NCBI GenBank assembly: GCA_902575715.1
Contig: CACGSI010000012.1
Coordinates: 1 to 30,664, forward strand
Length of the DNA stretch: 30,664 nt
From: an uncultured SAR324 cluster bacterium
GTDB lineage: Bacteria; SAR324; NAC60-12
Reading direction: 5' to 3'
Shown here: one piece after another, positions 1 through 30,664 of the stretch
Layout: each line of letters begins with the position of its first letter
Numbering within the stretch: the first letter of the stretch is position 1
Position numbers and translations under genes: made by a program
The notes under the pieces: generated by a model
The model's database searches: none
Told to the model about the DNA's origin: nothing
The model's input: the letters and a program-made list of their open reading frames with translations, nothing else

Positions 1-2
1 CA

Positions 3-563
3 ACACTTTCTGCAGGTCTTCAGTATAAAATTTTTGATTCTAAAAATTGGACCATTGATACAAAGACGGGAGTAATTTTTTCAGATCCTGATTTTGACCC
101 TTATGCAAGACTAAGACTCAGAAGATCTTTCTATTTAGAGAATGATTGGGAATCACGTTTTACTCAACTTTTTAGATGGTCTCCTTTGCGTAACTGGGAA
201 GAATCTACAGGTTTAGTCTTTGATAAAACTATTAATAAACAATTACTATTCCGAATCAAAAATGGCATTTCCTGGCGAGAAAAAACTGGGTTATTCAGTT
301 TAGGTCACGGTTACTCTCTCTATCATCAATTAGCATCTAACAAGGCATTAGAATATTTTTCAAATATCGGTGGAATTCATGAACCCAAAATCTACACAAC
401 AAGTTATGATCTTGGTGTTGCTTACCGGCAGATGGTTTATAACAATTGGATCTTCTTCGAAATAATAAGTCCTCTGATAGTTTGGTCTCGAGAAAAACCA
501 GATGAGAGTTTTAAACAAACAAACGCAATAATAGTAAAATTAGACTTTGTTTTTGGTGGTTAA
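3..563 (+). CDS. C-terminal part of a probable outer-membrane beta-barrel protein (5' end outside window)
   Basis: An open frame runs from the window edge to a TAA at 561-563 with no start needed inside the window. The TTG at 186 is an internal Leu codon, because the frame is open and protein-like upstream of it. About 186 residues are visible. They alternate hydrophobic and polar residues and are rich in aromatics and Arg/Lys, as in strands of an outer-membrane barrel, for example RLRLRRSFYLENDW and ISWREKTGLFSLGHGY, and they end in KLDFVFGG. No signal peptide can be seen because the N terminus is missing. I do not recognise the family. The barrel assignment rests on composition and strand-like periodicity only. 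It is one of the few plus-strand genes here. Confidence 0.5.
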   Translation, partial: TLSAGLQYKIFDSKNWTIDTKTGVIFSDPDFDPYARLRLRRSFYLENDWESRFTQLFRWSPLRNWEESTGLVFDKTINKQLLFRIKNGISWREKTGLFSLGHGYSLYHQLASNKALEYFSNIGGIHEPKIYTTSYDLGVAYRQMVYNNWIFFEIISPLIVWSREKPDESFKQTNAIIVKLDFVFGG

Positions 564-583
564 AAACAAGCTATAGCAAATAA

Positions 584-606
584 TTACAAAAACGTAATTT
601 TTGTAA
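584..606 (+). terminator. Weak hairpin after the first gene
   Basis: A perfect 9-bp inverted repeat, TTACAAAAA and TTTTTGTAA with loop CGTAA, lies 20 bases after the stop of the partial gene. It is AT-only except for one G-C pair and has no following U-tract, so it is a weak terminator candidate. The rest of the interval to 746 shows nothing clear. Confidence 0.3.
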
Positions 607-746
607 AAAGTGATCTAGTACTAAACTAAATAGAATAATAATCTCGTATTTAGTGAGAGTAATATAACATTTATAAGTTTTGAATTAGAGGTCCTCCTAC
701 TTTATAAAAAGAGTTAATTTAAATGATATATTTTTTATTTTTTACT

Positions 747-1061
747 CTAAATAATTACTTCAAAACCTTCAAATTGAGGATGCTCAAAATAAATATCGCT
801 ATGAGCTCCTGCCCCTTTATGAGATTTCCTGAAGGATTCAGATTTTGTCCAATTCTCAAAGTCCTGTCTAGATTCCCAAGTTGAGTGAGAAGCATATAAA
901 GAATAGGTATCTTCAGTTTTGCCTTTTACTAAATGAAATTCAATAAAACCTGGAACATTTTTAAGGTATGTTTTTCTATTATTCCAAATATTTTCAAATT
1001 CAATTTCTCGTTTAAGCTTAACCTTAAACCGATTCATTGCTATAAATTTCTTTTTTCCCAT
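747..1061 (-). CDS. IsdG/HmoA-type antibiotic biosynthesis monooxygenase (ABM) domain protein, probable haem-degrading monooxygenase
   Basis: A 104-residue single-domain dimeric alpha+beta barrel protein of the ABM family. The family's IsdG/HmoA members degrade haem in the cytoplasm and release iron. The sequence keeps the IsdG triad with nearly canonical spacing: Asn10 (FIAMNRF), Trp71 (DFENWTKS) and His81 (FRKSHKGAG), compared with N7, W67 and H77 in IsdG. PGFIEF and the WESRQDFENW segment are typical. The ATG at 1061 has no clear Shine-Dalgarno, and Met9 is an alternative start. An AT-rich element at 1066-1086, repeated elsewhere, abuts the start. The gene stands alone, downstream of a decayed endA copy. 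The family is clear. Haem as substrate is inferred from the triad. Confidence 0.75.
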   Translation of the reverse strand: MGKKKFIAMNRFKVKLKREIEFENIWNNRKTYLKNVPGFIEFHLVKGKTEDTYSLYASHSTWESRQDFENWTKSESFRKSHKGAGAHSDIYFEHPQFEGFEVII

Positions 1062-1065
1062 TATA

Positions 1066-1086
1066 ATTAAATATATATTAAATCAA
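1066..1086 (-). repeat. AT-rich element, copy 1 (identical copy at 2002-2022)
   Basis: A 21-base segment containing TTGATTTAATATATA (minus strand) is identical at 1066-1086 and 2002-2022. A 15-base part recurs at 21997-22011. Copy 1 lies directly upstream of the haem-monooxygenase-like start codon. The first two copies sit just 3' of endA and of its decayed duplicate, so they may have been duplicated with it. A regulatory role is not shown. Confidence 0.4.
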
Positions 1087-1108
1087 AATCTAAAATTAAA
1101 AATTTCTC

Positions 1109-1285
1109 TCAAACTATCTCATTCCTGTTTACCTTTATTTTCTCAATTCTGCTTGCTTTCAAACATTCCCATTTGTCAACATTGTTATTTCTAGGCCAAA
1201 ATGCAAAGAGTTTCCAGTTGTTCTTTTAGATTATTTCTCCGCTATGAAAAACAGTTTAAATAAACATATATGTTTTTTGCATTCG
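1109..1285 (-). pseudogene. Decayed duplicate of the endA 3' end
   Basis: This stretch aligns base for base with the 3' part of the intact endA gene at 2036-2215. Translated in the best frame it reads KNNW-K-F-W, then VDKWEC, then RIEKI, then a stop, matching KNNWKIFESW, VDEWECERARRIEKI of EndA. It carries an in-frame TAA just before KNNW and a one-base insertion further upstream (extra A in the run near 1277), so it cannot be expressed as EndA. It lacks the catalytic N-terminal half. The copy and its source are separated by the divergently oriented small secreted-protein gene. This is seen directly in the sequence. The mechanism of duplication is unknown. Confidence 0.75.
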
Positions 1286-1421
1286 AATCCTATGCATCAA
1301 AATCATTATAAAATAATAATATTATAGAATAATATTATACTATTTAACACGCTATAATGGCACAGGCGTGATGGGACAGTTTTTTAAGCTAAAATAAATT
1401 AAAAAAATATGTCTTTATCAC

Positions 1422-1451
1422 TTGCTTAGATAATTATTCTACATTTATAAT
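1422..1451 (+). promoter_or_regulatory. Candidate sigma70 promoter of the small secreted protein gene
   Basis: TTGCTT at 1422-1427, an 18-base spacer and a consensus TATAAT at 1446-1451 lie 35 bases before the start codon at 1487. A good Shine-Dalgarno, AAAGGAAG, lies at 1477-1484. Confidence 0.5.
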
Positions 1452-1486
1452 AATAGTATAAATAAAATATAACTCTAAAGGAAGCC

Positions 1487-1762
1487 ATGAAAAAACTAAT
1501 ACTTACTTCGTTATTATTTTACACAAGTATGGGTTTTTTATTAGCAGGGGATTGTGACGACAAAGATTATGCACATGTTAATAAATCAGCTCATGAAATT
1601 ATTCTAAAATTAAACAATCTTCAACTATTGCAATACTTTGATAAAAAAGGTAACAAAAGATATACAATACAAAACATTGATGGGACAATTGTCGCAGAGA
1701 ATATGACTAGATCAGAATTAAAAATTGACTTCCCAGAAATTGCAAATAACTTCGAAAGTTAA
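1487..1762 (+). CDS. Small secreted protein of unknown function
   Basis: A 91-residue protein with a clear Sec signal peptide: MKKL, a hydrophobic stretch to about residue 20, and a probable cleavage near LLAG/DCDDK. There is no strict lipobox, since Asp precedes the first Cys. The mature part of about 70 residues is polar and contains HEIILKLNNLQLLQYFDKKG followed by RYTIQNIDGTIVAEN, so it is probably a small periplasmic or exported alpha/beta protein. It has its own promoter, Shine-Dalgarno and strong terminator, so it forms a single-gene unit. It lies between the intact and decayed copies of endA, on the opposite strand. I do not recognise a family. Confidence 0.7.
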   Translation: MKKLILTSLLFYTSMGFLLAGDCDDKDYAHVNKSAHEIILKLNNLQLLQYFDKKGNKRYTIQNIDGTIVAENMTRSELKIDFPEIANNFES

Positions 1763-1770
1763 TAATAACA

Positions 1771-1815
1771 AATTCCATCAAATTATTAATAAAAAATAAA
1801 TAATTTGATGGAATT
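1771..1815 (+). terminator. Strong hairpin terminator after the small secreted protein gene
   Basis: A perfect 17-bp inverted repeat: arms AATTCCATCAAATTATT at 1771-1787 and its reverse complement at 1799-1815, with an 11-base loop. It is followed by ACATTTTT. It lies 8 bases after the stop codon, and the symmetry could also stop transcription from the other side. Confidence 0.7.
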
Positions 1816-2032
1816 ACATTTTTGGTAAATGTTTAAGTTTGTTTGCTTTTACTGTAATAACCTTACCATACCCAATTAATTTCTTTGTAAATTCTAATTT
1901 CAATATTGTTTTTTATAAAAAATTGCTAAAAAAATTTAACTGATATTATTGTAAAAAATTATAAAAGTAAAAAACAAGCCTTGGAAATATGATATATTAT
2001 GATTAAATATATATTAAATCAATATTAATATA

Positions 2033-2755
2033 TTAACATTTCTCCAAAACTACTTTATTCGTGTTCCCTTGAATTTTTTCAATCCTCCTAGCTCTCTCAC
2101 ATTCCCATTCATCTACAGGGTCACTTGTATGCCATGATTCGAAGATTTTCCAGTTATTTTTTGAGATAATTCCTCTGCCAGGATAAACAGAGTCCATATA
2201 CATATATGTTCTTGCAATGTCACCGCGAATCTCTTCTCTTGGTTCAAATTTCTGATTTTTTATTTCAACATCACATTTTCCAAAATCCCTATTCTCTCCT
2301 TCAATGATTCCCATTGAGAAGTTGCTTCTTCTTCCATTAATTTCTCCGATGGCTGGATATAGATTAAACATGTCTGCTTGCATCATTCTATAGTCTTTAT
2401 TCATCTTTTGAGCACATCTTCTTCCTTTAAACTTCTTGCCATTCTTATTGACACACTTGGAATGACCATCTATCCATTCAGAGAAAGAACTACCAAAAGT
2501 ATGTGCAGGTACAACATGTTCCCATTCTATTCTGTTTGCTCTTTTCTTATCCTTATTTGGAATGTAACCGCATGATGGAAGATCTGGCTTCTTTCCCTTG
2601 AATGAGCACCCACAGTATAGAGTATAAGAATTATCCTTGTATACCTTTTGGAGTAACTTCTTGGACTTGGAAAATGATGTTATTTGTAAGTTCTGTGAGA
2701 ATAAATTAGAGTTGATAAGAAGGATTAAGAGAATAAAGAGTAGTTTTTTTATCAA
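2033..2755 (-). CDS. endA: Endonuclease I, periplasmic/secreted (His-Me finger nuclease)
   Basis: A 240-residue endonuclease I family protein that cleaves DNA non-specifically outside the cytoplasm. The signal peptide covers about residues 1-21 (MIKK, a long Leu/Ile run, NLFSQ). The catalytic region RIEWEHVVPA is at 75-84 with the general-base His80. It is followed by DMFNLYPAIGEINGRRSNF, with the metal-binding Asn region, then ARTYMYM and DEWECERARRIEKIQGN, which match EndA/Vvn-type enzymes. Length is close to E. coli EndA (235). The start is TTG. An in-frame TAA lies three codons upstream and no ATG precedes the signal peptide, so the TTG is preferred despite a weak Shine-Dalgarno. It stands alone, and its 3' end has a decayed duplicate at 1109-1285. 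Confidence 0.9.
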   Translation of the reverse strand: MIKKLLFILLILLINSNLFSQNLQITSFSKSKKLLQKVYKDNSYTLYCGCSFKGKKPDLPSCGYIPNKDKKRANRIEWEHVVPAHTFGSSFSEWIDGHSKCVNKNGKKFKGRRCAQKMNKDYRMMQADMFNLYPAIGEINGRRSNFSMGIIEGENRDFGKCDVEIKNQKFEPREEIRGDIARTYMYMDSVYPGRGIISKNNWKIFESWHTSDPVDEWECERARRIEKIQGNTNKVVLEKC

Positions 2756-2868
2756 TTTTTTTTATTTTAAATGCCTTGATCAGAAAAGAATTTTCCAAAC
2801 TTTCAATAAATTTTAGCCGTATACAAAATAGCTTGCAGTTAAGTTATAAATCGGAAATGGAATTTAAT

Positions 2869-3054
2869 CTATCCCTTTTTTAAAGTTATTCCAAACCAAA
2901 TTAACCAAATAGGTCCAAGTAAAATACCTCCCAGTCTAGAAGTAATGGAAATAAAAATTTGTTGATCAATAATATTTCCTATCGCAACAAAAATTCGACA
3001 GTCGGCAATTTTGAAAAAGTTTGTTTCAAATGCGCATTTTCTTGAGCCTTTTTT
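2869..3054 (-). pseudogene. C-terminal remnant of an unknown membrane protein
   Basis: Between endA and the hydroxylase gene an open minus-strand frame with no plausible start codon encodes a protein-like tail. It includes TNFFKIADCRIFVAIGN, then ISITSRLGGILLGPIWLIWF and GITLKKG before a TAG at 2869-2871. The last 30 residues look like one or two membrane helices with a Lys-rich end. The frame overlaps the 3' end of the hydroxylase gene out of frame. It may be the tail of a decayed or truncated membrane protein gene. I do not recognise the family, and chance cannot be excluded. Confidence 0.35.
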
Positions 3055-4012
3055 TCATATTTATTTTACTTTTTTTAGAACCATCAAAAAATGATCCGAA
3101 CAATTTGTCCCATGGTACGGATGGATCCCCATAATTGCATTCAAAGTAACGATGGTGGAGATAATGAAAATAAATATTAATATTTAATTTCATTTCTTTA
3201 TTTTTTACAAAAATTTTTTCATAACCACAATGTCCCCATGTAGGGGCAACACAGGCATGCATGATATGAAAAGAGGCATGAATTGGATGAGATGGAATGA
3301 TCCAATGGATAATTATTCCTGACAAGTAAATCAAGTGCTCAATCGGATGCATTGAAAGCCCCGACCACGGACCAGTGTTTGTATTCTTATGATGTAGATA
3401 GTGTGCAGAGTCGTAAAGAGGTGTCCAATGGGTTAGCCTATGTGTAAAATAGAAGTGATGTTGCCGGATATGAGGAATAATCAGGAACAAAATAATTATA
3501 TAAATTGGGGAATCAAACCATTCTAAAGGGAGTAATATATATCCATTTGCAAACATCCAGTAAGTAAAAGATTCATAAAGTGTCCAGATTCCACACCCAC
3601 TGACCAAGCCTAAAAACATGTTTTCTCGTGTCTGGTTATTAAATAAAAATCGGGGATCATTTTTTCTTAGCCCCTTTTTATCAAACTGAAACTGATCCCC
3701 CTGATCCTTTTTAATGTATAACCAAAAATGTACAGTACCTGTTACAAGTAAAAGTAACCCTACATTCCTAAAATAAAGAGCCAACATCCAATCCCAAGAA
3801 AATACTTTCATTTCAGTTAAGTTAGGCGTTAGAAAAAACCATACAAAAAGAGCAAGAGTAGCATGGAAAATTTGAATGGGAGAAAATAAGTAATTTTTTA
3901 ACCAAATTAATCCTTTTAAAGGCAAGAACGGCCAGTTATATAGAGAACGGTCTTGTTTGATCGTATCTGGTTTCCAATCAGATCCCTCTGAAATTTTTTG
4001 AGTAAAAAACAT
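3026..4012 (-). CDS. Fatty-acid hydroxylase / sterol desaturase superfamily membrane protein
   Basis: A 328-residue integral membrane di-iron enzyme of the fatty-acid hydroxylase superfamily, which hydroxylates or desaturates lipids with O2. Several hydrophobic segments precede and separate the eight-histidine signature: HFYFTHRLTH (HxxxH), HYLHHKNTN (HxxHH) and HYLHHRYFECNYG (HxxHH). The family profile ending NYGDPSVPWDKLFGSFFDG is intact. The start codon lies one base after the stop of the PanB-like gene, so the two are probably translationally coupled. It forms an operon with the PanB-like protein and the desaturase. The C-terminal tail is very Lys-rich (KKSKINMKKRLKKMRI). The substrate is unknown; a membrane lipid, carotenoid or hopanoid would all fit. 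Confidence 0.85.
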   Translation of the reverse strand: MFFTQKISEGSDWKPDTIKQDRSLYNWPFLPLKGLIWLKNYLFSPIQIFHATLALFVWFFLTPNLTEMKVFSWDWMLALYFRNVGLLLLVTGTVHFWLYIKKDQGDQFQFDKKGLRKNDPRFLFNNQTRENMFLGLVSGCGIWTLYESFTYWMFANGYILLPLEWFDSPIYIIILFLIIPHIRQHHFYFTHRLTHWTPLYDSAHYLHHKNTNTGPWSGLSMHPIEHLIYLSGIIIHWIIPSHPIHASFHIMHACVAPTWGHCGYEKIFVKNKEMKLNINIYFHYLHHRYFECNYGDPSVPWDKLFGSFFDGSKKSKINMKKRLKKMRI

Positions 4013-4013
4013 T

Positions 4014-4832
4014 TTAGTTTTCTAATTTCTTTAGGAATGATTCATACTCATTATCTTCAATTTTAGCGATTTCATTCTCAGAAGGATATTCTCCAACTGT
4101 TGATGAATGCTTAAATTTTTTTAATGCGGACAACCGCTCTTCTTTGATTAATTCTTTTAATTTAAAAATATTTCCAAAAGACCTTGCATGTTTTGGTGCC
4201 TTTTCATGTTCTCCACAAATATCTTCCATGAACAAATATATAACATCTCCACCTTGTCCTGATCCTAATGAAACAGTTACAAGTCCAGTTCTTTTGGATA
4301 TTTCCTCCATAACTAGATCTGGAATGACTTCTGCTTCAACAGAAAAAGCTCCAGCATCCTCAAGTCTTCGAAATTTTTGAAAGAGTTCAAAAGCTTCATC
4401 TGCAGTTTTTCCAACTGCTCTTACTCCGCCAACCCAACTACATTTTCTAGGAACAAGACCTAGATGACCCATAACAGGGATATCTTCATTTGCAAGTAAA
4501 CTGATTACAGATAAACTTCTAGCAGTCATAACAGCATCAGCTCCAGCAGAAAGAGCACGAAAAGCTGCTTTTAACATATCAGATTCTGTAGGGAATTCAG
4601 GTATCCCTAATGCTGCGGTCAAAAAAATTTCATCATTACCCTCACGAATCATTGCTACTTCTTTTGCAGCACACACAATCAAATCTATGTTTGCTTCACC
4701 ACAGGCATATGCTTCCTCGGCACTATTAACTTTTACTTGGGTTAATTTTGTCTTTCCTTTACTAGAAATTATATCTGCTACTGTTAAATTTCTTTTTGCC
4801 GGTTTAGCTAGCCAATTATAAATTCTTTTCAT
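4014..4832 (-). CDS. PanB-fold (ketopantoate hydroxymethyltransferase-like) protein with altered active site
   Basis: A 272-residue relative of 3-methyl-2-oxobutanoate hydroxymethyltransferase. Family landmarks are the N-terminal TVADIISSKGKTKLTQV, VMGHLGLVPRKCSWVGGVRA (120-139), GKTADEAFE, DAGAFSVEAEVIP and the PKHARSFGN tail with GEYPSENE. The ligands that define PanB are missing. The loop normally VGDSLGM reads VCAAKEVAM (no Asp45), the normal ADLPF region reads LGIPEF (no Asp84), and the Lys112/Glu114 segment reads AVMTARS. Only the late Glu (168, in EAEV) is kept. It is therefore unlikely to make ketopantoate and may act on another 2-oxo acid or be non-catalytic. It sits 17 bases after the desaturase and 1 base before the hydroxylase. 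Residue comparison is by eye against remembered E. coli PanB. Confidence 0.75.
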   Translation of the reverse strand: MKRIYNWLAKPAKRNLTVADIISSKGKTKLTQVKVNSAEEAYACGEANIDLIVCAAKEVAMIREGNDEIFLTAALGIPEFPTESDMLKAAFRALSAGADAVMTARSLSVISLLANEDIPVMGHLGLVPRKCSWVGGVRAVGKTADEAFELFQKFRRLEDAGAFSVEAEVIPDLVMEEISKRTGLVTVSLGSGQGGDVIYLFMEDICGEHEKAPKHARSFGNIFKLKELIKEERLSALKKFKHSSTVGEYPSENEIAKIEDNEYESFLKKLEN

Positions 4833-4849
4833 TATTTCCCTTTTTTATT

Positions 4850-5887
4850 TTAACCAGTTTTTACACTAGACGGAACGGGTGTATCAAATTCATATTTTGG
4901 ATCTTTTAGTTGTTTTCTAAAAATATATCTCATCTCTTTCCAAGCCCCAAACAAGTTTTTTGGTTTTGGACATTCGTTGGAAATCAATCGATGCAATTTT
5001 TTTAGATTGTAACAAGGTACTGAAGTATACATATGGTGTTCGAGGTGCCAATTCATATTCCAGTATAAAAATTCAGTAAATGGGTCTATTGTTATGCTTC
5101 TTACGCATTTTCTATAGTCATTTGTGTCAGTTTTTAGTCCACAATGCTGAGGTGAAGAAGCAAAATAAAATAACCACCCCCCTATAAAGCGTGAACCTGA
5201 AATAATTAGTGCCAAAACAGGTTGATTTATCGCTAATGAAAAAAAAATTATAGATATATGAAAAATTAATACTGTTCTAGCCCAATTTACAGCTTTTGTC
5301 GCTATATCAGGCAATTCTGAATATAACCTAAAATCCCAATCCTGAAATGGATTACTCAAGTCTTTTAGAGAAATTTTTACAAAATTTTTAACAGTTGGTA
5401 ATATGCCCGCAGATTTCTCTCCTCCAGTAAAATTAATTGTGAACAACTGTATTAAGTAAAGAATGTGTAAAGAGGGAATTTTAGGGTGCACCTCTTCGTA
5501 ATCAATTCCATTATGGAGGGTATTTCTATGATGATAAGTATGACTTAATGAATAGGTTATTGGATCCAGCCAACCCAAAATACCATACACATTAAGAAAA
5601 ACTTTATTCAGTTTTCTAGTTTTGAAAACAGTATCATGGTGAAGTTCATGGTGAGCAGCATTAAAAAACCCACCAATCGTGCCCTGAATAAAGATAAATG
5701 CAGCAAATCCCAAAAAATCACTAGAAATAAAATAATAATAGCTTATAGTCCCTGCTCCAAACCACAAAGCCAGATGACCGAAAGTATATATAAAGCCTTT
5801 AAAATCATTTGGAGTAGATAGCTCCTTAAGGACTTTTTTATCTATTGGACACCTATACCATTTAACTATTTTAGAATCTTTTAACAT
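4850..5887 (-). CDS. Membrane fatty acid desaturase
   Basis: A 345-residue FA_desaturase family (PF00487-type) membrane di-iron enzyme that introduces double bonds or hydroxyls into acyl or similar chains. Three His boxes are visible: HHELHH at 79-84, HTYHH at 116-120 and HLEHH at 281-285, plus PQHCGL near 246. Hydrophobic segments lie at about 33-75, 95-112 and 203-245. The protein starts with ATG at 5887. It is the first gene of a three-gene minus-strand unit with the PanB-like protein (17-base gap) and the fatty-acid hydroxylase. The overall pattern resembles MocD/alkane-hydroxylase-like desaturases as well as acyl-lipid desaturases, so the substrate is open. Confidence 0.88.
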   Translation of the reverse strand: MLKDSKIVKWYRCPIDKKVLKELSTPNDFKGFIYTFGHLALWFGAGTISYYYFISSDFLGFAAFIFIQGTIGGFFNAAHHELHHDTVFKTRKLNKVFLNVYGILGWLDPITYSLSHTYHHRNTLHNGIDYEEVHPKIPSLHILYLIQLFTINFTGGEKSAGILPTVKNFVKISLKDLSNPFQDWDFRLYSELPDIATKAVNWARTVLIFHISIIFFSLAINQPVLALIISGSRFIGGWLFYFASSPQHCGLKTDTNDYRKCVRSITIDPFTEFLYWNMNWHLEHHMYTSVPCYNLKKLHRLISNECPKPKNLFGAWKEMRYIFRKQLKDPKYEFDTPVPSSVKTG

Positions 5888-5999
5888 TTGGAGAGTTTGG
5901 TTGTTAAAATAACTGATTACCTAAATATCATACATTAATTTGTTTAAAAAAATTGAATTGATAGAGAAATTAAAAATTTAGACAAGTATAATTATTTTT

Positions 6000-7586
6000 T
6001 CAAAAAATATTTTTCATTTGCCAGCAATTTAAAGAAATTAATTCTGCATCTGTACCCTGAGACCTTAAAGATACACCTGTACTATCTTTTAAACTTGGAT
6101 AAACTCTTACAGATAAACACTGGATCCCATTCACAAAAACTTCGAGCACGCTCTTATCAATAAATATTCTTAAATTAATTGATTCTTCTTCTCCAATCGA
6201 AATAGGTGCTGATTCTGGTGCTCTTGAAAGGACACTCGGTAAAATTGAAGAGTAAGAAGTGTCAATACTTACCACACTTTCATGTCTTACTAGATCAGCT
6301 AAAGCGGAGGACATTACATTAACTGATTTAACATTGTTTTTAACGGAAGTCTGAAATTTAAAACCACGTTTATTGAAATAAGAAATTCGGGTAAATTCTT
6401 CTTTTTGTGGCGATCTCAGTACGTTTATTTCGATCATTGGAGAATTTTTATGATTTAACTCTATAGCTAATTCCATTGAATTACCCTCAATACCATTAAG
6501 AACAACTTCTTTATTAGCAGGAAGATTTAGCGACCCAATTTCCTTTTGTTCAAATCTTAATGATTCAATATCTCCATGAGGTTCAACTGCTAGCTGATTT
6601 TTCTCATTCAAACTAAGTCTCCTTGGCAGAGTCATAATTTGCCCCCAGTACTTATTTACAAGATCATCTTTTTGAGGGTTCTTTTTTCCTGGATTCATAT
6701 TGAAAATTACAACTATTCCACCCTTCCCATCTGGAATTGCAGAGGGGGCATGGAGTCCGGATGGATTTGATGGACCAAAGTTGAAAAGACCATGGGATTT
6801 TGAATGAAATTTATCATTTATTTTATCGTATTCTCCTAACAAATACTGCCCTCCACTCATATGACTATAAAATAAAAGAATATGTTGATTACCAATTGGG
6901 AAAAAATAAGGACAAGACCCATCATCACCAACTCTTGTGAAAAAATCGCCTTCAACAAACTGGTGTAAATATTCCCATTTAATAAGATCTTTTGAACGTA
7001 GCAAAAAGTTTGCGCGGATATGATTTTCAGATTTTGGATGTGGTAGAGTCCCCCCGTTCAGGCAGTAGTATAATTCTTCTTTCTTCCAGATACATGGGTC
7101 ATAAATGCCATAAGGATATGGAGTCTCATTTTCTTTAGGAAATGGGACAACAGGATTACCTGTTAATTTTTCCCATTTCAGTAAAAGAGAGTCTTTTGAG
7201 GTTGCAACCATGTTTCCGACTCCCACACCATGGTATGTGGCTATAACACGGTCTTTTTCAACCAAAGCACCTCCTGAATAGCTTTCTTTCTCTGGCCCCG
7301 GATAAATTGCTATTGGCAGGTCCTGCCAATGAATTAAATCTTCACTAATGGCATGTCCCCAATGAGCATAACAAGGGCTTTCTTTGGGGTATGCCTGGTA
7401 AAAAAGGTGCCACTTGTTCTGCCAAAAACAGAATCCATTTGGATCATTAAGTAAATTATTTGGAGCAGAAAAATGGTAATTTGGGACGTGTGGATCATTC
7501 TTACTTTCTTTTCTCAACTCGATCAGATTTTTCACTTCAGGAGATTTCCGCGCTTCTTCCAATTGAATTTCTAATTGCTCAGACAT
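6000..7586 (-). CDS. Glycoside hydrolase family 32 beta-fructosidase-like protein
   Basis: A 528-residue GH32 protein with a five-bladed catalytic domain and a C-terminal beta-sandwich. The family hydrolyses sucrose, levan or inulin. The nucleophile motif NDPNG is at 47-51 (Asp48), YSGG at 103-106 corresponds to the FSGS region, and Asp163 in YDPC corresponds to the transition-state Asp of the RDP motif, although Arg is replaced by Tyr. The usual catalytic EC motif reads GSCPYFF (223-229), so the expected acid/base Glu is Ser224; Asp221 and Asp222 lie just before. The C-terminal sandwich ends with SVLEVFVNG. AAGGA lies 5 bases before the ATG. There is no signal peptide, so the substrate must be imported or small. 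It is last in the ABC transporter cluster, 86 bases from the ATPase gene. The fold is clear; activity is uncertain. Confidence 0.85.
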   Translation of the reverse strand: MSEQLEIQLEEARKSPEVKNLIELRKESKNDPHVPNYHFSAPNNLLNDPNGFCFWQNKWHLFYQAYPKESPCYAHWGHAISEDLIHWQDLPIAIYPGPEKESYSGGALVEKDRVIATYHGVGVGNMVATSKDSLLLKWEKLTGNPVVPFPKENETPYPYGIYDPCIWKKEELYYCLNGGTLPHPKSENHIRANFLLRSKDLIKWEYLHQFVEGDFFTRVGDDGSCPYFFPIGNQHILLFYSHMSGGQYLLGEYDKINDKFHSKSHGLFNFGPSNPSGLHAPSAIPDGKGGIVVIFNMNPGKKNPQKDDLVNKYWGQIMTLPRRLSLNEKNQLAVEPHGDIESLRFEQKEIGSLNLPANKEVVLNGIEGNSMELAIELNHKNSPMIEINVLRSPQKEEFTRISYFNKRGFKFQTSVKNNVKSVNVMSSALADLVRHESVVSIDTSYSSILPSVLSRAPESAPISIGEEESINLRIFIDKSVLEVFVNGIQCLSVRVYPSLKDSTGVSLRSQGTDAELISLNCWQMKNIF

Positions 7587-7672
7587 TAATATCCTTATAG
7601 TTTAACAATTTATTTTTCAACATTATAAATAAACATCTTTTTGAACCAAAATTTTTCCTGAATTAATAAAAT

Positions 7673-8473
7673 TCACGACTCAAAAATTGCTGTTGCAGCT
7701 TCCTCTTTCATGGCAGACCACAATTGGGAACACAATTTAGCAAATACAGGATCTGATTCAGTTTCATCAGTGCGGGGTCTCTTAAGATCAATATTAAGAC
7801 TTTCCTTTATTGTAGCCGGGCGGCGACTCATTACCAAAACTCGATCAGAAAGGAAAACTGCTTCTTCAATGCTATGTGTAACCCAAATTATTGTTTTTTC
7901 TCTTCCAGCTTTTTTCTCCTTATCCCAAATTTCAAGTACTTCTTCTTGAAGAATTTTTCTAGTTTGAGCATCAATTGCTGCAAGCGGTTCGTCCATTAGC
8001 AGTATTTTCGGATTATTTGCCAAAAGTCTTGCAAGTGCGCATCTTTGCTTCATACCACCAGATAACTCATGTGGGTACTTTTGCTCAAATCCCTTAAGAT
8101 TAACCAGTTCGATAAACTCTTCAGAAATACTTTTTCGATCATTCCTGGAAATTCCTCTTACTTTAAGGCCAAACTCAATATTTTCCTCTACAGTCTTCCA
8201 TGGGAACAAAGCGTAATCCTGGAAGAGCAATCCCCTATCCGGATCTGGACCATCAACCTCCTTAGATTCTACAGTAACTGAACCTTGATTTACTGAATCA
8301 AGTCCTGCGATAACCCTTAAAAGAGTAGATTTACCACACCCGCTAGGTCCTACTATTGAAACAAATTCTCCAGAATCAATTTCAGCATCAACACCGTCAA
8401 GCGCTTTAACAACTTCTTTACTTTTTGGTTTGGTGAAAGTTTTCTCAACACCCTCTACTTTTATATATGCCAT
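7673..8473 (-). CDS. ABC transporter ATP-binding protein, nitrate/sulfonate/taurine (SsuB/TauB) type
   Basis: A 266-residue cytoplasmic ATPase that powers import through the two upstream-encoded permeases. Walker A is GPSGCGKST at 42-50, the Q-loop lies in LLFQDYALFPW (82-92), the signature LSGGMKQR starts at 137, Walker B ILLMDE is at 157-162, the D-loop follows at AAID, and the switch His is H200 (WVTHS). The FQDYALFPW segment is typical of the SsuB/TauB/NrtD class. Length is usual. It lies between the permease genes (61-base gap) and the GH32 gene, all on the minus strand. The substrate cannot be read from the ATPase. Confidence 0.92.
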   Translation of the reverse strand: MAYIKVEGVEKTFTKPKSKEVVKALDGVDAEIDSGEFVSIVGPSGCGKSTLLRVIAGLDSVNQGSVTVESKEVDGPDPDRGLLFQDYALFPWKTVEENIEFGLKVRGISRNDRKSISEEFIELVNLKGFEQKYPHELSGGMKQRCALARLLANNPKILLMDEPLAAIDAQTRKILQEEVLEIWDKEKKAGREKTIIWVTHSIEEAVFLSDRVLVMSRRPATIKESLNIDLKRPRTDETESDPVFAKLCSQLWSAMKEEAATAIFES

Positions 8474-8534
8474 AAGATGTGAAAAATTTTAATTAAATAT
8501 TTTTGCTAAATATTATCTATTCCCAAATTTAGAA

Positions 8535-9311
8535 TCAATGAATTTTCAAACCGTATCGCCATGGAGATAAAGTGTTTTCCAAAATTTTAATCCCTATGTT
8601 TAAAATTAGCCCTAAGAAACACAAGATCACCATCATAAGAATAACAGTCTCAAAACTGTATTGGATTCTTCCATCCATCAGAAGATATCCAATACCTTCA
8701 TTTTTAAAGATCAATTCAGCAGCTACAATGGCTGACAATGCATATCCCAGTGAAATATTTTGACCGGTTACAACAAAGGGAACAGAACTAGGTAATACTA
8801 CTTCTTTAAACAGCATCCAGCTATTCGGTTTTACTCCCAAATTCAGTGCAGCATCAATATGATTTTTTTTCACCTCCCTCACACCGGCTATCGTGTTGAA
8901 GAAAGTAGGGAAAAATGCTCCTAACATAATAATCAATATTGATGATAATTCCCCCATTCCAAACCACATAATGGTGAGCGGAATCCAAGCCATTATTGGA
9001 ATAGTTCGACCAACATGTATTATAACCTCACAGAACTGCTCTGCTTTCCTATACCAACCTAAGATTAGTCCAAACGGGATTGCAAGCGCCATTGCCAGTA
9101 AGAATCCAAGCACGACTCTGCGTAAACTGACGCCTACATGGATGAACAGCTCCCCATTTAGAGTCATTTCCCAAAATTTTAGCCATACCGCTTTTGGACC
9201 TGGAAAAAGTGCCACTGGGAAAACTTCATAGATATGCACAAGTTGCCATATTATCAATATAACTATGGGCAGTATTAATGGACGCACCAATTTAATAATA
9301 AATTTTCCCAT
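8535..9311 (-). CDS. ABC transporter permease, SsuC/TauC type (second of two)
   Basis: A 258-residue inner-membrane permease of the BPD_transp_1 family with about six helices. It carries the cytoplasmic coupling segment DAALNLGVKPNSWMLFKEVV followed by LPSSVPFVVTG, the EAA-loop pattern that docks on the ATPase. It starts 29 bases after the stop of the other permease. It is a diverged paralogue of that protein: PNSWMLFKEVVLPS here and QNSWFMFKEVIFPS there. The transporter therefore probably has a heterodimeric membrane channel, whereas most SsuABC/TauABC systems use one permease gene. Confidence 0.9.
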   Translation of the reverse strand: MGKFIIKLVRPLILPIVILIIWQLVHIYEVFPVALFPGPKAVWLKFWEMTLNGELFIHVGVSLRRVVLGFLLAMALAIPFGLILGWYRKAEQFCEVIIHVGRTIPIMAWIPLTIMWFGMGELSSILIIMLGAFFPTFFNTIAGVREVKKNHIDAALNLGVKPNSWMLFKEVVLPSSVPFVVTGQNISLGYALSAIVAAELIFKNEGIGYLLMDGRIQYSFETVILMMVILCFLGLILNIGIKILENTLSPWRYGLKIH

Positions 9312-9340
9312 TTTTTAATTATTAAGAAAGTTTTTGTCCA

Positions 9341-10126
9341 TCAATTAGAGATCCCTTCTCGCCAACGATTAAGGTATTTTTCTATACGCCTGAGCAAATC
9401 ATCTATGAAAAATCCGCAAAGACCAATAAGTATCATCGCTAGTACTACGCGTTCAGGGAAATGGAACCTTCGGTTGGCTTCTATCATCCAACCTAGGCCG
9501 TTTGAAGCAGCCAACATCTCAGCGGCAACAATTCCTCCCCAAGCATATGTTAGTGCTATCCTCATACCTGTCATAATATGAGGAACCGCACTCGGAAATA
9601 TCACCTCTTTGAACATGAACCAGCTATTCTGTTTAACTCCCAAATTTCTTGCTGCATCTACAAGATTTTTATCTACATCCTTTACACCAGAGATCGAATT
9701 TATCAAAGGAGAGAAAAAGGCATTCATTCCGACAATGAAATAACTAGAAACATTCCCGATTCCAAACCACAAAAGGGCCAGTGGGATCCATGCTATTCCG
9801 GGAAGTTGACGGAGGAAAGTTATTGTTACTTCGGTGTATTTGTCCAGAGTCCTAAACCAACCTATCGCAAGTCCTATCGGAATAGCGAGACCAACACCTA
9901 TTAAGTACCCAATAAAGAACCGTTGGAAACTGTTCCAGATGTGGTAAAATATGTCTCCATTAATGCTCAATTCCCATAGAGCAAAAAATACATCCTGTGG
10001 TGCAGGAAGCATTATTTCAGGATATATCTCATTTTTGTTCAAAACATACCAAATTATCAGTATCAGTGCCGGAAAGATAACCCTTAAAAGTATTTGTGAT
10101 GATTTCTGCATAAATTTGTAATGCAA
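9341..10126 (-). CDS. ABC transporter permease, SsuC/TauC type (first of two)
   Basis: A 261-residue inner-membrane permease of the BPD_transp_1 family. The EAA-type coupling segment reads DAARNLGVKQNSWFMFKEVI followed by FPSAVPHIMTGMRIALTYAW. AAEMLAASNGLGWMIEANRR near the C terminus is typical of SsuC-like permeases. It is separated from the binding-protein gene by a hairpin terminator at 10133-10165, so it is probably expressed at a lower level. It is followed by the second permease, the ATPase and the GH32 gene. Confidence 0.9.
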   Translation of the reverse strand: MHYKFMQKSSQILLRVIFPALILIIWYVLNKNEIYPEIMLPAPQDVFFALWELSINGDIFYHIWNSFQRFFIGYLIGVGLAIPIGLAIGWFRTLDKYTEVTITFLRQLPGIAWIPLALLWFGIGNVSSYFIVGMNAFFSPLINSISGVKDVDKNLVDAARNLGVKQNSWFMFKEVIFPSAVPHIMTGMRIALTYAWGGIVAAEMLAASNGLGWMIEANRRFHFPERVVLAMILIGLCGFFIDDLLRRIEKYLNRWREGISN

Positions 10127-10132
10127 CTAAAA

Positions 10133-10165
10133 AAAGGCCTCTAATTAATAATAAATGAGGCCTTT
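10133..10165 (-). terminator. Intrinsic (probably partial) terminator between binding-protein and permease genes
   Basis: Read on the minus strand, a 9-bp stem AAAGGCCTC / GAGGCCTTT with a 15-base AT loop runs into seven consecutive Ts. It lies 30 bases after the binding-protein stop and just before the first permease. This is a textbook position for an attenuating terminator that gives excess periplasmic binding protein over membrane components. Confidence 0.8.
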
Positions 10166-10195
10166 CTCTAGAATTTTTACCAAGTTAATTTAAAT

Positions 10196-11464
10196 TTAAA
10201 CTACATCCTTAGCTTCCCACTTATCCATCTCCCATGTTGGATATCCACGCATATCAGCAACATCTTTTCTGGTCATTTCTGCAACAGTAGGGAATCGATT
10301 AATCATTTCCCATGCCTTCTTTTCAAGTGGTGCGGTAGCACTGAAGTATTTTTTGACCATATCCCACTTCACGGGCTTTCGGATTCTTCCCGCCTTGTAT
10401 AGCATAGGTGCTCCCCAGACACACGCTTTGAGATCACCTTCGGTTATCCAAGCCCACCTTCGGTGTTTCATGGCAATCGATTTAGCAAATTGTAACCTGA
10501 CATGATCTGGCGGAACGTCCCAGAAGTCTTTCCCATGTTCGAAAGCCTTTTTTTGACCTTCAAGTGTGGTCTGATCAAATGCCTTTACCGCTTCGGCCGT
10601 TGCAAGCATATAAGATATATAAAGGTTAGGATGTTCTTCAACTAACTCTTTACGATAGCTATTGTATCCCCTATATAAGATAAATCCTTCAGGGTATCCA
10701 TTGGCTTTTTTGAAGAAATCAACTTTCCCATCAGATCCAATTCCACCCTTCCAAGCTGGTCCAGGCTCTCCCTCATTATTAACCAGAAACTTGCATACTC
10801 CTTTGGCTAACATTAAATAGGGAATTACGGCATGAGAAACTACCGCATCTAATCCTTTCGGGAACAACATTGCCTCACTTGGGCTCATATCTACCATTTC
10901 AATTCCGAGTTCTTCAGGACCTTTCCCATATGCTGCTCGAAATAAGGCATCACAAAAGCCATGTTGCCCGGAAGCCATGCGTAATGCAATCCTTGCTCTT
11001 TTTTCAACTAAGTCGTCTAAAGTACCGATCTTACTGTCTGGCCTAACCATCAAAGTGTTCCCATATCCTCCATCTCCAGGTGATCCACAATGAACTGGTA
11101 GGTTGTTGGAAATAATTGTAGCTAGTGGTGATTCTCCGTGATGGGTCCAATCCAATTCTCCTGCAAGTACCCCCTCAAGTGCAGCAACACCAGTTTGTGC
11201 TTGAACGTGTTTAGCTGTTATATTATATCCAAATTTTTCAGCGTACCTCGCAAAAAGCTTGTGCTTTAGAATGTATGCTTCAGGTGCATGTCCTGGATAC
11301 GTTTTGAAGTATGCAGTAGTAATTGTCATTTTTTTACCGCCGTAAGAGATCGCAGGGAATCCTAATGTCGAAGCAGCAATCCCTCCAGCTAATGATGACT
11401 TGATCAGCGTTCTCCTGCTTATACCTTTTTTATTTTTATTTTCTAGTTTTTTAGAATTTTTCAT
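10196..11464 (-). CDS. Tat-exported ABC substrate-binding protein, NitT/TauT type
   Basis: A 422-residue periplasmic binding protein with an N-terminal twin-arginine signal: SRRTLIK at 16-22, then a hydrophobic stretch SSLAGGIAASTLGFPAI. The mature protein looks like the NMT1/nitrate-sulfonate-taurine binding family: VAALEGVLAGELDWTHHGES, then GTLDDLVEKRARIALR and a Trp-rich C-terminal half. Length is larger than most SsuA proteins. It is followed by a terminator hairpin and then two permeases, an ATPase and the GH32 gene. Tat export suggests the protein folds before export, possibly with a cofactor or metal (inference). It has no Cys lipobox. The ligand is not predictable; a sugar is not typical of this family despite the GH32 neighbour. 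Confidence 0.82.
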   Translation of the reverse strand: MKNSKKLENKNKKGISRRTLIKSSLAGGIAASTLGFPAISYGGKKMTITTAYFKTYPGHAPEAYILKHKLFARYAEKFGYNITAKHVQAQTGVAALEGVLAGELDWTHHGESPLATIISNNLPVHCGSPGDGGYGNTLMVRPDSKIGTLDDLVEKRARIALRMASGQHGFCDALFRAAYGKGPEELGIEMVDMSPSEAMLFPKGLDAVVSHAVIPYLMLAKGVCKFLVNNEGEPGPAWKGGIGSDGKVDFFKKANGYPEGFILYRGYNSYRKELVEEHPNLYISYMLATAEAVKAFDQTTLEGQKKAFEHGKDFWDVPPDHVRLQFAKSIAMKHRRWAWITEGDLKACVWGAPMLYKAGRIRKPVKWDMVKKYFSATAPLEKKAWEMINRFPTVAEMTRKDVADMRGYPTWEMDKWEAKDVV

Positions 11465-11625
11465 AATTAGCCCTAATAGTTTTGTTTAGTTAATTATTAT
11501 TAAAAAAATTTTAGAAAAATCGTAATTAAATAAAGGATTTTACATATAACCTCCTTAATTTATCTGGTAAACAATTTCCCTATTTTCTCTCCAAAAATAG
11601 TAATTATTTTAGTACTTTTTAATTC

Positions 11626-12681
11626 CTAAATTTGCTTAAGTGAATTTCGCCAAACTATTTCTCCAGGCACCATTTCTAAAAAATTTTTTGGCTCCTCTTC
11701 ATCATCACACTGAATTAAGTTCAGAAGTTTTTCCCCACCTTTCCTACCAATTTCTGTATATGGAAGTTCCACAGTAGTCAGCCCTGGTTCCAGCAGCTCA
11801 GATATCATTGTATAGTTATCAAATCCTATTACAGATATGTCCTCAGGAATCCTGTAACCTCTTTGATTAAGTAACTTGTATAGATTCATGGCCATCCTAT
11901 CGTTTCCACAGCAAATTGCTGTAGGTTTATTTTTCAAACTCAAAACTTTGTTTAATCCCTCTGTCATTAAACTATTTTCATTTTCAAAATTTGCTCCGCC
12001 CTTACTACAAGGAATAATTAAATCTTCATTTAAGGGAATTCCCATTTCATTATGTGCTCTTCTAAAACCATTTTGTCTATCTTTTCCGGCAACCCTTTCT
12101 GTTGGAAGTGATAAGAATCCTATGTGTCGATGTCCATTTTTAATAGCAGCTTCAGCCATTTTATATCCTCCAATTTCGTCATTAGGAGCTACAGCAGGAA
12201 TTTTTTCTGTGGAATCGAAACAATTAACCAAAACTGAAGGCAGATCTGTAAATGATGCAGGTGCTTTTATAGATTGACTGAAGTCCGAAACATATATCAT
12301 TCCCTCTACACGATGCTCTCTAAAAGTTTGAGCAAGATTATCTGAGTGTCCTAAGACACCTCCTGTATCAGCTATCATAAGTGTTTTACCCGAGTCTTCA
12401 ATAACAGAATGAATCCCTTTAACCAAATCAATAGAAGGCAGCCCTGCCAATTCCGGAACTTTTGAAGCAGAAGTAATTGCACTAGTAATTAGACCAATCA
12501 ATCCACTCTTTTGGGTAACCATCGTTCTGGCAGCAATAGAAGGATAATAATCTAGAGATTTCATTGCATCTAACACCCTTTGCTTAGTATCTGGCCTTAC
12601 TTTTGACTCCTCATTCATTACCCGAGATACTGTTTTGATAGATACCTTAGCTACTTCTGCTACATTATATATAGTTGTCAT
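11626..12681 (-). CDS. LacI-family transcriptional regulator
   Basis: A 351-residue repressor: N-terminal LacI helix-turn-helix at about residues 3-24 (TTIYNVAEVAKVSIKTVSRV), hinge helix around YYPSIAARTM, then a periplasmic-binding-protein-like effector domain with GLIGLI and ISVIGFDNYTM. It most likely senses a sugar or sugar derivative. Two CAGCGCTG sites flank its own predicted promoter (12702-12709 and 12794-12801), so it probably autoregulates. It lies between the xylulokinase gene and the binding-protein gene, all on the minus strand. The likely targets are these neighbours, but no further CAGCGCTG copies were seen near their starts. The start ATG lies at 12681. Confidence 0.93.
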   Translation of the reverse strand: MTTIYNVAEVAKVSIKTVSRVMNEESKVRPDTKQRVLDAMKSLDYYPSIAARTMVTQKSGLIGLITSAITSASKVPELAGLPSIDLVKGIHSVIEDSGKTLMIADTGGVLGHSDNLAQTFREHRVEGMIYVSDFSQSIKAPASFTDLPSVLVNCFDSTEKIPAVAPNDEIGGYKMAEAAIKNGHRHIGFLSLPTERVAGKDRQNGFRRAHNEMGIPLNEDLIIPCSKGGANFENENSLMTEGLNKVLSLKNKPTAICCGNDRMAMNLYKLLNQRGYRIPEDISVIGFDNYTMISELLEPGLTTVELPYTEIGRKGGEKLLNLIQCDDEEEPKNFLEMVPGEIVWRNSLKQI

Positions 12682-12698
12682 TAGTCGATCTAAAGGTC

Positions 12699-12713
12699 TA
12701 ACAGCGCTGCCAA
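12699..12713. promoter_or_regulatory. Candidate LacI-family operator O2
   Basis: TAACAGCGCTGCCAA contains the palindromic core CAGCGCTG (12702-12709) with a central CG, as in LacI-family operators. It lies in the predicted 5' leader of the regulator gene, 92 bp from the perfect site O1. Confidence 0.6.
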
Positions 12714-12747
12714 AGGAGAAACAGTTGAAATAAGTTCTTTGAAAAAT

Positions 12748-12776
12748 TATCTAACTATTAAAATTATTAAGTTCAA
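12748..12776 (-). promoter_or_regulatory. Candidate promoter of the LacI-family regulator
   Basis: On the minus strand TTGAAC (12776-12771), a 17-base spacer and TAGATA (12753-12748) form a sigma70-like promoter lying between the two operator sites. The promoter is inferred from motif spacing only. Confidence 0.45.
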
Positions 12777-12790
12777 CTTTATGAGGTTTA

Positions 12791-12806
12791 ATGACAGCGC
12801 TGTCAT
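12791..12806. promoter_or_regulatory. Perfect 16-bp palindromic LacI-family operator O1
   Basis: ATGACAGCGCTGTCAT is a perfect 16-bp palindrome with a central CG. It lies 15 bases upstream of the predicted -35 of the regulator gene. It shares the CAGCGCTG core with O2, so repression by looping or roadblock is plausible. Confidence 0.75.
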
Positions 12807-12873
12807 AAATATTAAAACTTAAATATAATATTTTTAATTTTTTATGTCAACAAAAAAATATGATTTATATTTC

Positions 12874-14322
12874 TTAAAATTCTTCTTCTAATTGCCTGTA
12901 GATTTTTCGATAACGGTCTTGTCCCTCTCTATAACGAGACACGAAGCTTAGGTTGGGTTCTATAATTTCTTTTATTGGTAGGCGTTTGCAAATTTCATCA
13001 ATGGTACCATTGTTGTTAGCGAGCATTGCTAAACGCGCGGCACCCATGGCTGGACCCATTTCTGAACTTTCATGCCTTATCAGGGGACGTTCAAGAATAG
13101 ATGCAAGAATTTGAGCCCAGAGATGACTTTTTGAGCCACCTCCAATCAACGAAACCTCATCAATCTTAGATCCTGCATCTAGAAGAACTTTTTGACAATC
13201 CCCGAAAGCAAATGCTACTCCTTCCAAGACTGCCTGTGTCAGTTCTTTTGTTCCATGTTCATGCTTCAAACCAAAGAAGACTCCTTGAGCATTGGGATTG
13301 TTATGTGGTGTTCTTTCTCCTGACAGGTAGGGTAAAAACATCACTTCTCCAGGTTTAAATGGACTGGACTCCAAGATACTTATCAATTCACCTTCATTCT
13401 GTTTTAAAATGCTTGAAAGCCAGCTCAAGCAGCTTGATGCACTTAAAATAACCCCCATCTGGTGCCATGTATCAGGGATGCAGTGACAAAAAGCATGAGA
13501 GCCTTGTTTAGGATTATTTAGAAAAAGTGGATTGACAACAAAATAAACTCCAGATGTTCCAAGTGAAATAAATGAAGAGCCTGGCTTAATAGCACCGATT
13601 CCAACTGCTCCAGCAGCATTGTCTCCAGCGCTTCCTGCAATTATAGGCGTAGAATTTATTCCCCATTGCCTTACTAGTTCAGAACGTAGAACTCCTCCGG
13701 ATCTAGTTCCTTCAACGAGTTGTGGCATTTGCCCCCTTGAAAGATCAGTTGCTTTGAGCATGATCTCAGACCATTCTCTTGCTGCAGTGTCCATCCATAG
13801 GGTGCCAGATGAATCAGACATATCGGATATCGCTTCACCACATAGCTTGAATCTCAAATAATCTTTAGGCAGTAGAACTTTCCAAATTTTATCAAAAATC
13901 TCAGGTTCATTCTTTTTAATCCACATAAGTTTAGGTGCGGTAAAGCCTGGCATAGCTAGGTTACCAGTAATTTGATGCATATCCGGGACTGCATTTTCGA
14001 GTTCAAAACACTCCTTTACAGATCTACCATCATTCCAAAGAATAGCTGGGCGTAAAACTTCTCCATTCTTGTCTATAAGCACTGCTCCATGCATTTGACC
14101 AGATAATCCAATACCTTTTAGATCAGACATGGAAATCTGTGATTTAAGGTCTTCAATGCCTTTAAGCAAAGCACTCCACCACTGGTTTGGTTCTTGTTCT
14201 GACCAAAGAGGATATGGTCTACTTAAATCAAGTGATATGTTGCTTTCAGCTAACACAGAATTACTTTCATTTATAACCAGCAATTTTATAGCTGAGGTAC
14301 CTAAATCAATTCCAAGAAACAT
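12874..14322 (-). CDS. xylB: Xylulokinase (FGGY carbohydrate kinase)
   Basis: A 482-residue FGGY-family kinase that phosphorylates D-xylulose to xylulose 5-phosphate with ATP in the cytoplasm. N-terminal FLGIDLGTSAIK carries Asp6, GLSGQMHGAV (72-81) is the substrate-binding QMH segment typical of XylB, and SAGDNAAGAVG contains the catalytic Asp234. The C-terminal GGGSKSHLWAQILA motif is the FGGY signature 2 region. Length is typical (484 in E. coli). The gene precedes a LacI-family regulator. No xylose isomerase is in the window, so another ketose or a pentitol pathway could feed it. Annotation as another FGGY kinase is possible, but the QMH motif and length favour xylulokinase. Confidence 0.88.
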   Translation of the reverse strand: MFLGIDLGTSAIKLLVINESNSVLAESNISLDLSRPYPLWSEQEPNQWWSALLKGIEDLKSQISMSDLKGIGLSGQMHGAVLIDKNGEVLRPAILWNDGRSVKECFELENAVPDMHQITGNLAMPGFTAPKLMWIKKNEPEIFDKIWKVLLPKDYLRFKLCGEAISDMSDSSGTLWMDTAAREWSEIMLKATDLSRGQMPQLVEGTRSGGVLRSELVRQWGINSTPIIAGSAGDNAAGAVGIGAIKPGSSFISLGTSGVYFVVNPLFLNNPKQGSHAFCHCIPDTWHQMGVILSASSCLSWLSSILKQNEGELISILESSPFKPGEVMFLPYLSGERTPHNNPNAQGVFFGLKHEHGTKELTQAVLEGVAFAFGDCQKVLLDAGSKIDEVSLIGGGSKSHLWAQILASILERPLIRHESSEMGPAMGAARLAMLANNNGTIDEICKRLPIKEIIEPNLSFVSRYREGQDRYRKIYRQLEEEF

Positions 14323-14631
14323 AATAAATATTTATTAAGCGTTAAATAGAGAATAAGACATACAAAAATTTTGTAGAAGTTTTAAATTCCGTAATTCATC
14401 CTCATATACTTGCCCCTAATGAAAAAAATCTTTATCCTGTCTTGTATTTTTAAAAGTTACCATAAACTCCACCCCAATAGTCTTTGATTATTTGGTCAGT
14501 TAATTTAGTATAATCCTAATTTTATTTTTGGATTGAGTGATTACTGCTAATATGTCAGGAGTCAATTTTTTTTGGTTTGATAAAAATGGTATTATAAAAA
14601 ATTTTACAATTTATTTGCTAGATTTTTAAAT
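14323..14631. other. Intergenic region between sulfatase and xylulokinase
   Basis: About 310 AT-rich bases with no convincing coding frame, RNA gene or strong hairpin. It must hold the 3' end of the sulfatase transcript and probably the xylulokinase promoter, but I cannot point to a clear one. Confidence 0.5.
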
Positions 14632-16863
14632 TTAATCATCCAGTAAATATGGTTCATTGCTTTTTTTACCTACTAGTTCAATACAAAGATGATAAATTTC
14701 CCCACGAAATGCAAATGGAGCTTCGTATTCTTTAGAAACAGGACTGAGAGAATCTCTGCCAATATCCATTCCTGATAATGCAAGGAAAGAAAAAACTCTA
14801 GGAATTTTAAACCAAATACCTTTTAGATTATTAGAACCTAATCTTGCAGAGGCACTTTTATTTTCTTCGAGCCTGAATTCAAAAGTTATTTTATGGCATT
14901 TTTTTGTTAATTTGATTGAAGATTTTGTTTTTTGACCGCCAGCATTATATTCGTAATTTAAATTTCCGTTTTTCACAAAAATAACAAAACCTGATGTAGA
15001 ATCTCCGTAAGCTATTAATACACCATCATTTAGAGAATTAATTTCTGTTGTTATTAAGTATGAATGATGCCCTAAAGGTGGGGCTGTACTTGGTTCAATA
15101 TGAGATACTGGTGGATAATAATTAAACAAATTACGATTTCTTGGAGAACCTGGTGGTGGTGGGGCTTGGTACAACTCGACACTTCGGTCATCCAAAGGCA
15201 AAACATCATATCGCCCTGCTTCAGACCACCAAAGATCGTTTAAATCGTCAAGTATTTTCAATTCCTTTTTGGCTAAGTTGTTAGATTCAGAGAAATCATG
15301 CTCTAGGTTATATAACTCCCAATCATTTTTGCTATAACCAGTTCCAGGTTTATGATGAGTAACAGCTTTCCAACCATTCGACCAAATACCACGATTCCCA
15401 AACATTTCAAAATATTGTTTTGTGCGTTTAGTCTTTGCGTTTGAATCTGAAAATGTGTATGCCATACTGATTCCATGCATTGGCATTTGTTTCACACCTC
15501 TAAAATGCCTAGGAGGTTCTATCTCGCATATTTCGTAAATAGTAGGAGCGATATCTATTATATGATGAAACTGTTTAAGAATTTTTCCTTGGGTGCTCAG
15601 TTTTCCTGGCCAAGAAATAATAAGTGGATCTTTAATTCCTCCCCCATGCGTGTGGTATTTGTACCAGCGAAGAGGTGTATTCGATGCTTGAGCCCAACCT
15701 GTAGCGTAATGTCCATCTCCAAGAGGTCCTCCTATTTGGTCTAAAACTCGTGACATTTGAGCTGCATCCGGGGATAGATTATTAAAAAATTGAATGCGAT
15801 TTACAGTACCAAGCCGTCCTCCCTCCATAGCAGCACCATTGTCTGATAGTGCCATTATTAGTGTATCCTTTGTTTTCCCAACACGTTCTAAATAATTAAA
15901 TAGTTTACCTAGTGCGTGGTCAGTGTGTTCAACAAATGCAACATATGCTTCTTGAAGCCTAGCGGCTAATTTTTTTTCAGTAGAATCAAGTGAATTCCAT
16001 GGAGGTACATCTGGATTATTTGGTGGTAAAACTGTGTTCTGTGGAATAACTCCCATTTCAAGTTGCTTTTTGTAACGATTTTCCCGCACAACTTCCCAGC
16101 CAGAATCATAATTCCCTCTAACAGATTCTAGAAATTCATTCGGGGCTTGATGAGGCGCATGAGCTGCACCAAGAGGAAGATATAGAAAAAACGGATCATC
16201 TGGCCGGTGAGCAATATGATCAGAAATATACCTGGTGGATTGATCAATTAGGTCATCTGTCAAATGATACCCCTCCTCGGGTTTTTTTGGTGGTTCTACA
16301 GCATGATTATCACGAAATAATTCAGGGTAAAAATGATTGGTTGCTCCATTCATAAATCCATAAAATTGATTAAATCCTCTCCCTAATGGCCACTCGTCAA
16401 ATATTCCTGCAGGACTTGCATCCATCATTGGAGCGATATGCCATTTCCCAACTGCAAATGTGTTATAACCGGAGTCTCTTAAAACTTCCGAAAGTAAAGC
16501 AGCTTGTCTAGTAATTCTTCCTCTTCCACTAGGCCAACCTGAATCAACATTTGAAAGCATTCTCATTCCAACCGAGTGATGATTTCTGCCTGTCAAGAGG
16601 CATGCTCTAGAGGGTGAACATAAAGTTGTTGTATGGAAGTCGTTATAACGAATTCCAGATTCAGCTAACTTATCTAAGTTTGGAGTTCTAGCTTCTGATC
16701 CGTAGCATCCTAAATCTGCAAATCCAAGGTCATCAAATAAAATTAATACTATATTTGGTCCTTTTGCTTTTGATCGTGGGGGATACCATGGGACACTGTC
16801 CTCATGTGTAATACCCCTGACACTTCCAGTATCCCATTGTTCATCTATATCCCAATAATTCAT
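14632..16863 (-). CDS. Type I (formylglycine) sulfatase, arylsulfatase family
   Basis: A 743-residue sulfatase that hydrolyses sulfate esters using a formylglycine made from Cys82 in LCSPSRACLLTGRN (81-94), matching the C-x-P-S-R-x-x-x-L-T-G motif. Asp44 and Asp45 in ILFDDLGFAD bind Ca2+, with further metal ligands in LSDNGAAMEGG; AVGKWHIAP supplies the Lys and His of the active site. A C-terminal domain from about residue 600, including YLITTEINSLNDGVLIAYGD, resembles that of long AtsD-like arylsulfatases. No signal peptide is present (MNYWDIDEQW), so it probably acts in the cytoplasm on an imported substrate. It is the last gene of the binding protein-ATPase-permease operon, 21 bases after the permease, with AGGGAAA as Shine-Dalgarno. 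No anaerobic or aerobic maturase is in the window. Confidence 0.92.
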   Translation of the reverse strand: MNYWDIDEQWDTGSVRGITHEDSVPWYPPRSKAKGPNIVLILFDDLGFADLGCYGSEARTPNLDKLAESGIRYNDFHTTTLCSPSRACLLTGRNHHSVGMRMLSNVDSGWPSGRGRITRQAALLSEVLRDSGYNTFAVGKWHIAPMMDASPAGIFDEWPLGRGFNQFYGFMNGATNHFYPELFRDNHAVEPPKKPEEGYHLTDDLIDQSTRYISDHIAHRPDDPFFLYLPLGAAHAPHQAPNEFLESVRGNYDSGWEVVRENRYKKQLEMGVIPQNTVLPPNNPDVPPWNSLDSTEKKLAARLQEAYVAFVEHTDHALGKLFNYLERVGKTKDTLIMALSDNGAAMEGGRLGTVNRIQFFNNLSPDAAQMSRVLDQIGGPLGDGHYATGWAQASNTPLRWYKYHTHGGGIKDPLIISWPGKLSTQGKILKQFHHIIDIAPTIYEICEIEPPRHFRGVKQMPMHGISMAYTFSDSNAKTKRTKQYFEMFGNRGIWSNGWKAVTHHKPGTGYSKNDWELYNLEHDFSESNNLAKKELKILDDLNDLWWSEAGRYDVLPLDDRSVELYQAPPPPGSPRNRNLFNYYPPVSHIEPSTAPPLGHHSYLITTEINSLNDGVLIAYGDSTSGFVIFVKNGNLNYEYNAGGQKTKSSIKLTKKCHKITFEFRLEENKSASARLGSNNLKGIWFKIPRVFSFLALSGMDIGRDSLSPVSKEYEAPFAFRGEIYHLCIELVGKKSNEPYLLDD

Positions 16864-16884
16864 AATTTTTTCCCTAATTAACTT

Positions 16885-17652
16885 TTAATAATTACCTAGT
16901 TTAGTAAGGTACCTAGAGATTATAGTCCTACCAAATAGTTTCCATAGTCTATCACAAATAAAACCAAGCCCCCCAAAACATATTATGCCAACAAAAATAA
17001 AATCTGTACGAAAGAAAGTTCTAGCGTTCCAAATTAAAAATCCAATCCCTTCCTGGGCGGCAAGAGCTTCTGCAGCTACAATAACCAAAAAAGCATTAGC
17101 TAATGCTAGACGCATACCTACGAAAATAGATGGTAATGTGGCTGGAAGAATAATCTTTAAAAAAAGATCAAAGTGATTAGCACCTAATGACTTTGCACCG
17201 TTTAACTTATCACTATCAATTGACGATGCACCAGATGCTGTTGTTACAAGAGTAACAAATCCAACTGCGAATGCAATTAAGTTTACTTTTGCTAATTCAC
17301 CAACTCCAAACCATAAAATAAATAAAGAAACAAGAGCCAACGCTGGTACAAAGCGAAAGAAATGAATAAACGGATCGAGGGCAGCGCGAGCTGCTAAAGA
17401 TGTCCCCGCAAACAGTCCAAGCGGAACGGCAATTGATGAACCTAATAACCAACCAGAAAAAACTCTAGTTAGGCTAATTTTTATAGCATCCCATAGCATA
17501 CCAGATTGGGCCAGTTCAATTAGTGCTCCTACGACCTTAATAGGTCCAGGTAATAAAATTGGATGCATTCCTTTAGCTGCAAAGTGCCATATTAAAAAGA
17601 CAATACAAACTGAAGAAAAACCTATAAAAAAATTTTTTAAAATTTTTCTCAT
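16885..17652 (-). CDS. ABC transporter permease, SsuC/TauC type
   Basis: A 255-residue inner-membrane permease with about six helices. The EAA-type coupling segment reads KLNGAKSLGANHFDLFLKII followed by LPATLPSIFVGMRLALANAF. VIVAAEALAAQEGIGFLIWN near the end is typical of the family. Its start overlaps the ATPase stop by four bases (ATGA), so translation is coupled. It is followed after 21 bases by the sulfatase gene. Confidence 0.92.
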   Translation of the reverse strand: MRKILKNFFIGFSSVCIVFLIWHFAAKGMHPILLPGPIKVVGALIELAQSGMLWDAIKISLTRVFSGWLLGSSIAVPLGLFAGTSLAARAALDPFIHFFRFVPALALVSLFILWFGVGELAKVNLIAFAVGFVTLVTTASGASSIDSDKLNGAKSLGANHFDLFLKIILPATLPSIFVGMRLALANAFLVIVAAEALAAQEGIGFLIWNARTFFRTDFIFVGIICFGGLGFICDRLWKLFGRTIISRYLTKLGNY

Positions 17653-18479
17653 ATGCCCCTAAGTTTATTTACCTCATCTATAATCTCATCCTCTATAATT
17701 TTAGCAATTTTAGAAAATTCTAATGAATACTCATCTCTGGGGTAAGGTAAATTTATTTCATGAATGTTTAGAAATCCAGATTTAGGTCCTGCTTTCATTA
17801 CTCCAACCCGTTCAGCCAATATTACGGCCTCTCTGATATCATGGGTGACATAAATGTAAGTTCCTCCTTTTGACATCCATAAATCAGATACCTGTCTCTG
17901 CAACAATCTACGACTTTGCGCGTCTAAGGCTGCAAATGGCTCATCGAGTAACACAACTTGGGGATTAACTGCTAAAATCCTGGCAATCTGAACCCTTTGT
18001 TTCATTCCTCCAGAAAGTTCGTGAGGTAACTTTTCAGCTGCGGACTCTAAACCAACTGTTTCAAGCCAATAATCAACAACTTTTGAATCAAATGGAATTT
18101 TGCGGTTCCTTGATTGAAACTTCAATCCAAATGCAATATTTTGTCTAACATTCAGCCACTCAAGCAAAGGACCATCTACATTTTGGAATACCATCGCCCG
18201 ATCAGGGCCGGGAGCATTAACAATATTTCTGTTAACTCTGACTTCTCCCGACGATGGCTTTAAAAAACCAGCAACAAGGCGTAAAAGAGTTGTTTTTCCA
18301 CAACCAGACGGACCCACAATCACAAAAAAATTGTTTGGTTTTACAGTGATGCTTAAATCTTGAATTACATATTCAGATTCTCTAGTATTTCCATACTTTA
18401 ATCCTATTTCCCTAAATTCAACTTCACTTCCTTCTGCTTTTATTTTTTGTTCATTATTACTAGATAAGTTCAAGACCAT
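17649..18479 (-). CDS. ABC transporter ATP-binding protein, SsuB/TauB type
   Basis: A 276-residue ATPase. Walker A GPSGCGKTT is at 56-64, the signature LSGGMKQR starts at 155, Walker B VVLLDE is at 175-180, and the switch His is H213 (YVTHD). The Q-loop lies in AMVFQNVDGPLLEWLNV (96-112), where the TauB-type Q-loop is extended by a few residues. It starts 5 bases after the binding-protein stop and overlaps the permease start by 4 bases, so it belongs to the same operon as the sulfatase. The substrate is probably a small organic anion, possibly an organosulfate (inference from the sulfatase). Confidence 0.92.
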   Translation of the reverse strand: MVLNLSSNNEQKIKAEGSEVEFREIGLKYGNTRESEYVIQDLSITVKPNNFFVIVGPSGCGKTTLLRLVAGFLKPSSGEVRVNRNIVNAPGPDRAMVFQNVDGPLLEWLNVRQNIAFGLKFQSRNRKIPFDSKVVDYWLETVGLESAAEKLPHELSGGMKQRVQIARILAVNPQVVLLDEPFAALDAQSRRLLQRQVSDLWMSKGGTYIYVTHDIREAVILAERVGVMKAGPKSGFLNIHEINLPYPRDEYSLEFSKIAKIIEDEIIDEVNKLRGI

Positions 18480-18484
18480 AAATT

Positions 18485-19471
18485 TTACAAATTTGCAGTA
18501 ATTGAACCAGGGACAGCTTTTTTCATAGCTCTCAAATCGAGAAAATTCCTAATATTGAAATCACTAGGTAATTTGCCCGAATCTATCAGAAATTGGGCAA
18601 TTGAATCAAATGAATTTAGCATTACTGGTGTGAATGCCATTCCATATCTCTGGCCTTGAATAAGTGCTTTGAAAACTTTAGAGTTCCCCTTATTACTTTT
18701 TGCTATAATTTCAGCTGAGCCATTAGGGTCTGCTTGAATTACTTTGCTAGCCTTATCATATGATCTTAGAATTGATTCTAAAAGTTTTTGATTTTTATTA
18801 ACCCAATCTGTTTTAGCAACAAGATAAATAGCAACAGTATCAAGAACCTTTGAATCATTCATAACTATTTTATGTGAACTACTATCTTTTATTTGATTTA
18901 CAGCATTTGCCCAAATCCACGAAGCTTGAATCTCATCTGCTAGAAGAGCACCAACAAGCTCAAATAATCCCGGTAATGGAACCAAGTCTACATCATTTAA
19001 GTTTACACCGTTTTGGATAAGATGCTGTAAAGTTACAAAATGCTCTGAAGTCCCTTTCACGTAGCCAATTTTTTTCCCACGTAAATCTTTTGCATCGTTC
19101 AAATCATTTCTCATAGCTAACTTATGCCAACCAGGCTTAGGTGCTGCTATTCCGGCAACCACCTTCATATTTTCTTTTGCAGATGCTGCAAGATTTAATA
19201 CAGCAAAATCAAGTGCTGGCCCAATATCTGCGGCACCCGCTATTACTGCCTGAATTGCCTCAATTCCAGTACCATATTGTTGAAAACTAGCCTCAATTCC
19301 TTCTTCAGCAAAAAAACCTTTATTAATTGAAATCCACATTTGTGAACCTAAAAGAAATCCATCAGCAGCAAAATTTACCTTACGAGCATTAACTAGGCTA
19401 GGGATTGAAATTAATAGTGCTGATATTCCAAGGAAAAAATAAATTTTAAATAATTTTACAAAATTAATCAT
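18485..19471 (-). CDS. ABC substrate-binding protein, NMT1/SsuA-like
   Basis: A 328-residue periplasmic binding protein of the NMT1/SsuA family, first gene of the sulfatase operon. A Sec signal peptide covers about residues 1-29 (hydrophobic stretch, then PSLVNARK). The mature part starts VNFAADGFLLGSQMWISINK, then GFFAEEGIEASFQQYGTG, the usual family start (ligand-facing N-terminal lobe); DLRGKKIGYVKGTSEHFV is the hinge-side loop. Length is typical. No lipobox is seen. The ligand is unknown, but operon membership with a cytoplasmic sulfatase suggests a sulfate ester or sulfonate. Confidence 0.88.
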   Translation of the reverse strand: MINFVKLFKIYFFLGISALLISIPSLVNARKVNFAADGFLLGSQMWISINKGFFAEEGIEASFQQYGTGIEAIQAVIAGAADIGPALDFAVLNLAASAKENMKVVAGIAAPKPGWHKLAMRNDLNDAKDLRGKKIGYVKGTSEHFVTLQHLIQNGVNLNDVDLVPLPGLFELVGALLADEIQASWIWANAVNQIKDSSSHKIVMNDSKVLDTVAIYLVAKTDWVNKNQKLLESILRSYDKASKVIQADPNGSAEIIAKSNKGNSKVFKALIQGQRYGMAFTPVMLNSFDSIAQFLIDSGKLPSDFNIRNFLDLRAMKKAVPGSITANL

Positions 19472-19700
19472 ATTTTTCTTTCATTTAAAGGATTAATAAA
19501 AAGCATTATTTTTATTCATGATTAAAATTTCGATCGTAATTAAAGTCAAAAATTATGTCAATAGAAATTTTTTTTAGTGAACAAATATCTGTTTTATATT
19601 TATTCAGTCCGTTTTGATAAAAAATAAGGTGTACTGTAAATGGGAATTTTAAAGAACTAACTTTTAAAAATTCTGATTTTTAAGATTGAAAAAATTTTAT

Positions 19701-19721
19701 TTTTTTGCATGATGCAAAAAA
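19701..19721. repeat. Perfect 9-bp inverted repeat in the gap before TrpB2
   Basis: TTTTTTGCA and TGCAAAAAA with a 3-base loop form a short perfect hairpin. It overlaps the beginning of the small plus-strand frame at 19709. A bidirectional terminator is possible but unsupported. Confidence 0.35.
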
Positions 19722-19840
19722 CTGCAGCCAAAGTACTTGAATGCATGCAAATTGAAGATCGCCATAGCAGCGCCTTGCTAATGAAGGCTTTGTTCGGTGG
19801 AGGTGTCTGTATTGACCCCGCTCCAACTAATCAGGTATAA
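19709..19840 (+). pseudogene. Unrecognised 43-codon frame in a GC-richer island
   Basis: A short plus-strand frame of 43 codons, from ATG to TAA, stands out because its base composition is clearly richer in G and C than the AT-rich flanks. It reads KTAAKVLECMQIEDRHSS, then LLMKALFGGGVCIDPAPTNQ, which looks protein-like. There is no Shine-Dalgarno before the ATG. It could be a remnant of a larger gene, a small real gene or a structured RNA. I do not recognise it. Confidence 0.3.
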
Positions 19841-19879
19841 ATATCTAATATTATAAAATTTATATCACTGAAAACCATA

Positions 19880-19975
19880 ATGATACAGGTTTATTGGGAC
19901 GGGTCTGTTCAATTTAATGGCCTTGCTCTTTGGTTTATCAAGAATAAAAGTTTGATCAAAAATTTTTTAAAATAA
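19880..19975 (+). pseudogene. Short frame resembling a decayed DCC (DUF393) thiol oxidoreductase start
   Basis: A 31-codon plus-strand frame, MIQVYWDGSVQF then NGLALWFIKNKSLIKNF, resembles the N terminus of DCC/DUF393 proteins, which read roughly xxVxYDGxCxxCNGxxxFI. Both catalytic Cys are absent and the frame stops where the domain should continue. I treat it as a possible relic. It ends 20 bases before the convergent TrpB2 stop. Confidence 0.2.
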
Positions 19976-19994
19976 ATTTTTAATAATTATTTGT

Positions 19995-21359
19995 TTACTC
20001 ATCAACTGTAGGTAATCCAGAAAGAGCCATAGCAAGTTCCTTTTCATCATAATCACGATCTTCAAGATTACCGGTAAAATATTCCGAATATGCTTGCATG
20101 TCAAAGTGTCCATGCCCACAGAGGTTAAAGAGTATCGTTTCAGATTTTCCTTCTCGCTTACATCGCAAAGCCTCCTCTATTGCACCTTTAACTGCATGAT
20201 TAGCCTCTGGAGCAGGAAGAATACCTTCAGATCTTCCAAAAGTCACACCAGCTTCAAAACACGCATTTTGATGATATGCGGATGCTTCAATTATATTAAG
20301 CTCTTTCAAATGACTAATTAAAGGGGCCATACCATGATAACGCAGTCCTCCAGCATGAAATCCAGGTGGAACAAATTTTGACCCAAGTGTATGCATTTTT
20401 GTCAATGGAGTCATATTTCCAGTATCACCAAAATCATAAGCATATTTTCCACGAGTCAAAGTAGGACATGCTGCGGGTTCTACAGCAAGGGCTCTAATTT
20501 TTTTACCTCCCCTCAACTGTTCTCCAATAAAAGGAAAAACAAGACCCGCATAATTTGATCCTCCTCCAGTACATCCTACGACTACATCAGGGTAATCACC
20601 GGCCATCTCCATCTGTTTAATTGCTTCTAGCCCAACAATAGTTTGATGCATCAATACATGATTAAGCACACTTCCTAAAGCATATTTTACATCGTCGTTA
20701 GTAGCAGCAACTTCTACAGCCTCAGAAATGGCAATACCCAAGCTGCCTGTTGAGTCTGGATTGTTTTTTAAATATGACTTTCCAAATTCAGTTTCATTAG
20801 ATGGAGAGGCAATGCATGATGCTCCAAAGGATTCCATCATGGCTTTTCTATATGGTTTTTGCTGAAAACTAACTTTTACCATATATACGTCAATAGAAAT
20901 ACCAAATATTGCTCCTGCAAAAGCAAGAGAACATCCCCATTGTCCTGCACCTGTTTCAGTTGCTATTCTTTTTACTCCTGATTGCTTGTTGTAGAAAGCC
21001 TGAGCTACTGCTGTATTTGGTTTATGACTACCGGTGGGACTTACTCCCTCATATTTGTAATAAATTTTTGCGGGTGTATCTAAAACTTTTTCCAATCTTC
21101 TTGCTCGAAAAAGAGGACTTGGGCGCCATTGTCTATATATATCAAGAATTGGTCTAGGAATATCAATAAACCTCTCGGAAGTAACTTCTTGAAGAATTAA
21201 ATCCATTGGAAATAAAGGAGCCAAGTCGTCAGGCCCAATAGGTTGGCCTGTCCCTGGATGAATTACCGGTGGTGGTGGCTCGGTCAAATCAGCCACAATG
21301 TTGTACCAATTTTTTGGCATCTCGGCTTCAGGTAATAGATATTTTATAGTGTCACTCAT
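19995..21359 (-). CDS. trpB2: Tryptophan synthase beta chain, TrpB2 type
   Basis: A 454-residue PLP enzyme of the TrpB2 (long, N-terminally extended) class, which condenses L-serine with indole to give tryptophan, or may use other nucleophiles. The PLP Lys is Lys113 in SPTGSHKPNTAVAQ, GCTGGGSNYAG binds the PLP phosphate, and TETGAGQWGCSLAF is diagnostic of TrpB2. I chose the ATG at 21359 (MSDTIKYLLP), 15 codons inside the longest frame, because AAGGAG lies 6 bases upstream, while the longer form begins with an atypical Lys/Phe stretch. The gene stands alone with no trpA, trpF or trpC nearby, as is common for TrpB2. Indole supply is therefore not obvious. Confidence 0.9.
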   Translation of the reverse strand: MSDTIKYLLPEAEMPKNWYNIVADLTEPPPPVIHPGTGQPIGPDDLAPLFPMDLILQEVTSERFIDIPRPILDIYRQWRPSPLFRARRLEKVLDTPAKIYYKYEGVSPTGSHKPNTAVAQAFYNKQSGVKRIATETGAGQWGCSLAFAGAIFGISIDVYMVKVSFQQKPYRKAMMESFGASCIASPSNETEFGKSYLKNNPDSTGSLGIAISEAVEVAATNDDVKYALGSVLNHVLMHQTIVGLEAIKQMEMAGDYPDVVVGCTGGGSNYAGLVFPFIGEQLRGGKKIRALAVEPAACPTLTRGKYAYDFGDTGNMTPLTKMHTLGSKFVPPGFHAGGLRYHGMAPLISHLKELNIIEASAYHQNACFEAGVTFGRSEGILPAPEANHAVKGAIEEALRCKREGKSETILFNLCGHGHFDMQAYSEYFTGNLEDRDYDEKELAMALSGLPTVDE

Positions 21360-21464
21360 AAATCTCCTTTTTTTTAAAAAAAATTTAAATTTACAGCAAG
21401 TCAACTACTACTCTTCCTCGCATCCCCAGCTAGAATTTCATCAATCTCCGGAATTAATTGTATA

Positions 21465-21493
21465 TAAAGTACAATCAATTATTAGATTGTCAA
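21465..21493 (-). promoter_or_regulatory. Candidate TrpB2 promoter with internal inverted repeat
   Basis: A minus-strand TTGACA (21493-21488) is followed by an AT-rich -10-like stretch around TTTATA/TATATA with non-ideal spacing (19 or more). The perfect inverted repeat ACAATC / GATTGT at 21471-21490 overlaps the -35 and spacer, so it could be an operator. The rest of 21360-21669 shows no coding frame. Confidence 0.35.
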
Positions 21494-21669
21494 GTTGTGA
21501 TATTTTATGTAACAACTTTGGTCAAGATATTTATATCACTTTTTTTGTCTATGATATTCAACTTCCTAATAAAATTAGTGTAGTTATGGAAGATAGTGTC
21601 CAAAACTTTTACTGATATCAATTAAAAAGAGGTATCTTTATCAAATACAAAATATGCCTCCCAAAAAAA

Positions 21670-21939
21670 TTAATCTTTGAGAGGTATAATAACGGTCGAC
21701 TCAACATCAGCTCCTGCTTCAGTTCTTTTTTGAAGAATATCTGGCCTAGTTAACCATTCTCTCCCTTTTTCCATTGATTCAAATTCTAAGATCATATGAA
21801 TTTTTTTTTCATCAATGTCACAACCCTTGTAAATAAATTGCATACCAGCTACAGATACCATTTCAGAGTTCAGATCCTCTGCCATTTCATTCCAAGTATT
21901 CCATCCTTTTGTTATATTAACTGATACATATGCTTTCAT
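21670..21939 (-). CDS. DUF3764-like small protein with ferredoxin-like (ABM-type) fold
   Basis: An 89-residue protein, MKAYVSVNITKGWNTWNEMA at the start, then VAGMQFIYKGCDIDEKKIHM, ILEFESMEKGREWLTRPDIL and TVIIPLKD. This pattern resembles DUF3764 proteins, a small dimeric alpha-beta barrel group whose function is unknown. It lacks the IsdG Asn/Trp/His triad seen in the protein at 747-1061. It forms a single-gene unit between the rhodanese and TrpB2 genes. The upstream region contains an inverted repeat around an AT-rich element. The family call is from memory of the pattern, so it is moderate. Confidence 0.55.
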   Translation of the reverse strand: MKAYVSVNITKGWNTWNEMAEDLNSEMVSVAGMQFIYKGCDIDEKKIHMILEFESMEKGREWLTRPDILQKRTEAGADVESTVIIPLKD

Positions 21940-21991
21940 AATAATTATTCATAGTAAAAGATTAATAGTTGTTACCTTGACTTAAAATTGA

Positions 21992-22011
21992 TTGATTATA
22001 TATTAAATCAA
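21992..22011. promoter_or_regulatory. Inverted repeat upstream of the DUF3764-like gene (AT element copy 3)
   Basis: TTGATT at 21992-21997 and AATCAA at 22006-22011 are exact inverted repeats separated by 8 AT bases, 52 bases upstream of the ATG at 21939. The right part, TATATATTAAATCAA, is shared with the elements at 1066-1086 and 2002-2022. A regulatory role is only suggested by position. Confidence 0.35.
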
Positions 22012-22098
22012 ATTGACATTTAATATTGCAAACCATAATTTTTTTTATGGAATTAATTTAACAAATAATCTACTTTCAATATGATTATATTTATATAT

Positions 22099-22117
22099 AA
22101 TCAATTATAAATTGATT
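22099..22117 (-). terminator. Short hairpin after the rhodanese gene
   Basis: A perfect 7-bp inverted repeat, AATCAAT and ATTGATT with loop TATAA, lies 15 bases beyond the rhodanese stop. It has no U-tract and few G-C pairs, so it is a weak terminator candidate. Confidence 0.3.
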
Positions 22118-22132
22118 GCAGATTTGAGTAAT

Positions 22133-22507
22133 TTACTCAGTTGGTCCCCCAAACTTTTTCCAATTATTAAAACTTCCTAGATTCAATACTTCCTTGTAAC
22201 CCATCTCTAAAAGAGTTTTTCCTGCTAATGCAGCTTGTCCGCCTGCACCACAGTATAAAATCACTTTTTTCTTTGGAGAAATTTCATCAATCCCCATATC
22301 ATGTTCTTGGTCAGCATAAAACTCAAGCAATCCTCTTTCAGCATGAATAGCCCCTTTTATTTTACCACTATCAATAACTGAGTTTTTATCTCTTACATCA
22401 ACAAAAACTGTATCTGGATCATCAATCCACTTGATGGCTTCAGAAGGTTCAACCATTGGTACTTTTTCAAATGCTTCATCTAACATATTCTTTACTGTTT
22501 TAGTCAT
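22133..22507 (-). CDS. Single-domain rhodanese-like sulfurtransferase
   Basis: A 124-residue cytoplasmic rhodanese domain protein that can carry a persulfide on its catalytic Cys86 in YCGAGGQAALAG. The loop after the Cys (GAGGQ) holds a persulfide or phosphate-like group. The usual VDVRD motif is at 36-40 and AIHAERGLLEF at 53-63 corresponds to the GHIPGA segment. There is no signal peptide. The Shine-Dalgarno AAAAGGAC precedes the ATG. It lies downstream of the selenoprotein gene on the same strand, but about 250 bases separate them, so co-transcription is uncertain. The physiological sulfur acceptor is unknown. Confidence 0.88.
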   Translation of the reverse strand: MTKTVKNMLDEAFEKVPMVEPSEAIKWIDDPDTVFVDVRDKNSVIDSGKIKGAIHAERGLLEFYADQEHDMGIDEISPKKKVILYCGAGGQAALAGKTLLEMGYKEVLNLGSFNNWKKFGGPTE

Positions 22508-22725
22508 ACATAGTCCTTTTTTTATTTGTTATTTAATATACTAAAATTTTATCATTACCATTCCATCTCAATCAATTTAATTATTTAACTGTCTAAGAAA
22601 TTAAACCAAAGGTGGGAGGTAAGATCTGGTTTATTTTAATTCTCACTTGCATGTAATGTTCTATAATTCCAATCTTTCACATACGCATTTGTGAAAATAT
22701 GACGGGATTAGATTATTTATTGATT

Positions 22726-22756
22726 GAATATGATTATTGTGAAACAAGTCATATTC
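22726..22756 (-). terminator. Hairpin directly after the selenoprotein gene
   Basis: On the minus strand GAATATGA and TCATATTC form an 8-bp stem, with an inner TTGT/ACAA helix and small internal loop. The hairpin begins immediately after the UGA stop and includes part of the second in-frame stop (UAG). It lacks a U-tract, so termination is uncertain; it could also protect the 3' end. The 22508-22725 interval holds no coding frame. Confidence 0.4.
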
Positions 22757-22758
22757 TA

Positions 22759-22974
22759 TCACAGCAAATCTTTAATATCCTCAAAAGAGAAAAATGATCC
22801 ATCACCAACGCATGGACCACCCTTCTTTATACTATTTTCACCATAGAAAAGCTCAAATTGACCATTTTCACCCTCTTCTATAGTGGTATAGAATCCTGCA
22901 CTATTCATTTCAACAGAAAGCCTTTCTGCTTGTTGTTTATAGTTTCAGGCTACGCAGTATCTTATTTTATACAT
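22759..22974 (-). CDS. SelW-like selenoprotein (Rdx family, CxxU), UGA at codon 10 read as selenocysteine
   Basis: A 71-residue thioredoxin-like protein: MYKIRYCVAU then NYKQQAERLSVEMNSAGF and, later, GGPCVGDGSFFSFEDIKDLL. U is an in-frame TGA (22947-22945). The start YCxxU-x-Y-x-x-x-A-x-x-L followed by an E-rich strand and a G-x-F-x-F pair matches the SelW/SelT/SelH (Rdx) family, whose CxxU or CxxC motif takes part in thiol redox chemistry. AAGGA lies 5 bases before the ATG. The frame is protein-like on both sides of the TGA and stops at TGA 22761-22759, with UAG next in frame. A SECIS-like hairpin follows the UGA. Conventional ORF finding misses it because it is split. It is transcribed in the same direction as the tmRNA, which lies 46 bases upstream. 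The alternative is a pseudogene with a nonsense mutation at exactly the family's catalytic Sec position, which is less likely. Confidence 0.85.
22911..22932 (-). promoter_or_regulatory. Candidate bacterial SECIS element
   Basis: Starting 12 bases after the UGA, a stem of eight pairs with one bulged A forms: CAAGCAGAA pairs with TTCTGTTG. The five-base apical loop is AGGCT, with G at its second position, and begins 22 bases after the UGA. Bacterial SECIS hairpins read by SelB usually lie within about 16-37 bases of the UGA and have a G near the start of the loop. The fold was drawn by hand. Confidence 0.7.
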
Positions 22975-23019
22975 TTTTATCCTTTGTAGGTTGTTCATTA
23001 AAGGCAATAATATTAGGTG

Positions 23020-23395
23020 TGGTGGAGGTGGCGGGATTCGAACCCGCGTCTTACTTAGTTTCCAATTGGGTTTCTACAAGTTTAGTTAGAACTTTTCTTT
23101 TTCTTCAGAAGTTTTGGCATCTAACTTCCTCATTCTGAAATACCTCCTAAAATCTCGCTACTGCCATGGAGGATTGCATTAGCCAAGCCTGACTTAGATG
23201 ACATCTTTCGTCACGTTTCAGGCAAACACAACGAAAGACGCCTACCTCAATTATGCCGCAAGAGCGACAGGGGCAGGAGAATAGTCAGCGTTGTTTGCAG
23301 CTAACATATTAATGATCGTTTTTACGTGACCCCGATCATTACCCACGACTTGCTTCCCTTATTTTCCACTAGCAATCGAATTCCATGACACCCCC
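23020..23395 (-). ncRNA. ssrA: tmRNA (one-piece), trans-translation
   Basis: A 376-base RNA that rescues stalled ribosomes. The 5' end GGGGGTG (23395-23389) pairs with 3' CACCTCC, followed by A and an encoded CCA (23022-23020). The T-arm has GGGTTCGAATCCC. The tag frame at 23298-23251 reads ANNADYSPAPVALAA then TAA. The usual tag ends with two Ala, as here. Both halves are contiguous on one strand, so the gene is not a permuted two-piece tmRNA as in most alphaproteobacteria. The upstream promoter overlaps the sucC terminator. The resume codon is taken as GCA by analogy. Confidence 0.95.
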
Positions 23396-23434
23396 AGTTA
23401 AATGATGTGGAACCCTTTGAAAAATTGGCTACTT

Positions 23435-23463
23435 ATGATAATTCTTTTAAAAAAACTGTGCAA
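23435..23463 (-). promoter_or_regulatory. Candidate ssrA promoter
   Basis: On the minus strand TTGCAC (23463-23458), exactly 17 bases, then TATCAT (23440-23435). Transcription would begin about 30-35 bases before the mature 5' end, leaving a leader for RNase P to remove. The -35 is part of the hairpin that ends the sucC transcript. Confidence 0.6.
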
Positions 23464-23471
23464 CAGTTTTT
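23451..23471 (-). terminator. Intrinsic terminator of the sucC transcript
   Basis: On the minus strand an 8-bp perfect stem AAAAACTG / CAGTTTTT, with loop TTGCA, runs into seven Ts (23455-23449). It lies about 70 bases after the sucC stop, where sucD would usually begin, and overlaps the ssrA -35. Confidence 0.7.
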
Positions 23472-23541
23472 CTCAATGAAAAAAGAGAATAAAATCCTTT
23501 TTGTAAATATTATTTAAATAAATTTTTTAGATTTTTTTTAA

Positions 23542-24720
23542 TTAATTTGCAGCGGCAACTGCTTTTTCAGCCGCATCTCCTATTCCATTAGCTAAAATTA
23601 ATTTGTCTTTTAGATTTGAGTTTTCTATAAGAAGGTTAGCTTTTTTAGAATTAGTTCCTTCTAGGCGAATTATTACTGGAATTTGTAATTTAAAATTTTT
23701 CAAAGCAGCAATTACTCCTGATGCAACCATATCACATCTAACTATTCCACCAAAAATATTAATAAGAATACACTTTATATTTTTGTCTTTTGTAATAATT
23801 CTGAATGCGTTTTCAACTGTTTCTTGACTAGCGCTACCACCAACATCGAGAAAATTTGCAGGATGACCTCCATATGATTTTATAATATCCATTGTACCCA
23901 TAGCTAAACCTGCCCCATTTACCATACAGCCTATATTACCATTTAGCTTAATATAGTTTAGATTATATCCCCCTGCTTCTATTTCAAGAGGATCTTCTTC
24001 ATCTAAATCTCTAAGGTTTTTATGTTCTAATTGGCGAAATGTGGCATTTTCATCAAAAGTCATTTTTGCATCTAGGGCAATAATTCGATTATCTTTAGTT
24101 ACAACCAGAGGATTTATTTCAAGTAAGGAGCAGTCTTCTTTAATGAATGTTTCAAAAATTTTCAAAAAAAATTCTGTGCATGGCCGAATCAAATTATGAT
24201 TTATTTCATTTATTTTTAAAAGAAAAACTAATTCATTTACCTGATATTTGTTCAATCCCATTCCTGGATAAGCGTATATTTTAAATATCTTTGATGGATT
24301 TTTTCTTGCAACTTCCTCAATATCCATACCTCCTTCTGTAGAAGCCATTATCACAATACTTTTTTTTGCCCTGTCAACCAAAACTGAGCAATATAGTTCT
24401 TTCTTAATATCAATACTTTCCTCTACCAGTAATTGTTTAACTTTTTGTCCTTTAGCATCAGTCTGATTTGTAATCAACTGCATTCCAAGAATTTCTTGAG
24501 CATTTTGTCTTATCATGTTTTCCCCCTCACAAACTCTGACTCCCCCGCCTTTTCCTCTGCCGCCTGCGTGTATTTGAGCTTTGATAACACATGTTGCATT
24601 CTTATCAATTTTTTGACTAATCTCTAAAGCTTCATCAACTGAAAAAGCTACATTGCCTCGAGGTACTGCTACTCCGTGTTTTTTTAAAATTTGTTTGGCT
24701 TGAAATTCATGTATTTTCAT
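23542..24720 (-). CDS. sucC: Succinyl-CoA synthetase beta subunit (ATP-grasp)
   Basis: A 392-residue beta subunit of succinate-CoA ligase, which makes ATP or GTP and succinate from succinyl-CoA in the TCA cycle together with SucD. N-terminal KIHEFQAKQILKKHGVAVPR is diagnostic. The ATP-grasp region has GGRGKGGGVRVC, metal ligands fall around LLEINPLVVTKDNRIIALDA, and NIFGGIVRCDMVASGVIAAL is the conserved C-terminal flavodoxin-like segment. Length is slightly above the usual 386-388. It starts 13 bases after the mdh stop, so they are one operon. The unusual point is that sucD, normally the next gene, is absent; the terminator and ssrA follow. SucC alone has no phosphohistidine (that is on SucD), so a partner must be elsewhere. 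Confidence 0.95.
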   Translation of the reverse strand: MKIHEFQAKQILKKHGVAVPRGNVAFSVDEALEISQKIDKNATCVIKAQIHAGGRGKGGGVRVCEGENMIRQNAQEILGMQLITNQTDAKGQKVKQLLVEESIDIKKELYCSVLVDRAKKSIVIMASTEGGMDIEEVARKNPSKIFKIYAYPGMGLNKYQVNELVFLLKINEINHNLIRPCTEFFLKIFETFIKEDCSLLEINPLVVTKDNRIIALDAKMTFDENATFRQLEHKNLRDLDEEDPLEIEAGGYNLNYIKLNGNIGCMVNGAGLAMGTMDIIKSYGGHPANFLDVGGSASQETVENAFRIITKDKNIKCILINIFGGIVRCDMVASGVIAALKNFKLQIPVIIRLEGTNSKKANLLIENSNLKDKLILANGIGDAAEKAVAAAN

Positions 24721-24733
24721 CTTTAACTCAGAT

Positions 24734-25717
24734 TTATTTTAACATATCTTTAACTGCATTTCTTTCCATTTCTAGTTCTGCGGCAGTCTCCTTAATTTTA
24801 ACTAGTGAAAATTCGTTAAATTCTATTCCTTTAACAATCTCAAATCTATTTTCTGTCCTGGTACTTAATGGATAACTAAAAATTAACCCTTCAGAAATGC
24901 CATAACTTCCATCACTAGGAATAGCTGCGCTATACCAGTCTCCTTTATTAGTAGGTGAAGAAACTTTTTTTATAGTATCTAGTGCGGCATTAGCAGCAGA
25001 AGCAGCCGAAGAACTTCCGCGAGATTTTATAATTTCTGTTCCACGTTGTTGAACATTTTTTATAAAATCATTTTGCAACCAAAATTCATCATTTATAACT
25101 TCATAAACAGGTTCTAAATCAATTTTTGCATTATAGAAATCTGGGAATTGTGTGGCACTATGATTACCCCAAATAGTCATATTAGTGACTTTACTAACTT
25201 CAGTTCCAGATTTTTTTGCTAATTGAGTTTTAGCTCTATTTTCATCTAAGGCAGTCATAGCGAACCATCGATCACTTGGTATGCGTTTGGCATTATTCAT
25301 AGCAATCAAACAATTTGTGTTACATGGGTTACCTACAACTAGAATTCTTGCATTTTCTCCTGCATTCTCATTAATAGCTTTACCTTGTTTAACAAAAATT
25401 CCACCATTTATCCGAAGAAGATCGTTTCGTTCCATTCCCGCTTTTCTAGGAACAGAGCCTACTAAAAGACCCCAATCAATATCCCTAAAAGCAACATTAG
25501 GATCTGAAGTTGTAATTATATTTTTTAACAAAGGAAAAGCACAATCATCAAGTTCCATTTTCACCCCTTCTAAAGCAGGGAGTGCTTGTTCTAATTCTAG
25601 TAATTGAAGTTCAATCATCGTGTTATTCCCAAATATTTCTCCTGAAGCTAACCGAAATAACATAGCATAACCAATTTGACCAGCGGCCCCAGTAACAGCT
25701 ATTTTTAAGTTTTTCAT
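24734..25717 (-). CDS. mdh: Malate dehydrogenase (long, cytosolic-type)
   Basis: A 327-residue NAD-dependent malate dehydrogenase of the cytosolic/chloroplast-like group, which interconverts malate and oxaloacetate. The dinucleotide-binding GAAGQIG is at 10-16, substrate Arg91 and Arg97 are in [18 protein letters not shown] follows, Arg161 is in DENRA, and the catalytic His186 is in WGNHSATQ. Length fits this class (about 327). It lies 103 bases after icd and 13 bases before sucC, a TCA-cycle operon. The coenzyme is assumed NAD by family; it cannot be read with certainty. Confidence 0.95.
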
Positions 25718-25820
25718 TTTTTCTCCATTTGTTTTTTTAATTTTTGTCTATTTACTCATAAGAATTAATTTTTATAAAAAAATTTTTGAAAAAAATGAAA
25801 TCTTTTTAAAATTTTTAATT

Positions 25821-28058
25821 TCAAAATGAAGAAAGTACATTGTTAAATGTCGAACTAGGTCTCATAACATCAGAAACTTTTTTTTCATCAGGATTAAAGT
25901 ATCCTCCTATATCAATTGATCCACCTTGCACCATATTTAATTCATCTAAAATTACATTTTCATTTTCTTTCAATACTTTTGCCATTTCTAAAAATCGATT
26001 ACTAAGATCCTCATCATCAGTTTGCAAAGAAAGGGCTTCAGCCCAATATAAAGCTAGATAAAAATGGCTGCCACGATTATCTAGTTCGCAAACGTTTCTT
26101 GATGGAGATTTATTATTGTTAAGAAACTTTTCAATTGCTTGATTCAGAGTTTTTGAAAAAATGGATGACTTGGAATTTTTTGAAACCTCAGAAAGATGAT
26201 TAAATGATTCTGAAAGGGCCAAAAATTCACCTATAGAATCCCAACGTAGATGTCCTTCTTTCAAAAATTGCTGCACGTGTTTGGGTGCCGAACCTCCTGC
26301 ACCAGTTTCAAATAAACCACCACCATTTGTTAAGGTTACTATTGAAAGCATTTTTGAACTTGTTCCAAGTTCTAAAATAGGATACAAATCTGTATTATAA
26401 TCTCGAAGGACATTGCCAGTTATTGAAATGATATTTTGCCCATTACGAATTTTATGGATAGTTAATTTAGCAGCATCATAAACAGAGAGAATTTTGAATT
26501 TGGTGCCTTCTAAATTTTCTTTGTTGAGATAGGTTTTAACTTTTTTCATCAATTCTCTTGAATGAGGTCTTTTTTTGTCCAGCCAGAATACAGAAGGCCA
26601 ACCAGTAATTTTTGCTCTTTTAATTGCCAGTTGAATCCATTCCATTATTGATGAATCTTTTGCAGTGCACATACGCCAAATATCACCTTCTTCTACATTA
26701 TGTTCATGAATTGTTAAACCATTTTCTGCAATTATACGAAATACCCCATCTTCAGGTGCAACAAAGGTTGAAGAATGAGAACCATATTCTTCAGCTTTTT
26801 TGGCCATAAGACCAATATTTTGCACTGTTCCCATTTTTTTTGGGTCTAAAGCCCCATTTTCTATACAATCTTCTATAGTAGCCTCATATAGAGGAGCATA
26901 ACTTGAATCAGGTATAACAAATTTTGTGTCATATAGTTTCCCATCTTCTCCGTACATTTTTCCAGAAGATCTAATTGAGGCAGGCATAGAAGCATCTATT
27001 ATAATATTATTAGGAAAATGTAGGTTTGTTATGCCTCTATCTGAATCGACCATTGCCAAGTTTGGACGTTCTGAATATAGGGCTCTTATATCAGATTTAA
27101 TTTGGTCTTTTTTTTGAGGCTTTATTTCGGTATTTTTTTCTAATTTTTCAAAAAATTCACCTATACCATTATTAAAATTTATACCCAGATTAGTAACAAT
27201 TTTTTTATGTTTTTGAAGAACAGGTTCATAAAATATTCGAACGAAGTGACCAAAAATAATTGGGTCAGAAACTTTCATCATAGTAGCTTTCAAATGTAAA
27301 GAAAAAAGGACGTCTTTTCTTTTTGCATCATAAATTTGCTCATGGATAAAATCACTAAGGTCTTTTTTCCCTAAAAATGAAGCATCAACTACTTCACCAG
27401 GTTCAAAAAAAATATTGTCTTTTTGCAATGTAACTGAACCTTTTTTTGAAATAAATTCAATTTTTGCAGTTGTTTTTTCGCCAATTGTAGTTGATTTTTC
27501 GTTAGAAAAAAAATCACCTTTTTTCATGGTTGATATATGGGACTTTGAATTTTTTAACCAGGTTCCCATTGAATGAGGGTGTTTTTTAATATAATTTTTT
27601 ACAGAATTTGAAACGCGTCTGTCTGAATTTCCTTCACGTAAAACTGGGTTGACCGCACTACCTAAAATCTTTGCATATCGAATTTTATGATCTTTTTCCT
27701 CTTCTGTTTTAGGTTCATCTTTGTATTCAGGTAAATCAAAACCTTGGGATTTAAGTTCATTAATAGCTTCTTTTAGTTGGGGAACCGACGCACTTATATT
27801 AGGTAGTTTTATAATATTTGCTTGAGGTTTTTGTGTAAATTCGGAAAGTTCCTTGAGATCATCAGGTACTATTTGTGATTTTTTTAATCTCTCTGGAAAA
27901 TTCGCAAGTATTCTTCCAGCTAAAGAAATATCTTTAACTTCAATATGAATCCCTGTTCTTTTAGTAAAAGCTTTAAGTATTGGAAGAAATGAGAAACTAG
28001 CCAGCATTGGAGCTTCATCGGTTTTTGTCCAGACTATTTTTGGTATCTTTTTATTCAT
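25821..28058 (-). CDS. icd: Isocitrate dehydrogenase, NADP-dependent, monomeric type
   Basis: A 745-residue monomeric NADP-isocitrate dehydrogenase, oxidising isocitrate to 2-oxoglutarate and CO2 with NADPH formation. It starts with [11 protein letters not shown] and contains [17 protein letters not shown] at 132-148; Ser134, Asn137, Arg141 and Arg147 correspond to the substrate-binding residues of the Azotobacter enzyme. The family length is about 740. It precedes mdh and sucC in the same direction with a 103-base gap, so the unit covers three TCA steps but not 2-oxoglutarate dehydrogenase. Its upstream region contains an inverted repeat at 28087-28146. Confidence 0.95.
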
Positions 28059-28086
28059 TTTTTTTGGTTAAGTGCCTAGAAAAAAC

Positions 28087-28146
28087 TTCAATATTGATCA
28101 GGTCAAGTGTTTGAAAACTGCCGATGATCAGATCTCAAACATTGAA
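28087..28146 (-). repeat. Inverted-repeat structure upstream of icd
   Basis: TGTTTGA (28108-28114) and TCAAACA (28135-28141) are exact inverted repeats with a 20-base loop, and outer TTCAA (28087) can pair with TTGAA (28142) across a 15-base insertion. It lies 29-90 bases from the icd start, so it could be a leader hairpin or operator. GATCAG occurs twice inside. Confidence 0.35.
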
Positions 28147-28254
28147 AAAAAAGATTTTTCCCAATAACACTGAGATTAAAATTCTAACAATCAATTTTTG
28201 CATTATTAAAGATAATATTCAATTCAAAAAAATTTAAAACTACTTAAAAAATAT

Positions 28255-30564
28255 TTAATGAATTAACAATTTTTTGGCGTTATTTAGATTTTCTTTAGTT
28301 CCAAAAATTTCCAACCTGTCTCCAATTTTTATTGAGATATCCCCTTTTGGGAGAACAATATTTCCGTCTCTTATTATTTTTACAATTACACAATCTTCTG
28401 GGAAGTTCAAATCACGAATTTTCTTCCCGTCAATAGATGTACCAAAGGGGATTTCGACTTCCAAGTGAGATACGTGAAAATTTTCTGGAATAATAGAGCC
28501 AATCATATTCCCATTAAGAGAATTTTCTAAAGATTCAAATTCCGGTTTTTCAGAAAAAATTGTTACCTTGTCCCCAGCTTGTAAAATTGTTTCTCCTTTT
28601 ACAATTCTTAATCTACCTGATCTCCGAATTGAAACTATAAGAGATTCTTTTCCAATATTTAATTCTTTTATACGTTTCCCAACGTTTGGTGAGCTGTTTC
28701 TAATTATAATTTCAGATAGTCCGGTTGTATCTAATTTTCGTATATTCAAAATTTCTTGATGATGTTGATATTGTGCTCTATCAGCAACTGCTTTGTTATA
28801 TGCTCTGATAATATCTATTCTTCTAAGTACACCAAGTAAAACATTCTTTTTAGATTCTGACACTACAGGTACGCACCCTTCTCCTTGGTCTTCAAGGTAT
28901 TGTAAAGCCATCCAAACGGGTTGATGGGGAAATATTGACGCGGGTTTCTTATTATTCAATATATCTTTTATAGTTTTAGACTCAAGGGTTCTTTCACTTT
29001 TAAATTTATCTAACTCCTTAATAGTAATCAATCCAATAAGCTCATTATTGTTCTGGGTTACTGGTAATGCATTAAAGTGTGTGCTTGAAAAAACTCCCAT
29101 AAGTTCTATTAAGGGAAGTTTTATATCTACTGCGTCTGTTTCTCGATTCATTGCAATTTCTGCAGTAACACCTTGCATTAGATCTATTGATTGAGTTTCC
29201 GCCGAAAGCTTTACTCCTCTTCTTTTTAGTTTGAGAGTGTAGATTGAATATGGATTTAAATTCCTAGATACAATTGTACTTAAAACAGTTGAAAGCATTA
29301 AAGGTAAAATAATCTGGTAATCTCCTGTCATTTCGAAAAGAATTAATATTGCGGTGATAGGGGCATGGGTTGTTCCTCCTACAAATGCTGCCATTCCTAC
29401 TAAAGCGTATGCACCTGATGGAGCAACAACTTCTGGAAAAATATTATGGGAGATATGTCCAAAAGAGGCTCCTAACATAGCTCCCATAAAAAGTGAAGGA
29501 GCAAAGATTCCTCCAGAACCTCCTGATCCTAGAGTAATAGTAGTTGCAAGAAGTTTTAAAAATAGTAAACCTAAAGTTAATTGAAGAGTTAATTCACTAA
29601 ATAAAGTATTTTCAATAGTTTGGTACCCAACTCCGAAAATTCTAGGGAATCCTTCAATTTGGTAAGAAAATACTCCTAATATTCCTAGTAAAATCCCTCC
29701 AAAAAGTGGTTTGATGGGTTCAGGTATTTTTATCGAGTTCCATATGTCTTCTGAAAAGTATAGTAGACGACTGAATCCTACTGCAGCAATTGCAGAAATA
29801 ATTCCCATTAGAGTATATAGCAACAGCTCCCAAGGACTTTGAAGAGTATACTCTGGCGTTAAGAACGTTCGTTTATCTCCTTCGAAATAATGAGCTATTA
29901 CATCAGCAGTTACAGCTGAAATAACTACTGCTCCGAAGTAAACACTACCAAAACGTCTCAAAAGAACTTCAAGAGCAAATATTGCTCCTGCAATTGGTGC
30001 ATTGAACGTCGCAGAAATTCCGCCAGCTGCTCCACATGCAACAAGTGTTCTAATTCGTTCCTCGTTCAGTTTTAATATTTGCCCAATTGATGAGCCGATA
30101 GCTGAGCCAATTTGAGCAATAGGCCCCTCTCTTCCGACTGATCCTCCGCTTGCTATACAAACTGAGGAGGCTAATGATTTTACAAAAACTACGCGTGGTC
30201 TAATTACTCCTCCCCTAAGTTCGAGAGACTCCATAACTTCTGGAACACCATGACCTTTTGCTTCGCGTGCAAAATAATACACAATTGGACCTACTATTGC
30301 TCCTCCCAAGGCAGGTATAACTATTAGATGGATTGGTTGCCAATCAGTTAGTAAACTGGCCATGTCCTTATAAGCAAGATTTTGAAGCCACTCTATTAAT
30401 TTTCTAAAAATAACGGCTCCTATACCTGCAAATATTCCAACGATTAGAGAAGTTAGAAGCATTACGGAGGAATCCTTGTCAAATAATCTTATTCGTGGCA
30501 AAGGATCACCAAAAAAATTATTAAATCTTTCCAGAAAAATTTTTGGAGAATTCAAAAAATTCAT
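28255..30564 (-). CDS. ClC-family chloride channel/transporter with CBS and TrkA-C domains
   Basis: A 769-residue inner-membrane ClC protein with regulatory domains. ClC signatures are GHGVPE at 104-109, GREGP at 144-148 (gating Glu146) and GGIFAP at 350-355. The membrane part spans about 35-440. Two CBS segments follow at about 470-590, then two TrkA-C (RCK C-terminal) segments around 620-675 and 695-765. The residue matching the proton glutamate E203 of E. coli ClcA (FNAPLAGILFIIEE) is Val199 (FNAPIAGAIFALEV), as in ClC channels, so chloride conduction without proton exchange is possible. It is a single-gene unit upstream of icd. Confidence 0.93.
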   Translation of the reverse strand: MNFLNSPKIFLERFNNFFGDPLPRIRLFDKDSSVMLLTSLIVGIFAGIGAVIFRKLIEWLQNLAYKDMASLLTDWQPIHLIVIPALGGAIVGPIVYYFAREAKGHGVPEVMESLELRGGVIRPRVVFVKSLASSVCIASGGSVGREGPIAQIGSAIGSSIGQILKLNEERIRTLVACGAAGGISATFNAPIAGAIFALEVLLRRFGSVYFGAVVISAVTADVIAHYFEGDKRTFLTPEYTLQSPWELLLYTLMGIISAIAAVGFSRLLYFSEDIWNSIKIPEPIKPLFGGILLGILGVFSYQIEGFPRIFGVGYQTIENTLFSELTLQLTLGLLFLKLLATTITLGSGGSGGIFAPSLFMGAMLGASFGHISHNIFPEVVAPSGAYALVGMAAFVGGTTHAPITAILILFEMTGDYQIILPLMLSTVLSTIVSRNLNPYSIYTLKLKRRGVKLSAETQSIDLMQGVTAEIAMNRETDAVDIKLPLIELMGVFSSTHFNALPVTQNNNELIGLITIKELDKFKSERTLESKTIKDILNNKKPASIFPHQPVWMALQYLEDQGEGCVPVVSESKKNVLLGVLRRIDIIRAYNKAVADRAQYQHHQEILNIRKLDTTGLSEIIIRNSSPNVGKRIKELNIGKESLIVSIRRSGRLRIVKGETILQAGDKVTIFSEKPEFESLENSLNGNMIGSIIPENFHVSHLEVEIPFGTSIDGKKIRDLNFPEDCVIVKIIRDGNIVLPKGDISIKIGDRLEIFGTKENLNNAKKLLIH

Positions 30565-30579
30565 AGTTTTAATAATTTA

Positions 30580-30637
30580 TTATTTGTTATACAAAAAAAC
30601 TATTTCTAACAAAAATTTCTTCTTATATAACAAATAA
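30580..30637. repeat. 12-bp inverted repeat upstream of the ClC gene
   Basis: TTATTTGTTATA at 30580-30591 and its exact reverse complement at 30626-30637 are separated by 34 bases, 15 bases from the ATG of the ClC gene. It could be a leader hairpin, an operator pair or a terminator of an upstream gene beyond the window. Confidence 0.4.
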
Positions 30638-30664
30638 ATAAAGTTAAATGGAGAGATATTCGTG

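Follow-up and report, generated by a model that had tools for sequence, protein, structure and literature searches.

Does the TGA triplet that interrupts a short minus-strand reading frame in a SAR324 genome end a gene, or does it encode selenocysteine within one? We addressed this question in a stretch of 30,664 nucleotides from an uncultured SAR324 cluster bacterium, hereafter called the window. From the letters of the window, the initial annotation had described a 71-codon frame that opens with an ATG behind a Shine-Dalgarno sequence and is interrupted just once, by a TGA at codon 10 within a YCxxU motif. Translation bore this out, and the AAAGGA element was found 5 nt from the ATG. The features are:

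22759..22974, minus strand: predicted SelW-like selenoprotein gene, 71 codons plus stop, with selenocysteine (UGA) at codon 10 (basis: translation).
22945..22947, minus strand: in-frame UGA, the predicted selenocysteine codon of YCVAU and the sole internal TGA.
22980..22985, minus strand: Shine-Dalgarno-like AAAGGA, ending before the ATG (basis: sequence).

Read from 22974 to 22759, the frame gives MYKIRYCVAUNYKQQAERLSVEMNSAGFYTTIEEGENGQFELFYGENSIKKGGPCVGDGSFFSFEDIKDLL, and its terminal TGA is directly followed by an in-frame TAG. The Rdx pattern that had been described after the UGA was recovered in part: U-x-Y-x-x-x-A-x-x-L is present, and the later motif reads GQFELF (GxFxxF), not GxFxF. 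A second in-frame ATG is located at 22998, 8 codons upstream of 22974, and the database entry P0002 begins at the corresponding codon. Since the relative L082 has a stop in this upstream extension, 5 codons ahead of the shared Met, and the codons in between offer no start, we favour the ATG at 22974. A loose scan found 10 read-through frames outside the listed window genes, the selW-like frame included; therefore the frame by itself is not significant. The evidence beyond chance is homology, TGA conservation and a covarying hairpin.

The search for relatives covered 52 genomes from the phylum to which the SAR324 metagenome-assembled genome (MAG) G001 belongs. At E values up to 0.1, the selW-like protein matched in 23 genomes, each time with exactly one internal TGA. 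In all 23 loci the TGA occupied the same place of YCxxU, and the next two residues were N-Y in 22 loci and G-Y in one. L082, from genome G025, is 75% identical to the window protein over its full length (E 9.2e-33), with TGA at the same codon. It is the only close match; the remaining 22 loci match weakly (E 2.4e-4 to 0.098), and the 13 of them that were aligned share 26–33% identity with the window protein. Kinship of the 22 weak matches is suggested by the shared motif together with the alignment. No relative turned up when genome contigs and viral contigs were scanned with the selW protein.

We compared the window gene with L082 codon by codon. Over codons 11–71, 31 codons are identical, 16 differ synonymously and 14 nonsynonymously, corresponding to a dN of 0.114 and a dS of 0.845 (NG86); for codons 1–9 the values are 0.148 and 1.46. 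A pseudogene, or a sequencing error at codon 10, does not agree with a dN so far below dS after the UGA, and it is already refuted by the recurrence of this TGA in 23 separate genomes across the phylum. Nothing in the data spoke in its favour, and we regard its probability as negligible.

The region directly after the UGA bears on a different reading, in which the UGA is an ordinary stop that closes a 9-codon leader, and a separate protein of 49 amino acids begins at the ATG of codon 23. Six database entries (P0003–P0008) are annotated in exactly this way, as 49-residue stubs whose start corresponds to codon 23, after the UGA. Together with one full-length cluster that carries W at codon 10, these stubs make the earlier statement that standard gene calling gives no protein here nearly, though not entirely, right. 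Between the UGA and codon 23, in codons 11–22, the comparison with L082 gives a dN of 0.132 and a dS of 0.245 from 3 nonsynonymous changes and 1 synonymous change, too few alone to show protein selection. However, the other 8 of these codons are identical in L082, the TGA is kept in all 23 relatives, and the 22 relatives outside the subfamily formed by the window and G025 genes lack a Met at codon 23, yet their motif spans the UGA. Moreover, the hairpin that follows the UGA covaries, as described below. An ordinary stop is thus very unlikely. The low dS in codons 11–22 agrees with a constraint on the RNA, although it rests on very few changes.

Protein databases hold a further type of entry. 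P0002, found by protein search and comprising 114 member sequences, is 89% identical to the window protein, is full length and has W at codon 10. We built a protein alignment of 16 rows (A1) from the window protein, P0002 and 14 of the 23 loci, and 522 proteins of the wider family match it. The initial annotation had looked to homologues with Cys or Sec at the codon-10 column for confirmation. Within the phylum, the column is TGA throughout. For the wider family it was read by a simple motif, not by alignment, in 119 of the 522 proteins, namely those among the matches listed, leaving out proteins collected before. W was found in 107, C in 3 and no clear motif in 9.

Taken at face value, the W of P0002 and of these 107 proteins would mean that UGA is reassigned to tryptophan in the window organism. 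Against this, TGA terminates 7 of the 24 window genes, and tryptophan is encoded by 145 TGG codons. None of the 24 genes contains an internal TGA, in part a consequence of how they were listed, with TGA counted as a stop. Several of them are nevertheless full length relative to their families, for example isocitrate dehydrogenase, whose residues 2–744 align with positions 2–741 of a 744-position profile. The W entries also appear to read a terminal TGA as W: because P0002 ends in LLW where the window has TGA and then TAG, we take it for a gene call under code 4. Reassignment to tryptophan is therefore extremely improbable, and the W at the codon-10 column would most likely be a decoding artefact, a TGA read under code 4. 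As a more general observation, metagenome gene callers seem to apply code 4 to the short contigs of these bacteria, as in P0002, P0009 and similar entries. Such calls write W for selenocysteine and read past the terminal TGA.

We next turn to the RNA downstream of the UGA, where the selenocysteine reading places a SECIS element:

22912..22930, minus strand: candidate bacterial SECIS hairpin with an 8-bp stem, nt 18–25 pairing with nt 29–36 counted from the U of UGA, and the apical loop GGC at nt 26–28.

The first loop base is G and the second is G or T in all 24 genes. Stem pairing was scored in 22 of the 24 sequences; L090 and L091 were left out, since over 48 nt they do not differ from L083. 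Across these 22 distinct sequences, pairing holds in 167 of 176 cells (94.9%); all 8 stem places are paired in 15 sequences and 7 or more in 20. When the whole hairpin was shifted by -14 to +12, at most 115 cells paired, and sliding the 3′ arm gave at most 43.8%. Cells changed on both sides number 20, compared with 5.6 in shuffles, and the covariation is 0.483 compared with 0.190; in both cases 0 of 500 shuffles reach the observed value. The number of pairs in which both sides have changed is a weaker measure than the others (5 compared with 2.6, reached by 12 of 500 shuffles). Since related sequences can exceed shuffles of this kind, we added a control in which synonymous codons were resampled within each gene. 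Not one of 5000 resamplings reached 167 (maximum 141), a result to be read with the relatedness of the sequences, which this control does not remove. Where a pair links two third codon positions, 61 of 66 cells remain paired, compared with a mean of 31 upon resampling.

Folded by itself, the hairpin of the window shows no unusual stability (z -0.75), and 22% of codon shuffles fold at least as well. In 8 of the 24 genes the best single-sequence fold is not exactly the 8-bp stem. As single-sequence folding does not single out the hairpin, the case for a SECIS element rests on the comparison between genes. The constraints given for the bSECIS model are a loop of 3–9 nt, a stem of 4–16 bp, G in the first two loop positions, a spacing of 16–37 nt and an MFE of at most -7.5 (PMC13188914). 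With a loop of 3 nt, a stem of 8 bp, G first, a spacing of 22 nt and an MFE of -8.2, the window hairpin lies within every one of these (PMC13188914).

Decoding by this route calls for selA, selB, selD and tRNA-Sec, which we counted in the 52 genomes. Because control genomes match widely below cut-off for tRNA-Sec, selB and selD, only matches above the curated cut-offs were used. We detected selB in 48, selA in 43, selD in 44 and a clear tRNA-Sec in 41 genomes; the last count omits G035, whose 86-nt match, at 47.3 bits also above cut-off, was taken for tRNA-Ser (42 with G035). All four components occur together in 30 of the 52 genomes and in 9 of the 23 genomes with selW. At least three of the four are present in 21 of these 23, with two in G001 and one in G018. 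In the close relative G025, selB, selD and tRNA-Sec were matched and selA was not. Absences in single genomes were left uninterpreted, as genome completeness was not given. That the window organism makes selenocysteine is suggested by this machinery, as found in its relatives.

The selD matches showed a feature of their own: in 42 of the 44 genomes above cut-off, L108–L111 among them, exactly one TGA lies inside the match. SelD of the SAR324 phylum is thus probably a selenoprotein itself, with this TGA as its putative selenocysteine site.

Genes for selenocysteine decoding are accordingly widespread in the SAR324 phylum. In Table 1 of a 2016 survey, two SAR324 single-cell genomes are classed as ‘orphan SelD’, i.e. 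with SelD and without other selenium-trait components or selenoprotein genes (PMC5029168). Since 30 of 52 genomes hold the complete set, this label likely reflects the incompleteness of those two genomes, judging from the other SAR324 genomes.

Next, we asked to which family the product belongs. The window protein scores below the curated cut-offs of Pfam Rdx (E 6e-4, 20.3 bits, cut-off 22.6), TIGR02174 (17.9 bits, cut-off 34.2) and NCBIfam SelTWH (E 2e-7). It was not filed under the equivalog NF041051 SelTWH_Campy, to which it scores 31.1 bits with a cut-off of 88. Rdx is matched at E values up to 0.01 by 15 of the 16 aligned members, and a profile of alignment A1 finds SelW-related PDB chains. 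An AlphaFold2 model with a pLDDT of 91.6 displays a thioredoxin-like b-a-b-b-b-a fold. In this predicted structure the C-x-x-U motif, with Cys7 and Sec10, lies in the loop between strand E2–7 and helix H13–25. The best PDB matches of the model are SelW-related proteins; the best Foldseek E value is 1.6e-3 and none reaches 0.001. The predicted fold is SelW-like.

With a probability of about 0.96, we conclude that this marine SAR324 bacterium has an intact selW-like selenoprotein gene at the locus, and that the internal stop codon of the gene is very probably read through as selenocysteine. The hidden selenoprotein gene proposed from the sequence is thus supported by homology, the kept TGA, the covarying hairpin, the decoding machinery of related genomes and the SelW-like predicted fold. 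In the mechanism that we envisage, SelB carrying Sec-tRNA-Sec would bind the mRNA hairpin and the UGA would then be decoded as selenocysteine. The product would be a thioredoxin-like (Rdx) protein of 71 residues that carries Cys7 and Sec10 in its C-x-x-U loop; its probable role is that of a small thiol/selenol redox protein. Standard annotation loses this SAR324 selenoprotein gene.

We also analyzed the surroundings of the gene, which has the following neighbours:

23020..23395, minus strand: tmRNA gene (ssrA), found by ARAGORN and Rfam, 45 nt upstream of the selW ATG; a neighbour only.
22133..22507, minus strand: rhodanese-like gene downstream, with an ordinary Cys (LYCGAGG; Pfam Rhodanese, E 3e-16).

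Against the rhodanese_LYCAU (seleno)protein model, which has a cut-off of 115, the rhodanese-like protein reaches 37.5 bits. The position of ssrA on the same strand, 45 nt away, would suit a functional tie in which tmRNA rescues ribosomes stalled at the UGA when selenium is scarce. We looked at the ssrA loci of relatives, covering 30 of the 35 genomes with a tmRNA above cut-off. In none of the 30 was selW found beside ssrA within up to 1.5 kb on each side, some of these flanks reaching contig ends. In the close relative G025 the two genes are not adjacent either, with ssrA on contig C6 and selW on C65. Given the absence from the 30 loci, the adjacency is probably a local accident, and a functional tie to ssrA appears exceedingly unlikely. 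Loose YCxxU pattern matches near ssrA in L136 and L145 are followed by further stops and were set aside as chance matches, not selW.

The flanks of selW were viewed in 11 of the 23 loci, with Pfam for L083 and by eye for the others. A canonical SAR324 context, cytidylyltransferase-like / FtsK_4TM-like / selW / ribosomal S21 / PspA, was seen in 7 of the 11; in G025, selW is flanked by an ABC1-kinase-like gene on one side and a gene for a TPR protein on the other. Among the best 80 matches of the window isocitrate dehydrogenase to genome contigs, the top one is the SAR324 cluster MAG L001 (66%). L001 and the window share the order of the genes for the ClC channel, isocitrate dehydrogenase, malate dehydrogenase and succinate/malate-CoA ligase. 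G025 is closer to the window, with an identical tmRNA tag peptide, a sucC at 72% and a neighbouring 89-residue protein that is 95.5% identical.

Elsewhere in the window, 4014–4832 encodes a weakly PanB-like protein (88.6 bits, cut-off 272). It is flanked by genes at 3026–4012 and 4850–5887 that look desaturase- or hydroxylase-like from their His motifs by eye and have no NCBIfam match at 1e-10. A 743-residue arylsulfatase-like protein (111 bits, below cut-off) is encoded at 14632–16863. Near it are an SsuA-like binding-protein gene (18485–19471) and, by eye, apparent permease and ATPase genes (16885–18479).

Finally, we compared the window protein with known SelW proteins. The solved structures considered were 2fa8, 2p0g, 2oka, 2obk, 2ojl, 3dex and mouse SelW 2npb. 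2fa8 has Cys where the window protein has Sec, and the bacterial SelW-related chains comprise 103–108 residues, compared with 71 in the window protein. The other SelW-like proteins of the phylum (L081, L083–L103) have YCxxU, the SECIS position and the family in common with the window protein. Unlike them, it lacks FSKxxxxRFP and has IKKGGPCVGDGSFFS in its place. The assembly of G025 (1.5 Mb) gave a single selW match. Tentatively, the window and G025 genes may make up a SelW subfamily of their own in one branch of SAR324, always with selenium and set apart by its C-terminal half (IKKGGPCxxDGSFFS for FSKxxxxRFP). This subfamily would have replaced the canonical SelW of the relatives and so probably have a different partner. 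The gene is ordinary in kind and modestly new in its divergent C-terminal half.

According to the family counts given in two marine surveys, SelW-like proteins outnumbered every other selenoprotein family in the Sargasso Sea, with 48 sequences and 7 Cys homologs (PMC1088965), and came first among the families listed for the Global Ocean Sampling, with 427 sequences and 56 Cys homologs (PMC2398784). Likened by description, not by sequence, those proteins and the window protein are both small CxxU redox proteins with a bacterial SECIS element just after the UGA (PMC1088965, PMC2398784). The window gene is a new, divergent member of a SelW-like family already known as common in ocean bacteria.
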